Positions 1 through 61,774 of a DNA stretch of 61,774 nt are shown here, in pieces. A program made the position numbers and the translations under genes. Numbering within the stretch: position 1 is the first letter of the stretch; every line of letters starts with the position of its first letter. The DNA is from an uncultured Oscillospiraceae bacterium (GTDB lineage: Bacteria > Bacillota > Clostridia > Oscillospirales > Oscillospiraceae): contig CALXDH010000013.1 in NCBI GenBank assembly GCA_944387015.1, positions 1 to 61,774 of the forward strand, given 5' to 3'. The notes beneath the pieces were generated by a model. That model searched no databases. It was not told the origin of the DNA and saw only the letters and a list, made by a program, of their open reading frames with translations.

Positions 1-2133
1 TATGCCACCCTGGAGGAGATCGCCCAGGACGAGGGGGCGGAGCACTATGGAGAGTTCATGCAGGTGATGGACTTCCTGTTCCATAGGCCAAAGCAGCGGG
101 AGCAGTTCCGTACCGTGTGGCAGCAGTACTCTCATGCTCTGTGTGAGGTATCCGGAGAGAAGCTGACCGTTCTGATGGCCCGGAAGGCGGAGGCGGAGGA
201 ACAGCTCTACCAGGGAATCTGCCGGACGGAGCGCTTCAATACCGGAATTCTGGATGACAGCGGGGTCCGGGAAGTCCCGGTTTCTGAGGGAGATATTCTT
301 TCCTTTGACGCCATGCAGTCCCTGCTGGATCAGGTGGCGGCGCAGGGAGGAAGGGGGGATCTGCTCCGGATCCGGAATGTCCCCATGGAGTATGTCAAAT
401 CCTCCCCCTATCTGCTGTCGTTTATGGAAAATTATCAGCTCAAGAAACAGCTCAGGGCCCATTTTACCCGCAGCTTTGACTTCGCGGCCACGGCGGGGCG
501 CTCTGCATCCTACCTGCTGCTCAAGCGCAGCGCCATCCAGAATTACAGGCCCATCCCCTTTGCGCACGCCAAGTTGGAGCAGCTGGCTGAGACGGTTTTT
601 CACCAGGAGCGGGAGGGGGCGGAGAACCTGCTGTGGATTCCTCCCTCTAATCCCTATTACAACACCAGTGGTGTATTTTCCAGACATCGGAATTACTCCA
701 AGGTTCTAGTATTTTCATCCTGGGAAATGGTTCCACGGATGCTTTCCGTGATGCTCTCCTATGAGGCGGAGCGGCGCACCATTGGGAAGCTGTACCATGA
801 CGCATCCCTGAAATGGGGGCGGGGATATTTTGCCACTAAGGAGGAGCGCCGCTATGGCGTGACCCGTTTGCGGGAGGAGAGCGAAACGATCGTCACCCTG
901 CCCTCTCCCACGCTGGCGGAGTGCTATTGCCCGGAGGAATATTTAGGCAGAGACATTTCCTATGTGCGACGGGAGGTAGGCAAAAAAGTAAGGGCACAGC
1001 TGGAGATGCTAAGAAAGGAAAAAGAAATTCCGGTGCGGGGGACGGCCAGCGCCCAGAGCCTTGCTGCCTGTATCCGCGCGTTGGATGGAGCGGAGAAAGG
1101 GGTTTCCCTGTCTGCCATTCCAACGGATGCGGCAGACATTTTAACCGACATGGCCATTGCTTCCCCGGCTGTGTGCGCTTACCGCCTGCTCAGGCGTAGT
1201 TGGCAGCCGGCGGAGATATCCCAGGTGCAAAAAACTGCCGGTGAGATTGCGGGACTCTTTGTAAGCCTGTTCAACAAGGCGGAGAGCGCGGCCATCCTGG
1301 ATCTTCTATACGGAAGAAAGAGCGACGATGCCTATTATCAGACGGTGTTCCGCTACTGTGTGGAGGGCAATCTTCAGGCGGTATTGGATGAGTATGCCCA
1401 TGTGCTGGTGGTGCCCGGGGCGGAACTGAAGCAGGCCATGGCGGATGGTTTTATTGATACGGCTACGCTGCAGATCGATACCCGGGAATCCTTCCCCGAC
1501 CAGGAAAAGAATCGGGCTCGCATGCGCACCCACTTTGCGGTGGGTTATTTCAACGCAAAGCGGGATGAGGAACATGTAAACCGGACCGATAATATTCGCC
1601 GGGCGTTCAATTCGCCCTTCCGCCCCTTTGTACTGGCCACCACCTCCATTGGCCAGGAGGGCCTGGATTTTCACGCCTATTGCCGGAAAGTGGTGCACTG
1701 GAACTTGCCGTCCAATCCCATTGATCTGGAACAGAGAGAGGGGCGGGTCAATCGGTACAAATGCCTGGCGGTCCGGCAGAACATCGCCCAGCAGTATGGC
1801 GGAGAATTTGACTGGGAGCGGATGTTTGAGCGGGCTGGCCGGGAGAAAAAGGGGAATTTTTCCGACCTGGTGCCTTTCTGGTGCCTTCCGACAAAAGAAG
1901 GACAGCCCCGCATTCCGATTGAGCGCATCGTTCCTCTGTATCCACTCAGCCGGGACAAGCTGCGCTACCAACGTCTAATTAAGGTGCTGTCCCTGTACCG
2001 GCTGACTCTGGGACAGCCGAGACAGGAGGAATTGCTTGCGGTGCTGGACCAGGAACTGACCGAACAGGACAGCAAAAAACTTTTTATGGACTTGTCTCCC
2101 TATGACCGGGAACGGTCCCAGGAAGAGCAATGA
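1..2133 (+). CDS. SNF2/DEAD-type helicase, C-terminal part (5' end outside window)
   Basis: The reading frame is open from base 1, so about 710 residues of a longer protein are visible and the N-terminal helicase half with Walker A lies outside. Helicase-C motifs are clear: motif V as TTSIGQEGLDF (about bases 1642-1674) and motif VI as QREGRVNR (about 1732-1755), followed by a long C-terminal extension. This is the nucleic-acid-dependent ATPase core of an SNF2/RapA-like translocase. Helicases with this 'LPSNPIDLEQREGRVNR' type of motif occur in restriction, DISARM-like and integrative-element contexts (family knowledge). Here the gene is the last one before a tRNA-derived attachment-like sequence at 2309-2353, so I infer it is island cargo. 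The exact system cannot be named without the upstream genes. The first ATG in frame is at base 58, but the frame clearly continues upstream of it. Confidence 0.72.
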   Translation, partial: YATLEEIAQDEGAEHYGEFMQVMDFLFHRPKQREQFRTVWQQYSHALCEVSGEKLTVLMARKAEAEEQLYQGICRTERFNTGILDDSGVREVPVSEGDILSFDAMQSLLDQVAAQGGRGDLLRIRNVPMEYVKSSPYLLSFMENYQLKKQLRAHFTRSFDFAATAGRSASYLLLKRSAIQNYRPIPFAHAKLEQLAETVFHQEREGAENLLWIPPSNPYYNTSGVFSRHRNYSKVLVFSSWEMVPRMLSVMLSYEAERRTIGKLYHDASLKWGRGYFATKEERRYGVTRLREESETIVTLPSPTLAECYCPEEYLGRDISYVRREVGKKVRAQLEMLRKEKEIPVRGTASAQSLAACIRALDGAEKGVSLSAIPTDAADILTDMAIASPAVCAYRLLRRSWQPAEISQVQKTAGEIAGLFVSLFNKAESAAILDLLYGRKSDDAYYQTVFRYCVEGNLQAVLDEYAHVLVVPGAELKQAMADGFIDTATLQIDTRESFPDQEKNRARMRTHFAVGYFNAKRDEEHVNRTDNIRRAFNSPFRPFVLATTSIGQEGLDFHAYCRKVVHWNLPSNPIDLEQREGRVNRYKCLAVRQNIAQQYGGEFDWERMFERAGREKKGNFSDLVPFWCLPTKEGQPRIPIERIVPLYPLSRDKLRYQRLIKVLSLYRLTLGQPRQEELLAVLDQELTEQDSKKLFMDLSPYDRERSQEEQ

Positions 2134-2232
2134 AAAACATCCGGTGCACTTTGGAAACAGAGATTCCTGTGTTTGACCCACACGCTGACCCACACGGGGA
2201 AAGGACTGTACGGAAACAACGGAGCAAAGAGT

Positions 2233-2331
2233 GCCGCCGACCTCATCCTTTTGGAGCAAAAATGGTCGGAAAGCCTTGAAAATCAAGGGCCGGAAGGCTC
2301 CCAATCAGTTGGTAAGGATGAGGTCGGCGGT
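2233..2331. repeat. 17-bp inverted copy of tRNA-Thr sequence flanking the att site
   Basis: Bases 2233-2250 read GCCGCCGACCTCATCCTT. Its reverse complement matches 2314-2330 of the tRNA-Thr 3' fragment at 17 consecutive positions. About 63 bases separate the arms. A second small perfect hairpin, CCTTGA-AAA-TCAAGG, sits between them at 2274-2288. Such inverted arms beside a tRNA-derived core are plausible recombinase or excisionase binding sites, or the scar of an earlier insertion; this is inference. Confidence 0.55.
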
Positions 2332-2353
2332 TCGAATCCGCCCAGCAGCTCCA
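2309..2353 (+). other. 3' half of tRNA-Thr(GGT), probable attachment site (attR/attL)
   Basis: The sequence reproduces the 3' half of a tRNA-Thr: anticodon loop TTGGTAA with anticodon GGT at 2311-2313, 3' anticodon stem GGATG, variable region AGGTC, T-arm GGCGG-TTCGAAT-CCGCC (2326-2342), acceptor strand CAGCAGC (2343-2349), discriminator T and encoded CCA (2351-2353). No matching 5' half is present: the bases before the anticodon loop do not form CATCC, and no GCTGCTG acceptor strand lies nearby. A tRNA 3' remnant followed by a normal tRNA terminator is the usual signature left at one end of an element integrated into a tRNA gene. The intact tRNA-Thr should lie at the other end, upstream of this window. 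Confidence 0.8.
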
Positions 2354-2354
2354 G

Positions 2355-2391
2355 AAAACACCTGAAATCTTCGGATTTCGGGTGTTTTTTA
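2355..2391 (+). terminator. Intrinsic terminator behind the tRNA-Thr fragment
   Basis: ACACCTGAAATC-TTCG-GATTTCGGGTGT with a following T-run. A tetraloop hairpin directly after an encoded CCA is the typical end of a tRNA transcription unit, which supports this side being the original chromosomal side of the attachment site. Confidence 0.85.
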
Positions 2392-2472
2392 TTGCAGAAA
2401 ATTGGCTTTTCATATACCTCAAAAATCACGACCCGCATTGTGACCTACATGAGGAAATGTGAGGAACGGTTT

Positions 2473-2519
2473 AAAGCGCACTGGATAGGAAGTTTTGCTT
2501 CCTACCCGGTGCGCTTTTT
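2473..2519 (+). terminator. Long terminator-like hairpin in a gene-free gap
   Basis: AAAGCGCAC and GTGCGCTTT enclose a second matched pair GGATAGGAAG / CTTCCTACC, followed by TTTTTC. The 2354-2769 gap has no convincing coding sequence. It contains this hairpin and another at 2612-2645, so it may be the eroded site of a lost gene or a small transcript end. Confidence 0.6.
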
Positions 2520-2611
2520 CTTCCTCCCTTTCGCAGTTTCGGACATAAACCGATTTTGCCTCCATCTGATGGCCAAGCGAATTTTGGGATGGGATGTTGC
2601 CTGAAATTATG

Positions 2612-2645
2612 AAATGGGCGCCGGAATTATCCGGTGCCCATTTTC
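2612..2645 (+). terminator. Intrinsic terminator upstream of the kdp locus
   Basis: ATGGGCGCCGGA-ATTA-TCCGGTGCCCAT followed by TTTC. It insulates the kdp genes from upstream transcription. The remaining 120 bases before 2770 are A+T-rich and probably hold the kdp promoter, but no single -35/-10 pair stands out. Confidence 0.7.
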
Positions 2646-2769
2646 TTTCCGGCAGAAGCGTCCTAATTCTATCTTAATGTCAGAGCACCATGATTTACGG
2701 TTTTATAGTATTGCGCATGATACGATAAAAAATAAAGATATTATCCTACGGGAAATTGCAGGAGGGTGA

Positions 2770-4767
2770 ATGCGCATGGAGCGGACGAACCATGGCTTTG
2801 TAAGTTCTCCCTGTTGTGCGGAAGAGGCAGCTCCGCAGGGAAGACTGAAAATCTTTTTTGGCTATGCAGCTGGTGTGGGTAAGACCTATGCAATGCTGGA
2901 AGCAGCACATCAGGCAAAAAAAGAGGGCATTGATGTGGTGGTGGGCTATGTGGAACCCCACGCAAGACCGGACACATTGGCCCTGCTGACGGGACTGGAG
3001 GTCCTGCCCAATCAGATAATCGACTACCGGGGCATCCAACTTCGGGAGTTTGATCTCGATCAGGCTCTGCGGCGTAAGCCACAACTGATTTTGGTGGATG
3101 AACTGGCGCACAATAATGCCCAGGGGTGCCGGCATACCAAGCGGTATCAAGATGTGGAGGAACTTCTCCAGGCTGGGATCAACGTTTATACAACGGTGAA
3201 TGTACAGCACCTGGAATCGCTGAATGACCTAGTCTCATCCATTACGGGGGTTACTGTTAACGAGAGAATTCCCGACCATGTGTTTGACAGGGCCAGTCAG
3301 GTGGAGCTGGTGGATATTGAGCCCGATGAACTGATAAAACGGCTTCAGACGGGAAAAGTTTATCGGGAACGTCAGGCCAAACAGGCGCTGCAACATTTTT
3401 TCACTGCGGAGAATTTGGCAGCCCTGCGGGAGATCGCCATGCGGCGGACGGCGGACCAGCTGAATCGCACTGCTGTACAGGGGGGAAATCAAAAAAGCGC
3501 CCGGGCCGGGGAACATATTTTGATTTGCCTTTCTTCTGCGCCCTCCAACGCCAAGGTGATCCGCACAGCAGCACGCATGGCAGATGCCTTTCACAGCGGC
3601 TTTACCGCTTTGTTTGTGCAAACACCGGAGACGAAAGAACTGTCAGGAGAAAATATGAAGCGCCTGCGTAGCAATCTGCATTTGGCGGAACAGCTTGGGG
3701 CGCAGATCTCCACCGTGTACGGGACGGATCCCACGGTGCAGATCGCGGAATATGTCCGGGCCAGCGGTGTAACAAAGATCGTCATGGGGCGTATCAACCA
3801 TAAGCAAAATCCCATTACAGGAAAAAAGAGCCTGGCAGACCGGCTGATCCAGCTGACAGATCTGGACGTGTACATCATCCCGGATCGTCAGCCCCTGTAC
3901 AAAAAGCCGATTGGGAAACTCCGGATCCCCGAAGCGCATTTTTCCTGGAGAGATGCAGCCATCATGCTGGTGTCGCTGCTGTTGGCCTCCGTGGTGGGAT
4001 TTGCGTTTTATCATGCGGGATTCAGTGAGGCCAATATCATCACCGTTTACATTTTGGGCGTGCTCATGACTGCAGTATGGACGAACGGACCTTTTTACGG
4101 CGCGGTGGATTCCCTGTTGAGCGTGGCGGCGTTCAACTATTTTTTCACGGTGCCGCGATTTACATTTCAGGCCAACGACCCCAGCTACCCGGTGACATTT
4201 TTGATTATGCTGTGTTCCAGTATCATTGCCGGCTCTCTGGCCAGCCGGGTGAAAGCGCAGGCGCGCCTGGCGGCCCAGAAGAGCTATTATACGGAGCTTT
4301 TGCTGGAGAGCAGCCAGAAACTCCAGAAGGGACGCACGGAATGGGATTGCCTGCGCCTAGCGGCGGAGCAGCTGAACCGGATGTTTGCGCGCCCCATTCT
4401 TTATGCGCTCAATGAAGCGGAACAGGATCTGGCATTCCGTGTGGAGCCTGCGGATGAAAAGGGCGTGTTATCCGGGCTCAGTTCTCAGGAGATCGGCGTG
4501 GCCAAATGGGTCCGGAAAAACAATAAACATGCCGGAGCCACCACCAATACCCTGCCGGATTCCAAATGGCTGTTTTTGTCTGTGAGAGGTACACAGGGAG
4601 TTATGGGGATCGTGGGGATCCCAATTGTGGGTTACTCCGTTCCAGATGCGTTTGAGAAGAATCTGATGATCGCAATACTTGGTGAGTGCGGCCTCAGCCA
4701 GGAGCGCATTCGGCTGCAGGAGAAACGAAATCAGGCTGCGCTGCAGGCACAAAGGGAGCGTCAGTAG
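2770..4767 (+). CDS. kdpD: KdpD-like sensor lacking the histidine kinase domain
   Basis: 665 aa membrane protein of the osmosensitive K+ sensor family. The KdpD domain begins with a Walker A motif GYAAGVGKT at residues 31-39. A universal-stress-like (USP) domain starts near residue 247 (EHILICLSSAPSN), with FTALF further on resembling the FTAxY part of the c-di-AMP-binding motif described for Staphylococcus KdpD. About four membrane segments follow at residues 394-490 (DUF4118), then a GAF-like region to the end. The protein stops where HisKA would begin (no SHDLRTP-type motif), and the sequence after the stop encodes no kinase in any frame. KdpD proteins without a kinase are known in some bacteria. 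It precedes a small peptide, kdpF and kdpA, as in Clostridia. RBS AGGAGGGTGA precedes the start; ATG 2776 is an alternative. Confidence 0.88.
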   Translation: MRMERTNHGFVSSPCCAEEAAPQGRLKIFFGYAAGVGKTYAMLEAAHQAKKEGIDVVVGYVEPHARPDTLALLTGLEVLPNQIIDYRGIQLREFDLDQALRRKPQLILVDELAHNNAQGCRHTKRYQDVEELLQAGINVYTTVNVQHLESLNDLVSSITGVTVNERIPDHVFDRASQVELVDIEPDELIKRLQTGKVYRERQAKQALQHFFTAENLAALREIAMRRTADQLNRTAVQGGNQKSARAGEHILICLSSAPSNAKVIRTAARMADAFHSGFTALFVQTPETKELSGENMKRLRSNLHLAEQLGAQISTVYGTDPTVQIAEYVRASGVTKIVMGRINHKQNPITGKKSLADRLIQLTDLDVYIIPDRQPLYKKPIGKLRIPEAHFSWRDAAIMLVSLLLASVVGFAFYHAGFSEANIITVYILGVLMTAVWTNGPFYGAVDSLLSVAAFNYFFTVPRFTFQANDPSYPVTFLIMLCSSIIAGSLASRVKAQARLAAQKSYYTELLLESSQKLQKGRTEWDCLRLAAEQLNRMFARPILYALNEAEQDLAFRVEPADEKGVLSGLSSQEIGVAKWVRKNNKHAGATTNTLPDSKWLFLSVRGTQGVMGIVGIPIVGYSVPDAFEKNLMIAILGECGLSQERIRLQEKRNQAALQAQRERQ

Positions 4768-4917
4768 GCGCACGAAGCGGAAAGGACCCTTTATCTTTTG
4801 TTAATGCAGCACCTGCTTCCTTAATCCCCATTTATGATGCCGTGCAGTATGCTGAAACCGCAAAACAGGGATACCCCGTGTTTTGGGTGTCTGTCCGCTG
4901 TGAAAGGAGTCTCAGGT

Positions 4918-5016
4918 ATGATGGATTGTTTGATGGCAGGAACTCTGGCGATTTGCTTTGGACTGGTATGGCTTTTGGCCAAGTGGTGCCAGAAGCAGAT
5001 CGATGAACAAGAGTGA
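4918..5016 (+). CDS. 32-aa single-span membrane peptide of the kdp operon
   Basis: Reads MMDCLMAGTLAICFGLVWLL then AKWCQKQIDEQE: a hydrophobic segment of about 16 residues followed by a charged tail. AAAGGAG lies upstream of the two adjacent ATGs (4918, 4921). It lies 20 bases before kdpF in the same direction. I infer a small accessory subunit or regulator of the Kdp complex from position and size. It is a single-pass peptide like KdpF but has no KdpF-like sequence. The upstream gap 4768-4917 contains only weak inverted repeats. Confidence 0.65.
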   Translation: MMDCLMAGTLAICFGLVWLLAKWCQKQIDEQE

Positions 5017-5036
5017 CCGATAGGGAGGAAAAAGAC

Positions 5037-5114
5037 ATGATCGTCCTTGGAATCATCGTGCTGCTGTTGGGTGGATATCTGGTATATGCCCTGGCGCACC
5101 CTGACCGCTTTTAA
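5037..5114 (+). CDS. kdpF: KdpF, small stabilising subunit of the K+-transporting ATPase
   Basis: 25 aa: MIVLGIIVLLLGGYLVYALA then HPDRF. This matches the KdpF pattern of one membrane span followed by a YLxYALxxPxxF-type end. RBS AGGGAGGAAAAAG precedes the ATG, and kdpA follows 29 bases downstream. KdpF stabilises the KdpFABC pump in the membrane (family knowledge). In this locus the pump cannot be complete because kdpB and kdpC are missing. Confidence 0.85.
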   Translation: MIVLGIIVLLLGGYLVYALAHPDRF

Positions 5115-5143
5115 AGACGCAAGACAATTGGGAGGAATTACAT

Positions 5144-7039
5144 ATGTTGCAGCTGGCACTGACAATTCTCATTTATTTGATCATTGTCATTCCGGTGGGG
5201 CGGTATCTATATCATATCGCCGCAGGAAAGCACACCTTCGCCGATCCGGTGTTTGACCGGGTAGACGGCGTGATTTACAAAATCGGCGGGGTCCATCCGG
5301 CACAGGGGATGAATTGGAAACAATATGCCCTCGCACTGGTTGGTACCAATGCCGTGATGGTGGCCATGGGCTACCTGGTTCTGCGGATCCAGAGCATCCC
5401 GTTTTTTAACCCCAACGGGATCGGGGCGATGGAACCCACACTGTCCCTTAATACCATCATCAGCTTCATGACCAACACCAACTTGCAGCACTATTCCGGC
5501 GAGAGCGGGGTGAGCTATCTTTCGCAGATGCTGGTCATTATCTTTATGATGTTTGTCTCTGCGGCCACGGGCTATGCCGCCTGTGTGGCCTTTATCCGAG
5601 GGCTTGCTGGAAAGAGCCGGGACAATGTGGGGAACTTCTTCGTGGATCTGGTTCGGATTACAACCCGGATCCTGCTTCCTTTCTCCATCGTAGGCGGTCT
5701 GCTGCTGGTATGGCAGGGGGTGCCCCAGAACTTTGAGGGCAACGTTGTGGTCAAGACATTGGAAGGAACCTTCCAGACCATTGCCATGGGTCCCATTGCC
5801 GCGCTGGAGATCATCAAGCACTTGGGCACCAACGGCGGCGGCTTTCTGGGAGCAAACTCCTCCACCCCGCTGGAAAACCCGACCATGCTCTCTGACCTGA
5901 TCGAACTGTACGCCATGATGCTGCTGCCGGGGGCCTGCGTCATCACCTTCGGCAAGATGGTGGGAGACAGCCGAAGGGAGCGCATGAAGAATACGGCTCC
6001 CGGCCACGCACTGCCGGATCACCGGGAAGGCTTCACTGCAAAGATCTTCGGCCGCGAGGGCCGCAGCATTTTTGCCGCCATGGGGATTCTTTTCCTGATC
6101 GGACTGAGCCTGTGCTACTGGGCAGAGCTGCAGGGCAATCCTGCTTTGGCCGCCATTGGCCTGGACCAGTCCATGGGCAGCATGGAAGGAAAGGAAGTCC
6201 GCTTCGGCATTGCTCAATCAGCCCTGTTTACCACGGTGACGACCTCCTTTACAACGGGGACGGTCAACAACATGCATGACACTCTGACGCCCCTGGGCGG
6301 CTTGGTTCCTCTGCTGCATATGATGCTCAACGTGGCATTCGGCGGTAAGGGCGTGGGATTGATGAACATGATCCTGTATGCCATCCTGGCGGTGTTTATC
6401 TGTGGACTGATGGTGGGCCGTACGCCGGAGTATTTGGGCAAGAAGATCGAAGGCCGTGAGATGAAGCTTACTGCCCTGTGCATCATCATTCATCCCCTGC
6501 TGATCCTGGCGTTCTCCGCGCTGGCGGTGGGCACCGAGGCTGGCCGGGCCGGGATCACCAACCCCGGGTTCCATGGCCTGAGCCAGGTGCTTTATGAGTA
6601 TGCCTCTTCCGCAGCCAATAACGGTTCCGGCTTTGAGGGGCTGGCGGATAATACGTATTTCTGGAATATGACCACAGGACTTGCCATGTTCTTTGGCCGC
6701 TATTTGTCCATCGTCATTCAACTGGCCATTGCGGGATCACTGATGAAGAAGAAGTTTATCAATGAGTCTGCCGGCACGCTGCAGACCAATACCTTCGGCT
6801 TTGCTGTGATCCTGGTGTTTGTTGTTTATATTTTTGCCGCGCTGACCTTCTTCCCGGCGCTGGCGCTGGGCCCCATTGCGGAGCATTCTATACCCATGGG
6901 GTCCACAATAGAACGGAATACCGGGCACATGAGCACATCCTGGTGTGCCTTTCCTCCGCACCTTCCAATGAGAAAATCATTCGTACCGCGGCACGAATGG
7001 CCAGTGCCTTTCAGTGCGGATTTACGGCGCTGTTCGTAG
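5144..7039 (+). CDS. kdpA: KdpA, K+-binding pore subunit, with a foreign out-of-frame C-terminal tail
   Basis: KdpA is the channel-like subunit of KdpFABC that binds K+. The family features are all visible: a multi-span membrane protein, selectivity-filter-like segments such as GTNGGGF and SAANNGSGF, and the family end ALTFFPALALGPIAEH. That end falls at about base 6886, residue 581, close to normal KdpA length. The remaining 50 codons (IPMGSTIERNTGHMS and onward) do not resemble KdpA. They are a wrong-frame reading of kdpD DNA, because KdpD sequence in another frame starts at about 6919. kdpB and kdpC, which normally follow, are absent, so this is the scar of a deletion of several kb, or an assembly join. 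Start ATG with GGGAGGAATT upstream. Confidence 0.88.
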   Translation: MLQLALTILIYLIIVIPVGRYLYHIAAGKHTFADPVFDRVDGVIYKIGGVHPAQGMNWKQYALALVGTNAVMVAMGYLVLRIQSIPFFNPNGIGAMEPTLSLNTIISFMTNTNLQHYSGESGVSYLSQMLVIIFMMFVSAATGYAACVAFIRGLAGKSRDNVGNFFVDLVRITTRILLPFSIVGGLLLVWQGVPQNFEGNVVVKTLEGTFQTIAMGPIAALEIIKHLGTNGGGFLGANSSTPLENPTMLSDLIELYAMMLLPGACVITFGKMVGDSRRERMKNTAPGHALPDHREGFTAKIFGREGRSIFAAMGILFLIGLSLCYWAELQGNPALAAIGLDQSMGSMEGKEVRFGIAQSALFTTVTTSFTTGTVNNMHDTLTPLGGLVPLLHMMLNVAFGGKGVGLMNMILYAILAVFICGLMVGRTPEYLGKKIEGREMKLTALCIIIHPLLILAFSALAVGTEAGRAGITNPGFHGLSQVLYEYASSAANNGSGFEGLADNTYFWNMTTGLAMFFGRYLSIVIQLAIAGSLMKKKFINESAGTLQTNTFGFAVILVFVVYIFAALTFFPALALGPIAEHSIPMGSTIERNTGHMSTSWCAFPPHLPMRKSFVPRHEWPVPFSADLRRCS

Positions 7040-8880
7040 AAACGAAAGAATTTCAGTGGATGACCCAGACGGATAAAGAGCGGCTTCAGACCAATATTCA
7101 TCTGGCACAGCAGCTGAACGCATCGATTGAAACGGTTTATGGTGACGATGTGGCGTATCAAATTGCGGAGTTTTCCCGCCTGTCAGGAGTTACAAAAATT
7201 GTGTTGGGCCGAAGCGGGATCCCCCGCCGGCCATGGTTTCATAAGGCATCGCTGACTGAGCGCTTGATTGAACTTTCGCCTGAGCTGGATATTCACATCA
7301 TTCCCGATAACGGATTGAACAGTCAGCTTTCGGCAAAACGGCGGGAGATCATGCATATACCGTCTGTATCCGTTCTGGATCTTCTCAAAAGTGCGCTGAT
7401 CCTTGCCGTTTCCACGCTGATCGGTTTTTTGTTTTACCACTTGGGTTTTACAGAAGCCAATATTATTACGCTCTACATTTTGGGCGTCATGTTGGTTTCA
7501 GTATCGACGAAGAGTTCTGTTTGCAGTTTTATTGCATCCATTGTCAGCGTATTGACCTTCAACTTCTTTTTTACCGTTCCAAGATTTTCCCTGCACGCCT
7601 ATGACAGCGCGTATCCCGTTACGTTCCTGGTGATGTTTCTGGCCTCCCTGCTTACCGGGTCTCTGGCCTCCAAATTGAAATCCCACGCGAAACGATCTGC
7701 ACAGGTGGCGTGGCGGACAAAGCTCCTGTTTGAAACGAACCAGACACTTCAAAAAGCCAGCAGCCAGGAAGAAATCGTTTGTGTCACCGCAAAGCAGTTA
7801 TTAAAAATATTTCAGCGGGACATTATTGCCTATCGCATTGATCCGGAAGGGCAGATGAAACCGGAGCTGTTTCTTGTGGATGATATGGCTTCAACAGACT
7901 GTTATACCTCTGAAAAGGAACAGAAAGTAGCGCGTTGGGTGGTTACAAACAACAAGCGGGCAGGTGCGGGAACGGAGACCTTTTCTGATTCCATTTGCAC
8001 CTATCTGTCTATCCGAACGGGAGATCAGGTATACGGAGTCGTTGGCATTGCGGCGTCGGACAAGCCGCTGGATTCCTTTGAAAGCAGCATTCTCCTGTCG
8101 GTTTTGGGAGAATGCGCACTGGCCCTGGAAAATCAAAAGAATTTGGAGGAAAAAGAAGCCGCGGCGGTCCTGGCCAAGAACGAGCAGCTTCGGGCCAATT
8201 TGCTCCGATCGATTTCCCACGATCTGCGCACACCCCTTACCTCGATTTCCGGGAATGCCAGCAATCTGCTCTCCAATGGAAATTTATTCGATACGAAGAC
8301 CAAAGAGCAGATGTATACCGATATTTATGATGATGCCATGTGGCTCATTAACTTGGTGGAAAACCTGCTGTCCGTCAGTCGGTTGGAAGAGGGCAGGATG
8401 AATCTGCATGTCACAACAGAGCTGATCGATGAGGTGGTGGCGGAAGCGCTGCGGCATATCAACCGAAAGAGCGTGGAGTACCAGTTGCAGGTGCAGAATA
8501 GTGATGAATATCTTTTGGCGCAGATCGACGCGAAACTGATCGTTCAAGTCCTTATCAACATTGTGGATAATGCCATCAAGTATACGCCGCCGGGATCTGA
8601 GATCGCTATCAGCTGGAAGCGAAACGGGGCCTTTATTGAAATCTCTGTGGCGGATAATGGCCCGGGGATTTCAGATGAGGCGAAGCCGCATGTTTTTGAT
8701 ATGTTTTACAGTGCGTCCAATCGCATTGCTGACAGCCGGCGCAGTATGGGACTGGGACTGGCGTTGTGTAAATCCATTGTGAATGCCCATGGCGGTGAAA
8801 TTACGGTAACAGACCATTTGCCCCATGGTTCCATCTTCACATTTTCCGTACCGGCCGGGGAGGTAGAGCTGCATGAATAA
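6943..8880 (+). CDS. kdpD: KdpD sensor kinase, N-terminally truncated by the kdpBC deletion
   Basis: Second, different KdpD. Visible parts are the USP domain (from EHILVCLSSAPSN, just upstream of the GTG at 6943), four membrane segments at about residues 145-245, a GAF-like region, then a complete kinase: phospho-acceptor H426 in SISHDLRTP, N-box NIVDNAIKY near 540, G-boxes VADNGPGIS and GLGLALCKS near 603. The first ~250 residues with the KdpD ATP-binding domain are gone. No RBS is recognisable before the GTG, and CTG 6940 is also in frame, so translation is uncertain. It overlaps kdpE by 8 bases. A normal KdpD would phosphorylate KdpE in response to K+ limitation. Here the upstream kinase-less KdpD still carries an N-terminal sensor domain, so trans-complementation is conceivable but speculative. 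Confidence 0.85.
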   Translation: MCLSSAPSNEKIIRTAARMASAFQCGFTALFVETKEFQWMTQTDKERLQTNIHLAQQLNASIETVYGDDVAYQIAEFSRLSGVTKIVLGRSGIPRRPWFHKASLTERLIELSPELDIHIIPDNGLNSQLSAKRREIMHIPSVSVLDLLKSALILAVSTLIGFLFYHLGFTEANIITLYILGVMLVSVSTKSSVCSFIASIVSVLTFNFFFTVPRFSLHAYDSAYPVTFLVMFLASLLTGSLASKLKSHAKRSAQVAWRTKLLFETNQTLQKASSQEEIVCVTAKQLLKIFQRDIIAYRIDPEGQMKPELFLVDDMASTDCYTSEKEQKVARWVVTNNKRAGAGTETFSDSICTYLSIRTGDQVYGVVGIAASDKPLDSFESSILLSVLGECALALENQKNLEEKEAAAVLAKNEQLRANLLRSISHDLRTPLTSISGNASNLLSNGNLFDTKTKEQMYTDIYDDAMWLINLVENLLSVSRLEEGRMNLHVTTELIDEVVAEALRHINRKSVEYQLQVQNSDEYLLAQIDAKLIVQVLINIVDNAIKYTPPGSEIAISWKRNGAFIEISVADNGPGISDEAKPHVFDMFYSASNRIADSRRSMGLGLALCKSIVNAHGGEITVTDHLPHGSIFTFSVPAGEVELHE

Positions 8881-9574
8881 ACCTTTGATCTTAGTGGTTG
8901 AGGACGATACACCGGTCCGCAACCTGATTACAACAACATTGAAGGCCCACGATTACCGTTTCCTGACGGCAGCAAATGGGGAATCCGCCATATTGGAAGC
9001 ATCTTCCCATAATCCGGATATTATTTTGCTGGATCTGGGCCTTCCGGATATGGATGGTGTGGAGGTCATCCATAAAGTCCGCTCATGGTCTAATTTGCCG
9101 ATCATTGTCATCAGTGCCCGCAGTGAGGATACGGACAAAATTGATGCGCTGGATGCCGGTGCCGATGATTATTTGACAAAGCCTTTTTCGGTAGAAGAGC
9201 TGCTTGCCCGGCTGCGGGTGACGCAGCGGCGGCTGGCCGCCCTGCAGGTTGGCACGATGAATACCGATGCAGTCTTTACAAATGGCAAATTAAAAGTAGA
9301 CTATGCGGCAGGTTGTGCGTTCCTGGATGGTCAGGAACTCCACCTGACTCCCAGTGAGTATAAATTACTGTGCTTGCTGTGCAAAAATGTAGGCAAGGTG
9401 CTCACCCATACGTTTATTACCCAGCAGATCTGGGGAAGAAGCTGGGAAAACGACGTTGCATCCCTCCGTGTGTTTATGGCAACGCTGCGTAAGAAACTGG
9501 AAAAAGAGCCTGGATCGCCGCAATACATTCAGACGCACATCGGAGTCGGATACCGCATGATGAAAGTGGAATAA
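8873..9574 (+). CDS. kdpE: KdpE, response regulator
   Basis: 233 aa OmpR-type regulator. The receiver domain has acidic residues VEDD near the N-terminus, phospho-acceptor D54 in LLDLGLPD and Lys in TKPF. The C-terminal winged helix ends with GVGYRM. The start overlaps the end of the upstream kinase gene (ATGAATAA), so translation is probably coupled to it. KdpE normally activates kdpFABC transcription. With kdpB and kdpC missing, its remaining targets here are unknown. No terminator is obvious between it and the next gene. Confidence 0.93.
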   Translation: MNKPLILVVEDDTPVRNLITTTLKAHDYRFLTAANGESAILEASSHNPDIILLDLGLPDMDGVEVIHKVRSWSNLPIIVISARSEDTDKIDALDAGADDYLTKPFSVEELLARLRVTQRRLAALQVGTMNTDAVFTNGKLKVDYAAGCAFLDGQELHLTPSEYKLLCLLCKNVGKVLTHTFITQQIWGRSWENDVASLRVFMATLRKKLEKEPGSPQYIQTHIGVGYRMMKVE

Positions 9575-9736
9575 GGGGCGGTTTGGGTGCTTGTCATGTT
9601 TCTGGATCAGCTGACCACGTGCTTTTGCCGCCTGTCAAGGCCGGAAACAGTAAATTTACGAATCGGCAGAGATGTGCTGCGGGAACTTTTAAAGGGATTT
9701 ACCCGTCTAAAAACCAACAACTGAAGGAGATGCGCC

Positions 9737-11647
9737 ATGAGAAAGGCACATCGCATTCTGGCCTGTGCGGCAGCAGCATTGACTTTGAGTACAGCGGTAC
9801 AGGCACTGGAACCCGCATTGGACCCGCTGCCGGACCTGTCGGCTTATCCGACCCAACTCCTGGTAGACGGACAGGCGGTTGAGGAGGGGGCCATGCCCCG
9901 GTATCTGTCCGGGACCGTACTGCTGCCGCTGCGCAACATTCTGGAGCAGGCAGGCTATGCTGTGGAGTGGGACTCCCGCGCCCAGGGGGCGGCATTCTCC
10001 CTGGATTCCGCTGGGACATATCTGCTGCGCATGGCAGACGGTGTGCTGACATTGGACGGGGAGACGCTCTGGACGGATCCCAAGGCAGTGGTATTGGAAG
10101 GGACCACCTATGTGTCCGCAGAGTTGTTCAACTATGTAGAAGGTGTCTCGGCGGACTGGGACGGTGCCACCAACACGGCGGTGGTTACCACTGATGCGCC
10201 CCGGGACAATGTGTACTGCTACGATCTGGGTGAGGGAACCATCACCCAGGGAACGCGGGAGATCCCCTATCGGATGCAGGGCGTCATCGGTGTGCCGGAC
10301 GGGGAGAACTGTCCGGTGGTGATCTTCCTCCACGGCTCCCATCCCATCCGCTCGGCGGCGGAGAACCGCTATGATCTGGGCTTTTCCTATCTGGTGGATC
10401 AGCTGGCAGATGCCGGATACCTGGCCATCTCCATGAACGTGGGCATCAACTACTCCTTTGAAAATGGGGAACCCAGCGGATGCGAGCGCACGGTTCAGGT
10501 GGTGGAGCAGCAAAGCGCCCTTTTGAAACAGGCCATGGAAGGGAAAGAGGGGATCTTCCCCTGTGATCTGAACAAGAAAGGCAATCTGGATCAGGTGATC
10601 CTGGTGGGACACTCCCGGGCGGGCTACGATGTGTTTGAGGTGGCCGCCCGGACGGAGCTTCTGGAGGTAAAGGGCATCGTGTCGGCGGCTCCGGCGCTGG
10701 TGACGCCGCTTTCTTCGGACCCGGTGGATGTACCTGTGGGGATCATCATTCCCCAGTATGACGGGGATGTGACCAGCCTGGACGGCGGCACGCTCTTTGA
10801 CCAGCTGGAAAATACGCCTGAGCGCAGCAGCGGAACAGACCTCATTTATCTGGAAAATGGCAATCACGGCGGCTTCAGCACGGCTTTGGTGCGCCCGGAT
10901 CCCTTTGCGGACCGGGAGACGCTGCCCCAGGTGATGGAGCCGGAGAAACAGCAGGCGTTTTTCAGCGCTTATGTACAGGACTTTGTCAAGTCCGTGCTGG
11001 AGACGGGGAAAACGCCCCTTGAGACGGCTGCATCCATGCCGCAGCAGTATGAGGGGTATCCTGTTATGGCGCGGGTGGATACCGCAGGAACGGTGCTTTA
11101 TCGGGCGGCGGCAGACTCCGTAAAGAGCCTGCAGACCAGCGGCGTTGCGGCGGAGGCGGTGAATGCCTGCAGCACGCTGGACCACACGGCCGGCTCCTTC
11201 CGGATCCCGGGGAGCTTCCTGCAGTATGACCTGACCCGCCTGCACTGGGACAGCGCCGGTTCCACGGCGACCATTCCGGTGTCGGCAGACCTGAAGGACG
11301 CGTCGTATTTGCAGATGGACCTGGCCCAGGACAGCGGCGACACGCGCAACCGTCAACAGGACCAGAGCCTGACGGTAACGCTGCGGGATTCTGAAGGCCG
11401 GGAGGCATCCGTACAGGTAAAGGCGGGGACCCCGGCCCTTACCTGGCAGGAGGGCACGGTGGAGACCATCCCGGTGGCCGGGCAGGAGGACCTGCTTCAG
11501 TATAGCACCTTTACGCCGCTGGGCACTGTACGGCTGGATATGGAGGCGTTTTCCGGTGTGGACCTGGGGAAGATCACCCAGGTGACGCTGACCTTCGACC
11601 AGTCCTCCGGCAGCATCATGCTGCGGGAGATCCAGACGGTGAAATAA
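9737..11647 (+). CDS. Secreted alpha/beta hydrolase with N-terminal stalk-like (copper-amine-oxidase-N-type) domain
   Basis: 636 aa. Signal peptide at residues 1-23 (cleavage near AVQALE). A domain of about 110 residues with PLRNILEQAGYAVEWD and GTTYVSAELF motifs resembles the copper amine oxidase N-terminal domain common in Firmicute exported proteins. Next comes an alpha/beta hydrolase core with oxyanion segment FLHGSHP, nucleophile S293 in GHSRAG and likely catalytic H377 in NGNHGGF. A beta-rich C-terminal region of about 200 residues follows. The architecture suggests an extracellular esterase or amidase anchored or positioned by its N-domain. The substrate is unknown. KdpE precedes it by 160 bases without a clear terminator, but RBS GAAGGAG and a different function suggest an independent unit. 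Confidence 0.75.
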   Translation: MRKAHRILACAAAALTLSTAVQALEPALDPLPDLSAYPTQLLVDGQAVEEGAMPRYLSGTVLLPLRNILEQAGYAVEWDSRAQGAAFSLDSAGTYLLRMADGVLTLDGETLWTDPKAVVLEGTTYVSAELFNYVEGVSADWDGATNTAVVTTDAPRDNVYCYDLGEGTITQGTREIPYRMQGVIGVPDGENCPVVIFLHGSHPIRSAAENRYDLGFSYLVDQLADAGYLAISMNVGINYSFENGEPSGCERTVQVVEQQSALLKQAMEGKEGIFPCDLNKKGNLDQVILVGHSRAGYDVFEVAARTELLEVKGIVSAAPALVTPLSSDPVDVPVGIIIPQYDGDVTSLDGGTLFDQLENTPERSSGTDLIYLENGNHGGFSTALVRPDPFADRETLPQVMEPEKQQAFFSAYVQDFVKSVLETGKTPLETAASMPQQYEGYPVMARVDTAGTVLYRAAADSVKSLQTSGVAAEAVNACSTLDHTAGSFRIPGSFLQYDLTRLHWDSAGSTATIPVSADLKDASYLQMDLAQDSGDTRNRQQDQSLTVTLRDSEGREASVQVKAGTPALTWQEGTVETIPVAGQEDLLQYSTFTPLGTVRLDMEAFSGVDLGKITQVTLTFDQSSGSIMLREIQTVK

Positions 11648-11698
11648 GGCTGTATTGGAGGAAACCGGCTGGACGGCCGGTACAAAATGAGACAATGC

Positions 11699-11735
11699 AA
11701 AAAAGGAAGCTGGCCACGGCCAGCTTCCTTTTTTG
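11699..11735. terminator. Bidirectional terminator between convergent genes
   Basis: AAAAAAGGAAGCTGG and CCAGCTTCCTTTTTT flank a short CCACGG loop. A-run and T-run on both sides allow it to serve the hydrolase (+) and the BlaR1-like gene (-). Confidence 0.9.
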
Positions 11736-11743
11736 CCTGAAGT

Positions 11744-13522
11744 TCAGGGCTCAGTCCCGGGCTCCACGCCCACCATCAGTTCCCCCATGGGCTTCATCTG
11801 CACAGTCTCCGAGGGGAAAAGGGATTCGATCAGAAGTTCCCCGCCGGCATTGCTCATCCACAGCGCCCCATCTCCCAGGAACGTTCCGTCATACCGGTAG
11901 GACAGGGGCTGGGAAAGAAGAGACTCCAGGGTTTTGACAAAATCCGCAGGGAGGATTTCCTCGTAATGCGCCAGGAAATCCTCTGCGTTTTCCAGTGTGC
12001 GCTCCTCGCCGTTTACCACCAGCGTTCTGGGGTAGCGGATCATGGATGCCACCGCTTCCCGGTCATCCGCCAGGGCCAGACGCACGAAGTCCTCCGCAAA
12101 GGCCTGGGCCTCCTCCTGGCGGATGCCGTTTACCTGATACATGGCATCCGCCCCGGAGAGTTCGTTGTCATTGCCCTCGTAGTAAGCAAGATAGCGGTCC
12201 TCCCGGGAGGCGAATACGGAGGCCAGGGTCACTTCGCCATCATACACCCGGGCCCAGACGGTACCTTCTCCCCAGCCGATGGCAGATCCCTCCTGGGTAA
12301 AGTCCGCCGGATCGATGGCTGCAAGCGTATCCAAAAAGTCCTGGGTAAACACCTGTTCGTAGTAGGGAAGGAACTCCTGGGCAGAGTTTACATAGGCCGG
12401 TTCCTCACCGGGCAGCTGCAGCTGCTTGGGATAGCGGAACATATTGGCGACTGCCTCCTGCTCGCCCGCCGCCGCTGCCTGCTGAAACGCTTCGAAAAAT
12501 GACGTGGTGTCGGCTGTGGAGACGCCCAGCTCCTGGTAGAGGGCGTCATCGGCCAGGTCTTCCTGGGATGTCTGCTCCGTTTCGGGCGTCTCAGAGACCT
12601 CTACCGGCTGGGCAAACGTTCCGCACGCAACTGCGCCGAAAAGCAGCACCAGCAATGCCAGCGTCAGTCCGCCGGTCTTTTTATAATGCAGAATATTCAT
12701 CACTCTGTATTTGATCCCCCTTTCACCAAATGCCACCGTCGGCAGGTTGTTCACACTTCTCCCAGCGGAGAGGGTCAGGAGCGACATGGAATATTCTTTG
12801 CGGATCCCACTGCCCATCCGCCGCAGAACGGCCTCATCACAGGCCCGCTCCATGTCTTCCGAGAGAACGTGATAGGCAAGCCATACCAGCGGGTTGAACC
12901 AGTGGAGCAATGTAACAGCAAACGCCGCCGGCTTGATAAGATAATCTCTGCGGTGCAGATGGATCTGCTCGTGAAGGAGGATATACCCCCGTTCCTCCTC
13001 CCGTAAAAATGCCGGCAGATAGATGCGGGGATGCAGGTACCCCATCACCAGAGGGACCTCGATGCGGTCGGTTTCATAGACGCCCGGCGCGATCTGCCGG
13101 GCGCCGTGCAGCTTCCGGGAAAACACGGCCAGCTTCCACCCGTTGATACACACCAAAATCACCGAAACTGCTGCCCAGACAACGGCCGCCAGCGGCAGGA
13201 GATCTGCCGGAACGTGCTGATTTTGTGCGTTCACCGCCTGATCTTGGGAAACCGGCGGATTCACTGCGGCCGGAGGCCCCTCCGGGGCATTGTCTGGCTC
13301 CTCTGTGGAGAGGACGGCCTCTGCGGCAGTTGCCGGGGCCTCAGTGTGATAGGGCACCTCCACCCGGAAGGGGAGCACAAGTCCCACAAACACCAAGATC
13401 CACAAAAGGTACAGGGCTGATCCTGGAATCCTGCGAATCAGAGTCCGCAGTACCCACAAAAAGAGGATCATGCCGCTCAATCGCAGGCTTTGCTCCGCCA
13501 CAATCAAAAAAAGGTTTGTCAT
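11744..13522 (-). CDS. BlaR1/MecR1-like M56 membrane metallopeptidase sensor
   Basis: 592 aa. Several membrane segments lie in the first 130 residues and a zinc-peptidase motif HEQIH is at 184-188, with a downstream acidic ligand region EDMERACDE. Another span is near residue 290 (LALLVLLFGAVACG). BlaR1-family proteins sense an external signal and trigger cleavage of the partner BlaI repressor. The usual penicillin-binding domain is absent. Instead the exported part has two related repeats of about 90 residues, each with an xxVANMFRYP / xxVASMIRYP segment and an LxYYEQV / LAHYEEI segment, resembling DUF4878-like stress domains. The signal is therefore probably not a beta-lactam. It overlaps the blaI-like gene by 4 bases. 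Confidence 0.85.
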   Translation of the reverse strand: MTNLFLIVAEQSLRLSGMILFLWVLRTLIRRIPGSALYLLWILVFVGLVLPFRVEVPYHTEAPATAAEAVLSTEEPDNAPEGPPAAVNPPVSQDQAVNAQNQHVPADLLPLAAVVWAAVSVILVCINGWKLAVFSRKLHGARQIAPGVYETDRIEVPLVMGYLHPRIYLPAFLREEERGYILLHEQIHLHRRDYLIKPAAFAVTLLHWFNPLVWLAYHVLSEDMERACDEAVLRRMGSGIRKEYSMSLLTLSAGRSVNNLPTVAFGERGIKYRVMNILHYKKTGGLTLALLVLLFGAVACGTFAQPVEVSETPETEQTSQEDLADDALYQELGVSTADTTSFFEAFQQAAAAGEQEAVANMFRYPKQLQLPGEEPAYVNSAQEFLPYYEQVFTQDFLDTLAAIDPADFTQEGSAIGWGEGTVWARVYDGEVTLASVFASREDRYLAYYEGNDNELSGADAMYQVNGIRQEEAQAFAEDFVRLALADDREAVASMIRYPRTLVVNGEERTLENAEDFLAHYEEILPADFVKTLESLLSQPLSYRYDGTFLGDGALWMSNAGGELLIESLFPSETVQMKPMGELMVGVEPGTEP

Positions 13523-13881
13523 GGCTCCTCCTCAAACTGCTCGATCATTTCCCGGATCTGGCGGATCTCCTCGCCGCTGAGCTTACGCTTGCGGGTAAAT
13601 GCCGCCAGAAAACTGGGCAGAGACCCACCGAAGCTGCCGTCAATAAACCGGCAGCCCTGAAGAGACTGGTACTCCTCCCGGGAGATCAGCGCCTCTACCT
13701 GGCCGTTTTCATTGCACAGCACGCCTTTTCCTTCCAAACGCTTTAAAATGGTATAGGTGGTGGACTTTTTCCAGCCCAGCTGCTGTGCGCACAGTGTCAC
13801 CAGTTCACCAGAGGACAGGGGACCCCGCTGCCAGACCAGCTCTGCCACATATTCTTCCGCTTCCGTCAAATTCTGTTCCAT
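13519..13881 (-). CDS. BlaI/MecI/CopY-family repressor
   Basis: 120 aa when started at the ATG at 13881 (MEQNLTEAEEYV), which has GGAGG 8 bases upstream. A longer start at 13911 has no such site. The winged helix covers the N-terminal 70 residues with the recognition segment KKSTTYTILKRL typical of the family. The C-terminal part mediates dimerisation and contains the region normally cut by the partner peptidase. Two palindromes of the family's TACA/TGTA type lie just upstream at 13919-13961, so the protein almost certainly represses its own operon. No beta-lactamase gene is adjacent. Confidence 0.93.
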   Translation of the reverse strand: MEQNLTEAEEYVAELVWQRGPLSSGELVTLCAQQLGWKKSTTYTILKRLEGKGVLCNENGQVEALISREEYQSLQGCRFIDGSFGGSLPSFLAAFTRKRKLSGEEIRQIREMIEQFEEEP

Positions 13882-13918
13882 ATCCCATCCTCCGTCCGGA
13901 CATTTTCTCACAGCTGTG

Positions 13919-13961
13919 GTCTACGTCTTGTAGACTAATTGAAGTCTACATCGTGTAGACT
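13919..13961 (-). promoter_or_regulatory. Two BlaI-type operators over the promoter
   Basis: AGTCTACA-TCG-TGTAGACT (13943-13961) is a perfect dyad and GTCTAC-GTCTT-GTAGAC (13919-13935) is its near copy. Read on the minus strand, TTGACA at 13966-13971 followed 17 bases later by TAGACT gives a promoter whose spacer and -10 are covered by the first dyad. This is the classic geometry for BlaI-type repression. Confidence 0.85.
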
Positions 13962-13994
13962 GTTTTGTCAACAGAAAAACCAAAATAATCGGCA

Positions 13995-14039
13995 GAAAAA
14001 AGGACCGCCCTCCGGACAGACTTTCCGGAGGGCGGTTTT
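13995..14039. terminator. Bidirectional terminator between blaI promoter and MATE gene end
   Basis: ACCGCCCTCCGGA and TCCGGAGGGCGGT with a 7-base loop. On the minus strand it is followed by CCTTTTTT, so it ends the MATE transcript before the repressor promoter. Confidence 0.85.
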
Positions 14040-14109
14040 CTGCGTTGGGCCGCTATTTATCCACAGATGTATTCCATCACCATTCCGCAGCGATTCAACA
14101 GATCCAGTT

Positions 14110-15399
14110 TCAATTCGTTTCCGGCGGTGCGGTTTTGCTTTGCGGGAAAATCGCCGCTGTTGTTGCCGTGCATCGCTTTGAAAAATAAATCGCGCCCGCC
14201 AGTGTCCCTGCTTCTGCGGCAGGAAATGCCAGCCACATGCCGTCCAGTCCCCAGATCTGCGGCAAAATGGCCAATGCAGCCAGGAGCAGGACGCAGGAAC
14301 GCAGCCCGGTGACGATTGCTGCCCACCGTCCGAGTCCATAGGAAGAGAGGCGGATCGCCGTAAAAATATTAAACCCAGCGAACAGGTATCCGATGCTGTA
14401 CAGGCGCATCCCCCGGACAGCCAGTGTATAGACCGTATCGTTTTTGGCAAAAAGATGGACTGCCGCCGGGGCGGAGATCAGCGCCAGAGCACACAATATG
14501 GGAGGGATCATCCAAAAGAAGCGATGGGCATATCGTTCCAGATCCCGGCACAGATCCAGCCGTCCCTGTCCCATAGCGTATCCCAATAGGGGAGATACCC
14601 CCATGGACCCGCCAAAGTAGACCCCCAGGAATACAAATTGGAGGTACATGATGATCGATACATCCGCGATACCGTTTTCACCGGCCAGATTTAGGGCGGT
14701 TCGGTTGAATACGATGGTAGTTACAGCGATGGCCAGCTGATTGACCAATTCGGAAGAGCCGTTCATTCCATACTGCACTGCCGCTGCGGGCCGGGGCCTT
14801 TGCAAGACCACGCGAAGGGAGGACTTTCGGCCGGCAAGCCAGAAGATCCCCAGTATGCAGGAGAGCGCCAATCCCATCACCGTAGCCAGACCCGCTCCGA
14901 AAACGCCTTGGCCCCATGCCCCGACAAAGAGCGCATCCAGGATGATATTTGTGATGCCGCCTGCCGCTGAGATAAAAAAGCTGAAGCCGGGCGCTCCATC
15001 GATCCGGATAAAATAGGCCAAAAGCTCTTTTCCAACCACTGCCGGGACACCCAGCAGCCAAAGAGCGGCGTACGTCCGGCAGTATGATAAGGTCGGCGTC
15101 GTGGCACCCAGAAAGTACAGGATGCGATCCAGCTGCAGCCAGCACATGAACGATGTACAGCCTCCCAAAAGCAGGCTCCAGAATATGCATTGGGAAAAAA
15201 TAAGGCTGGCTTGCTCCCGGTTTTTGCTGCCCAGCGCGATGGCCGCCAAAGCATCGGTCCCCACGTAGGTTGAAACAAAAACCCCATCCATGATCGTATA
15301 GAGCGTGGTGAACAAAGAGGTAAGGTATGTGGGGAAAATAAAGCGGATGATTTTGCCGGGGCGGAGTTTTCCCCCGGCAAAGCAGCGTTCGACTTGCAG
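14110..15399 (-). CDS. MATE-family multidrug/Na+ antiporter
   Basis: About 429 aa, close to the 440-450 of the family. Roughly twelve hydrophobic segments. The first contains FPTYLTSLFTTLYTIMDGVF, a hallmark opening of MATE proteins, followed by VGTDALAAIALG. The open frame extends further to 16044, but that part is antisense to the MerR gene and not credible. No ATG, GTG or TTG sits at the expected N-terminus. The best start is a CTG at 15399 with GGAGGG seven bases upstream. An ATG at 15406 is in another frame and touches the RBS. It is divergent from a MerR regulator with only 90 bases between, so regulation by that protein is likely. Confidence 0.85.
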   Translation of the reverse strand: MQVERCFAGGKLRPGKIIRFIFPTYLTSLFTTLYTIMDGVFVSTYVGTDALAAIALGSKNREQASLIFSQCIFWSLLLGGCTSFMCWLQLDRILYFLGATTPTLSYCRTYAALWLLGVPAVVGKELLAYFIRIDGAPGFSFFISAAGGITNIILDALFVGAWGQGVFGAGLATVMGLALSCILGIFWLAGRKSSLRVVLQRPRPAAAVQYGMNGSSELVNQLAIAVTTIVFNRTALNLAGENGIADVSIIMYLQFVFLGVYFGGSMGVSPLLGYAMGQGRLDLCRDLERYAHRFFWMIPPILCALALISAPAAVHLFAKNDTVYTLAVRGMRLYSIGYLFAGFNIFTAIRLSSYGLGRWAAIVTGLRSCVLLLAALAILPQIWGLDGMWLAFPAAEAGTLAGAIYFSKRCTATTAAIFPQSKTAPPETN

Positions 15400-15437
15400 C
15401 TGGCATCCCTCCGCAAACAGAATAAACCTTAAAGCCG

Positions 15438-15474
15438 CTTGAAGGTCAAGAGGCTTTCGGGTACAATTCTGTAC
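15438..15474. promoter_or_regulatory. Divergent MATE/MerR promoter region with two dyads
   Basis: CTTGA-AGG-TCAAG (15438-15450) and GTACA-ATTC-TGTAC (15461-15474) are perfect dyads. TTGAAG (from 15439) and TACAAT lie 17 bases apart for the plus strand. On the minus strand TTGACC and TTTATT also lie 17 apart. The dyads overlap both promoters and are the likely MerR-family binding sites. Confidence 0.6.
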
Positions 15475-15489
15475 CAGGAGGGATGCAGG

Positions 15490-16236
15490 GTGGAGAAAAC
15501 ATTCCGGATCGGTGAAATTGCAGAGATTTTGGGGGTCCCCGCCTCCAGGCTGCGGTATTGGGAGAGCGTGGGGCTGCTTGACTGCGGCCGTCAGGCGGAA
15601 AACCAGTACCGGGCCTATGAAGCCGGGGACTTGATGCGGATCTCTGATCTGATGTTTTACCGCAGTCTCGGGCTTTCGATAAAAAGTATTTCCGAGATCG
15701 ATGCCATGGAAGTTGAAGGACACGAGATCCTGTGCGCCGCCCAGGAGAGCGCGCTGGAGGCTCAAAAACTGCAGCTGGAGCGGCAGCTGCAGCGGCTGCG
15801 GCGCTACACCCAGGCCTTGGAAGTCATTCAGGAACTGCGCCGGATACCTTTTGCGGATGCTCAGATCGACACAGCGTGCATTGTGCCCTTTGAACTGGCG
15901 GATGCCGGTGTGCTCCGACAGTATATGGATGATCCCTACCTCTACTCCAGGGTACAGGATTCGTCGGATCTTTCCCGGGAACGCCGGGGACTGACCGTTG
16001 CCCCGGCGGCTGCTGCGGAGTATGCGGAGGTCCTGTGGCGCCATGGCGGAGGACGGTATGTGGCGGGGCTGATGCGGGAAGAAGTGCGGCCGGGGTATCC
16101 CAATGATCTGCCCGCTTTGCTGCGTGCAGTGCAGAGCAGATACCAGACCGGCGCCGTCATCAGCAGGTTTCTTACCCGCGCACGGGAAAATGGAACCGCA
16201 TTCGACTTTTACAAGACTTACATCGAAATTTTATAA
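15490..16236 (+). CDS. MerR-family transcriptional regulator
   Basis: 248 aa from GTG 15490, which has AGGAGGG about seven bases upstream; the longer frame from 15439 begins inside the promoter. The N-terminal HTH reads FRIGEIAEILGVPASRLRYW and then ESVGLLD. A long coiled segment follows near residues 85-115 (QLERQLQRLRRYTQ). The C-terminal ligand domain has no recognised motif. Divergent from the MATE pump, it probably senses an exported compound and controls the pump. Confidence 0.9.
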   Translation: MEKTFRIGEIAEILGVPASRLRYWESVGLLDCGRQAENQYRAYEAGDLMRISDLMFYRSLGLSIKSISEIDAMEVEGHEILCAAQESALEAQKLQLERQLQRLRRYTQALEVIQELRRIPFADAQIDTACIVPFELADAGVLRQYMDDPYLYSRVQDSSDLSRERRGLTVAPAAAAEYAEVLWRHGGGRYVAGLMREEVRPGYPNDLPALLRAVQSRYQTGAVISRFLTRARENGTAFDFYKTYIEIL

Positions 16237-16356
16237 ATAGTTTCAGAAGATAGCGGCAAATGATTGAGAGCGGAGGCTCCCGTAAAGGGCGGCGGGGCTC
16301 AAACCAGTATGCATGTCCGGCAGGATTTCGGCCAAACTATGAAAAAGGAGGGGATG

Positions 16357-17061
16357 ATGATTCCGTTTTTGAAGCTATGCCTGACAACATTGGGGTCCTT
16401 CGCGGTTCTTTTTGCGGCGGCAAAACTGATCGGACACAAGCAGATCGCACAGCTGGATTTCCTTGACTATATCACGGGGATCACCATCGGCTCCATTGCG
16501 GCCGAAATGGCCACGGAACTGGAGGAGCCGTGGAAACCGTTTACCGCAGTCCTGATTTACGGCGGTGTTACGCTGCTGCTGAGTGTGATCACCAACAAGA
16601 TCCCAAGAACACGCAGATATTTTTACGGCGCTCCTACTATTTTGCTGGATCAGGGAAAACTTTATCGGGAAAATCTAAGGAAAGCCAAGCTGGATTTGAG
16701 CGAATTTATTGTGATGTGCAGACAGCAAGGGTATTTTGACCTTGCAAGCATCCAGACCGCGATTTTTGAATATAACGGGAAGCTGACCATCCTTCCGGTC
16801 AGCGCCCAGCGTCCTGCGACGCCCGCTGATCTGAATTTGGCACCGGAGCAGGAATTCCTGTACACGGAGCTGATTATGGACGGCCGGATCCTGGAGGCCA
16901 ACCTCAAGAAGCTGGGTCTGAATCTGACCTGGCTGGACCGGCAGCTGAGGCAGCGGCATCTTTCCTCAGCCAGGGATGTGTTTTTGGCCGTGTGCGATAA
17001 AAACCAAAAGCTCGTCATTTTTGAATACGCCAAAATGTCTGGGACAGAATTCGGCACGTAA
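16357..17061 (+). CDS. DUF421/YetF-like membrane protein
   Basis: About 234 aa. Two or three N-terminal membrane spans (FLKLCLTTLGSFAVLFAAAK, then a span near ITGITIGSIAAEM and another near VLIYGGVTLLLSVI), then a soluble YetF-like domain with the family motif GAPTILLDQGKLYRENLRK and the segment QGYFDLASIQTAIFE. YetF/DUF421 proteins are linked to spore or envelope functions in Firmicutes, but their biochemical role is not established. The AAGGAGGGG site best fits the second of two adjacent ATGs at 16354/16357. An ATG at 16339 is a weaker option. A 59-aa gene follows 53 bases downstream. Confidence 0.85.
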   Translation: MIPFLKLCLTTLGSFAVLFAAAKLIGHKQIAQLDFLDYITGITIGSIAAEMATELEEPWKPFTAVLIYGGVTLLLSVITNKIPRTRRYFYGAPTILLDQGKLYRENLRKAKLDLSEFIVMCRQQGYFDLASIQTAIFEYNGKLTILPVSAQRPATPADLNLAPEQEFLYTELIMDGRILEANLKKLGLNLTWLDRQLRQRHLSSARDVFLAVCDKNQKLVIFEYAKMSGTEFGT

Positions 17062-17114
17062 AGCGCAGAAGGCTTTTCGTGGGATTGGATTCGACTGATA
17101 CAGGAGGAATTAAA

Positions 17115-17294
17115 ATGGCAAAAAAAGGGATGGCACGTCCGGACTGGACCCATACGAAACCCCGGAATGAGGTCCCGCCGGTTCCGGAGATTCAGGGAAA
17201 GGCAAAGCACGGGAAACACCCGGCAAAATCCGCGGCAGACCGCGCTGCCTCACCGGAGCAGCGGCCCTCTCAGGATGACCGGGACGCCCAATAA
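17115..17294 (+). CDS. 59-aa basic, Pro-rich small protein
   Basis: Starts MAKKGMARPDWTHTKP, then a segment with EVPPVPEIQGKAKHGK, and ends in a low-complexity charged tail. AGGAGG lies 7 bases upstream of the ATG and a strong terminator follows, so it is very probably expressed. Similar short Lys/Pro proteins occur in Clostridia from memory, but I know of no assigned function. It is in the same transcription unit as the DUF421 gene, so a role with that membrane protein is possible. Confidence 0.75.
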   Translation: MAKKGMARPDWTHTKPRNEVPPVPEIQGKAKHGKHPAKSAADRAASPEQRPSQDDRDAQ

Positions 17295-17296
17295 GA

Positions 17297-17325
17297 AAGG
17301 CCCGCCCCATGGGGCGGGCCTTTTC
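17297..17325. terminator. Bidirectional terminator
   Basis: AAAGGCCCGCCCC-AT-GGGGCGGGCCTTTT, lying between the convergent 59-aa gene and the flavodoxin-fold gene. Confidence 0.9.
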
Positions 17326-17346
17326 GGCATTCGGTCTGATCCGGCA

Positions 17347-17952
17347 TCACGGTTCGATTTGCATGGTCTGCATCGCCTCTTTGGTGACGCCGAATTTTTT
17401 CCCGTAGTTGATCCAGTAGGACGCGGCCGCCTTCACAAAAAGCCCTTTCGGCAGCGGCATGGTAGTCTGGAACGTTCCATAGGAACCCTTGGCGATGGAG
17501 TCCGCAAAGCGCCGGATCTTTCGGACCGCAAGAAACCGGAAAGGGGAGTCCAGGATTGCCTCTCCGCTGCCGATCTTTAAAACGGAGCCGAAGGGATAGT
17601 GATTTTGTCTGCAGAACAGGCGCATCATCTCCACGGCCATTTCGTTTTGCTGCGGCTCCAGAAAGCCGCAGTTGATGAGTACGGACACGGCGGGCTTGTT
17701 TTGGGGCGGGGCTGCTTCCAGCGATTTGAGAAAGTTCAGCAAAGTGACGGGGAGCCCGTCCGCATACAGGGGGAATACAAACAGCACGTGGGAAGTCCCG
17801 GCGAGCTTGGCACACAGCTCCGGGTGATTGCGCTTTGAGATGTCGAAATATTCCGTGTTTTCCCCATAGCAGGAGGAAAAAATCTGGGCATAGCGCCTGG
17901 AATTTGAGCGCGGAGCCCTGGGGCTGCCATTTAAAATCAAGAGATTCCCCAT
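17347..17952 (-). CDS. Flavodoxin-fold NAD(P)H-dependent oxidoreductase-like protein
   Basis: 201 aa. The N-terminal LLILNGSPRAPRSNSRRYA is the FMN phosphate-binding loop of NADPH-dependent FMN reductase-like proteins. FVFPLYADGLPVTLLNFL is the conserved P-L-Y-x-x-G/x-P segment that contacts flavin. The C-terminal half, with AILDSPFRFLAVRKIRRFA, is of the type found in clostridial NAD(P)H-oxidoreductases. The start overlaps the end of the next gene upstream by 16 bases, so the two are translated together. The substrate is unknown; quinone or nitro reduction and electron shuttling are usual for the family. Confidence 0.75.
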   Translation of the reverse strand: MGNLLILNGSPRAPRSNSRRYAQIFSSCYGENTEYFDISKRNHPELCAKLAGTSHVLFVFPLYADGLPVTLLNFLKSLEAAPPQNKPAVSVLINCGFLEPQQNEMAVEMMRLFCRQNHYPFGSVLKIGSGEAILDSPFRFLAVRKIRRFADSIAKGSYGTFQTTMPLPKGLFVKAAASYWINYGKKFGVTKEAMQTMQIEP

Positions 17953-18452
17953 TTTGCCACCTCCGTTTGCACAAGGTCCGGCACCTGGTCTTCCCTGCAG
18001 AAGAGGACCCGGTACGATTGAAAGTTCATGTTATGCGCGTTTCTGGCGATCAGCTGCCGAAAAAGTGCCTGCTCTTCCTCATCCGAAGCGCCGTATGCGA
18101 GGATCACCGCGTCTTTGGGGACCACGCTGCGCTGCACGTGGTGCGTTTCTCCGTTTACGATGCGGATGAAGGCCTGCTGAACGGGGATCGCCCGCTCCAG
18201 CATGGTTTTCATGACGGTATCATATCCGCCGTATTTGATCCGGCTTACATACAGCACCGTCTCGCTTTGCGCAATGAGGGGGTAGACCTTGACGGCGTCG
18301 TCCCGGATGACGCATCGGCCGGGCGTTTTCGTCCAGCAGCCAAAACAGCCCACGCAGTTTGCGATTTTCAGCCGGGTGAGATCGACGCACACAACATCCG
18401 GGTGGTCGGAGAGCTCCAGTGGAAGAGGGCGGTCGCTTAGGATCAGTTTCAT
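17937..18452 (-). CDS. Flavodoxin-family protein with Cys-rich CVGCFGCW motif
   Basis: 171 aa from ATG 18452; the upstream extension to 18623 has no RBS. The motif CVGCFGCWTKTPGRC near residue 32 is the hallmark of the iron-sulfur/flavin-associated flavodoxin (NADPH-dependent FMN reductase-like) proteins, in which a C-x-x-C-x-x-C segment follows the first strand. The end overlaps the paired flavodoxin-fold gene. The two probably act as a redox pair. The first loop is shorter than in free flavodoxins, so the flavin site could be composite with the partner. Confidence 0.72.
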   Translation of the reverse strand: MKLILSDRPLPLELSDHPDVVCVDLTRLKIANCVGCFGCWTKTPGRCVIRDDAVKVYPLIAQSETVLYVSRIKYGGYDTVMKTMLERAIPVQQAFIRIVNGETHHVQRSVVPKDAVILAYGASDEEEQALFRQLIARNAHNMNFQSYRVLFCREDQVPDLVQTEVAKWGIS

Positions 18453-18677
18453 GTCAAAATACGCTCCATTTTGAATCTTGCATTCTATTATTCCAGAAAG
18501 CGGGACGCAGTAGTAGACTATTTTGTAAACTTTCCGGAATTTGAAGGGCAGCGTGCCGGCGTTGGCGATGCGGATGACGCCCGGATTACACCCGGTCACA
18601 GGTCTCCTGCCGGTACAAAACACAAAAGAACTTGTACGCAGAAAAAACGATCTGCCGATACATGTAAAGAAAACCTA

Positions 18678-18706
18678 TTGCAGCGCTTTTGGGGATTTGG
18701 TACAAT
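18678..18706 (+). promoter_or_regulatory. Sigma-A-type promoter of the PrpR-N regulator
   Basis: TTGCAG, 17 bases, TACAAT, about 85 bases before the start codon. The rest of the 18453-18791 gap holds a dyad ATTCCAGAAAG / CTTTCCGGAAT (18490-18540) nearer the divergent flavodoxin genes and no coding sequence. Confidence 0.65.
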
Positions 18707-18791
18707 TTGTTTCAAATAGAAACGATCTCAGACGGCGTGGGATCAGGGGGAAACCACGCGGCGCCGCTTTTTCAGAAAGGTGTGAGTGTGA

Positions 18792-20585
18792 ATGCAGTCG
18801 AACATCCATGTCCTGGGGATCGCACCCTATGAGGGGATCGCGGCGGTGATGTCGCGGGTGGCCGAAGAATTTCCGCAGATGGACCTGACGCTGCATGTAG
18901 GAGACCTGGAACAGGGCGTGGAGATCGCAAAGCGCAATTTTTGCGGGAATTACGATGTGGTGATCTCCCGGGGCGGCACGGCCAGGATGCTGCGTCAGCA
19001 GCTCTCCCTGCCGGTGATCGAGATCGAGGTTTCCATGTACGACCTTCTTTGCACCTTGAAACTGGCGGATCAGCCGGATCCGACGGTGGGAAGGACTGCC
19101 ATGGTCTCCTACGACAACATTACCCGCAATGCCCAGATGCTCTGCCAGCTGATGAATTACAATATTGATATTCTCACCATCAACTCTCCGGAGGAGGTGG
19201 AGCCCACGCTGCAGCGGCTGAAGGCGGCCAGCTACGAGACCATTTTGTGCGATGCGGTGGCCAACACCACCGCCAAGCGGCTGGGACTCAACTCCTTTTT
19301 GATTACCTCCGGCATCGAAAGCGTCCGGCGGGCATTTGAGTACGCGCTGCAGCTGTGCGGAAGCCAGGAGCGGCTGCGGGACGAGAATCTGTTTTTCCGT
19401 CAGCTCATCAGCGGCCAGATCGGGCAGACGGTGGTGTTTGACGATGCGGGAGGGCTGTTTTTGTCCACGCTGGCGGAATCCTCCACAGAGCTGATGGCGC
19501 TGCTGCAGCGGGAATTGCCGGAATCCCGGCGGGAGAGCGAGCGGCGGATCGTCCGCAACCTCAACGGAATGACGTACTCCATTCGCTCACGGCGCATCAC
19601 GTCCGGAAGATTGTCCCTGATTGCGTTCTTTTTCGTCGCCCGCAAAACGCCGCTGTCTCCCAACCAGGCGGGGATCCACTTCTCCACCCGGCCGGAGGCG
19701 GAAAACGCGTTCTACAACAGCATCTTCAGTTTTGCGGGCACCATCAGCGATTTCCAAGACGATGTGGAAAAAATCAGCCAGAGCAGTGCCCCGGTGATGG
19801 TCACCGGGGAGGACGGCACCGGAAAGCAGAGCATGGTCAGTGCTCTCTATCTGCGGGGGCAGCTGCGCAATAACCCTCTGGTGACGGTCAACTGCAGCCT
19901 GCTCAATGACAAGAGCTGGACGTTTTTGCTGGAACACCACAACTCGCCGCTGGCAGATGAAAAGACCACCATTTACTTTTCCAACATCGATGCCCTCCCC
20001 CGGGAACACGGACAGCAGCTGTTGGAGGCCCTTTCGGAAATGGAGATCTGCCGCCGCAACCGGGTCATGTTCTCCTGTGTCTGCCAGCCGGGGGAATATG
20101 TCTCAGAAGCGGGAGCGCTGTTCCGCGATAAACTCAACTGCCTCTCCCTGTACCTGCCTCCGCTGCGGGAGATGTCCGCCCGGATCCCGGAGCTGGTGCG
20201 GCTGTCCATCAGCCACTTGAACGCCAGCCTTCCCCGGCCCATCCTGGGGGCGGAACCGGAGGCCACGGCACTGCTGCAAAATTTCCGCTGGCCCCACAAT
20301 TATGCCCAGTTCCGACGGGTCATGAGCGAGCTGACCGTAACTGCTTCCGGCCAGATCATCACGGCAGAGGATGTCCGGCGGATCCTGGGAAAAGAGCGGC
20401 ATGGGGGCGCAGTTGCCTTTCAGGAGGAGAACTCGCCGGCCCCGTTGGATCTGAACCGCACCTTGCAGGAGATCGAACGGGATGTGGCACTGCGGGTGCT
20501 GGAGGAGAGCGGCGGCAATCAGACTGCCGCGGCGAAACGCCTGGGCATCAGCCGCACCACCTTGTGGCGGCTGCTGAAAAAATAA
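18792..20585 (+). CDS. PrpR-N regulator with degenerate AAA+ domain and Fis-type HTH
   Basis: 597 aa. Residues 1-190 match the propionate-regulator PrpR N-terminal sensor (YEGIAAVMSRV, DVVISRGGTARML, TAMVSYDNIT). The central domain is AAA+-like with Walker A GEDGTGKQ, but Walker B is replaced by TTIYFSNID and the GAFTGA loop needed to contact sigma-54 is absent. The C-terminus is a Fis-like HTH (GGNQTAAAKRLGISRTTLWR). A regulator lacking GAFTGA cannot act as a normal sigma-54 activator, so it probably works with the housekeeping sigma factor or as a repressor (inference). It directly precedes the cyclase/ABC operon, ending about 440 bases upstream of it, and most likely controls that operon. 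Confidence 0.85.
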   Translation: MQSNIHVLGIAPYEGIAAVMSRVAEEFPQMDLTLHVGDLEQGVEIAKRNFCGNYDVVISRGGTARMLRQQLSLPVIEIEVSMYDLLCTLKLADQPDPTVGRTAMVSYDNITRNAQMLCQLMNYNIDILTINSPEEVEPTLQRLKAASYETILCDAVANTTAKRLGLNSFLITSGIESVRRAFEYALQLCGSQERLRDENLFFRQLISGQIGQTVVFDDAGGLFLSTLAESSTELMALLQRELPESRRESERRIVRNLNGMTYSIRSRRITSGRLSLIAFFFVARKTPLSPNQAGIHFSTRPEAENAFYNSIFSFAGTISDFQDDVEKISQSSAPVMVTGEDGTGKQSMVSALYLRGQLRNNPLVTVNCSLLNDKSWTFLLEHHNSPLADEKTTIYFSNIDALPREHGQQLLEALSEMEICRRNRVMFSCVCQPGEYVSEAGALFRDKLNCLSLYLPPLREMSARIPELVRLSISHLNASLPRPILGAEPEATALLQNFRWPHNYAQFRRVMSELTVTASGQIITAEDVRRILGKERHGGAVAFQEENSPAPLDLNRTLQEIERDVALRVLEESGGNQTAAAKRLGISRTTLWRLLKK

Positions 20586-20651
20586 GGGCAGCAAAGGCTC
20601 CGGGATACGCAGCCGCATTTATCAAAACAGAGTATCAAAACGACAGGCGAA

Positions 20652-20708
20652 ACGGCGCCGGTCTGAGAAGGATTCCCTTCCCGGACCGGCGCCGGTTTCT
20701 TTTTTTGT
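20652..20708 (+). terminator. Terminator after the PrpR-N regulator
   Basis: GGCGCCGGTC and GACCGGCGCC enclose a 20-base loop, followed by a long T-run. It separates the regulator from the operon starting at 21022. The rest of the 20586-21021 gap is A-rich, with TAAAAT at 20962-20967 as a possible -10 but no good -35. Confidence 0.8.
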
Positions 20709-21021
20709 GCCTGCACCGGTGAAGCGCAGCTGCTGCCGGCGGACATAGTTGCAGGGAGTTTCCCATAAACTGAGGACTGGCAGCTCTGTCTGGGCGGAGG
20801 CGTGCGCAGTGGGAAGAATGGGAGGGACTTGGAGGGGAAAAACCGGCAAAAAACGACCGGATACGACAGGATTCTGAAAAAAACTGTTAAATTCGACACG
20901 AAATCTAAAAATCTTACCAAAAATTGAAAGGATTTTCATTCTCGGAACGTGAACATTGCTCTAAAATGTGAGTAACTCAACGCTCTGTGCCAAACGACAG
21001 ATTTTACGGGAGGTGGTTATC

Positions 21022-21693
21022 ATGTACCACTTGTTATCCTATCCCATTGAGGCGCATATGCCGGCCTGGCCGGACAGTCCGCAGCTCCAGTTGGAGAAAA
21101 AGCTGCAGATCTCCAAAGGGGATGTGGCCAACACTTCGATCATCAGTCTGTATAATCACGTAGGCACCCATTATGATGCACCCAACCATTATCTGGCATC
21201 GGGAACGCCCATCGCGGAGTTGGATCTGGACCGCTTCATTTTCGAGCGGCCGCTGCTGCTGGAGATCCCCAAAGGGGCCGGCGAAAAGGTGACGGCCGCG
21301 GATCTGGAGCCCTATGCCGGGGACATCGCCCGGAGCGACCTGCTGATGATCTACACCGGTTTTTCCCGCCTGCGGCTGGAAAACGAGGCGCTCTTTGAGC
21401 AGAACGGACCGGGCATCGGATCGGATTGTGCCGCCTGGCTGGTGGAACACGGAACCGGGCTGCGGGCGCTGGCAGTGGACTTTGTGTCCCTGGCGTCCTT
21501 CAGTGACCAGGAGGACGGAAACGAAGCCCACCGGATCCTGTTCCGAGGAAAGGACGGACGGTTCATCTGCGGCATCGAGGATGTCAATATGGCACCGGTG
21601 GTGGGAAAAACGCTCAAGCGGGTCTTTGCCCTGCCGCTGCTGGTGCGGGGCGTGGACAGTGCTCCGGTGACCATGGTTGCGGAGACGGAATAA
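21022..21693 (+). CDS. Cyclase-family (PF04199-type) metal-dependent hydrolase 1
   Basis: 223 aa. The family's metal-binding signature HxGTHxDxPxH is present as HVGTHYDAPNHY near residue 47. Related enzymes include kynurenine formamidase, isatin hydrolase and trans-dienelactone hydrolase, which open amides or lactones with Mn2+ or Zn2+. The start ATG 21022 has GGGAGGTGG upstream; the longer frame from 20968 lacks an RBS. It is the first gene of the ABC-importer operon and differs clearly from the second cyclase at its end, suggesting two successive or alternative hydrolytic steps on the imported compound. Confidence 0.88.
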   Translation: MYHLLSYPIEAHMPAWPDSPQLQLEKKLQISKGDVANTSIISLYNHVGTHYDAPNHYLASGTPIAELDLDRFIFERPLLLEIPKGAGEKVTAADLEPYAGDIARSDLLMIYTGFSRLRLENEALFEQNGPGIGSDCAAWLVEHGTGLRALAVDFVSLASFSDQEDGNEAHRILFRGKDGRFICGIEDVNMAPVVGKTLKRVFALPLLVRGVDSAPVTMVAETE

Positions 21694-21773
21694 GCAAATG
21701 TTGCAAAGAGGATCCCTGCCTCTTAATAAATTACAGGGAAATTGGAAGAGACGAAAATTGAGGAGGAAAGCGT

Positions 21774-22835
21774 ATGAAGAAGTTAGTCTCGTTGTTGATG
21801 GCACTTTGCATGATGGTGAGTCTGGCAGCCTGCGGCGGTCAGGAGCAGACCACGGACGAGGGCGGCGCGGAGAGCGATAACGGCGGTTACAAGATCGCCT
21901 TCAGCAACTCCTACGTGGGCAACGCGTGGCGTACCGCCGCAGTCAACATTTTCGACGCGTACACCGCTGACCTGGTGGAGCAGGGCGTGCTGTCCAAGGC
22001 CTATTCTTCCAGCGCCGGCGACGATGTGCAGGCACAGATCAATGAGATCCGCAACATGATGTCCGAGGGCTATGACGCCATCGTCTGCATCGCAGCTTCC
22101 GCAACGGGCCTGCAGTCCGTTCTGGAGGAGGCCGCGGAGCGGGGCATCGTGGTGGTCTGCTTCGATACCACGGTGGACTCCGACCTGGTCTACAACGTCA
22201 ACACCGACCAGTTCGAGTACGGCCGTCTTCTGGCCCAGTCCCTGGCGGACCGCATGGGCGGCGAAGGCAATATTTTGTGGATCAAGGGCATTGAGGGCAA
22301 CCAGGTGACCCTGGACCGCACCGAGGGCATGCAGAGCGTTCTGGACAATTATCCCGGCATCAACGTCCTGGGCGACGGCTACGGCAAGTGGGATGACTCC
22401 ACCACCGCTTCCGTCATGTCCAACCTGATGAGCGCCTATGCCTCCCAGGGGATCGACGGTATCCTCTCCGAGGGCGGCGGCGGTCACGCCATCGTGCAGT
22501 CCCTGGTGGAAAACGGCATCGATCCCGCAACGCTTCCCATCTCTGAGGGCGAGATGTTCAACTCCTTCATGAAGGACTGGGTCGAGATGGATCTGGACGC
22601 CTTCTGCACCGCGCAGCCTCCCTACCTGGCCGCGGCCGCGGTGGATGTGGCGCTGAAGGTCCTCAACGGCGAGGAAGTTGAGCCCATGACCTATGTGGAT
22701 CTGCCCACCTGCTCCAGCAAGGAAGAAGCCGAGGAGAAATGGTATCAGCCCGATCAGGAAGGCGGCTTTGTCTGCGACTGGACGGATAACAACAACACTT
22801 GGAATCTTACCATTGAAGATGTGGCTCCCAACTGA
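21774..22835 (+). CDS. Ribose/galactose-type ABC solute-binding lipoprotein
   Basis: 353 aa. Signal MKKLVSLLMALCMMVSLAAC with lipobox and lipidated C20, then a linker and a type-1 periplasmic-binding fold (YKIAFSNSYVGNAWRTAAVN, CFDTTVDSDLVYNVNTDQFE, GGGGHAIVQSL). The binding-site residues are not the classic sugar ones I recognise, so the ligand may be a non-sugar compound matched to the flanking cyclases. RBS AGGAGG precedes the ATG. A strong inverted repeat follows the stop (22864-22905) before the ATPase gene. Confidence 0.9.
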   Translation: MKKLVSLLMALCMMVSLAACGGQEQTTDEGGAESDNGGYKIAFSNSYVGNAWRTAAVNIFDAYTADLVEQGVLSKAYSSSAGDDVQAQINEIRNMMSEGYDAIVCIAASATGLQSVLEEAAERGIVVVCFDTTVDSDLVYNVNTDQFEYGRLLAQSLADRMGGEGNILWIKGIEGNQVTLDRTEGMQSVLDNYPGINVLGDGYGKWDDSTTASVMSNLMSAYASQGIDGILSEGGGGHAIVQSLVENGIDPATLPISEGEMFNSFMKDWVEMDLDAFCTAQPPYLAAAAVDVALKVLNGEEVEPMTYVDLPTCSSKEEAEEKWYQPDQEGGFVCDWTDNNNTWNLTIEDVAPN

Positions 22836-22863
22836 CAGGGTGCCCCAATAATTGGATAGTTCA

Positions 22864-22905
22864 GGGGAGGGGCTGTTTCAAAAGGAAAGGAGACGGCCCC
22901 TCCCC
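22864..22905 (+). other. Intercistronic inverted repeat after the solute-binding gene
   Basis: GGGGAGGGGC (22864-22873) and GCCCCTCCCC (22896-22905) can pair perfectly around a 22-base loop. There is no T-run behind it, so partial termination or 3' protection of the binding-protein mRNA is more likely than full termination. It sits exactly between binding protein and ATPase, as a similar hairpin does at 33271-33305. Confidence 0.75.
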
Positions 22906-22937
22906 ACGTTATGGATACAGTAGGGGGAGCTTTGTAC

Positions 22938-24503
22938 ATGAAACAGATTATTGAAGAGGGCGCCGCCGGCGCGGCGCCCGGGCAGGAGACCATGGTCCCG
23001 CTGATCGAGACCGCTCACATCAGCAAGCGGTTCGGCGGCATCGTGGCACTCAATGATGCCCAGATGAAGTGCTACCGGGGGGAGACCCACGTGCTCATCG
23101 GCGAAAACGGCGCCGGAAAGAGCACCATGGTCAAGATCATCTGCGGCGTTACCGCCCGGGACAGCGGCGACATCTACATGGAGGGGCAGAAGATCGACAT
23201 CAACAGTGCCCAGGACGCCCAGGCCCACAAGATCGCGGCGGTGTTCCAGGAGCTGTCCTTGATCCAGGACCTCTCCGTGGCAGAGAACATCTTCCTGGCC
23301 AATGAGCCCCGGAACCGGTTCGGGCGGATCAACTTCCGGCAGATCTACGACAAGGCCCAGGCCTTTTTGCAGGAGATCGGGCTGGATCTGAATCCCCGGG
23401 TCATGGTGCGCAATCTGACGCTGTGCCAGATGCAGCTGGTGGAGATCGCCAAGGCGCTCTACAAGGACCCGGATGTGCTGATCCTGGACGAGGCTACCTC
23501 CGCTCTGGGCGAAAAAGAGGTCAAGTGGCTCTTTGACATGATGCACAAGCTCACCAAGGAACAGGGAAAGGGCATTTTGTTCATCTCCCACCGCATGGAT
23601 GAGCTGCGCCAGGTAGCGGACCGGGCCACCATCTTCCGGGATGCCCGGTACGTGATGACCTTCCCCTGGGGAGAGCTGGAGGATGAGGAGATCGTGGAGC
23701 ACATCTCCGGCAAGAAGAGCGCGGAGACGTCTCTGGAAAAGCCCAAGGGCAGCGAGACGGAGACGGCCCTGGAGCTGGTGAATGCCTCCAAGGGCACCTG
23801 CCTGCACAACCTGAATCTCAAACTGAAAAAGGGCGAGATCCTAGGCATTGCCGGCCTCTCCGGCCACGGACAGGTGGAGCTGCTCCACGCCCTGTTCGGC
23901 GACGGCGAATTCGACACCGGTGAGATCTACGTGGATGGCAAGCAGGTCCGCCTGCGCAACGAGCGGGAGGCCCTCTCCCACGGCATCGTGCTCATCCCGG
24001 AGGACCGGAAAAACGACGGGTTGATCCTCTCCCGGTCCATCGGCGAAAACATCACCATGATGTGCCTCAAGAGCATCTCCAACTCCGGCGTGCTTTCCGG
24101 GAAAAAGGAGAAGGGCGTGATCGCCGATGCTGTTGAGCGCATGAGCATCAAGGTACACAGCGCGGATCTGCCGGTGGGCAGCCTCAGCGGCGGCAACCAG
24201 CAGAAGGTGGTCATCGCCAAGGCCCTTTCCACCAAGGCGAAGATCGTGCTGCTCTCGGACCCCACCCGGGGCATCGACATCGGCACCAAGACCGAGATCT
24301 ATCATCTGATGGCGCAGCTGACCCAGGAGGGATACTCCATCGTCTTCTATTCCACGGAGATGTCGGAGCTTTTGCTGCTGTGCAACCGGGTGCTGGTATT
24401 TTATGAGGGACGGATCGCGGCGGAGCTGGAGGGTGACCAGGTGACGGAGAAGAACATCATCACCCAGTCCATCGGCGTAGGAGGCGGAACCAATGAGAAA
24501 TGA
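22938..24503 (+). CDS. RbsA-type double ATPase of the importer
   Basis: 521 aa with two fused nucleotide-binding domains. The first has Walker [10 protein letters not shown]. The second has a degenerate Walker A (GLSGHGQVEL) and the signature LSGGNQQK with EDRKNDGL, as in RbsA/MglA-type ATPases. Start ATG 22938 has AGGGGGAG upstream; the first ATG at 22911 lacks an RBS. The end overlaps the first permease gene by 11 bases. It energises import through the two permeases that follow. Confidence 0.9.
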   Translation: MKQIIEEGAAGAAPGQETMVPLIETAHISKRFGGIVALNDAQMKCYRGETHVLIGENGAGKSTMVKIICGVTARDSGDIYMEGQKIDINSAQDAQAHKIAAVFQELSLIQDLSVAENIFLANEPRNRFGRINFRQIYDKAQAFLQEIGLDLNPRVMVRNLTLCQMQLVEIAKALYKDPDVLILDEATSALGEKEVKWLFDMMHKLTKEQGKGILFISHRMDELRQVADRATIFRDARYVMTFPWGELEDEEIVEHISGKKSAETSLEKPKGSETETALELVNASKGTCLHNLNLKLKKGEILGIAGLSGHGQVELLHALFGDGEFDTGEIYVDGKQVRLRNEREALSHGIVLIPEDRKNDGLILSRSIGENITMMCLKSISNSGVLSGKKEKGVIADAVERMSIKVHSADLPVGSLSGGNQQKVVIAKALSTKAKIVLLSDPTRGIDIGTKTEIYHLMAQLTQEGYSIVFYSTEMSELLLLCNRVLVFYEGRIAAELEGDQVTEKNIITQSIGVGGGTNEK

Positions 24504-25518
24504 GAGAACGAAGCTGTTTTTGAAGCGGAACGCGGAGTGCGTGGTGGCATACTGCGTGCTGGCGGTGGTGCTGGTGCTGTTTGCTGCGAACCAGGCCGAC
24601 TTTTTCACCGTGTATGGACCCCAGTCCATTTTCAACCAGGTCATCACGCTGTGCATCGCGGCACTGGGCCAGACGGTGATCGTCCTGACCTCGGGCATTG
24701 ATCTGTCGGTGGGCAACCTGATCATTTTCACCAACTGTGTGGCGGCCACCATCTATATGCCCGTTACCAACGCCCTGGGCGGCTCCATCGTGGTGGGCGG
24801 CGTGGCCACCATCGTGATCGTGCTGCTGGTGGGCGTGCTGGCAGGCCTCTTCAACGGCTGCATGGTGGTTTACGGACGGCTGCAGCCCATCGTGGTGACG
24901 CTGGCCACCGGCTCCATTTTCAGCGGCCTTGCCCGCTATGTGCGGCCCACCCCCGGCGGCGACGTGCCCTCGGAGTTCGCCCGCTTCTTCACCGGACGGA
25001 TCTTTGACGTCTTCCCCATGTCCGCCCTGATTTTGCTGCTGGCCATCTTCCTCATCTGGATCCCCTACCGGAAGAGCCGGGCGGGCCAGGCCCTCTACGC
25101 CATCGGCGGAAACGAGAAGGCGGCCTTCCTCAACGGCATCAAGATCAACCGCTCCAAGCTCATCGCATACTCCATCGCGGGACTGTGCGCCGCCATCTGC
25201 GGCGTGCTGCTGACGGCTCAGACCCGTTCCGGCGACCCCACTGCGGCCAACAACTTCACCAACAACTCCATCGCCGCGGCGGTGCTGGGCGGTGCGTCCC
25301 TGGCGGGCGGCAAGGGTTCCTACTTCGGTTCCATTGCCGGCGCGATGATCCTCTCCCTGATCGTGGGATTGCTGATCTTCTGGGGCATTTCCTCTTACTA
25401 CCAGAACCTGGTCCAGGGCATCATTTTGATCCTGGCGCTGTCGGTGGGCTTCTTCACGGAGTTCTTTAAACAAAAGAGAGAACGGGCACAGGCTGTGGCC
25501 GGAAAGGAGGCCAACTGA
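24493..25518 (+). CDS. RbsC-type permease 1
   Basis: 341 aa hydrophobic protein with family segments LTSGIDLSVGNLI and LYAIGGNEKAAFLNGIKINR, both typical of ribose/xylose/galactose ABC permeases. The start overlaps the ATPase gene by 11 bases and the stop is one base before the next start. A pair of different permeases, rather than a homodimer, is used by the autoinducer-2 and some other carbohydrate importers of this family. Confidence 0.9.
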   Translation: MRNERTKLFLKRNAECVVAYCVLAVVLVLFAANQADFFTVYGPQSIFNQVITLCIAALGQTVIVLTSGIDLSVGNLIIFTNCVAATIYMPVTNALGGSIVVGGVATIVIVLLVGVLAGLFNGCMVVYGRLQPIVVTLATGSIFSGLARYVRPTPGGDVPSEFARFFTGRIFDVFPMSALILLLAIFLIWIPYRKSRAGQALYAIGGNEKAAFLNGIKINRSKLIAYSIAGLCAAICGVLLTAQTRSGDPTAANNFTNNSIAAAVLGGASLAGGKGSYFGSIAGAMILSLIVGLLIFWGISSYYQNLVQGIILILALSVGFFTEFFKQKRERAQAVAGKEAN

Positions 25519-25519
25519 G

Positions 25520-26476
25520 ATGGCGGCAAAAAGTTTGGACTGGAAGGCAGTCGTAAAATCCACCGGCCTCCGGCTGGTCGTCATGATGGTGGGACTGTAC
25601 CTGGTCTCCGGCATTCTGGAGCCCAACTACCTGCAGCCCAGCCACATCATGTCCACCCTGGTGCTGTGCTGCTTTTTGGGCATCATCTGCATCGGTCAGA
25701 CCCTTATCATCCTCACCGGCGGCGCGGATCTGTCCGTGGCGTACAGCGTCACCTTCTCCGCGTGCGTGTTCGCCCAGACTACCAAGGAGACCGGCAACGG
25801 CTGGATCGGCTTTGCGGCGGCCATGCTGGTGGGCGTCCTCATGGGACTTTTCAAGGGTGTGGGCGTAGCGTACCTCAAGATCACGCCCATGGTCATGACC
25901 CTGGCCACCAACTCCATTTTGATGAGCGCCACGTTCCTCTACACCCAGGGCGTTTTGAAGGGCGAGTCCACCGCTGTGGTGACGGCACTGGCCAAGGACA
26001 GCTTCCTGGGCATCCGCTACTGCGTGCTGCTGTGGGTGGCGCTGGGCATTGCCACGATTTTTCTGTTGAAGAAAACTACGTTTGGCCGTAAGATATTCGC
26101 TGTAGGCTGCAGCCCCCGGGTGACGGACCTGTCCGGCATCAACACCCAGGTAGTGCTGGTGGGCGTGTATGTGATCGCCTCCGTGATGATGGCTGTGGCA
26201 GGCATTTTGCTGATCGGCCACCTGGGCTATCCCAACTACACCATGGGCGACAGCTATCAGCTGATCTCCATCGCGGCGGTGGTCATCGGCGGCACCTCCA
26301 TCCTGGGTGGCCACGGCGGCTATCTGGGGACCATGGGCGGTGTTGTGATCATCTACCTGATCCAGAGCATCCTGATCATTTTGAACATTGCGGAGGCGGG
26401 CCGTGAGATCGTCAACGGCGCCATCATCCTCATCATCCTGCTGGCTTACGGCAGAGGAAAGAAACAGAGCGCGTAA
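25520..26476 (+). CDS. RbsC-type permease 2
   Basis: 318 aa, about nine or ten hydrophobic segments, with LTGGADLSVAYSVTF and GGHGGYLGTMGGVVIIYLI in place of the usual loop motifs. It is a second permease of the same transporter and clearly divergent from the first (LTGGADLS versus LTSGIDLS), so the translocation pore is presumably a heterodimer. RBS AAGGAGGCC lies within the end of the upstream gene. Confidence 0.9.
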   Translation: MAAKSLDWKAVVKSTGLRLVVMMVGLYLVSGILEPNYLQPSHIMSTLVLCCFLGIICIGQTLIILTGGADLSVAYSVTFSACVFAQTTKETGNGWIGFAAAMLVGVLMGLFKGVGVAYLKITPMVMTLATNSILMSATFLYTQGVLKGESTAVVTALAKDSFLGIRYCVLLWVALGIATIFLLKKTTFGRKIFAVGCSPRVTDLSGINTQVVLVGVYVIASVMMAVAGILLIGHLGYPNYTMGDSYQLISIAAVVIGGTSILGGHGGYLGTMGGVVIIYLIQSILIILNIAEAGREIVNGAIILIILLAYGRGKKQSA

Positions 26477-26507
26477 ACGCGCCCGTACAGAGTAGGAGGC
26501 ATTTGAA

Positions 26508-27221
26508 ATGAGTTTGCTGCAGCTGTGTGAGGCCGTCAAGGATATGGAAGTCGTGGAAGTGGGGCAGTACCTGGAGGAGGGGATGCCGGCCCATCCCAGC
26601 CACTCCCGGTTTTATAAAATGCGCTGGCATGGGTTCTGCCTGGGGGACAGCTGCAATGACTTCCAGCTGATCCTCAATGAGCACAACGGCACCCATGTGG
26701 ATTCCTTTGGACATTACATTGACAAGCCCGGCTTCGAGATGATCGATGCCGTGCCCCTGGAAAAGCTCTGGGGTCCCTGCGTCACGGTGGATGCCACCTT
26801 CCTCAAGGACGGCGAGACGCTGGAGAAGGAGCACCTTTTGGCCTGGGAGAAGGCCCATGGCGAGATCCAGCCCGGCGACGGCGTTTTGATCGATTTTGGC
26901 TGGATGCAGTACTGGGACGTCCGGCCCAACGACCAGCGGTTCTGCCATGATTACCCCGGCGTGGGGGCATCTGCCGCTGCGTATCTGGTGGAAAAAGGCG
27001 TGCGGATGGTGGGCGTGGACACGCTCTCCGTGGATAAGGACCGGGCGGTCCAGGACCCTGCCCACAACACGCTGCTCTCCCATAAGATCCCGGTGGTGGA
27101 GAACCTGCGGAATCTGGGATTGCTGCATGAAAAACGCGGATATTTTGTGGCGCTGCCGCTGCTGATCCGGGATGGCTCTGCCTCCCCGGTGCGGCCGGTG
27201 GTGCTGGTGGACCGGACGTGA
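26508..27221 (+). CDS. Cyclase-family (PF04199-type) metal-dependent hydrolase 2
   Basis: 237 aa. The metal-binding signature is HNGTHVDSFGHY near residue 63, in the same family as gene 21022 but with Phe-Gly instead of Pro-Asn. The rest of the protein is only distantly similar. Conserved D and E segments such as VLIDFGWMQYW and VDTLSVDKD follow. Two cyclases bracket one transporter, suggesting that the imported substrate contains a cyclic amide or lactone bond. RBS AGGAGG precedes the start and the kinase gene follows 20 bases later. Confidence 0.88.
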   Translation: MSLLQLCEAVKDMEVVEVGQYLEEGMPAHPSHSRFYKMRWHGFCLGDSCNDFQLILNEHNGTHVDSFGHYIDKPGFEMIDAVPLEKLWGPCVTVDATFLKDGETLEKEHLLAWEKAHGEIQPGDGVLIDFGWMQYWDVRPNDQRFCHDYPGVGASAAAYLVEKGVRMVGVDTLSVDKDRAVQDPAHNTLLSHKIPVVENLRNLGLLHEKRGYFVALPLLIRDGSASPVRPVVLVDRT

Positions 27222-27241
27222 TTTGACGGGAGGAGTTCCGA

Positions 27242-29023
27242 ATGCGGAGGTTCAGACAATTTTTCCAAAATCTGAAAATCCGCAGGAAGATCCAACTCTT
27301 CAGCGCGGTTCTGGTGCTGCTTTTGTGCGTGGTGTTCGTATGGTTTTACAGCCTCCTGGCCTTCCAGACGGTCAAGCAGCGGACCCGGGAAACTGCGGAG
27401 CAGAACCTGGGAGAGATCGAGACCTATATTCTTGCGGTGGACCGGCGGATCTCCGCCGGTCTCAACCACCTGGGGACCAGCATCAGCTTGCAGAAGGTCC
27501 TGGAGCAGATCCGCAGCGGCGCCGGCACGGAGCAGGTCTGGACTGTGGATGCACTGCTGTGGGACCTTCAAAACGCCTCTCAGCTCCAGGGACTGGAGAT
27601 CTTTACGCCGGAGGGGACGTTTGTTGCCGGGACCCTGGAAGAGCAGGAGACGGCGCAGCCGGCGCTGGAGATCTTTCCGCAGCTGCGGGAGCATCCGGAG
27701 ACGAATGTCTGGTATGACGACGGGGAAAACACCAACGCCAGAACAGATCATATTTCCGTATACCGGGCGGTGTGCGGCCGGGACCGGCAAGTGGTGGCGG
27801 TTGTGCGGGCACGGCTGGATGTCTCGGCGCTGTCGGACATCTATAATTATGTGGGATTCAACCTTTCTTCGGAGCTGTATCTGTTCACCGGGCGGGGAAA
27901 TCTGCTGCTGCCCAAGGAGGCGGAGCCCGCTGTGCTGCGGGTGGGCCGGGACAGCTTTGAGGACTATCAAAACGGCAGCTGGCAGGAGGAGAAAACCTAT
28001 ACCAATCGGGATGAGACCTATCTGGTACAGAGCCTCCCGCTGGAGACCCATCACCTCTATGTGGTCAGCATTGCCGGGTATTCCCAGATGAAAGAGGATG
28101 TGCAGACGCTGCAGACCACGATTTTGCTGCTGGGTCTGAGCTGCATTTTGGTGCTGGTATTCTATCTCTCCCTGATGGGAAAGGCCATTTCCCGTCCCAT
28201 TGTGGAGCTGTCGGGGAAGATGGAGCGCGTCCGGGAGGGCGAGCTCTCTCTGCGGATCGGAAGCGAGAACCAGGATGAGATCGGGATCCTTTCCCGGAAC
28301 TTTGACCGGATGCTGGACCGGATCGAAGAGCTGATGCAGGAGGTGGCCGCGGCGGAGAAGCGGCGCCATGAACTGGAGCTGATCTCCCTGCAGACCCAGA
28401 TCACTCCGCACTTTCTCTACAACTCCCTGGACAGCGTCAGCGCCCTGGCCCAGATGGGGGATATGGAGGGCGCATTTGAGATGTCCAAGGCTCTGGGCAG
28501 TTTCTACCGCGGTGTCCTCAGCGACGGCCGCAGTGTCATCCGTATCCGGGAGGAACTGCGGATGACGGACAGCTATCTGCGGGTGCAGCACCAGCGGTAC
28601 CGGGACGATTTTACCTATCACATTGATGTGGACCCGGCACTGCTGGAGGCCAGCATCGTCAAGCTGACGCTCCAGCCGCTGGTGGAAAACGCCATCTATC
28701 ACGGGATCCGCAAGGTCCGGCGTCCCGGGCGCATCGAAATTTCCGGCCGCCTGGAGGAAGGCACGGTGATCCTCTCGGTCTGGGACAACGGACAGGGGAT
28801 GCAGCGGGACGAGGGGATCCCGGAAAACGCGGAGAAGGGAGACCTGATCCTGCATCGGAAGGGATACGGTATGTACAACGCCGATCAGCGCATCAAACTC
28901 TATTTCGGCGGCGGATACGGCCTGCATGTGGAGTCGCAGCCGGGAGAGTGGACGCGGGTGGATGTGTATTTGCCTCTGCAGCCCTATGGAGAGTATCAAC
29001 ATGATTTCGGTACTGATCGTTGA
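27242..29023 (+). CDS. YesM-like sensor histidine kinase
   Basis: 593 aa. One membrane span near residues 20-40, an extracytoplasmic sensor of about 250 residues, a second span near 290-315, HAMP domain (LSGKMERVREGELSLRI), then a HisKA_7TM-type dimerisation region with phospho-acceptor H390 in QITPHFLYNSLD and an ATPase domain (LVENAIYHGI, VWDNGQGM). In Firmicutes YesM/YesN pairs control adjacent carbohydrate or nutrient ABC operons. The gene is 20 bases after cyclase 2 and therefore part of the same unit, so its sensor probably reads the solute-binding protein or the ligand. Confidence 0.92.
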   Translation: MRRFRQFFQNLKIRRKIQLFSAVLVLLLCVVFVWFYSLLAFQTVKQRTRETAEQNLGEIETYILAVDRRISAGLNHLGTSISLQKVLEQIRSGAGTEQVWTVDALLWDLQNASQLQGLEIFTPEGTFVAGTLEEQETAQPALEIFPQLREHPETNVWYDDGENTNARTDHISVYRAVCGRDRQVVAVVRARLDVSALSDIYNYVGFNLSSELYLFTGRGNLLLPKEAEPAVLRVGRDSFEDYQNGSWQEEKTYTNRDETYLVQSLPLETHHLYVVSIAGYSQMKEDVQTLQTTILLLGLSCILVLVFYLSLMGKAISRPIVELSGKMERVREGELSLRIGSENQDEIGILSRNFDRMLDRIEELMQEVAAAEKRRHELELISLQTQITPHFLYNSLDSVSALAQMGDMEGAFEMSKALGSFYRGVLSDGRSVIRIREELRMTDSYLRVQHQRYRDDFTYHIDVDPALLEASIVKLTLQPLVENAIYHGIRKVRRPGRIEISGRLEEGTVILSVWDNGQGMQRDEGIPENAEKGDLILHRKGYGMYNADQRIKLYFGGGYGLHVESQPGEWTRVDVYLPLQPYGEYQHDFGTDR

Positions 29024-30671
29024 TGATGAATATTTGATCCGCAGCCTGATCCGCAATTCGGTCCGCTGGGAGGCGTACGGCATGGAGGTGGTGGGCGAAG
29101 CGGGAGACGGCGAGAGCGCCCTCTCCTTCATCCGCACGTTCCAGCCGCAGATCGCCCTGGTGGACATCAACATGCCCATCTTAAACGGACTGGAGCTGGC
29201 GCAGAAGGTGCGGGAGGGAAACTACAAGACCCACATCATTTTCCTCACCGGATACCGGGACTTTGAGTACGCCAAGCAGGCAGTCACCTACCAGGCGTTT
29301 GACTACCTGCTCAAGCCCATCGACGCGGATGAGCTGGCGGAGACGCTGATCCGGCTCAGCGGACAGATCGCCCGGGAACAGCGGCTGGTGGACCACGTTC
29401 AGAAGATCGAAAAGCAGAGTGACCGGGGAAAAAGACTGCTCCGGGAACGCTTTTTGCGCCGGTTGGTCTTCGGCAGGATGCACATGACACAGCAGCAGCT
29501 GACGGAGCAGATGCGCCGGCTGGAGATCTCCCTGGAGCCCCGGAACCTGGCGGTGATGGTGGTGGAGCTGGATCTGACGGACCGGAACGAGGACGATGGA
29601 CTGTATGTCTATGCCGTTTTGAACATGCTGGAGGAGCTGCTTGAGGCCAGCGGCGGATTCTCCCATATCGAGGGGATCTCTGAGATCGATAACTGCGCGG
29701 TCGTGCTTTGCAACGCTGACGGAGAGGGGCGGGAGCTGTGCCGTCTCCTGCGGGAGGCCTGGCAGGAGCTGACCGGCATCGTAGGAGAACATTTTCCCTT
29801 TACGCTCACTGCCGGTGTGAGCCGCCGCTACCAGGGCTATGACCGGCTGGGAACGGCGATGCAGGAGGCGATGGACGCACTGGGAGAGAAGTTCTACCAT
29901 TCCGATAGGAGCTTGTTTTTCCAGAGCGAGGCCCCGTCCCAGACCGGGAACCTCGCGATCTTCAGAAGCTTTAATTTTGAGGAACTGCAGCTGCATATCC
30001 ACTCTGGAGAGCGGGAAGAGGGCCTTCAGATTTTCCGGGAGTTTTTCCGCCAGCTGCGGGAAGAGCAGGCTCCGGAGGCGGTCTCCAAGATGGCGGCCAT
30101 GGGGTTGGCTGCTGTATTGTATTCACTTTCCGCAAAATACGAGCTGCCCCCGGAGATCATGCAAAGCGACGGAGAATCCGTGTCGCGGCGCATCGACAAA
30201 AGCTGTACCTGTGATGAAATGGAACGGGTGCTGACGGATTGCTACAATCGACTTATGGACTGGCTGCAGGAATCCAGAAAGGTCTCCAAGCTGGTCCATA
30301 TGGCCAAAGAGCATATCCAGCAGAACTACACCTCCAGTGATCTCTCGCTGAAGAAAATCGCGGCGGCGGTCTTTGCCGCACCGGCCTATGTCAGCTCGCT
30401 GTTCAAAAAGGAGATGGGCCTTTCGGTTACCGAGTATATTACCGTCTGCCGGATGCAGCGGGCGGCGGAACTGCTCCACTCCCGGCCGGACAGCAGCCTT
30501 ACCGCCATTTCCGAGCAGGTGGGGTATACGGATCCGTATTACTTCAGCCGGTGCTTCAAGCGGTATTACGGCGTGACGCCGTCGAAGTTCCTCTTCAGCC
30601 ATGCCCAGCAGGAGCCGGCGGGGGACGAACGGCGGGAACGCCGGACTGAGGGCGGCACTTTGCAAAACTGA
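29001..30671 (+). CDS. YesN-like AraC-type response regulator
   Basis: 556 aa, starting at ATG 29001 inside the end of the kinase gene (23-base overlap). The receiver domain has acidic DDEYLI and phospho-acceptor D55 in LVDINMP. A long linker with a helical segment follows. The C-terminus is an AraC HTH pair (SLKKIAAAVFAAPAYVSSLF and GYTDPYYFSRCFKRYYGVTP). It is the natural partner of the upstream kinase and likely activates the cyclase operon. Confidence 0.93.
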   Translation: MISVLIVDDEYLIRSLIRNSVRWEAYGMEVVGEAGDGESALSFIRTFQPQIALVDINMPILNGLELAQKVREGNYKTHIIFLTGYRDFEYAKQAVTYQAFDYLLKPIDADELAETLIRLSGQIAREQRLVDHVQKIEKQSDRGKRLLRERFLRRLVFGRMHMTQQQLTEQMRRLEISLEPRNLAVMVVELDLTDRNEDDGLYVYAVLNMLEELLEASGGFSHIEGISEIDNCAVVLCNADGEGRELCRLLREAWQELTGIVGEHFPFTLTAGVSRRYQGYDRLGTAMQEAMDALGEKFYHSDRSLFFQSEAPSQTGNLAIFRSFNFEELQLHIHSGEREEGLQIFREFFRQLREEQAPEAVSKMAAMGLAAVLYSLSAKYELPPEIMQSDGESVSRRIDKSCTCDEMERVLTDCYNRLMDWLQESRKVSKLVHMAKEHIQQNYTSSDLSLKKIAAAVFAAPAYVSSLFKKEMGLSVTEYITVCRMQRAAELLHSRPDSSLTAISEQVGYTDPYYFSRCFKRYYGVTPSKFLFSHAQQEPAGDERRERRTEGGTLQN

Positions 30672-30681
30672 AAGAAAACGC

Positions 30682-30719
30682 AGAGGCGGGAGCCTGCATT
30701 TTGCAGGCTCCCGCCTCTG
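30682..30719. terminator. Bidirectional terminator
   Basis: AGAGGCGGGAGCCTGCA and TGCAGGCTCCCGCCTCT with a TTT loop. It lies between the convergent YesN-like and LacI genes. On the minus strand it is followed by a T-containing stretch GCGTTTTCTTT. Confidence 0.85.
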
Positions 30720-30794
30720 ATCAATTATTGAGTAAACGACCGTGCCGCGGCGGCTGCCGCCGGCGTGGGAAAAGTGCGGGCAAGGCTGGAGACA

Positions 30795-31841
30795 TCAGCG
30801 CGCCTTCACGCTGAAGCGGGTGGCCAGACGGGTGGAGATGGTGGTGCTCAACAGTCCCACCGAGGACATCTGGTGGGGGACCTCTCCGCGTCTGATCCGG
30901 CGGTCCAGAATTTCTACCGCCACCATACCCAGCTCTTCCTTGAAGGCGTGCACGGTGGTCAGCGGCGGATCGAGCATCTCACACATGGGAATATCGTCAA
31001 ACCCGATGACGGAAACATCGTCAGGCACCCGATAGCCGTGCTTCTTCAAGACCCGGATCACAGCGGCGGCCAGAATATCGTTTTCCGCGAACAATGCGTC
31101 CGGCAGATCCGGAAGCTGTTTGATCCAGGCGTCAAAGTCCTGAAATGCGCCTTCGGAGGAGACATCCACCTCGATCGTGGCGGCCAGCGGGAAACCGGCG
31201 CGATCCAACGTGTCCCGGATGCCCTGCTCCCGCTCACAGAGATTGCGGATGCGCTGCTTGGCACGGACGTAGCCGATGCGGCGGTGTCCGGTCTGCAGCA
31301 GGTATTCCGCAGCGGACTTGGCTCCGCCGTAACTGTCATTGATCACGCAGTCCACCCGGCTTGCCAGCAGACTGCTGTCCACGACCACGACAGGGGTGCT
31401 GCCCAGGTATCCGAAGAGCTGTTCAATCTCCGGCAGCTGGGTCTCGGTGATGTCCGTCCCCAGGAAAATGATGCCGTCTGCATTGCGGATAAACTCCAGC
31501 GTTTGGGGATTGTACATATCCCCGGCATTGAGATAGCGCACCTGGGTGTTGTATCCCAGCTCCGTGGCCCGGGCCTCCACGCCCTGGAGAACGAAGGAGG
31601 CGAAGGAGGTGTGCTCCGCGATCTGCACGATCTTGCCGGCGTAGCGAACAAAACAAATGGTTCGGGAGGGGGAGCACAGGCTGGACGCGTCCGGGCGTGT
31701 GTAGCCCAGCTGCATGGCGGTTTCCAGCACCAGGGCACGGGTATTTTCGCTGACGCCCGGCTTTCCGTTGAGCGCCAGGGAAACAGCGGATTGGGAAATG
31801 TTCAGCTTTTCGGCAATATCTTTTGCCGTAACTCCAGGCAT
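30795..31841 (-). CDS. LacI-family repressor of the sugar operon
   Basis: 348 aa from ATG 31841 with AAGGAGGA upstream; longer frames to 31982 have no RBS. HTH at residues 4-23 (VTAKDIAEKLNISQSAVSLA) with hinge LNGKPGVSENTR. A periplasmic-binding-like effector domain follows (IGFDDIPMCEMLDPPLTTV). It is divergent from the importer operon that starts at 32135, with about 290 bases between, and is its probable regulator. Confidence 0.92.
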   Translation of the reverse strand: MPGVTAKDIAEKLNISQSAVSLALNGKPGVSENTRALVLETAMQLGYTRPDASSLCSPSRTICFVRYAGKIVQIAEHTSFASFVLQGVEARATELGYNTQVRYLNAGDMYNPQTLEFIRNADGIIFLGTDITETQLPEIEQLFGYLGSTPVVVVDSSLLASRVDCVINDSYGGAKSAAEYLLQTGHRRIGYVRAKQRIRNLCEREQGIRDTLDRAGFPLAATIEVDVSSEGAFQDFDAWIKQLPDLPDALFAENDILAAAVIRVLKKHGYRVPDDVSVIGFDDIPMCEMLDPPLTTVHAFKEELGMVAVEILDRRIRRGEVPHQMSSVGLLSTTISTRLATRFSVKAR

Positions 31842-31871
31842 GACAAAAATCCTCCTTCTGATGCTGCCTTT

Positions 31872-31900
31872 ATTATGCATCAAATCCAATAAAAAAACAA
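31872..31900 (-). promoter_or_regulatory. Promoter of the LacI-family gene
   Basis: On the minus strand TTGTTT (31895-31900), 17 bases, CATAAT (31872-31877), 31 bases before the start codon at 31841. Confidence 0.55.
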
Positions 31901-31937
31901 CTAAAATATTCATATAAAATTTAGTGGGGAATTCGGG

Positions 31938-31965
31938 CGGTTTTCCAGGGGACCCCGGAAAACCG
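31938..31965. promoter_or_regulatory. Imperfect dyad in the lacI/sugar-operon divergent region
   Basis: CGGTTTTCC and GGAAAACCG enclose AGGGGACCCC. It is a 9-bp perfect dyad that lies between the two divergent promoters. It could be a regulator site or a hairpin. It does not have the central CG of a typical LacI operator. Confidence 0.4.
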
Positions 31966-32041
31966 TTGGTAAATATGCACAAGCGTAATCGTTAAACTAG
32001 TGTATAATACGATGAAAAAAGAAATTTAGCACAAAATTTAA

Positions 32042-32070
32042 TTGACATGTGACCTAAAATTATCTAAACT
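32042..32070 (+). promoter_or_regulatory. Promoter of the sugar importer operon
   Basis: TTGACA, 17 bases, TAAACT, about 65 bases before the ATG at 32135. An alternative TATAAT at 32003-32008 has no good -35. Confidence 0.6.
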
Positions 32071-32134
32071 TTACTCAAGGACAGCGGGTGACTGGAAGGC
32101 CGCCGCTGAATTGAGATGAAGAGGAGACTTGAAC

Positions 32135-33235
32135 ATGAAAAAGATTCTTGCATTGTTGCTGACATTGTCCATGGTCTTTGCCCTGTCTGCCTGCGGAAGC
32201 AGCCAGGAAGAAGAGACGACCCCGGATGACTCCAGCACTGCGGGAGAGGGCAGCAACCTGGTCGGCGTGGCCATGCCTACCAAGGACCTGCAGCGCTGGA
32301 ACCAGGACGGCGAGAACATGAAGGCCCAGCTGGAAGAAGCCGGCTATACCGTGGACCTGCAGTACGCCGCCAACGACATCCCCACTCAGGTTTCCCAGAT
32401 TGAGAACATGATCGCCAACGGCTGCGAGGTGCTGGTGATCGCCTCCATCGACGGTGAGGCCCTGGGCACTGTGCTGGATCAGGCCAAGGCTGCGGACATC
32501 CCCGTCATCGCCTATGACCGTCTGATCATGAACTCCGACGCCGTCAGCTACTACGCCACCTTTGATAACTGGGATGTGGGCGTGAAGCAGGGCGAGTACA
32601 TCGTCGAAGCGCTGGATCTCGAGAATGCCGGCGACAAGACCTACAACATCGAGTACATCACCGGCGATCCCGGCGACAACAACATCAACTTCTTCTTCGA
32701 CGGCGCCATCAGCGTCCTGCAGCCCTACATCGATGCCGGCACGCTGGTTTGCCCCTCCGGCCAGACCGAGAAGCAGACCGTCGCCACCGCCAACTGGGCG
32801 ACCGACGCGGCTCAGGCCCGGTTCGAGAACATCCTGGCTTCCTATTACTCTGACGGCACGCAGCTGGATGTGGTCCTGGCTTCCAACGACTCCACCGCTC
32901 TGGGCGTTGCCAACGCTCTGGCTTCCTCCTACACCGGCAACTATCCCATCCTGACCGGTCAGGACTGCGACATTGCCAACGTGAAGAACATCGTTGCCGG
33001 CAAGCAGTCCATGTCCGTCTTCAAGGACACCCGCGACCTGGCCTCCAAGACCGTGGAAATGGTGGACGCCCTGATGAAGGGCACCGAGCCCCCCGTCAAC
33101 GATACCGAGACCTATGACAACGGTACTGGCGTGATCCCCAGCTATCTGTGCGAGCCCAAGGACTGCACCATCGATAACTATCAGGAGCTGTTGATCGATT
33201 CCGGCTACTATACCGAAGCTGACCTGAACGGCTGA
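32135..33235 (+). CDS. ChvE/XylF-like sugar-binding lipoprotein
   Basis: 366 aa. Signal MKKILALLLTLSMVFALSAC with lipidated C20, an acidic linker, then a ChvE-like binding fold (GVAMPTKDLQRWNQDGENMK, ASIDGEALGTVLDQAK, NDIPTQVSQIENM). The RW...D, D(x)YN and NDS segments resemble the pentose/galactose-binding set of xylose- and ChvE-type proteins. The start is ATG 32135 with GAGGAG 8 bases upstream; the in-frame TTG at 32129 is weaker. A strong hairpin follows the gene at 33271-33305. Confidence 0.9.
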   Translation: MKKILALLLTLSMVFALSACGSSQEEETTPDDSSTAGEGSNLVGVAMPTKDLQRWNQDGENMKAQLEEAGYTVDLQYAANDIPTQVSQIENMIANGCEVLVIASIDGEALGTVLDQAKAADIPVIAYDRLIMNSDAVSYYATFDNWDVGVKQGEYIVEALDLENAGDKTYNIEYITGDPGDNNINFFFDGAISVLQPYIDAGTLVCPSGQTEKQTVATANWATDAAQARFENILASYYSDGTQLDVVLASNDSTALGVANALASSYTGNYPILTGQDCDIANVKNIVAGKQSMSVFKDTRDLASKTVEMVDALMKGTEPPVNDTETYDNGTGVIPSYLCEPKDCTIDNYQELLIDSGYYTEADLNG

Positions 33236-33270
33236 TTTCAGTACGGGTTCCGGTCTGCTGGAACGAATTG

Positions 33271-33305
33271 TTCGGGCAAGGCGGGAAATTCCTGCCTTGC
33301 CCGAA
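33271..33305 (+). other. Intercistronic hairpin after the sugar-binding gene
   Basis: TTCGGGCAAGGC and GCCTTGCCCGAA pair around an inner hairpin GGAAATTCC. It sits directly before the ATPase RBS without a T-run, and parallels the hairpin at 22864-22905 behind the other solute-binding gene. The same position in two unrelated operons suggests a role in setting binding-protein mRNA abundance. Confidence 0.75.
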
Positions 33306-33326
33306 ACCATGAAATGAGGTGGTATC

Positions 33327-34862
33327 TTGTCTGAAAACATTCTGGAAATGAGAAATATCACCAAGCTGTTTCCCGGAGTCCGGGCCCTGGACGACGTGAA
33401 TTTGCAGGTGAAGAAGGGGACAATCCACGCGCTGGTCGGCGAGAACGGCGCAGGAAAGTCGACCCTTATGAACGTATTGAGCGGCATTTATCCCTATGGC
33501 AGCTACACCGGAGACATCGTCTATGAAGGCGAAGTGTGCAAGTTTGCCAAGATCACGGACAGTGAACAAAAGGGCATCGTCATCATCCACCAGGAGCTGG
33601 CTCTGGTGCCCTACATGACCATCGGAGAGAACATGTTCCTGGGCAATGAGCAGGGCAAGTCCTTCTCCATTGACTGGGACGGGACCTATGAAAAGGCCGA
33701 TAAATATCTCAAGATCGTGGGCCTGGCGGAGTCCTCCCGTACGCTGATCAAGGACATCGGCGTGGGCAAGCAGCAGCTGGTGGAGATCGCAAAAGCTCTG
33801 GCGAAAAATGCCCGGCTGCTGATCCTCGACGAACCTACGTCCTCTTTGAATGAGTCTGACTCCAAGGCGCTGCTGGATCTGCTGCTGCGCTTCAAGCAGG
33901 AGGGCATGACCTGCATCATCATCTCCCACAAGCTCAACGAAGTCTCCTACGTGGCCGACGACATCACCGTCATCCGGGACGGCAAGACCATTGAGACGCT
34001 GCACAAGGGCGTGGATGACTTCTCCGAGGACCGGATCATCCGCGGAATGGTGGGCCGGGAGATCTCGGACCGCTTCCCCAAGCGCTCCGGTGTTGCCATC
34101 GGTGATGTGTGCATGGAGGTCAAGGACTGGACCGTGTTCCATCCCGTCTACCGGGACAAGAAAGTGGTGGACAACGTGTCCATATACGTCCGCAAGGGCG
34201 AAGTGGTGGGCATTTCCGGACTGATGGGCGCCGGCCGGACGGAACTGGCTATGAGCCTGTTCGGTCACAGCTACGGGCACACCGCCCATGGCACCCTGAC
34301 GCTGGGCGGTAAGGAAGTCAAGCTGAAAAATGAGAAGGACGCCATCCGCCACGGTCTTGCCTATGTGACGGAAGACCGTAAGGGCAATGGATTGATCCTC
34401 TCCAATCCCATCCGCGTCAACACCACCCTGGCCAATCTGGAAGGCGTGTGCCACCGGGGCGTGGTGGATCAGGACATGGAGTATGCCGTGTCCGACGACT
34501 ATCGGAAAAAGCTAAAGACCAAGTGTACCGGCGTAGAGCAGGATGTGGGCAACCTCTCCGGCGGCAACCAGCAGAAGGTGCTGCTGGCCAAGTGGATGTT
34601 TGCCGATCCGGACATCCTGATCCTCGATGAGCCGACCCGCGGCATCGACGTGGGGGCTAAATATGAAATTTACTGCATCATCAACGAACTGGTGGCCTCC
34701 GGAAAATCCGTCATCATGATTTCCTCGGAGCTGCCCGAGGTTTTGGGGATGAGCGATCGGATCTATGTGATGAATGAGGGCCGGATCGTCGGCGAGTTCC
34801 AGCAGGGCGAAGCCTCCCAGGAGAGCATCATGGCCTGCATTCTGAAATCCTCGAACAACTAA
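33327..34862 (+). CDS. MglA/XylG-type double ATPase
   Basis: 511 aa, two nucleotide-binding domains. The first has Walker [10 protein letters not shown], the second [10 protein letters not shown] with EDRKGNGL and signature LSGGNQQK. The start codon is TTG at 33327 preceded by GAGGTGG; the next downstream ATG would remove the first strand of the domain. Stop is 15 bases before the permease gene. It energises uptake of the sugar. Confidence 0.9.
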
Positions 34863-34877
34863 AGGAGCGTTTCCATC

Positions 34878-36047
34878 ATGACAAAGACAAAAGTTTTGAA
34901 CTGGCTCCAGAAAAACACCATGGTCCTGATTCTGGTGCTGGTGTTTGCGTTCTTCGCCTGGCAGACGGGCGGAAAGATCCTCAATCCCCAGAATATCACC
35001 AACCTGATTTCTCAGAACGCATACGTGTTCATCCTGGCTACCGGCATGCTGCTGTGCATCCTCACCGGCGGCAACATCGACCTTTCCGTGGGCTCCGTGG
35101 TGTGCTTTACCGGCGCCATCGGCGCACTGCTGATGGCCGGCGGCATGAATATGTGGCTGGCGGTGGTGATCATGCTGGTCATCGGCCTTGCCATCGGCGC
35201 GTTCCAGGCGTACTGGATCGCCTATGTGCGGGTCCCGCCCTTCATCACCACCCTGGCAGGCATGCTGATCTTCCGCGGCCTTTCCAACGTGGCCCTCAAC
35301 GGCCGCACCCAGTCCATCTCCGACCAGATGTTCAAGGACATCTTCGGCGGCGGCGCCACCTGCTACATCCCCGACCCCTTCGGCGGCGAGGGACTCAACG
35401 TCTTGTGCCTGATCGTGGGCGTGGCCGTGTGCGTGGTATACCTCGCCATGGTGTTCCGCAACCGGATCAACCGGGTCAAGAAGGGCTATGAAGTCAAGTC
35501 CCTGACGGCTGTGGTTCTGCGCAGCGTGGTCATCGTGGCGGCCATCATGTTCTTCACCATCAGCCTCAGCCGTTATAAGGGCATCCCCACCGCTTTGCTG
35601 TGGGTGGCGCTGGTGATCTGCGTCTATGCCTATATCACCTCCAAGACCGCCATCGGCCGTCATCTCTATGCCGTGGGCGGCAACGAGAAGGCCACCAAGC
35701 TCTCCGGCATCAACACCAAGAAGGTGTACTTCTTCGCCTATGCCAACATGGGCTTCCTGGCGGCACTGGCCGGCGTTTTGACCATCGCCCGTATGGCTTC
35801 CGCGCAGCCCACCTACGGTGACGGCTACGAGATGGACGCCATCGGTGCCTGCTTCATCGGCGGCGCGTCCGCTTACGGCGGCGTGGGCACTGTTCCCGGC
35901 GTCATCGTCGGCGCCGTGCTGATGGGCGTTATCAACCTGGGCATGAGCGTCATGGGTATTGACCAGAACTTCCAGAAGGTGGTCAAGGGCGGCGTGCTGC
36001 TGGCTGCCGTGGTGTTCGACGTGCTCTCCAAGCGCGAGGATTCCTGA
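34878..36047 (+). CDS. XylH-type sugar permease
   Basis: 389 aa, about ten hydrophobic segments, with LTGGNIDLSVGSVV and LYAVGGNEKATKLSGINTKK, the conserved loops of this permease group. A larger cytoplasmic insert around FRNRINRVKKGYEVK is the form seen in multiple-sugar (MmsB/GguB-like) permeases. A single permease means a homodimeric pore, in contrast to the paired permeases of the upstream importer. Confidence 0.9.
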   Translation: MTKTKVLNWLQKNTMVLILVLVFAFFAWQTGGKILNPQNITNLISQNAYVFILATGMLLCILTGGNIDLSVGSVVCFTGAIGALLMAGGMNMWLAVVIMLVIGLAIGAFQAYWIAYVRVPPFITTLAGMLIFRGLSNVALNGRTQSISDQMFKDIFGGGATCYIPDPFGGEGLNVLCLIVGVAVCVVYLAMVFRNRINRVKKGYEVKSLTAVVLRSVVIVAAIMFFTISLSRYKGIPTALLWVALVICVYAYITSKTAIGRHLYAVGGNEKATKLSGINTKKVYFFAYANMGFLAALAGVLTIARMASAQPTYGDGYEMDAIGACFIGGASAYGGVGTVPGVIVGAVLMGVINLGMSVMGIDQNFQKVVKGGVLLAAVVFDVLSKREDS

Positions 36048-36081
36048 TAAATGCCTTCTAAAGGCTGAAAGGGAGTTTGAG

Positions 36082-37557
36082 ATGTATTACATAGGGATTG
36101 ATTTGGGGACCTCCGCCGTCAAGCTGCTGCTGGTGGATGAAAACGGCGGGATCCTGAATACGGTGACGCGGGAATATCCCCTGGAATTTCCCCAGCCCGG
36201 CTGGAGCCAGCAAAACCCGGAGGACTGGAAACGCGCAGTCTTTGAGGGAGTCCCCCAACTGCTCCAGGGCTTTGACGGCGCACAGGTGGCCGGGATCGGC
36301 TGCGGCGGCCAGATGCATGGCCTGGTGGTGCTGGATGAGAACGACCAGGTGATCCGCCCCGCCATCTTGTGGAACGATGGACGGACCGCCGCTCAGGTGG
36401 ACTACCTCAATGGCACGGTAGGCAAGGAGACCCTGGCCCGCCTGACGGCCAATATCGCCTTTGCGGGCTTCACCGCTCCGAAGATCTTGTGGATGCGGGA
36501 GAACGAGCCGGAGAACTTCGCCAGGATCCGGAAGATCATGCTGCCCAAGGACTATATCAACTATATGCTCACGGGCGTGCACTGCTGCGACTACTCCGAC
36601 GCCTCCGGTATGCTGCTGCTGGATGTGGAGCACAAGCGCTGGAGCGAGGAAATGCTCTCCATCTGCGGCGTCACGGCGGAGCAGATGCCCCGGCTCTACG
36701 AGAGCTACGAGGTCGTGGGGACAGTCAAGCCGGATGCGGCGCAGCGCCTTGGCATTTCCGCCGATGTGAAGGTGGTGGCCGGCGCGGGAGACAACGCGGC
36801 GGCTGCAGTGGGGACCGGCGTCGTGGGAGAGGGCGGCTGCAACATCAGCCTGGGCACCTCCGGAACGGTGTTCATCTCCTCCAAGAAGTTCGGTATGGAC
36901 CCCAACAACGCACTCCATGCCTTCGCCCACGCCGACGGCGGCTGGCACCTGATGGGGTGCATGCTCTCGGCGGCCTCCTGCAATAAATGGCTGTGCGACG
37001 ACATCCTCAAGACCACCGACTACGCGGCGGAGCAGCAGGACATCACGCCGGAGAAGCTGGGCCGGAACCACGTCTATTTCCTGCCCTATCTCATGGGAGA
37101 GCGCAGCCCCATCAACGATACCAATGCCCGGGGGACCTTCATCGGCATGACCATGGACACCACCCGTTCCGACCTGGTGCAGGCGGTGCTGGAGGGCGTG
37201 GCCTTTGCCATCCGGGACTCCTTCGAGGTTGCCCGGTCCCTGGGCCTGGACATCCCCAGCACCAAGATCTGCGGCGGCGGCAGCAAGTCCCCCCTGTGGC
37301 GGACGATCTTTGCCAACGTCCTGGGTATCCCCCTGGAGCTGCTGAAAACCGAACAGGGCCCCGGCTATGGCGGTGCCATGCTGGCTATGGTGGGCTGTGG
37401 ACAGTACGAGAGCGTACAGGCCGCGGCGGACGCCCTGGTGGAAGTGGCCGGCCGGGTGGAGCCGGATCCGGAGCTGACGGCCCGGTATGAGGCACGCTAC
37501 CAGCAATTCCGGAAGATCTATCCTGCCCTCAAGCAGGTATTCCCCCAGCTGCTGTGA
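36082..37557 (+). CDS. FGGY-family carbohydrate kinase (xylulokinase-like)
   Basis: 491 aa from ATG 36082 with AGGGAG upstream. The N-terminal phosphate loop is MYYIGIDLGTSAVKLL, followed by GIGCGGQMHGLVVLD, which is xylulokinase-type, and GGGSKSPLWR near the C-terminus. These enzymes phosphorylate ketopentoses or ketohexoses. It follows the importer and precedes a DUF4867 protein and a fucose/arabinose-isomerase-like protein, so the true substrate may not be D-xylulose. Start chosen because the frame upstream runs into the permease gene. Confidence 0.88.
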   Translation: MYYIGIDLGTSAVKLLLVDENGGILNTVTREYPLEFPQPGWSQQNPEDWKRAVFEGVPQLLQGFDGAQVAGIGCGGQMHGLVVLDENDQVIRPAILWNDGRTAAQVDYLNGTVGKETLARLTANIAFAGFTAPKILWMRENEPENFARIRKIMLPKDYINYMLTGVHCCDYSDASGMLLLDVEHKRWSEEMLSICGVTAEQMPRLYESYEVVGTVKPDAAQRLGISADVKVVAGAGDNAAAAVGTGVVGEGGCNISLGTSGTVFISSKKFGMDPNNALHAFAHADGGWHLMGCMLSAASCNKWLCDDILKTTDYAAEQQDITPEKLGRNHVYFLPYLMGERSPINDTNARGTFIGMTMDTTRSDLVQAVLEGVAFAIRDSFEVARSLGLDIPSTKICGGGSKSPLWRTIFANVLGIPLELLKTEQGPGYGGAMLAMVGCGQYESVQAAADALVEVAGRVEPDPELTARYEARYQQFRKIYPALKQVFPQLL

Positions 37558-38240
37558 CAGGGGGACAAAACCGCCGGACATTCCGGGAGTGGATCGTGCG
37601 GGTGGTGCTGCTGCTCATTGGCCTTTGCATCGCCCATCTGGGCGTGACGCTCTTCCTTCAGACGGAGCTGGGATCGGATCCCTTCAACGTGTTCGTGCAG
37701 GGGCTGTTCCGCAGCGTCCCCTGGCCGGCGTGGGCCGCGATGACCCACGGGCGGGTCCACCTGCTGGTGTCGCTTTTGATCCTGCTGGTGCTGCTGATGG
37801 CGGACCGGAGCTATGTGGGGGTTGGGACGGTGCTGTGTATGGCGCTGGGAGGACCCATCATCGATGTCTACACCCTCTGGCTCGCGCCGGTGATCCACGG
37901 CGGACTGCCGCTCCTCTGGCGGCTGGGACTGCTGGTGGCAGGATGCCTGATCCTGGCCTTCGGCATGACCATCGTCATCCGCTCCCAGGCGGGCACCGGC
38001 CCCAATGATCTGGTGGCGGTGGTGCTCAGCGACAAGCTGAAAAAGCCCTTCGGTCCCGTCCGGGTGGCAGTGGACTGCGCCTTTGCCGGCATCGGACTGG
38101 CGTTGGGAGGCGTACTGGGGATCGGGACGGTCGTGTGTGCGTTCCTGGTCGGCCCCGCCGCCCAGCTGTTTTTCCCGGTGAGTGAACAAATTTGTCAGAT
38201 CGCTCTGCGTCAGTTTGCGGGAGAATCCTCCCGTGTTTGA
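37554..38240 (+). CDS. YczE/YitT-like integral membrane protein
   Basis: 228 aa, five or six hydrophobic segments, with GVTLFLQTELGSDPFNVFVQ and GTGPNDLVAVVLSDKL, features of the YczE/YyaS-type Firmicute membrane family of unclear function. The start is GTG 37554, overlapping the kinase stop by 4 bases with no RBS, which implies translational coupling. It lies inside a sugar operon, so it may assist in transport or sensing, but no role is established. Confidence 0.8.
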   Translation: MTGGQNRRTFREWIVRVVLLLIGLCIAHLGVTLFLQTELGSDPFNVFVQGLFRSVPWPAWAAMTHGRVHLLVSLLILLVLLMADRSYVGVGTVLCMALGGPIIDVYTLWLAPVIHGGLPLLWRLGLLVAGCLILAFGMTIVIRSQAGTGPNDLVAVVLSDKLKKPFGPVRVAVDCAFAGIGLALGGVLGIGTVVCAFLVGPAAQLFFPVSEQICQIALRQFAGESSRV

Positions 38241-38251
38241 GGTGAAAGTTT

Positions 38252-38887
38252 ATGACGATTGAATCCGTGTTTGATCCTGCGTTTGCCCCGTACGGCAAGG
38301 TGCTGGAGGGGTATGACACCGCGGCGCTGCTGGAGACGCTGCAAAAGGTGACGCCGGTGCCGGAGGGTGTGGAATACGTGCCCTCCCAGCCGGAACTGGA
38401 GGCATTGCCCATTGCCGGGCAGCTCTCCGTCAATGCTTACGGCGGCATGCCCATCCAGCTGGGCTGGTGCAACGGACACAACACCAAGCTCAACTGCCTG
38501 GAATATCACCGGGACAGCGAGCTCAACTGCGGTGCCCAGGACTTTATCCTTCTGCTGGCCCGGGAGGATGAGATGGAGGGCGGTATGCTGGACACCGCCA
38601 AGGTCAAGGCGTTCCGGGTCCCCGCCGGTGCGCTGGTGGAGGTCTACGCCACCACGCTGCACTACGCTCCCTGCTCCGCCGCCTCCGGCGCCGGCTTCCA
38701 GGTAGTGGTGGTGCTCCCCCGGGGCACCAACGGTCCCAAGCCGGACCTGACGCCGCTCAACGGAGAGGACGAGACCCTTACCGCCTGCAACAAGTGGCTG
38801 CTGGCCCATCCAGACTCCGACGAGGCCAAGGGCGGCGCCAAAGTGGGGCTGCGGGGAGAAAATATCGACATCGCAAATCTGCTTTAA
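38252..38887 (+). CDS. DUF4867-like protein, possible cupin-type sugar isomerase
   Basis: 211 aa. The segment CNGHNTKLNCLEYHRDSELN has the His/His/Glu spacing expected of metal-binding cupins such as lyxose isomerases, and HYAPCS with a further His lies about 60 residues on. From memory the family is DUF4867 and its biochemical activity is not known to me. It is placed between the membrane protein and an isomerase-like gene in a sugar-kinase operon, so an epimerase or isomerase role is a reasonable inference. RBS GAGGTGAAAG precedes the ATG. Confidence 0.78.
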   Translation: MTIESVFDPAFAPYGKVLEGYDTAALLETLQKVTPVPEGVEYVPSQPELEALPIAGQLSVNAYGGMPIQLGWCNGHNTKLNCLEYHRDSELNCGAQDFILLLAREDEMEGGMLDTAKVKAFRVPAGALVEVYATTLHYAPCSAASGAGFQVVVVLPRGTNGPKPDLTPLNGEDETLTACNKWLLAHPDSDEAKGGAKVGLRGENIDIANLL

Positions 38888-38909
38888 AAGGAAAAAGGAG
38901 AGAGCTGCT

Positions 38910-40376
38910 ATGAATATTCCTGAAGTCAAACTCGGCATCATCGCCGTGTCCCGGGACTGCTTCCCCATCGCGCTGTCCACCAAGCGCCGCCAGAACATTG
39001 TGGCGGCCTATGGCGAGGGCATCTATGAGTGCCCGGTCACCGTGGAGAATGAAGCGGACGCCATGAAGGCGCTGGAGGATGTCCGGGCCAACGGCGTCAA
39101 CGCGCTGGTGGTGTTCCTGGGCAACTTCGGCCCCGAGACGCCGGAGACGCTGCTGTGCCAGAAGTTTGACGGTCCCACCATGTACATTGCTGCCGCAGAG
39201 GGCGACGGCGACCTCATCAACGGCCGGGGCGACGCCTACTGCGGCGTGCTCAACTGCTCCTATAACCTGGGCATGCGCCACCTGAAGGCCTACATCCCCG
39301 AGTATCCCGTGGGCACCGCAGAGGAGTGCGCGCAGATGATCCGGGACTTCGTCCCCGTGGCCCGGGCCATCATCGGCGTGAAGAACCTCAAGATCATCAC
39401 CTTCGGTCCCCGTCCCCAGGACTTCTTCGCCTGCAATGCTCCCATCAAGGGCCTCTATGAGCTGGGCGTGGAAGTGGAGGAGAACTCCGAGCTGGACCTG
39501 CTGGTCGCCTACAAGGCCCATGCCGGCGACGCCCGGATCCCGGACGTGGTTGCCGATATGAAGGCGGAGATGGGCGAGAATACCTATCCCGACCTGCTGG
39601 AGCGGATGGCCCAGTTCGAACTGACGCTGCTGGACTGGGCAGAGGCCCACAAGGGCGCCCGGCAGTTCGTGGCCTTCGCGGACAAGTGCTGGCCCGCCTT
39701 CCCGGAGCAGTTCGGCTTTGAGCCCTGCTATGTCAACTCCCGCCTGGCCTCCCGGGGCATCCCCGTGGCCTGCGAGGTGGACATCTACGGCGCTCTCAGC
39801 GAGTACATCGGCGCCTGCATCACCGGCGACGCCATCACGCTGCTGGACATCAACAACTCCGTGCCCAAGTACATCTACGACGAGGACATCGCCGGCAAGT
39901 TCCCCTATGACATTAAGGACACCTTCATGGGCTTCCACTGCGGCAACACCCCCAGCTGCAAGATGTGCGGCGGCTGCGCGGTGAAGTATCAGCTGATCCA
40001 GAACCGCCTGCTGGAAAACGGCGGCACGCCCGATTTCACCCGCGGCACGCTGGAAGGCGACATTGCCCCCGGCGAGATCACCTTCTATCGCCTCCAGTGC
40101 GACAGCGAGGGCGAGCTGCGGGCCTATGTGGCCGAGGGCGAAGTGCTCCCGGTGGCGACCCGTTCCTTCGGCGGTATCGGCATTTTTGCCATCCCCGAAA
40201 TGGGTCGGTTCTATCGCCATGTGCTGATCCAGAAGCGCTATCCCCATCACGGCGCGGTGGCCTTCGCCCACTGCGGCAAGGCGCTCTTCGAAGTCCTCAA
40301 GTACTTCGGCATCAGCGACATCGCCTACAACCAGCCCAAGAGCCTGCCCTACGCAACGGAGAATCCCTGGGGCTGA
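38910..40376 (+). CDS. L-fucose/L-arabinose isomerase-like protein
   Basis: 488 aa. Overall size, N-terminal KLGIIAVSRDCFP, and the CHCG-type segments TFMGFHCGNTPSCKMCGG match the fucose/arabinose isomerase superfamily. Those enzymes interconvert aldoses and ketoses with Mn2+. The canonical active-site residues are not obvious by eye. The family includes diverged members of unknown substrate. As the last gene of the operon it should supply the ketose to the FGGY kinase. A strong terminator follows. Confidence 0.85.
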   Translation: MNIPEVKLGIIAVSRDCFPIALSTKRRQNIVAAYGEGIYECPVTVENEADAMKALEDVRANGVNALVVFLGNFGPETPETLLCQKFDGPTMYIAAAEGDGDLINGRGDAYCGVLNCSYNLGMRHLKAYIPEYPVGTAEECAQMIRDFVPVARAIIGVKNLKIITFGPRPQDFFACNAPIKGLYELGVEVEENSELDLLVAYKAHAGDARIPDVVADMKAEMGENTYPDLLERMAQFELTLLDWAEAHKGARQFVAFADKCWPAFPEQFGFEPCYVNSRLASRGIPVACEVDIYGALSEYIGACITGDAITLLDINNSVPKYIYDEDIAGKFPYDIKDTFMGFHCGNTPSCKMCGGCAVKYQLIQNRLLENGGTPDFTRGTLEGDIAPGEITFYRLQCDSEGELRAYVAEGEVLPVATRSFGGIGIFAIPEMGRFYRHVLIQKRYPHHGAVAFAHCGKALFEVLKYFGISDIAYNQPKSLPYATENPWG

Positions 40377-40403
40377 GCGACGGACTTCCTTTCCGCGAAA
40401 AAG

Positions 40404-40439
40404 AAAAGAGCGGCGTCCCGAGAGGGACGCCGCTCTTTT
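40404..40439 (+). terminator. Terminator of the sugar operon
   Basis: AAAAGAGCGGCGTCCC-GAGA-GGGACGCCGCTCTTTT. Confidence 0.9.
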
Positions 40440-40564
40440 GCTTATGAGGGCGGAGCGGTTCTGCGCCTCAGATCAGGGAAAAGGCACAGAGGGCGGCGGA
40501 ACGCATATACTGCCGGTAGAGGAATTTGAAGGGGATGGAACGGCGTGAGGAGAGGGGGCAGGGG

Positions 40565-41164
40565 ATGGGAAAAAAACAGGGGTGGATTTTCAGGCTGCGC
40601 CGGGGCTGGTCCCGGATCCATCCGGTGGATAAGAGCTTGCTGCTGATCCTGGGGGGACTGCTGGTCCAGTCGGCGTACAGCATGTTCGGCGGTGGCGGCG
40701 GTCAGCTGACCCGGGACATCGATATTGCGGTGCGGACCGCCTCGGCCTCCATTTTCGGATATTTTCTCAGCGGCAGTTTTCGCAGCTGCGGTCAGGAACC
40801 CAGACGGGCCATCCGGCATAAACTGTCATCGGCGGACCTCACGGCGGACAGCAAAGCGGAACAGACCGACGCTGCGGAGTGCTGCTGCCCCCGGAATTGG
40901 GGGCAGTCGGGCTCGGACCCGGCAGAGGAAGGCGCTGTGCCCGCACCGGTGTGCGGGCTGCAGGTGGGTGTGGCGACGGGAATCGGCATATTCTGCCTGG
41001 CGGCGCTGCTGCTTCTGCGGAACGCGGCACGGTGGGATCCCGCTTTGGCACAGTCCGACGCGGCTTCCGCCGCAGTGGTGCAGTTCCGGGACTTTGTTTC
41101 CGGCTGCGTTGGGTTTTTGATCGGCTGTCCCGTCCGTGGGACCGACCGGTCCACATCTTCATGA
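40565..41164 (+). CDS. Membrane protein of unknown function with a Cys-rich cytoplasmic or external segment
   Basis: 199 aa from ATG 40565 (MGKKQGWIFRLRRGWSRIHP). First span near residues 26-46 (LLLILGGLLVQSAYSMF), a second region TASASIFGYFLSGSF, then a 70-residue Cys-rich segment (AAECCCPRNW), another span GIGIFCLAALLLLRN and a final span. The frame and a GAGAGGGGGC ribosome site support expression. I do not recognise the family. It is the first of three same-strand genes whose partner contains carboxypeptidase-regulatory-like repeats, so it may present or anchor those repeats. Confidence 0.65.
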   Translation: MGKKQGWIFRLRRGWSRIHPVDKSLLLILGGLLVQSAYSMFGGGGGQLTRDIDIAVRTASASIFGYFLSGSFRSCGQEPRRAIRHKLSSADLTADSKAEQTDAAECCCPRNWGQSGSDPAEEGAVPAPVCGLQVGVATGIGIFCLAALLLLRNAARWDPALAQSDAASAAVVQFRDFVSGCVGFLIGCPVRGTDRSTSS

Positions 41165-41182
41165 TTTTCAGGAGGATTTTTT

Positions 41183-42046
41183 ATGGCGGATATTAAGCAG
41201 GACCTGCTCAGCTTGCAATACAGCGACAACTTTGTGATCCAGGGCCTACAGGAGGCGAACATCGATCTGGAATTGCCTCCTGCGTCCGCCTCTGCGGCAA
41301 CCGTGTACGGTGTAGTCACCGACGGCACGGCACCCATTGCCGACGCCACTGTAAAGCTCTTTGACAACAATGGTCTGCCTTATAAGCATACCCTGACGGA
41401 TGCCTCCGGAGCCTACTCCATCACCGGCGTTCCGGCGGGAACGTATAGCCTGAGCGCCGTGAAGGAGGGGTATCTGCTCAGCGACGCCGCGGGAGTGACG
41501 CTTTCCGACAGTGCCACGGTTCAGATGAATCTCGTCTGCACGGCGGAAGCCTCCTTGTCTCTGGGGGCCATTGCCGGCATCCTGACAGCCACGGATCTGA
41601 GCGGTGTGTCCGCGCCGCTGGCCGGGGCGAAGATCACCCTGCAGTCGGGGATCGATACCGTGGTGGCCACTACGTACACGGCATCCGATGGAGAATTCGC
41701 GTTTTATGATGTGGCCGACGGCGTCTACACGCTGCGCGCCTCCGCAGAAGGATACCGGGCAGCGTCCACGATGACGGTCACTGTGACAGGCGGGTCCATT
41801 GAGAATTTGACCATGGCCATGACGGTGGACTGCCGGACGTACAACGGAACGGTCAGCGGTATGATCCGCAACGACGCCGGCCAGGCGGTGGCGGGCTGCT
41901 TTGTGGGACTGTATCAGATCGTGACGGATCTGAGCGGGAAAAAGGAGCTGCTGGTAGCAACCACCAAGACCAATGAGGCGGGGAAGTATCTTTTTGGCGG
42001 TGTTGTGGGCGGCGAATACGTGGTCAAGGCCAAGCTGGACCGGTAA
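41183..42046 (+). CDS. Protein with three carboxypeptidase-regulatory-like (Cna-B-type) repeats
   Basis: 287 aa. After an N-terminal MADIKQDLLSLQYSDNFVIQ helix there are three beta-rich repeats of about 75 residues, each with a G-x-V/I-T...A-x-V pattern and a Y-x-F/I...G-x-Y-x-L/V-x-A end: VYGVVTDGTAPIADATVKLF, IAGILTATDLSGVSAPLAGA and VSGMIRNDAGQAVAGCFVGL. No signal peptide, lipobox or sortase motif is visible, so it seems cytoplasmic or secreted by another route. The role is unknown. RBS AGGAGG precedes the start. The neighbours on both sides are also of unknown function. Confidence 0.75.
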   Translation: MADIKQDLLSLQYSDNFVIQGLQEANIDLELPPASASAATVYGVVTDGTAPIADATVKLFDNNGLPYKHTLTDASGAYSITGVPAGTYSLSAVKEGYLLSDAAGVTLSDSATVQMNLVCTAEASLSLGAIAGILTATDLSGVSAPLAGAKITLQSGIDTVVATTYTASDGEFAFYDVADGVYTLRASAEGYRAASTMTVTVTGGSIENLTMAMTVDCRTYNGTVSGMIRNDAGQAVAGCFVGLYQIVTDLSGKKELLVATTKTNEAGKYLFGGVVGGEYVVKAKLDR

Positions 42047-42117
42047 GGCGGGATGACGGCAGTCTGTGGCGCAGCGGCTGCTTTTGCCTGGGGAGCGGGC
42101 GGGAGGCGGACGTCTCT

Positions 42118-42450
42118 TTGTGCCTGGTATCTGCCTACCGCCGATGCGGTATGCGGGTCGTTGTGGAGGACGCCCGTCCGCTGGACTGCGTAACCCTCTG
42201 CCCCTGGGGCGGCGCAGACAGCTGGAGCCATCTCTTTGCCTGCGGCGATGAAGCGGTCTTTGCGGGGCTGTTTCCCGGCTGTTACCTGCTGACGCTGGAG
42301 CGCCGGGGATGCCGACCGGTGCGGCTGGCCGTAGGGCTGCCGCCGGGGGCCAATGTGACGATCCGGGGCTGCTGGAGCACCCGGAATTGGCGGTGGCGCC
42401 CGGAAAGGTTCCACTGTGCCTTTAACCGCAAAGAGTGGCAGGGACGGTAA
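42118..42450 (+). CDS. Small Cys/Trp-rich protein of unknown function
   Basis: About 100-110 aa. The central part has LFPGCYLLTLERRG and VRLAVGLPPGANVTIRGCW, which looks like a single degenerate carboxypeptidase-regulatory-like or Cna-B-like fold, matching the repeats in the upstream gene. The start is uncertain: TTG 42118 has GGAGG 11 bases before, ATG 42151 has no RBS. Frame and composition (five or more Cys, several Trp) argue for a real protein, but I cannot name it. A terminator follows. Confidence 0.5.
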   Translation: MCLVSAYRRCGMRVVVEDARPLDCVTLCPWGGADSWSHLFACGDEAVFAGLFPGCYLLTLERRGCRPVRLAVGLPPGANVTIRGCWSTRNWRWRPERFHCAFNRKEWQGR

Positions 42451-42467
42451 GCGCTGTAAAGAAATCG

Positions 42468-42497
42468 GGCGGGGCCGCAGATCACTGCGGCCCCGCC
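42468..42497. terminator. Bidirectional terminator
   Basis: GGCGGGGCCGCAG-ATCA-CTGCGGCCCCGCC between the convergent small gene and carD. Confidence 0.85.
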
Positions 42498-42504
42498 TGG
42501 GAGC

Positions 42505-43056
42505 TCATGGAGAAGCGGGGGATTCGGATCCGTTTTCCGCCTGCCGTGGGGCGCTGGGTCCCATGCCCAGCTTTTCGCGGATATATTCGCCTACGGTCCG
42601 GGGGCCGAGCTGCAGGGAGAAGGCAAATTCCTGCTCGATGGTGGCCTCGGCTGTTTTCAGGGCCTGGGCGTCCGAGGAGGACAGCCCCTTTGGTTCCTCC
42701 TGGGCGTGCCGGTAGAGACACGCTGCCAGCAACAGAAGTTCCTCCGGCTTTCGCTCTGTCAGGATCCGGTGAAACAGTTCGGTGCGCTGTTTGCGGTCCT
42801 TGATCCAGGCAAGACGCTGCCCTTTTATATTGGAAAGGACCTGGTCGATGTCCTCGGGCGAGAGGACAGGGCGAATCCGCCCTGTCAGGCGCGGGTTATT
42901 GACCGGGACAAAAATGCTGGACTGAACCTGGGCGATTGGATGGAGCACATAGTACTCCCGAGCATCACTGCACCCTTCGAACCGGATGGAGCGGATCGCT
43001 TCGATCTGACAGATCCCCTGCGTCCCATAGCTGACATATTCGTTTGCGCGGTGCAT
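42505..43056 (-). CDS. CarD-family RNA-polymerase-binding regulator
   Basis: 183 aa from ATG 43056 with AGGAGGGG upstream. The N-terminal CarD/CdnL/TRCF beta domain opens EYVSYGTQGICQIEAIRSI and contains the Tyr-Tyr-Val-Leu segment that contacts the beta subunit in this family. The C-terminal helical domain binds upstream promoter DNA. CarD proteins stabilise open complexes at rRNA and other promoters. The gene has a hairpin in its leader (43074-43105) and a possible promoter behind it. Confidence 0.93.
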   Translation of the reverse strand: MHRANEYVSYGTQGICQIEAIRSIRFEGCSDAREYYVLHPIAQVQSSIFVPVNNPRLTGRIRPVLSPEDIDQVLSNIKGQRLAWIKDRKQRTELFHRILTERKPEELLLLAACLYRHAQEEPKGLSSSDAQALKTAEATIEQEFAFSLQLGPRTVGEYIREKLGMGPSAPRQAENGSESPASP

Positions 43057-43073
43057 GCGACCCCTCCTTCCTG

Positions 43074-43105
43074 AAAAAGCGGCGCCTGTATCCGCACCGC
43101 TTTTT
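43074..43105 (-). other. Terminator-like hairpin in the carD leader
   Basis: On the minus strand AAAAAGCGG, a 14-base loop, CCGCTTTTT, ending 17 bases before the carD start codon and next to its RBS. A stem with a T-run in a leader suggests attenuation or partial termination of carD. Confidence 0.55.
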
Positions 43106-43122
43106 CTATATCTTAAGTATAG
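43106..43122 (-). promoter_or_regulatory. -10 region dyad of the carD promoter
   Basis: CTATATCTTAAGTATAG is a near-perfect dyad. On the minus strand TATACT is a good -10 with TTTGTT-like sequence upstream. The initiation site would lie just before the leader hairpin. Confidence 0.45.
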
Positions 43123-43265
43123 CAAACAAAGGGACCGTGGTTCAAAAGCGGTTTTGCACAAAAAACCACGGGAGAAGATTTGTGCATAATTACTATGGGC
43201 AGCAAGCTGGTGCCGCGGGCAAGTGCAAGCGGGCGGCAGCGGGAAAAAAGGGGCTTCGGCAAAAG

Positions 43266-43299
43266 GCAAAGCCTGCAGTCGGTGGACTGCAGGCTTTGC
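43266..43299 (-). terminator. Terminator of the DUF6465 gene
   Basis: GCAAAGCCTGCAGTC-(4-base loop)-GACTGCAGGCTTTGC, followed on the minus strand by CTTTTG and a further T-run. Confidence 0.85.
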
Positions 43300-43335
43300 A
43301 TGTTCCGCAATGCGGCTTGGACGCCATTCGGGAGA

Positions 43336-43620
43336 TCACAGATCGATGCTGCCGCTCTCCTTGTCGTTGATGACATAGTAGGCCTTGCCCTCTTCGGGCT
43401 TTACGTACACGGACAGCTTCTTGATCCCGGACGCGCGGTGGCCCTGTGCCAGATAAGCGGCTTTCGCCCGCTCGGACAGATCAGCGACCTTCCACTCCTC
43501 GCCACCGAACTGCACATAGACCTCTTCCACGACCGGGGCCTTGGCAGGGGCTGCCTTTTTGACGGGAGTCTTCTTGACGCTCTCAGCGCCTTCCTTTTTT
43601 GCGGTGGACTTCGTAGGCAT
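43336..43620 (-). CDS. DUF6465-family small protein
   Basis: 94 aa. A Lys/Ala/Pro-rich N-terminal third (residues 1-32) resembling histone-like or low-complexity tails, then a compact domain with VYVQFGGEEWKVADLSERAK and VYVKPEEGKAYYVINDKESG. This C-terminal pattern is the DUF6465 type seen widely in Clostridia; function not known to me. The start has AAGGAGGAAACAAAC upstream. A predicted promoter (43688-43715) and a terminator indicate a monocistronic transcript. Confidence 0.85.
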   Translation of the reverse strand: MPTKSTAKKEGAESVKKTPVKKAAPAKAPVVEEVYVQFGGEEWKVADLSERAKAAYLAQGHRASGIKKLSVYVKPEEGKAYYVINDKESGSIDL

Positions 43621-43687
43621 GTTTGTTTCCTCCTTCCGCGGTGCTGAATCTCCCCGCTTGTGGGGAGCAAAACACCTTACTTCTTGT

Positions 43688-43715
43688 ATTTTACACGGCT
43701 TTTGCAGGTTTTCAA
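43688..43715 (-). promoter_or_regulatory. Promoter of the DUF6465 gene
   Basis: On the minus strand TTGAAA (43710-43715), 16 bases, TAAAAT (43688-43693). The rest of the 43621-43883 gap has only a small CTCCCCGC/GTGGGGAG hairpin near the RBS and no genes. Confidence 0.6.
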
Positions 43716-43883
43716 GGGGTTTGAACGTTAGAAACTTGCAATTTTGCTGCTTTTTATGACGAAAAAGGTAATTTTCATGGCAGACCAGAGGATATGGCGG
43801 GGAAAAACAGGCAGCCGCTCTGGCGGTGAGGCACCGGGAAATGGCTCCGGAGGCGGAGCAAAATCGGCTGCCGGATCTGAATT

Positions 43884-43921
43884 AAAAAGAGGGTTCCATC
43901 CATTGGATGGAACCCTTTTTC
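43884..43921. terminator. Terminator of the PfkB kinase gene
   Basis: AAAAAGAGGGTTCCATCC and GGATGGAACCCTTTTT with a short ATT loop; bidirectional in form, closing the minus-strand kinase transcript. Confidence 0.88.
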
Positions 43922-44927
43922 AAAGATCTGTATTTCCCATGCGGGCGAGGACTTCCTGCCGGGCAGGCATGGCGGGAATGGCGCCCCGCTTCTCCACACA
44001 AAGCGAAGCCACCGCATTTCCGAAACGGGCAAAGCGCTGAAAATCGGACATCGTCAGCGCGGAAAGCGGCTTGCCGCTCTCACTGACGCAGGTGAGGAAT
44101 CCGCCCCAGAAGGAGTCCCCGGCACCGGTGGTATCCACCGGGCGGGTGGGAAATCCGGGGACCATCACCGTGCCCTCCCGGGTGGCCAGCAATGCTCCCT
44201 CACTGGAGATGGTCACCGCCACGCAGTGGATGCCCCGGTCCACCAGCAGCCGGGCACTCTGGGCAAGATCGTCCACCCCGGTGAGCAGCGCGATCTCGTC
44301 GTCGGAGACCTTCAAAAGATCCACTGTGGAAAGGGGACGGCGCATCTGCTCCATGGCCTGGTCCCGGCTCTCCCACAGCAGCGGACGGTAATTGGGGTCG
44401 TAAGCGATGATGGCGCCGGAGGACTTGGCAAGCTTTACGGCAGCCTCTGTGGCGGAGCGCACCGGCTCATCTGTCAAAGAAAGCGAGCCGAAGTGAAAAA
44501 TGCCGCAGTTTGCGATCAGATCCCGGTCCAGCTCCTCCGGCGTGATCTGGGTATCCGCGCCGGGCTTGCGGGCAAAGGAAAAGCTTCGCTCCCCGGTTTC
44601 GGAGAGTTTTACGAATGCCAGCGTGGTAAAATAGCGGGGATCCACCAGCAGCGCCCGGGTATCCACACCGATGCGCTGGAGCGTCTGCGCCAAAAAGCGC
44701 CCCTGGAGATCGTCGCCGACCTTGCCGACAAAGGCGGTGCGGCGCCCCAGCTTTGCGGCGCAGGCCAGCACATTGGCCGGCGCGCCGCCGGGATTTTGCT
44801 CAAAGACTGCCATGCCGGCATCGGAGTCCGGCAGAGGGGTGTAGTCGATCAGAATTTCGCCCAGCGCCACAATGTCTGCCGCCTTGGCGGACTGCTGCGC
44901 CGGGCAATGGGGAACGTGGTCGTTCAT
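43920..44927 (-). CDS. PfkB-family sugar kinase (fructokinase-like)
   Basis: 335 aa from ATG 44927. The frame extends to 45023, but this start has an AAGGAG site upstream and begins just before the family strand DIVALGEILIDYTP. The first signature is GGAPANVLACAAKLG and the second DTTGAGDSF at 265-273, with D271 the catalytic base. Members phosphorylate fructose or other ketoses using ATP. No adjacent transporter on the same strand, so it probably serves fructose or sucrose metabolism in general. A possible promoter lies at TTCACC/GATACT 17 bases apart near 44960-44985. Confidence 0.9.
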   Translation of the reverse strand: MNDHVPHCPAQQSAKAADIVALGEILIDYTPLPDSDAGMAVFEQNPGGAPANVLACAAKLGRRTAFVGKVGDDLQGRFLAQTLQRIGVDTRALLVDPRYFTTLAFVKLSETGERSFSFARKPGADTQITPEELDRDLIANCGIFHFGSLSLTDEPVRSATEAAVKLAKSSGAIIAYDPNYRPLLWESRDQAMEQMRRPLSTVDLLKVSDDEIALLTGVDDLAQSARLLVDRGIHCVAVTISSEGALLATREGTVMVPGFPTRPVDTTGAGDSFWGGFLTCVSESGKPLSALTMSDFQRFARFGNAVASLCVEKRGAIPAMPARQEVLARMGNTDL

Positions 44928-45159
44928 GGGTTTTGGATGCTCCTTTTGCCCCGGAAAAATCAGTATCACACGAACGTGGTACACGGTGAATTCTATATTA
45001 GCGGCTGCTGCAAAAAAAATCAAGACCTTCCGGTGTTTTCGGGGAAATCCTTCACGGTTTTTGACACAAAAATCTCAAAAATGGACTTGCGAAAGTTTTG
45101 CGGCGGGTGTAGCCTATATCTGAATTGCTGCCGGGAGGTCCGGAGAGAGGAGACGTGGC

Positions 45160-45834
45160 ATGCGGCTTTTGATCGTGGAGGATGAACGGGGAATGGCCGA
45201 AGGCCTGCGGGGTCTGCTGGAGCACCAGGGCTATGCCGTGGACCTGGCAGCGGACGGCGTAGCCGGCCTGGACTGCGCCCTGACCGGGCTTTATGATCTG
45301 CTGATCCTGGACATCATGCTGCCGGAGCTGGACGGCCTGGAAGTGCTGACGCAGCTGCGCCGGGCGGGCATCGAGACGCCGGTACTGATGCTGACGGCCC
45401 GCAGCAGCGTGGAGGACCGGATCCGGGGGCTGGACCACGGCGCGGACGACTACCTGACCAAGCCCTTCGATACCGGGGAACTGCTGGCCCGGGTCCGGGC
45501 GCTGACCCGGCGGAAGGACATGCCGCTGGAAGAGGACCCGTCCTTCGGGGACATCCGGCTGGATCACCGGCGGCTGGAGCTGTGCCGGGGAGAGGAGCGC
45601 ATCCGGCTGGGCCCCAAGGAATTTCTGGTAATGGAGTGCCTTTTGGTGCATAAAAATCAGATTGTGCCCCGAAACCTGCTGTGCGAGAAGGTGTGGGGAC
45701 TTCTGAGCGAGGCGGAATACAACAACGTGGAGGTCTACATCTCCTTCCTGCGCAAAAAACTCCGGGCGCTCCACTCCGAAGTGCAGATCAAAAGCATCCG
45801 CAACGCAGGGTATCATCTGGAGGTGCAGCCATGA
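45160..45834 (+). CDS. OmpR-type response regulator of the RND efflux cluster
   Basis: 224 aa. The receiver has D9/E8 acidic pair in VEDERG, phospho-acceptor D51 in LLILDIMLPELDG and Lys in TKPFD. The C-terminal winged helix includes LGPKEFLVMECLL and a final NAGYHLEV. RBS GAGGAGA. Stop overlaps the kinase start by four bases (ATGA). It precedes the TolC/MFP/RND genes on the same strand, so it is their likely activator. Confidence 0.93.
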   Translation: MRLLIVEDERGMAEGLRGLLEHQGYAVDLAADGVAGLDCALTGLYDLLILDIMLPELDGLEVLTQLRRAGIETPVLMLTARSSVEDRIRGLDHGADDYLTKPFDTGELLARVRALTRRKDMPLEEDPSFGDIRLDHRRLELCRGEERIRLGPKEFLVMECLLVHKNQIVPRNLLCEKVWGLLSEAEYNNVEVYISFLRKKLRALHSEVQIKSIRNAGYHLEVQP

Positions 45835-47081
45835 TCGCACAACTGCGGCGCAAGATCGTGTGGATGACGGTGGGCGTGCTGTTTTTGCTGGTGCTGCTGG
45901 CCAACATGGTGACCCATCTGTCCGTGGTCTACACCTGCGGCCAACTGACGGAGCAGCTCCTGGCCGTCCTGGCGGAAAGCGACGAGGGCGTACGGGGCGA
46001 GAGCCAGATCAAACTGGAAAAGGGACCCCTCCTGGGGACGCTGATCCTGGACAAGGAGGCACTGGTGGCGCTGACCAATACGCCGCTGTACGGCGCGGAG
46101 CTGGACCGGGAGGGACAGCTCCGCGTTCTGACGGATTTTCGGGGGGAAGAGGTATCTCCGGAGACAGCGGGGGTGGAGAAAGTGATCCGCCAGGCGGCGC
46201 AGCGGGCCGTCGGCGGCGGTAAGTGCGGCGGATTCCGGTATTATAAAGTGGAGAAGCCCTACGGCTATTACGTGGCCATGATGGACAGCAGCCAGGGACT
46301 GGAGACGCTGTTTTCCCGCCATCTGCTCAAGGCAATGGCTATTTTAGGAGTGCCCATCCTGCTGGTCGTGATCCTGATAAGCATCTTTCTCTCCAAGCTG
46401 ATCCTCCGGCCTGCCGTGGCGGCCTTTGAAAAGCAAAAACAGTTCATCTCCGATGCCGGACATGAGCTGAAAACGCCCCTTGCTGCCATCAGCGTCAACG
46501 CTGCCGTGCTGCAGGATGAGCTGGGGGAGAACAAGTATATGGACTGTATCCGGTCCGAGGCGGAGCGGATGCAGGGGCTGATCCGCCAGATGCTGGACGT
46601 GGCCTGCCTGGAGGACGGCGCGGAAACACCGGAGCAGCGGATCCGCTTTTCCCTGTCCGAGGTGGTCTATCAGTCCGCACTGCCCTTTGAGAGCATGGCC
46701 TTCGAGCAGAATATCCGTTATACCATGGAGATCCCGGAGGGATGCGGCTATACCGGCGACCCTGCCCGCATCCGGCAGCTGATGGCGATTTTGCTGGACA
46801 ATGCCTTCAAATACGGCCGCAGCGGAGGCGAGGTGTCCGTGAAGCTGCAGCGGGAGGGGAGGCGGTTTGTCATCGAGGTCTACAACACCGGCCAGGGGAT
46901 CTCCCGGGAGGACCTGCCCCATATCTTCGAGCGGTTTTGCCGCTGTGACAAGGCCCGGCCCGGCAACGGCAGCTACGGCTTGGGGCTGGCCATTGCCCAG
47001 TCCATCGTCCAAGGCTGCCGGGGGACGCTGACGGCAGAGAGCGAATACGGCGCCTGGGCCCGTTTCCGGGTGACGCTGTGA
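45831..47081 (+). CDS. Sensor histidine kinase of the RND efflux cluster
   Basis: 416 aa from ATG 45831. Two membrane spans near residues 10-30 and 168-190 frame an external sensor of about 135 residues, then H211 in SDAGHELKTPLAA, ATPase motifs LLDNAFKYG, VYNTGQGI and GSYGLGLAIAQS. There is no HAMP of usual length; the coiled segment after the second span is short. Presumed to sense envelope stress or a toxic compound. Confidence 0.92.
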   Translation: MIAQLRRKIVWMTVGVLFLLVLLANMVTHLSVVYTCGQLTEQLLAVLAESDEGVRGESQIKLEKGPLLGTLILDKEALVALTNTPLYGAELDREGQLRVLTDFRGEEVSPETAGVEKVIRQAAQRAVGGGKCGGFRYYKVEKPYGYYVAMMDSSQGLETLFSRHLLKAMAILGVPILLVVILISIFLSKLILRPAVAAFEKQKQFISDAGHELKTPLAAISVNAAVLQDELGENKYMDCIRSEAERMQGLIRQMLDVACLEDGAETPEQRIRFSLSEVVYQSALPFESMAFEQNIRYTMEIPEGCGYTGDPARIRQLMAILLDNAFKYGRSGGEVSVKLQREGRRFVIEVYNTGQGISREDLPHIFERFCRCDKARPGNGSYGLGLAIAQSIVQGCRGTLTAESEYGAWARFRVTL

Positions 47082-47127
47082 CGGCGGGAAAAACTTTATG
47101 ATCTGTTTCAATCTTGGCTTAAACTTG

Positions 47128-47150
47128 ACAGCGTAAAGTCAAAACGCTGT
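47128..47150 (+). promoter_or_regulatory. Dyad upstream of the TolC-like gene
   Basis: ACAGCGT and ACGCTGT frame a 9-base spacer in the 93-base gap before the TolC-like gene. It could be a regulator site of the adjacent two-component system. TTGACA overlaps its left arm, but no well-spaced -10 follows. Confidence 0.4.
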
Positions 47151-47174
47151 GAAAACATACAATGGAGGAGTGTT

Positions 47175-48515
47175 ATGATGCGGAAGCGAATCCTGGCCTT
47201 TGTGCTGGCGGCGGCGCTGATCAGCTCACTGCTGGTCACGGCGGCCGTGGCGGAGGAGGACGGCGCTCCGGCGGAGGCCGCCCAGAGCGAAGAGAGCGCA
47301 CCGACGGAAAATCAAAGCAGCGAAACGACCGCCGTGACGGACGGTGAGAGCACTGCCGGGGAGACTGAGGAGCCCCAGCAGGACGCCGAGACCGAGATCC
47401 CGGCTCCAGACCCGGTGGGACAGCTGTCCTTTGCCAACCTGGAGAGCCGGATGCGGGAGAACAACCTGACGGTTTTGATGCTGGAAGAGAGCATTGCGTC
47501 CATCGACGAGATTGACTTTGACAAGATGCAGGAGGACCTGCGCGATCAGCTCAATGACATCGCAAAGCTGCAGTATGTCTCCATCGCCTATCCGGAGGCG
47601 GCAGGCGGAATGACCTTTGATTCCCTGCAGTCCAGTTACGACGCCCTCAAGGAGCAGTTTGACGATCTGAAAGAGGGCAAGATTCAGGACGACTACGACG
47701 CTGTCGTCCGCCAGCTGCGCAACACGGAAGATCAGATGATCAAGACGGCGGAGACCATTTACATCAACATCCTGGAACTGCAGAACACCGACGAACAGCT
47801 CCAGCGGTCTCTTGCGGCCATGAACCGTACGGTGCAGGAAATGGAGCTGCGCTATGATCTGGGGCAGATCTCCGCCCTGCAGCTTCAGCAGACGGAGAGC
47901 GGCCGTACCCAGCTCAAAAGCAACCTGGAGACGGTGGAGATGAATCTGGACAATCTCATCGTCCAAATGGAAGTGATGATCGGCGCGGAGCAGACCGGTG
48001 CACTGAAGCTGGGGGAGATCCCGGACGTCACCGATGAGCAGATCGCCGCCATGGACCTGGAAAAGGATCTGGCCGCGGCCAAGGAGGTCAGCTATGCCCT
48101 CTTCGACGCCCAGAAGACGCTCAACGACGCCAAGGAGACCTATGAAGATGCCATTGACGGCAAGGGCATCAGCTCCTACCAGCGAAAGTCTGCCGAGCAT
48201 ACCTGGAAGGCGGCACAGTACACCTATGAGGCTGCCGTGCAGTCCTTTGAACTGAGCTTCCGCACGGCGTTCAATGCCGTGACGGACCAGCAGCAGATCC
48301 TCAAGGCCTCTCAGACGGCCCTGGCGCTGCAGCAGGATACATACGCATCCATGGAACTCAAGTACCAGCAGGGAAGCATTTCCAAGAACGCGCTGCAGGA
48401 CGCCAAGGATGACCTGGACGACGCGCAGACGGCGGTGGACACCGCCCGGCACAACCTGTTTACTGCCTATCGGACTTATCGCTGGGCTGTGGACAGGGGA
48501 CTTTTGAATACCTGA
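47175..48515 (+). CDS. TolC/OEP-like coiled-coil protein
   Basis: 446 aa. Signal peptide (RKRILAFVLAAALISSLLVT, AVAEE), an acidic Ser/Glu/Thr-rich linker of about 60 residues, then long alternating helices with TolC-family features: LENLxxxxxxNNLTVLMLEE, EMELRYDLGQISALQLQQTE, YASMELKYQQGSISKNALQD, and FTAYRTYRWAVDRG. The last is the ExxxxYxxGxxSxxxxxxA-type repeat of the family. In Gram-negative bacteria TolC forms the outer-membrane duct. Here the protein is next to a membrane-fusion protein and an RND pump. If the organism is monoderm, its location is unclear. ATG 47175 or ATG 47178 is the start (GGAGGAG upstream). Confidence 0.85.
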   Translation: MMRKRILAFVLAAALISSLLVTAAVAEEDGAPAEAAQSEESAPTENQSSETTAVTDGESTAGETEEPQQDAETEIPAPDPVGQLSFANLESRMRENNLTVLMLEESIASIDEIDFDKMQEDLRDQLNDIAKLQYVSIAYPEAAGGMTFDSLQSSYDALKEQFDDLKEGKIQDDYDAVVRQLRNTEDQMIKTAETIYINILELQNTDEQLQRSLAAMNRTVQEMELRYDLGQISALQLQQTESGRTQLKSNLETVEMNLDNLIVQMEVMIGAEQTGALKLGEIPDVTDEQIAAMDLEKDLAAAKEVSYALFDAQKTLNDAKETYEDAIDGKGISSYQRKSAEHTWKAAQYTYEAAVQSFELSFRTAFNAVTDQQQILKASQTALALQQDTYASMELKYQQGSISKNALQDAKDDLDDAQTAVDTARHNLFTAYRTYRWAVDRGLLNT

Positions 48516-48530
48516 TTTCGGAGGCAACGC

Positions 48531-49706
48531 ATGAGTAAGAATAAACAATGGCTGGCGGCTGCACTGGCAGCTGTCATGGTACTGGGCCTGACCGCCTGCG
48601 GCAGCGGTGAGGAGCAGGAGAATACGGAAAGTGAACCTGCCGCCGGCACCGCTGTGCAGGTACAGTCTGTTACGCTGGACAGTATCGCTACGGAGAATAC
48701 GGTCTCCGGCCAGGTGACGGCGGAGGATACCTCCACCATTTTTGTCTCTGTGGCGGCAAAGTGCACCGCGGTGAATTATGAGGCAGGCGACATTATCAAC
48801 GCCGGCGATGTGATCTGCACCCTGGACCTGGGAAGCACCATCTCCTCCTACAATGCGGCAAATATCAACTACCAGTCCTCGGTCCAGAGCTATCAGGACC
48901 AGGCGGCGGTGTTCCAGTCTCAGATCGAGCTGTATCAGAAAAACGTGAACGACCTCAAGGCACTCTTTGAGATCGGTGCCGCCTCCCAGGCGGAGATCGA
49001 TCAGGCGGAGCTGCAGCTTCAGTCCGCCATCGCCACCCGGAACTCCACGCTTGCCCAGCTGGAGGCCGGGATGGAGAGCGCCAAGTCCAGCGTGGAGCAG
49101 CTGTCCACCGCGCTGGAGAACGTGGACGGTGCCGGTAATGTGATCGCTCCCATGTCCGGCACCCTGGTGACCATGAACGCCGTGGAAAAAAGCTTCATCT
49201 CCACCACCATGCCGGTGGCGGTGATCGACGGCGCCGACCAGATGAAGGTCACCGTCTCCGTGGCGGAGACCCTGGTGCCCAAGCTGACCATTGGGGACAG
49301 CGCGGACGTCTCCGTCAGCGCTGCCGGCCAGACCTTCACCGGCACCATCCGGGCGGTGGAGCGCTCTGCCAATCAGCAGACCAAGCTCTATACCGTCACC
49401 CTGGGCGTGCCTGCGGACGTCAGCGGACTGCTCTCCGGCATGTCCGCGGAGGTGACGTTCCACACGGACCGCTCCGACAACACCGTGGTGGTGCCCTCGG
49501 AGTGCATCCTCAGCAGCGGCGAGAGCCAGTATGTTTACATCGTGGCGGACGACGCCGCCAAGAAGGTGGAAGTGACCACGGGACTTACCAGCAGCGGCGT
49601 GACGGAGGTCACCTCCGGATTGCAGGAGGGGGACCAGCTGGTCGTGGTGGGCCAGGCTTATCTGGAGGACGGCGCCCTGGTCCGGATCGTGGACGGGGAG
49701 GACTGA
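48531..49706 (+). CDS. RND efflux membrane-fusion (adaptor) lipoprotein
   Basis: 391 aa. Signal with lipobox LGLTACG near residue 20, then a barrel-sandwich/lipoyl domain (VSGQVTAEDTSTIFVSVAA, IINAGDVICTLD), a coiled-coil hairpin of about 100 residues (IELYQKNVNDLKALFEIGAA), beta-barrel and MP domains. It is the adaptor that links an RND pump to a TolC-type duct. It starts 15 bases after the TolC-like gene and ends 6 bases before the pump. Confidence 0.9.
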   Translation: MSKNKQWLAAALAAVMVLGLTACGSGEEQENTESEPAAGTAVQVQSVTLDSIATENTVSGQVTAEDTSTIFVSVAAKCTAVNYEAGDIINAGDVICTLDLGSTISSYNAANINYQSSVQSYQDQAAVFQSQIELYQKNVNDLKALFEIGAASQAEIDQAELQLQSAIATRNSTLAQLEAGMESAKSSVEQLSTALENVDGAGNVIAPMSGTLVTMNAVEKSFISTTMPVAVIDGADQMKVTVSVAETLVPKLTIGDSADVSVSAAGQTFTGTIRAVERSANQQTKLYTVTLGVPADVSGLLSGMSAEVTFHTDRSDNTVVVPSECILSSGESQYVYIVADDAAKKVEVTTGLTSSGVTEVTSGLQEGDQLVVVGQAYLEDGALVRIVDGED

Positions 49707-49712
49707 CAGCGG

Positions 49713-52700
49713 ATGAGTGCGGCAAAGTTTAGCATCCAGCACAAGGTGACCACGCTGCTGGCGGTCATCATGATCAGCGTGTTCGGCGTGATGTTCACCA
49801 CCCAGCTGCAGATGGCGCTGCTGCCGGACATGGAATTTCCGGCGGCGGTGGTCATGTGCTATTACAGCGGCGCCAGCCCCAGCGATATGGAGGAGCTGGT
49901 GACCCGTCCCCTGGAGGCGGCCGTCATGTCGGTCCCCGGCGTGGATGAGGTGCAGTCCACCTCTTCCGACGGCGTCAGCCAGGTGCAGATCACCTACGTG
50001 GACGGTACGGACGTGGACATCGCTGCCACCAAGCTGCGGGAGCAGTTCGACATGCTCTCCCTGCCGGACGGCGCCATGGACCCCGTTATTGTCAATATCA
50101 ATGTCAGTGACCTGATGCCCACCGCCATGATCGCCCTGATGGGCGAGGACCTGGCGGACCTGCAGTCCCTGGCGGACGACGTGGTGGTGCCGGCGCTGGA
50201 GCGGATCAACGGCGTGGCCTCCGTGGATGTTTACGGTGGTGTAGACCAGCAGATCGCCGTGGAGCTGGATGCCGCCCGGACCGCGGAACTGGGCCTTTCC
50301 AACAGCTATGTCTCCCAGATCCTGACGGCGGAGAACCTGCTCTATCCCGGCGGCGACCTGCAGAGCGGCTCCAAGAAGCTGACCGTCAGTACCGACGCCA
50401 AGTTCCAGTCGGTGGAGGACGTGGCCAATATGCTCGTTCCCCTGCCCACCGGCGGCACGGTCCGCCTGGGCGAGGTGGCGAACGTGGCATTGGAGACCAC
50501 GGACCCCGACACCATTGCCGACATGAACGCCACCAGCTGTGTGCTGCTGCAGATCTCCAAGCAGTCCGGCGCCAATGAGGTGGCCACTTCCGAGGCGGTG
50601 GTGGAGCGGCTGGACGAACTGGCGGCGGAAAATCCCTCCGTCCACTATGCGGCGCCCTACCTTGCTTCGGATTACATCAATCTCTCCGTGGAGTCCGCAC
50701 TGCAGAACATCGTGCTGGGCGTGGTGCTGGCGGCCATCGTGGTGTTCTTGTTCCTGCGCCGCTGGGGTGCTACCATGACCATCGCCATCTCCATGCCGGT
50801 GTGCATCCTGACGGTGTTCATTTTGATGAACGTGTTCGACCTGACGCTGAACATGATGAGTCTGGGCGGCATTGCCATGGGCGTGGGCATGATCGTGGAT
50901 AACTCCATCGTGGTGCTGGAAAACATCTACCGCTTTGCCGCGGAGGGCCATGACCGGCTCAGCGCCTGTGTGGAGGGAACCAAGGAGGTCACCACTTCCG
51001 TGGTGGCGTCCACGCTGACCACTGTGGCGGTGTTTTTGCCCCTGGGCCTCTCCGGCGGCATCGCCGGGATGATGTTCAAGGACTTCTCCCTGACCATCGC
51101 CTTTTTGATCCTGTCGTCCCTGGTGATCGCCCTGACGCTGGTACCCCTTTTGTGCTACATGCTGCTGGACGAGAACAAGGTCCGCCAGCAGGCGATGAAG
51201 AAGGGCCAGCGGCCCGCCAACCGTCTGGTGGCCCGGGTCGGCGGATGGATCGCCCGGCTCAGCAGCCTCTACCAGCGGCTGCTGCGGTACTTCGTCTACC
51301 ACCTGAAAACCGGAATGCTGGTGTCTGTTGGCATGGTGGCGATTTTTGCGGTGTGCTGTTTGTCCACCAATATGGTCCTGATCCCGGAGATGGACCAGGG
51401 CACCGTTTCCATCAGCGTGTCCATGCCCATCGGCTCCGAAGTGGAGGAGACCAGCGCCATCACCGACCGGATCACCGGCATCGTGGAGCGGGACGTGCCG
51501 GAGCTGGAGAGCATGTACGCCATGTCTCAGGCGGAATCCGCCACCATCGGGCTGAACCTGGTGGGCAAGAGCGAGCGGAGCCGCAGCAGTTCGGATATTG
51601 CAAACGATCTGCGGGTGGCGATGCAGGACATCGCCGGCTGTGAGATCACTGCCAGTGCTTCCCAGATGACCGGCATGACCAGCGGCGACGACATCAGTGT
51701 GGAGATCACCGGCGACGACTACGACACCCTGGCCATGGTCGCCGGGGACCTGACGAACCAGATCTCCGCGCTTCCTGACGCCGTGGACGTTACCAACTCC
51801 CTCAGCGAGCAGGTGCCGCAGGTGAAGGTGACCATGCGGCGGGAGGCGGCTGCCCAGTACGGGCTGACTGCCGCTGCGGTGGGCGCTGCCGTCCGGGCGG
51901 AGCTCACCGGCGCTACTGCCACCACCGTTACCATCGATAACCAGGAGCTGGACGTGATCGTCCGGGGCGACGGAGCGGCCTCCGAGAGCCTGGATGCCCT
52001 GCGCTCCATGGCCATTGCCTCCAGCCGCGGCGGCTATGTGCCCCTTTCCGCGGTGGCGGAGGTTTCCGTGGAGCAGGCCCCCCAGAGCATCAACCGCTCC
52101 AATCAGTCCCGGGTGGTGACCATTACCGGTGATACCATCAGCGGCAACACCACCGAGATCACCAAGCAGATCACTGCCATCCTGGATGGCTACACCATGC
52201 CCGAGGGCTATACCGCCCAGATCACCGGCAGCTACTCCGATATGATGGAGAGCTTTGGGGATCTGCTGCTGGCGCTGCTGGTGGCGCTGGGATTGGTGTA
52301 CTTCATCCTGGCGGCCCAGTTTGAGTCCTTTGCCATGCCGGTGATCGTGATGATGATCTTGCCGGTGGCCTTTACCGGGGCGCTGTTTGCCCTGCCGGTG
52401 ACGGGCCGGGACCTGTCCATGATCTCCATGGTGGCCCTCATCATGCTGGCCGGTACGGTGGTCAACTCCTCCATTATCCTGGTGGAGTATATCAAGATCC
52501 GCCGGAATATGGGCGAGAGCCGGGAAGAGGCCATTTTGAAGGCCTGCCCGCTCCGGGTGCGGCCGGTGATGATGACCACGCTCACCACCGTCCTCGCCAT
52601 GGTCCCCATGGCCATGGGCTGGGGCGACACCAATGAGATGATGAGCGACATGGGCATTACCATGATCAGCGGCATGGTGATCTCCACCGTGGTGACGTTG

Positions 52701-52826
52701 CTCTTTACGCCGGTGTACTACTCTGTCATCGACAATCTGGCCCACCGCCGTCCCCGCCGCAAGCAGCCCCCTGCGGAGGGCACCGCTGCGGAGACGGGGG
52801 CAAGGGAACTGCCCGCCGGCGTGTAA
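49713..52826 (+). CDS. RND-type multidrug efflux pump (SwrC/AcrB-like)
   Basis: 1037 aa with the RND layout: span 1, a large external loop, six spans, a second large loop, six spans. The key TM4 segment reads GMIVDNSIVVLENIYRF. It has one acidic residue of the usual Asp-Asp pair followed by Asn, as in SwrC/YerP-type pumps of Firmicutes. The family exports lipopeptides, drugs or fatty acids with proton coupling. Encoded directly after TolC-like and adaptor genes and a two-component system. A large antisense frame across this gene is a composition artefact. Confidence 0.92.
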   Translation: MSAAKFSIQHKVTTLLAVIMISVFGVMFTTQLQMALLPDMEFPAAVVMCYYSGASPSDMEELVTRPLEAAVMSVPGVDEVQSTSSDGVSQVQITYVDGTDVDIAATKLREQFDMLSLPDGAMDPVIVNINVSDLMPTAMIALMGEDLADLQSLADDVVVPALERINGVASVDVYGGVDQQIAVELDAARTAELGLSNSYVSQILTAENLLYPGGDLQSGSKKLTVSTDAKFQSVEDVANMLVPLPTGGTVRLGEVANVALETTDPDTIADMNATSCVLLQISKQSGANEVATSEAVVERLDELAAENPSVHYAAPYLASDYINLSVESALQNIVLGVVLAAIVVFLFLRRWGATMTIAISMPVCILTVFILMNVFDLTLNMMSLGGIAMGVGMIVDNSIVVLENIYRFAAEGHDRLSACVEGTKEVTTSVVASTLTTVAVFLPLGLSGGIAGMMFKDFSLTIAFLILSSLVIALTLVPLLCYMLLDENKVRQQAMKKGQRPANRLVARVGGWIARLSSLYQRLLRYFVYHLKTGMLVSVGMVAIFAVCCLSTNMVLIPEMDQGTVSISVSMPIGSEVEETSAITDRITGIVERDVPELESMYAMSQAESATIGLNLVGKSERSRSSSDIANDLRVAMQDIAGCEITASASQMTGMTSGDDISVEITGDDYDTLAMVAGDLTNQISALPDAVDVTNSLSEQVPQVKVTMRREAAAQYGLTAAAVGAAVRAELTGATATTVTIDNQELDVIVRGDGAASESLDALRSMAIASSRGGYVPLSAVAEVSVEQAPQSINRSNQSRVVTITGDTISGNTTEITKQITAILDGYTMPEGYTAQITGSYSDMMESFGDLLLALLVALGLVYFILAAQFESFAMPVIVMMILPVAFTGALFALPVTGRDLSMISMVALIMLAGTVVNSSIILVEYIKIRRNMGESREEAILKACPLRVRPVMMTTLTTVLAMVPMAMGWGDTNEMMSDMGITMISGMVISTVVTLLFTPVYYSVIDNLAHRRPRRKQPPAEGTAAETGARELPAGV

Positions 52827-52851
52827 GTGCCGGGAAGGGTCCAAAATGAGA

Positions 52852-52887
52852 AAGCGCCTCTGTCCCTTGGGACGGAGGCGCTGTTTT
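52852..52887. terminator. Bidirectional terminator between RND pump and rpoN
   Basis: AAAGCGCCTCTGTCCC and GGGACGGAGGCGCT with a TT loop and following TTTTC. Confidence 0.85.
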
Positions 52888-52899
52888 CGATGGAGGACG

Positions 52900-54240
52900 T
52901 CAGGCCCGCTTCCGGGCGGTGGAACTGCCGATCCCCAGTTCCAAGCGGTACTTGGCCACTGTCCGTCGGGCCACCTGGACGCCCTGGGTGCTCAAAAGCT
53001 GGGAGAGCTTCTGGTCACTGAGGGGGTGGCGGGGATCCTCTTTCTGGATCAGCTCCAGCAGCCTGTGCTTGACGGCCTGGCGGGAGGGGCCGGATGCCCC
53101 CACAGCCAGACTGAAAAAGTATCGAAGGGGGTAGGTGCCCTGCCGGCACTGGAGGTATTTGCCCCGGGCGGTACGGGACACGGTGGAGGGGTGGACGCCC
53201 AGCTGGTTTGCCAGGGCGGAGAGGCGCATGGGGGAAAGCTCTGTGGACTCCCCGGTGAAGAAGGGGCGCTGAGCCTCCAGAATGGCCTCGGCGCACTGGC
53301 GCAGCGTATTGCCGCGGCGCTCCAGACTGCTCAGCAGCCATTTGGCCTGCTGCATCTTCTCCCGGAGATAGGTCCGGGTCTTGGCGTCATCCGACTCCTT
53401 GAGGAGCCGGGCGTAGTAGGTGCTGATGGACATGCGGGGCAGGTAGTAGTCGTTGAGCACCACCTTGAGCTGTCCATCCAGCTCCACGATGAACACATCC
53501 GGCTGGACGTAGACCGTAGGCTCCGCCGGCTCAAAGGCGCGCCCCGGGTGGGGGTCCAGTCCGGCGATGATCTTCTCCGCTGCCTGGACCTCCTCGACGG
53601 TGATGCCCAGCGCCCGGGCGATGGGGCCGTAGTGCTTGCGGCCCAGCTCCGGCAGGAACCGGGAGGCGATGTCGATGGACACCTGGCAGGCACCCTGGCG
53701 CCGCAGCTGCAGCACCAGACACTCCGAGAGATCCCGGGCGCCCACCCCCGGCGGGTCCAGGGACTGGAGCTCTGTCAGGGCCCGGTCCGTCAGGTCCCGG
53801 GGCAGCTTCAGCTCCTCCAGCCCCTCCAGATCCTCCGGTGTCAGATAGCCGTCCTCGTCCACCAGCTCTGCCAGATAGGTACACAGCGCCAGCAGGGGCT
53901 TGTCCAAATGCAGCCGTTCCAGTTGGTCCCGGAGAAAGGCGGCGAGACTCTCCGTCTCCCGGTCCGCGGCGCCCCGCTCCGGTACGGTCCCGTCCTCATG
54001 GAGAAAGGTGCCGCCCTGGGGACCGGCGTCCAGCCAGCTGGCGGCCCGGCGCAGCTGGGCGTAGGCGTTTTGCAGACTGGCGGGGCTCTCTGCCTCCAGC
54101 AGGGGGTTTTCCTCGCTGGCCCGGCTGAGATATTCCGCCAGGTCCTGTACGTTCATCTGCAGAACTTCCATGGACTGGAGCAGCTGGGGCGTGAGCTTGA
54201 GCTCCTGCCGCAGTTCGGTTTTTAATGAGACCAGGCTCAT
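52900..54240 (-). CDS. rpoN: Sigma-54 (RpoN)
   Basis: 446 aa. Region I begins LKTELRQELKLTPQLLQSME with Gln/Leu-rich activator contacts. The core-binding region follows. An HTH near HPSTVSRTARGKYL and the RpoN box ARRTVAKYR at about 424-432 recognise -24/-12 elements. The start ATG overlaps the stop of the upstream activator gene by four bases. The neighbour is the activator that would work with it and the divergent butyrate genes have a near-consensus -24/-12 promoter, so RpoN is coexpressed with its own dedicated enhancer-binding protein. Confidence 0.95.
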   Translation of the reverse strand: MSLVSLKTELRQELKLTPQLLQSMEVLQMNVQDLAEYLSRASEENPLLEAESPASLQNAYAQLRRAASWLDAGPQGGTFLHEDGTVPERGAADRETESLAAFLRDQLERLHLDKPLLALCTYLAELVDEDGYLTPEDLEGLEELKLPRDLTDRALTELQSLDPPGVGARDLSECLVLQLRRQGACQVSIDIASRFLPELGRKHYGPIARALGITVEEVQAAEKIIAGLDPHPGRAFEPAEPTVYVQPDVFIVELDGQLKVVLNDYYLPRMSISTYYARLLKESDDAKTRTYLREKMQQAKWLLSSLERRGNTLRQCAEAILEAQRPFFTGESTELSPMRLSALANQLGVHPSTVSRTARGKYLQCRQGTYPLRYFFSLAVGASGPSRQAVKHRLLELIQKEDPRHPLSDQKLSQLLSTQGVQVARRTVAKYRLELGIGSSTARKRA

Positions 54241-55685
54241 GTGGCGCTCCTCTCTCCGCCTTTGCCGCTGACGTACTTGGCCACTTTTCGGGCCGCGGTG
54301 GCCTGGGAGATTCCCAGCTCCTTGGCGACCGCCACGGTGGTGCCGCAGCGGCGGTAGGTATCCCGGATGATCTCGCCTTCATAGGCGTCCATTCGCTCCG
54401 CAAGGGACCCCCGCTGGGCCAGCAGCTCCGCCGGGGGGACCGCGTCGCCGGTGTATTCCACCGGCAGGGCCGTGGTGTCGATGATGGGGTCCTGGACAGT
54501 GATGACCAGCCGCTCGATCAGGTTTTCCAGCTGCCGGACGTTGCCGGGCCAGTCATATTGCTCCAAAAAGGCCAGAAAGCGGGGGCTGAAGGTGAGATTC
54601 TTTCCATACTCGCCGCTGAAGCGGGCCAGGAACTGGTGGGCCAGGGGGAAGATGTCTTCCTTCCGGGACCGCAGGGGCGGGATGTGGATGCGGATGACGT
54701 TGAGCCGATAAAAAAGATCGGAGCGGAACAGCCCCCGCTGCACTTCCTCCTCCAGATTCCGGTTGGTGGCTACGATCAGCCGGAAGTCCAGGGAGATCCG
54801 CCGGTTGCCGGAGAGGCGCTCGATGGTCTTTTCCTGAATGAGCTGGAGGAGCTTGGACTGGATGTGGAGGGGGAGCTCGCCGATCTCATCGAGAAACAGC
54901 GTGCCGTGGTTTGCAAGCTCGATCTTGCCGATCTTGCCGGTGGAGGAGGCGCCAGTGAAAGCGCCCTTCTCGTAGCCGAAGAGCTCCGACTCGATGAGGT
55001 TTTCATGGAGCACGGCGCAGTTGACCTCGATGAAGGGGCCGTCGGCCCGGTTGCTCATCTTGTGGATGGCCTTGGCAATGGCGCTTTTGCCCACGCCGGT
55101 CTCGCCGGTGATGAGGATGTTGGCCTTGGTGTTGGCGGTATTCTGCATCAGCGTCCACAGCCGCTGCATGGAATTGCTCTTGAAGACCAGAGAGGTGGAG
55201 GTGGCCCGGGTGCGCAGCTCCGCGATCTCCTGGGAGTACTGCTGCAGGGAGTCCTGGAGATGCTGGTAGTTGCGCTGGATGGTGTTGATCTGCTCCAGAG
55301 AGACGGTGTTGAAGCACACCACATATTTCAGCTCCCCGCTGCCGTCGCAGAGGGGGATGCCTACGGTCATGACATTTTTATGGGTGTGGTTGATGGTCTG
55401 GGTGGTGACGATCTTCTTCCGCTGGCGGATGACCTCCGCCGTAATGCAGGGCTGGAAGGTGCCGTCTGTCTCCAGATCGAAGGCGGATTTGCCTACGATG
55501 GAGCCGTGGGCAAAGCCAAAGTTGTGCTCATAGGTCTCACTGACCCGCAAAATGGTGCCCTTGGCGTCGGAGAGCATCATGTCATCTGCCAGGACCAGGT
55601 TGTTTTCGGGGCTGAGGATCTCGAAAAGCCCCTTCAGATTGATGTCCTCGTCCAGGAGGTGGCTCAGATGGGTTTCCTGTGACAT
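54237..55685 (-). CDS. Sigma-54-dependent PAS-AAA+ activator
   Basis: 482 aa from ATG 55685 with GAGAAAGGCAGG upstream; longer starts have no RBS. Residues 30-130 form a PAS-like sensor, then AAA+ domain with Walker A GETGVGKS at 194-201, GAFTGA at 241-246 and Walker B GTLFLDEIG at 261-269, and a C-terminal HTH (GTTVAVAKELGISQATAARK). It has everything needed for sigma-54 activation. Three TATTCA-N4-TGAATA palindromes lie in the divergent gap, two of them 39-75 bases upstream of its own start. It likely senses an acyl-CoA or related metabolite. Confidence 0.93.
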   Translation of the reverse strand: MSQETHLSHLLDEDINLKGLFEILSPENNLVLADDMMLSDAKGTILRVSETYEHNFGFAHGSIVGKSAFDLETDGTFQPCITAEVIRQRKKIVTTQTINHTHKNVMTVGIPLCDGSGELKYVVCFNTVSLEQINTIQRNYQHLQDSLQQYSQEIAELRTRATSTSLVFKSNSMQRLWTLMQNTANTKANILITGETGVGKSAIAKAIHKMSNRADGPFIEVNCAVLHENLIESELFGYEKGAFTGASSTGKIGKIELANHGTLFLDEIGELPLHIQSKLLQLIQEKTIERLSGNRRISLDFRLIVATNRNLEEEVQRGLFRSDLFYRLNVIRIHIPPLRSRKEDIFPLAHQFLARFSGEYGKNLTFSPRFLAFLEQYDWPGNVRQLENLIERLVITVQDPIIDTTALPVEYTGDAVPPAELLAQRGSLAERMDAYEGEIIRDTYRRCGTTVAVAKELGISQATAARKVAKYVSGKGGERSAT

Positions 55686-55723
55686 GTGTTGCCTGCCTTT
55701 CTCCGCCAGAGACGGATGGTGTC

Positions 55724-55760
55724 TATTCAAAAATGAGTATACCATATTCAAGAATGAATA
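55724..55760. promoter_or_regulatory. Two copies of an enhancer palindrome (UAS)
   Basis: TATTCA-AAAA-TGAGTA (55724-55739) and TATTCA-AGAA-TGAATA (55745-55760) have the same 16-bp palindromic layout. They lie in the leader/promoter of the activator gene, and a TATACT -10 candidate (minus strand, 55736-55741) is overlapped, which suggests autoregulation. Confidence 0.8.
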
Positions 55761-55881
55761 AAAAGAGGCAATTTTCAAAAAAGTTCGCCGCAATGCGCCG
55801 GAACTGGCAAAAAATGGAATGGAATTTGGAAGCTCCCACAAAAAAGCATCAGGGACCTGCCGGACAGCTCCCTGGGGAAGC

Positions 55882-55897
55882 TATTCATTTTTGAATA
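55882..55897. promoter_or_regulatory. Third copy of the enhancer palindrome
   Basis: TATTCA-TTTT-TGAATA, a perfect dyad about 130 bases upstream of the -12 element at 56024. Distance and symmetry fit an upstream activator site. Confidence 0.8.
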
Positions 55898-56009
55898 ACG
55901 GATGCGAGCGAGTTCCAGCGCCGCTGGTAAAGTAAACAAAAACAACTGAATTGTTTTGGACAAAACATACAGAAACCGGCGGCGAATTCCTAAAAAAGCG
56001 GGAGAAAAC

Positions 56010-56027
56010 TTGGCACGATAATTGCTT
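56010..56027 (+). promoter_or_regulatory. Sigma-54 (-24/-12) promoter of the butyrate operon
   Basis: TTGGCACGATAATTGCTT. GG (-24) and GC (-12) are separated by ten bases, as required, and the match to TGGCACG-N4-TTGCW is complete. The crotonase start codon lies about 70 bases downstream. The remainder of the 55686-56096 gap holds three enhancer palindromes and no gene. Confidence 0.9.
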
Positions 56028-56096
56028 ATATTTTTAAACGAGCAAGTATGCAGCGGCAGCAAAAGCCGCACTCAAAATAAAAGGAGGAATACTTCC

Positions 56097-56870
56097 ATGC
56101 CGACCATTCGTTATGAGAAGCAGGACAACATTGGAATTATTACCATCAACCGCCCCGAGGCGCTCAACGCGCTGAACACCGCCGTGTTCAACGAGCTGGA
56201 GCCTCTGGTGGGCGAGATCGAGCGGGACGCCACGCTGGCCGCGCTGATCATCACTGGTGAGGGCCGTTCCTTTGTGGCCGGCGCCGACATCGGCGAGCAG
56301 TGCCCCATGGATCTGGAAGCCGGCCGGAAGTGGGCCCGGAGAGGTTCCTCCGTGTTCCGCCGCATCGAGAAGCTGGAGATCCCCACCATCGCCGCGGTGA
56401 ACGGTTTCGCCCTGGGCGGCGGCTGTGAGCTGGCCCTGGCCTGCGACATCATCCTGGCTTCCGAGAAGGCCAAGTTCGGTCAGCCCGAGGTGGGCCTGGG
56501 CATCACCCCCGGCTTCTCCGGCACCCAGCGGCTGCCCCGTCGGGTGGGCATCGGCAAGGCCAAGGAGCTGATTTTCTCCGGCAAGATGATCAAGGCCGAC
56601 GAGGCCAAGGCCATCGGTCTTGTCAACGAGGTCTATGCTCCTGAGGCGCTGATGGACGCCGCTCTGGAGATGGCCCGTTCCTTCACCAAGAACGCTCCCA
56701 TCGCCGTGAAGTATGCCAAGGCTTGCATCGACCGGGGCATGCAGATGGATCTGGACGACGGCATCGCCCTGGAGAACGAGATGTTCGCCATGTGCTACGC
56801 CACCGCCGACCAGAAGGAAGGCATGACCGCGTTCCTGGAGAAGCGTCCTGCCGTTTTCCAGAACAAGTGA
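56097..56870 (+). CDS. Crotonase (enoyl-CoA hydratase/3-hydroxybutyryl-CoA dehydratase)
   Basis: 257 aa from ATG 56097 with AAGGAGGAAT upstream. Crotonase-fold motifs: AGADIGEQCPMD, NGFALGGGCELALACD with E111 and PEVGLGITPGFSGTQRLPR with E131, the two catalytic glutamates of hydratases. It interconverts 3-hydroxybutyryl-CoA and crotonyl-CoA. In this operon, with AbfD producing crotonyl-CoA, its exact task is open; it could also act on other short enoyl-CoAs. Confidence 0.93.
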   Translation: MPTIRYEKQDNIGIITINRPEALNALNTAVFNELEPLVGEIERDATLAALIITGEGRSFVAGADIGEQCPMDLEAGRKWARRGSSVFRRIEKLEIPTIAAVNGFALGGGCELALACDIILASEKAKFGQPEVGLGITPGFSGTQRLPRRVGIGKAKELIFSGKMIKADEAKAIGLVNEVYAPEALMDAALEMARSFTKNAPIAVKYAKACIDRGMQMDLDDGIALENEMFAMCYATADQKEGMTAFLEKRPAVFQNK

Positions 56871-56886
56871 GCACCGCCGGGCAGAC

Positions 56887-58449
56887 ATGAGAAAAACACC
56901 GGTTCTCACCCCTCAGGAGGCCGCCCTGCTGGTGCGGGACGGCGATACCCTGGCCTCGGGAGGGTTTGTGAGCAGTGCCTGCCCGGAAGCATTGTCCTCC
57001 GCGCTGGAGCGGCGGTTTCTGGAGACGGGGCACCCCCGGGACCTGACGCTGTTTTTCGGCGCCGGGCACGGAAACCGCAACGGCACCGGCGGCGACCATT
57101 ACGGCCATGCGGGCATGGTCCGGCGGGTGGTCTGCGGCCATTGGGACCGCACCCCGCGTCTGGGGGCGCTGGCGCTGGAGGGAAAAATCGAGGCCTATAA
57201 CCTGCCTCAGGGCGTCATCACCCACATGTACCGGGACATCGCCGCCCATAATCCGGCGACGCTGTCCAAGGTGGGATTACATACCTTTGTGGACCCCCGG
57301 CTGGAGGGCGGAAAGCTCAACGGGCGGACGAAGGAAGACCTGGTGAAGCTGGTGGAGGTGGAAGGGCAGGAATGTCTGCTCTACCGCTGTTTTCCGGTGA
57401 ACGCCGTCTTTCTCCGGGCCAGCTGGGCCGATGAATACGGCAACTGCACCGCCCACCGGGAAATCGGGCCCACGGACCTCACTGCCATGGCCCAGGCTTG
57501 CCGGAATTCCGGCGGCAAGGTCATCGTGCAGGTGGAAAAAATCGTCGCCGGCGGCACGCTGGACCCAAAACTGGTGGTCATTCCCGGTATCTATGTGGAT
57601 GCCATCGTGGTAGGATCAGAAGCAGAGCACCAGCAGTGCATGGACGCCGCCTATGACGGCAGCCTCACCGGGGAGTTCCGGGCGCCTGCAGATGCGCTGG
57701 CGCCGCTGCCGCTGGACGCACGGAAGGTCATTGCCCGCCGGGCAGCCATGGAGCTGCGGCCGGGAGCGGTGGTGAACCTGGGCGTGGGGATCCCGGAGCG
57801 GGTGGCCCGCGTGGCGGCGGAGGAAGGCATCTCCCAGGAGATGACGCTGACGGTGGAGGCCGGCAGTGTCGGCGGGGTACCCAGAGGGGGCACCCAGTTC
57901 GGCGGCGCGGCCAATCCCGCGGCCATCCTGCCGCAGAATGTGCAGTTTGACTTTTATCACGGCGGCGGGCTGGACATCGCCTGCCTTGGCATGGCCGAGA
58001 TCGCGCCGGGGGGAGACGTGAACGTCTCCCGGTTCCATGGGCGGCTGGCCGGCTCCGGCGGCTTTATCGACATCAGTCAGAACGCCGGCGAAGTGGTGTT
58101 CTGCGGGACCTTTACCGCCCACGGGCTGGACGCCGTCTGCGAGGACGGCAAGCTGGTGGTGCGGCGGGAGGGAGACGTGGGCAAATTCGTCTCCGCCGTG
58201 GAACAGGTCACGTTTTCCGGGGATTACGCCGTCCGGCGGGGCCAGCGGGTGCTGTATGTTACGGAGCGGGCAGTGTTTGCCCTGCAAAGCGGCGGCGTGA
58301 CGCTGACCGAGATCGCACCGGGCATCGACCTGCAGACCCAGATCCTGGATCAGATGGCATTCATGCCCCGGATCTCCGAGGATCTCAAGCTGATGGACGA
58401 ACGGATTTTCCAGCCGGGCCTCATGGGGCTTGGCCGGGGAGATTTTTGA
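56887..58449 (+). CDS. Fused short-chain CoA-transferase (propionate/4-hydroxybutyrate type)
   Basis: 520 aa joining alpha and beta halves. N-terminal segment VRDGDTLASGGFVSSACPEAL is the CoA-binding opening, and the catalytic Glu is E324 in TVEAGSVGGVP, matching the family motif around the glutamate that forms the thioester intermediate. Such enzymes move CoA from acetyl- or butyryl-CoA to 4-hydroxybutyrate, propionate or similar acids. Its position between crotonase and 4-hydroxybutyryl-CoA dehydratase suggests it makes 4-hydroxybutyryl-CoA. It follows crotonase by 16 bases. Confidence 0.88.
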   Translation: MRKTPVLTPQEAALLVRDGDTLASGGFVSSACPEALSSALERRFLETGHPRDLTLFFGAGHGNRNGTGGDHYGHAGMVRRVVCGHWDRTPRLGALALEGKIEAYNLPQGVITHMYRDIAAHNPATLSKVGLHTFVDPRLEGGKLNGRTKEDLVKLVEVEGQECLLYRCFPVNAVFLRASWADEYGNCTAHREIGPTDLTAMAQACRNSGGKVIVQVEKIVAGGTLDPKLVVIPGIYVDAIVVGSEAEHQQCMDAAYDGSLTGEFRAPADALAPLPLDARKVIARRAAMELRPGAVVNLGVGIPERVARVAAEEGISQEMTLTVEAGSVGGVPRGGTQFGGAANPAAILPQNVQFDFYHGGGLDIACLGMAEIAPGGDVNVSRFHGRLAGSGGFIDISQNAGEVVFCGTFTAHGLDAVCEDGKLVVRREGDVGKFVSAVEQVTFSGDYAVRRGQRVLYVTERAVFALQSGGVTLTEIAPGIDLQTQILDQMAFMPRISEDLKLMDERIFQPGLMGLGRGDF

Positions 58450-58517
58450 AATTACGAACCCCCATTGTGTAAATGTTTGCATAAAAACAAAAGGGAAAAA
58501 CAGGAGGAACAGACAAA

Positions 58518-59996
58518 ATGGCACTGAAGACACCCCAGGAGTACATCGAGAGCCTGCGTCAGCTGAAAACGCGGGTGTACATGTTCGGCGAGAAGATCGA
58601 CAACTGGGTGGATCACCCCATGATCCGTCCCAGCATCAACTGCGTCGCCATGACCTACGCCCTGGCCCAGGATCCCCAGTACGCGGATCTGATGACCGTC
58701 AAGTCCAGCCTGACCGGCCACACCATCAACCGCTTCACCCACCTGCATCAGTCCACCGAGGACCTGATCAACAAGGTGAAGATGCAGCGTCTGCTGGGTC
58801 AGAAGACCGCTTCCTGCTTCCAGCGCTGCGTGGGCATGGACTCCTTCAACGCTGTGTTTTCCACCACCTTCGAAGTGGACGAGAAGTACGGCACCCACTA
58901 TCATGAGAACTTCAAGAAGTTCCTGACCATGGTCCAGGACAACGACCTGACCGTGGACGGCGCCATGACCGACCCCAAGGGCGACCGCTCCAAGGCTCCC
59001 CATGACCAGGCCGATCCCGATATGTTCGTCCACGTTGTGGAGCGCCGCGCTGACGGCATCGTGGTCTGCGGCGCCAAGTGCCACCAGACTGGCTCCATCA
59101 ACTCCCACTGGCACATCTTCATGCCCACCATCTCCATGAGCGAGGCCGACAAGGACTGGGCGGTTTCCTTCGCCTGCCCCACTGACGCCGAGGGCATGTA
59201 TATGATCTACGGCCGTCAGTCCTGCGACACCCGTAAGCTGGAGGAGGACGCCTCCATCGATGTGGGCAACGCCAAGTTCGGCGGCCAGGAGGCCCTGGTG
59301 GTGCTGGACCACGTGTTCATCCCCAACGAGTACATCTTCCTCAACGGCGAGTATGAGTTCGCCGGCATGATGGTGGAGCGTTTCGCCGGCTATCACCGTC
59401 AGAGCTACGGCGGCTGCAAGGTCGGCGTGGGCGACACCCTGATCGGCGCCACCGCTCTGGCCGCTGAGTACAACGGTGTGGAGAAGGCCAGCGCTGTCAA
59501 GGACAAGCTGATCGAGATGACCCACCTGAACGAGACCCTGTATTGCTGCGGCATCGCCTGCTCTTCTCAGGGCTTCAAGACCAAGGCGGGCAACTATCAG
59601 ATCGATCTGCTGCTGGCCAACGTCTGCAAGCAGAACGTCACCCGCTTCCCCTATGAGATCGTCCGCCTGGCTGAGGACATCGCCGGCGGCCTGGTGGTCA
59701 CCATGCCCTCTCAGAAGGACTTCCACTCCGACACGGTGGTGGGCCGCAACGGTGAGACCATCGGCGAGATCTGCAACAAGTTCTTCGCCACCCGCGAGGG
59801 CGTCAGCACCGAGAACCGTCAGCGCATCCTGCGCTTCATCGAGAACCTGTGCCTGGGTGCCGCCGCTGTCGGCTACCGCACCGAGTCCATGCACGGCGCC
59901 GGTTCTCCCCAGGCCCAGCGCATCATGATCGCCCGTCAGGGCAACATCCAGGGCAAGAAGCAGCTTGCCAAGGACATCGCCGGCATCACCGACTGA
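58518..59996 (+). CDS. abfD: 4-hydroxybutyryl-CoA dehydratase/vinylacetyl-CoA delta-isomerase
   Basis: 492 aa. The [4Fe-4S] and flavin site of the C. aminobutyricum enzyme (C99, C103, H292, C299) is conserved with one residue offset: C100 and C104 in ASCFQRCVGMD and H293 and C300 in GYHRQSYGGCK. It converts 4-hydroxybutyryl-CoA to crotonyl-CoA by a ketyl-radical mechanism. It is the key enzyme of 4-aminobutyrate and succinate fermentation to butyrate. RBS AGGAGGAA. From here on codon choice (CGT, AAG, ATC, GGC) suggests high expression. Confidence 0.95.
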   Translation: MALKTPQEYIESLRQLKTRVYMFGEKIDNWVDHPMIRPSINCVAMTYALAQDPQYADLMTVKSSLTGHTINRFTHLHQSTEDLINKVKMQRLLGQKTASCFQRCVGMDSFNAVFSTTFEVDEKYGTHYHENFKKFLTMVQDNDLTVDGAMTDPKGDRSKAPHDQADPDMFVHVVERRADGIVVCGAKCHQTGSINSHWHIFMPTISMSEADKDWAVSFACPTDAEGMYMIYGRQSCDTRKLEEDASIDVGNAKFGGQEALVVLDHVFIPNEYIFLNGEYEFAGMMVERFAGYHRQSYGGCKVGVGDTLIGATALAAEYNGVEKASAVKDKLIEMTHLNETLYCCGIACSSQGFKTKAGNYQIDLLLANVCKQNVTRFPYEIVRLAEDIAGGLVVTMPSQKDFHSDTVVGRNGETIGEICNKFFATREGVSTENRQRILRFIENLCLGAAAVGYRTESMHGAGSPQAQRIMIARQGNIQGKKQLAKDIAGITD

Positions 59997-60060
59997 TTTC
60001 CCATTCCTGCCTGCGGGGAGGATCCCTCCCCGCATCCAGGTCCTCTGTTCCTTTCTGTTC

Positions 60061-60087
60061 GGGGGCCGCGTCCCGGCCCCCTTTCCC
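60061..60087 (+). terminator. Terminator-like hairpin between abfD and acyl-CoA dehydrogenase
   Basis: GGGGGCCG and CGGCCCCC around a short loop, followed by TTTCCCC. A further GCGGGGAGG-ATC-CCTCCCCGC hairpin lies at 60013-60033 and AGATTCC/GGAATCT at 60107-60127. Transcription probably stops or is reduced here, so the dehydrogenase-etf part may have its own promoter. Confidence 0.65.
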
Positions 60088-60188
60088 CTGGAACAGATTT
60101 GAAAAAAGATTCCACTATGCGGAATCTTAGAAAACTTGTGATCCTGCCAAATTGGCGTTTCAAAATTTGACATAAAGGAGTATAGATC

Positions 60189-61328
<1,140 letters not shown>

Positions 61329-61346
61329 GAGGAGGAAGAAACGAAC

Positions 61347-61774
61347 ATGAAGATCATTGTTTGCGTCAAGCAGGTCCCCGATACCTCCGGTAAGGTGGCT
61401 GTCAATCCCGACGGCACCCTGAACCGTGCATCCATGCAGACCATCACCAACCCCGACGACATGAACGCCGTGGAGGCCGCCCTGAAGCTCAAGGACGCCA
61501 CCGGCTGCAAGGTCATCGTGGTCACCATGGGCCCCGCTCCCGCTGCCGGCATGCTGCGTGAGCTGATGGCCATGGGCGCCGACGAGGGCGTTCTGGTTTC
61601 CGCCCGTGAGTTCGGCGGCTCCGATACCTACGCCACCTCTCAGATCCTGGCTGCCGCCATTTCCACCATCGGTGTGGAGAGCGACGACATCGTCATGTGC
61701 GGCCGTCAGGCCATCGACGGCGATACCGCCCAGGTCGGTCCCCAGATCGCTGAGAAGCTGCACCTGCCCCAGGT
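61347..61774 (+). CDS. etfB: Electron transfer flavoprotein beta subunit, 5' part (cut by window end)
   Basis: Starts MKIIVCVKQVPDTSGKVAVN after AGAGGAGGAAG. The visible 142 residues include TMGPAPAAGMLRELMAMGAD and VMCGRQAIDGDTAQVGPQIA, typical of EtfB. It pairs with an EtfA expected just beyond the window to form the electron carrier for the upstream dehydrogenase. Confidence 0.95.
   Translation, partial: MKIIVCVKQVPDTSGKVAVNPDGTLNRASMQTITNPDDMNAVEAALKLKDATGCKVIVVTMGPAPAAGMLRELMAMGADEGVLVSAREFGGSDTYATSQILAAAISTIGVESDDIVMCGRQAIDGDTAQVGPQIAEKLHLPQ

Follow-up and report, generated by a model that had tools for sequence, protein, structure and literature searches.

In this work we have examined a stretch of 61,774 nt from an uncultured Oscillospiraceae bacterium (contig CALXDH010000013.1 of assembly GCA_944387015.1; here called the window), and we consider it probable, at roughly 85%, that an enhancer-binding protein (EBP), three palindromes and a -24/-12 promoter switch the crt-ctf-abfD-bcd-etf operon; two of the palindromes, sites 1 and 2, would plausibly also hold down the genes of the EBP and of sigma-54 (rpoN). 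The divergent interval between the EBP gene and the operon contains the promoter and three palindromes of the type TATTCA-N4-TGAATA. We compared 46 such intervals, 35 of them attached (EBP beside the operon as in the window, which is included) and 11 detached (EBP away from the operon), and found that the layout of the locus recurs among relatives. At the level of sequence, this work shows the parts, their fixed layout, a link in trans between the EBP and the palindromes and an apparent single target, and it supports the view that activator, palindromes and promoter form one predicted sigma-54 control unit for the operon.

The activator is encoded on the minus strand (54237-55685; 482 aa from an ATG start) and consists of a PAS-like domain (residues ~34-128), an AAA+ domain (167-410) and a C-terminal HTH (~428-471). 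The AAA+ domain scores 225.6 bits with PF00158 and its fold matches the AAA+ domains of NtrC1, LuxO and FleQ, while the HTH passes PF18024 with 31.4 bits against a cut-off of 27. We class the protein as a sigma-54 EBP on its AAA+ sigma-54 interaction domain carrying GAFTGA, and on the HTH combined with predicted upstream activator sites, the palindromes being conserved with the operon. Of 46 orthologs, 40 carry the HTH stretch GISQATAARK unchanged, and among the six exceptions one ortholog is cut and one is unreadable at the HTH. The TGA stop of the activator gene lies inside the start of rpoN (ATGA, 54237-54240), a 4 bp overlap. The rpoN gene itself (52900-54240, minus strand, 446 aa) has the AID, core-binding and DNA-binding domains and scores 396.7 bits with TIGR02395 (cut-off 277.35). 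The initial annotation had already pointed to the GAFTGA motif, which we see in the translation, and to the overlap; the span it gave for the switch, 54237-56096, holds the activator, the sites and the promoter but leaves rpoN outside.

The promoter lies at 56010-56026 on the plus strand (TTGGCACG-N4-TTGCT) and, as had been claimed for its spacing, GG and GC are 10 bp apart within TTGGCAY-N5-TTGCW. A search of the 2.42-Mb genome, suggested by the same annotation, confirmed this as the only exact match, with one other place at one mismatch; reversing the pattern, as a control, likewise produced 2 matches. A -24/-12 was found in 45 of the 46 intervals, with 0, 1, 2 and 3 mismatches in 16, 15, 13 and 1 of them, and one locus (L052) has GT instead of GG. 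A relaxed search of the same genome gave seven matches (control, 2). Three of these (C4, C23 and C36) were discounted as lying inside open frames; match C5 falls within a 302-aa frame and 81 bp ahead of another of 478 aa, and match C26 overlaps the first codons of its gene's longest frame, whose likely start is ~60 bp further on.

Between activator and operon, where palindromes had been noted, two are exact and one has a single mismatch: site 1 (55724-55739, TATTCA-N4-TGAGTA), site 2 (55745-55760, exact, 21 bp from site 1) and site 3 (55882-55897, exact), which begins 128 bp before the -24/-12. Shuffled windows held a mean of 0.03 palindromes, and none of 100 shuffles reached the observed 3. 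Elsewhere in the genome, the proposed search with at most one mismatch found one further palindrome, on contig C64 (reversed control at one mismatch, 3); this contig has a GC content of 36%, whereas five other stretches have 58-62%, and as a probable contaminant it was set aside together with this fourth palindrome. When triples of sites were scored with up to 3 mismatches per site, all 46 intervals contained one (0-5 mismatches per triple), and sites 1 and 2 were 21 bp apart in 45 and 20 bp apart in one. The distance from site 3 to the -24/-12 was 126-130 bp in 27 intervals, 137-140 in 12 and 147-150 in 3, with single intervals at 95, 157 and 161 and none at 131-136, 141-146 or 151-156. A helical spacing test, in which the clusters counted for six events and the period was fixed at 10.5 bp, gave p ~0.03.

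Might the palindromes instead serve a different regulator, such as one that represses the divergent genes, with the EBP using other sites? Like the sites of repressors, sites 1 and 2 lie across a promoter, and the binding of the EBP to the palindromes is a prediction from sequence. Nevertheless, we regard this as improbable, since palindromes and EBP co-occur across genomes though their positions differ. Of twelve genomes probed in a trans test, eleven had exact palindromes, in every case before the crt operon on a stretch that carries neither EBP nor rpoN; the twelfth (L034) is really an attached case, because half of site 1 is visible beside the EBP gene where the contig breaks off. Detached genomes thus keep the palindromes, a co-occurrence examined for the EBP. 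In a family sample of 200 genomes (EBP cut-off E <= 1e-120), the EBP occurred in two, and a close pair of palindromes was present in the same two and in 0 of the 198 others. Twelve other genomes held 13 single sites (reversed control, 6); the loci of these sites (1.6-3.0 kb) encoded none of seven proteins at E <= 1e-20, and we took the sites as chance occurrences, although they exceed the control.

We therefore return to the EBP as the protein which would bind the palindromes. In the 11 detached genomes exact palindromes lie before the crt operon and nowhere else, and in 34 attached genomes, 33 of which have one or two, all 62 fall inside the interval (reversed control, 0). For this reason the activator looks like a single-target EBP, as judged from the distribution of its predicted sites. 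The suggestion that related acyl-CoA operons elsewhere share the motif did not hold in the genomes searched, where we found no such palindrome; some other abfD genes do have a -24/-12, though their activators are different and the TATTCA palindrome is absent. Palindromes beside the 40-42% identical EBPs of Aquibacillus (L068) and Mesobacillus (L065) resembled our motif at a -24/-12; we rejected them as shared targets, as they form the stems of terminator-like hairpins directly after the EBP. In homologs from Clostridium (L064, L066) the palindromes are of another type, AATACA/TGTATT.

An extended -10 (TGnTATAMT) faces the activator, and sites 1 and 2 overlap it. In the window this -10 reads TGGTATACT (55736-55744, minus strand), overlaps site 1 and belongs to a putative activator-rpoN promoter. 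In attached loci the right half of site 1 is always TGAGTA or TGATTA and forms part of this -10, and the extended -10 occurs in all 35 attached loci and in none of the 11 detached ones, which makes autoregulation of activator and rpoN plausible as a prediction. On a quick tree the detached loci fall into a clade of ten plus a single long-branched row, so that the contrast goes back to no more than one or two events. Is it possible that the operon is activated through sigma-54 and the EBP without any autoregulation, the EBP-rpoN promoter simply overlapping two enhancer sites? We take this possibility seriously, although we do not favour it. The 11 detached operons keep the spacing of sites 1 and 2 (21 bp in 10, 20 in 1) with no EBP promoter there, so that a role at the operon alone accounts for the sites; moreover, a consensus scan found no sigma-70 promoter, and the -35-like TTTTTA at 55759-55764 is weak, no good -35 being present. 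On the other side, the -10 falls within site 1 and its linker in every attached locus, where bound EBP would block polymerase.

More questions are raised by rpoN. The switch had been described as self-contained, with an rpoN dedicated to the butyrate operon, and the overlap of the two genes, together with rpoN following the EBP gene in 39 of 46 loci, would suit such a view. We consider it very improbable: this rpoN is the sole sigma-54 gene of the genome, which also encodes two other candidate EBPs, with GAFSGA or GSFTGA (six weak PF00158 matches of 26-36 bits were left out). According to the part of Nie 2019 (PMC6615313) available, these variants still activate. The GSFTGA protein is encoded divergently to a transporter-like frame which carries a -24/-12 of its own, and in four loci (L030, L055, L058, L060) rpoN is present in the genome but away from the EBP. 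Perhaps the level of the sole sigma-54 is set by a single-target activator which, seated at the butyrate operon, shuts the EBP-rpoN promoter and so feeds back on all sigma-54 transcription, while in relatives where rpoN is lost the operon promoter becomes one of sigma-70 type; we offer this only tentatively and think it rather unlikely. In one metagenome-assembled genome (L053) the loss of rpoN went along with that of GAFTGA and of the -12 GC, and no recognisable -24/-12 is present; another relative (L032) has only an rpoN remnant, yet keeps GAFTGA and a -24/-12. The detached operons, the loss of rpoN with decay of GAFTGA and -12, and the spacing steps of ~10 bp are natural experiments, useful for learning how sigma-54 circuits arise and disappear.

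The operon, on the plus strand, begins with crt (enoyl-CoA hydratase, crotonase; 56097-56870) and a class I, YdiF-like CoA-transferase (56887-58449; 2ahu, 457.9 bits). These are followed by abfD (4-hydroxybutyryl-CoA dehydratase, 58518-59996), bcd (butyryl-CoA dehydrogenase, 60189-61328; 5ol2, 510.5 bits) and etfB (61347-61774), which is cut by the contig end. The abfD product matches the solved enzyme (PDB 1u8v, 904.8 bits) over residues 3-490 of 492 and scores 639 with 6vjr, a vinylacetyl-CoA Delta-isomerase, against 111.4 for the best 4-hydroxyphenylacetate hydroxylase, which favours AbfD over HpaB. The predicted enzymes fit a route from 4-hydroxybutyryl-CoA through crotonyl-CoA to butyryl-CoA, with 4-hydroxybutyrate as the presumed substrate and any inducer likewise presumed. 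The proposal that butyrate formation from 4-hydroxybutyrate is under a dedicated sigma-54 circuit is thus supported as to one control unit and the enzymes, but not as to a dedicated sigma-54.

How might the switch work? We infer DNA binding, activation, looping, signal and autoregulation as follows. The one-component EBP would bind the three palindromes, which lie between the EBP gene and the operon, and an intracellular signal would meet its PAS domain. The DNA would then loop, the GAFTGA loops of the AAA+ ring would touch sigma-54 at the -24/-12, and ATP hydrolysis would open the promoter. On sites 1 and 2 the EBP would cover the extended -10 and for that reason probably lower the synthesis of itself and of the sole sigma-54. 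This gives a precise candidate regulator, sites and promoter for a gut butyrate operon. Oscillibacter and Dysosmobacter are widespread in the gut, and among the open-licence PMC matches listed we found neither an account of butyrate-gene control in them nor a description of an EBP-palindrome-rpoN circuit; a term search of PMC12069270 gave no butyrate terms.

Among named EBP models, PrdR (NCBIfam NF041552) scores best for the activator, but its 355.2 bits are far below the equivalog cut-off of 795, and the known target of PrdR is proline catabolism, unlike the butyrate operon here. XylR of the TOL plasmid, as described in the available part of PMC3469447, activates the divergent Ps promoter and in doing so reduces the transcription of its own gene, as we propose here; it differs in its sensor and targets, and in that description rpoN is outside its loop. 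Other abfD-linked EBPs occur in Oscillospiraceae: among 28 abfD loci, nine have a -24/-12 in the 300 bp ahead of abfD (~0.25 expected), and 8 of these nine have an EBP 37-44% identical to ours, not orthologous by identity. As the activators of these nine loci are mostly other ones, this suggests that sigma-54 control of the abfD enzyme arose more than once. Such control is not transferable to all clostridia, since in C. difficile proteomics (PMC8225356, seen in part) AbfD was lower in aggregate biofilms while sigma-54 and regulators were raised. Sigma-54 control of clostridial butyrate genes has already been published by Nie 2019 (PMC6615313), and what follows concerns the accessible part of that article. 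CrbR, XanR, XcgR, YctR and AhcR are EBPs assigned there to butyrate-type operons, like the EBP here; Table 1 places XanR with abfD, and CrbR and YctR with crt and bcd-etfAB. These regulons also combine an upstream activator site with a -24/-12 and a single sigL per genome. Their EBPs come from other taxa, with Oscillibacter absent from that text, and an rpoN neighbour is not described there for clostridial EBPs. The sites of CrbR, XcgR and AhcR are TGT-N10-12-ACA, unlike TATTCA-N4-TGAATA, and the motifs of XanR and YctR are called distinct. The predicted switch at this locus is therefore of a known kind, sigma-54 control of butyrate genes, and its setting is new and exceptionally clear.

The activator gene, which encodes a sigma-54 enhancer-binding protein (EBP; 54237-55685, minus strand), overlaps rpoN (52900-54240, minus strand) by ATGA, and the crt operon starts on the plus strand 411 bp from it. 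The order in the operon is crt, YdiF-like CoA-transferase, abfD, bcd and etfB, the last truncated by the contig end; in the two relatives inspected (L060 and L120) the next frame reads in translation as etfA-like. Since the CoA-transferase belongs to class I, we can only infer from abfD that 4-hydroxybutyrate is its substrate. A second abfD-like gene, 57% identical, lies on another contig of this genome (C44, L174) beside a second acyl-CoA dehydrogenase-like frame. On the other side of the locus, three plus-strand frames at 47175-52826 converge on rpoN, and a hairpin occupies 52853-52882; in translation the frames resemble an outer membrane efflux protein, a membrane fusion protein and an RND pump.

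The EBP-crt interval contains three TATTCA-N4-TGAATA palindromes (site 1, 55724-55739; site 2, 55745-55760; site 3, 55882-55897) and a perfect -24/-12 element. The parts named in the initial annotation, namely the GAFTGA activator, the rpoN overlap, the exact -24/-12 and the palindromes in the divergent interval, are real, and the genome search which it proposed found the palindrome cluster only in the window, whose promoter is also the sole exact -24/-12 match in the genome (2.42 Mb in 72 contigs, estimated 99.6% complete and 1.4% contaminated). Allowing one mismatch, the window has 3 palindromes against 0.03 expected, and the rest of the genome has one more, on contig C64. Because the reversed control gave 3 genome-wide, lone one-mismatch palindromes are, judged from these counts, at chance level; the cluster in the window is not. 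C64 (L175) is 4.8 kb long with 36% GC against about 60% for the genome, carries frames which read as gatB-like and porin-like, and is probably contamination of the assembly.

The activator is composed of a PAS-like sensor, an AAA+ domain with GAFTGA and an HTH. Each of the 50 Foldseek matches listed for the N-terminal model is to a PAS or LOV protein, at E-values from 5.7e-7 to 4.8e-5 and with query TM-scores of just 0.41-0.52, and the Pfam PAS score of 21.1 is below the cut-off of 27. The AAA+ domain matches NtrC1, LuxO and FleQ. Judged by the activator, the nearest named record is from Oscillibacter sp. CAG:155 (98% identical). Searching a species-genome collection with the activator, we took the best 80 of 242 relatives, which gave 78 loci. 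Forty-six of these (L018-L063) are EBP orthologs, 65-98% identical, the next rows reaching at most 42% over comparable lengths; GAFTGA is kept in 45 of the 46. The palindromes adjoin the EBP gene in 34 ortholog loci and in the window (attached loci) and are missing beside it in 11 (detached), one of which, L054, was classed from 252 bp alone; the remaining locus, L034, is truncated by a contig edge, yet half of site 1 is visible. With up to 3 mismatches allowed per site, the triple of sites was present in all 46 intervals (35 attached, 11 detached; 0-5 mismatches per triple, L030 being the worst). Sites 1 and 2 are 21 bp apart in 45 intervals and 20 bp in one, and -24/-12 is present in 45 of the 46. 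In two Clostridium loci (L064, L066) the homologous activators are accompanied by AATACA/TGTATT palindromes and, downstream, by an exact -24/-12; these loci perhaps represent a related regulon with an altered site.

If the EBP, the sites and the operon belong together as one unit, the sites are expected to stay with the operon where the EBP gene lies elsewhere. Among 12 genomes whose EBP gene had no adjoining sites, 11 contained exact palindromes, in every case upstream of the crt operon, and none of the 11 fetched operon stretches had an EBP or rpoN match (two operons are truncated, L122 inside crt and L118 inside abfD). The twelfth genome, that of L034, had no exact palindrome. This comparison of sequences is the strongest evidence for such a unit. 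The operon also appears as the single target: exact palindromes across the 34 attached genomes are those of the EBP-crt interval, 62 in total, with one or two per genome in 33 and all sites mismatched in L030, and the reversed control had matches in 0 of 34. In a 200-genome family sample, the EBP (E up to 1e-120) and a close palindrome pair occurred in the same two genomes only; one of these, G167, shares its sites with the genome of L026 and is therefore no additional case. Isolated palindromes numbered 13 in 12 other genomes, against 6 in the reversed control.

How might the sites work? On the EBP strand, all 35 attached loci carry TGnTATACT or TGnTATAAT, which extends from the linker into site 1, and a TT-rich -35-like stretch is found past site 2. 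Attached site 1 always deviates from the palindrome (TGAGTA or TGATTA), and the deviating base completes the -10. This extended -10 occurs in 0 of 11 detached operons, although sites 1 and 2 keep their spacing there. We propose that it may be the promoter of EBP and rpoN, which EBP would block by occupying sites 1 and 2. Against this, the -35 is weak, a consensus scan finds no promoter and, by a quick tree, detachment amounts to just one or two events. The detached EBP gene of L036 has its own TGGTATACT 43 bp upstream of the aligned start and no palindromes. Distances from site 3 to -24/-12 cluster around 128, 138 and 148, the ranges in between being empty; a scan of periods from 8 to 14 bp gave the best fit at 10.5-10.75 bp (resultant length 0.82, for 45 related sequences), and over the 14 distinct distance values the resultant length was 0.65-0.67 at 10.5-11. 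With the period fixed at 10.5 bp and six clusters chosen by the analyst, p was ~0.03. Such steps of about 10 bp fit DNA looping, but are suggestive only.

The proposal that the sigma-54 is dedicated to this operon was not borne out. The genome has one rpoN and three further strong AAA+ activator matches, with GAFSGA, GSFTGA and no motif, respectively; both variants are reported still to allow activation (Nie 2019, PMC6615313). The GSFTGA activator is divergent from a frame which reads as transporter-like, whose likely start is preceded by ATGGCATG-N4-TTGCT (-24/-12 at C26:19029-19044, L171). Another intergenic TGGCAY-N5-TTGCW, TGGCATAGAATTTGCT (C49:11764-11779, L221), lies outside frames of at least 150 aa and ~90 bp before an ATG, and is a possible further sigma-54 promoter. 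With one rpoN, other activators with motifs reported to work and other -24/-12 sites, sigma-54 is very probably shared. A search of the 46 relatives for the sigma-54 DNA-binding domain gave a single strong match in 44, accompanied in five by a weak partial one, and nothing in two. The rpoN gene follows EBP in 39 of 46 loci; in the other seven, EBP itself is truncated by the contig end (L057), rpoN lies elsewhere (L030, L055, L058, L060) or the assembly has none (L032, L053). L053 (region 2700-4690) also has YEKDSSTGSARK in place of GAFTGA, GT for the -12 GC and GGGTG for TGGCA. It retains the extended -10 together with exact sites 2 and 3 and a site 1 carrying two mismatches; the operon promoter now reads TTGCAA-18 bp-TATAAA, a sigma-70-like pair which also overlaps the -24/-12 of L031 and L032. 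L032 retains GAFTGA and -24/-12, with rpoN only as a remnant (L032:3390-3540).

An abfD survey gave 28 loci in 18 of the 200 family genomes, a count which includes the window and G167, in both of which other genes precede abfD in the operon, and several copies from one genome. A -24/-12 lies within 300 bp upstream of abfD in nine (L151, L152, L154, L159, L163-L166 and L169; all within 112 bp), where the remainder of these loci gives an expectation of ~0.25, and eight of the nine have a non-orthologous EBP, 37-44% identical. Control of abfD by sigma-54 therefore seems to be a recurring pattern in which the activators differ. In aggregate biofilms of C. difficile, the reported proteome showed decreased AbfD and increased levels of sigma-54 and many EBPs (PMC8225356), which calls for caution in generalising such control. 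Sigma-54 promoters of this species have been mapped (PMC7438776); the main text of that study mentions neither abfD nor 4-hydroxybutyrate. Sigma-54 regulons of butyrate genes have been reconstructed, XanR with abfD and CrbR with crt-bcd-etfAB (Nie 2019, PMC6615313), in a text from which Oscillibacter is absent. Our searches of the open-licence literature found no description of this group of orthologs or of its palindrome, single target and rpoN neighbour; the kind of control is already known, and the EBP XylR is reported to lower transcription of its own gene through its action at a divergent promoter (PMC3469447).
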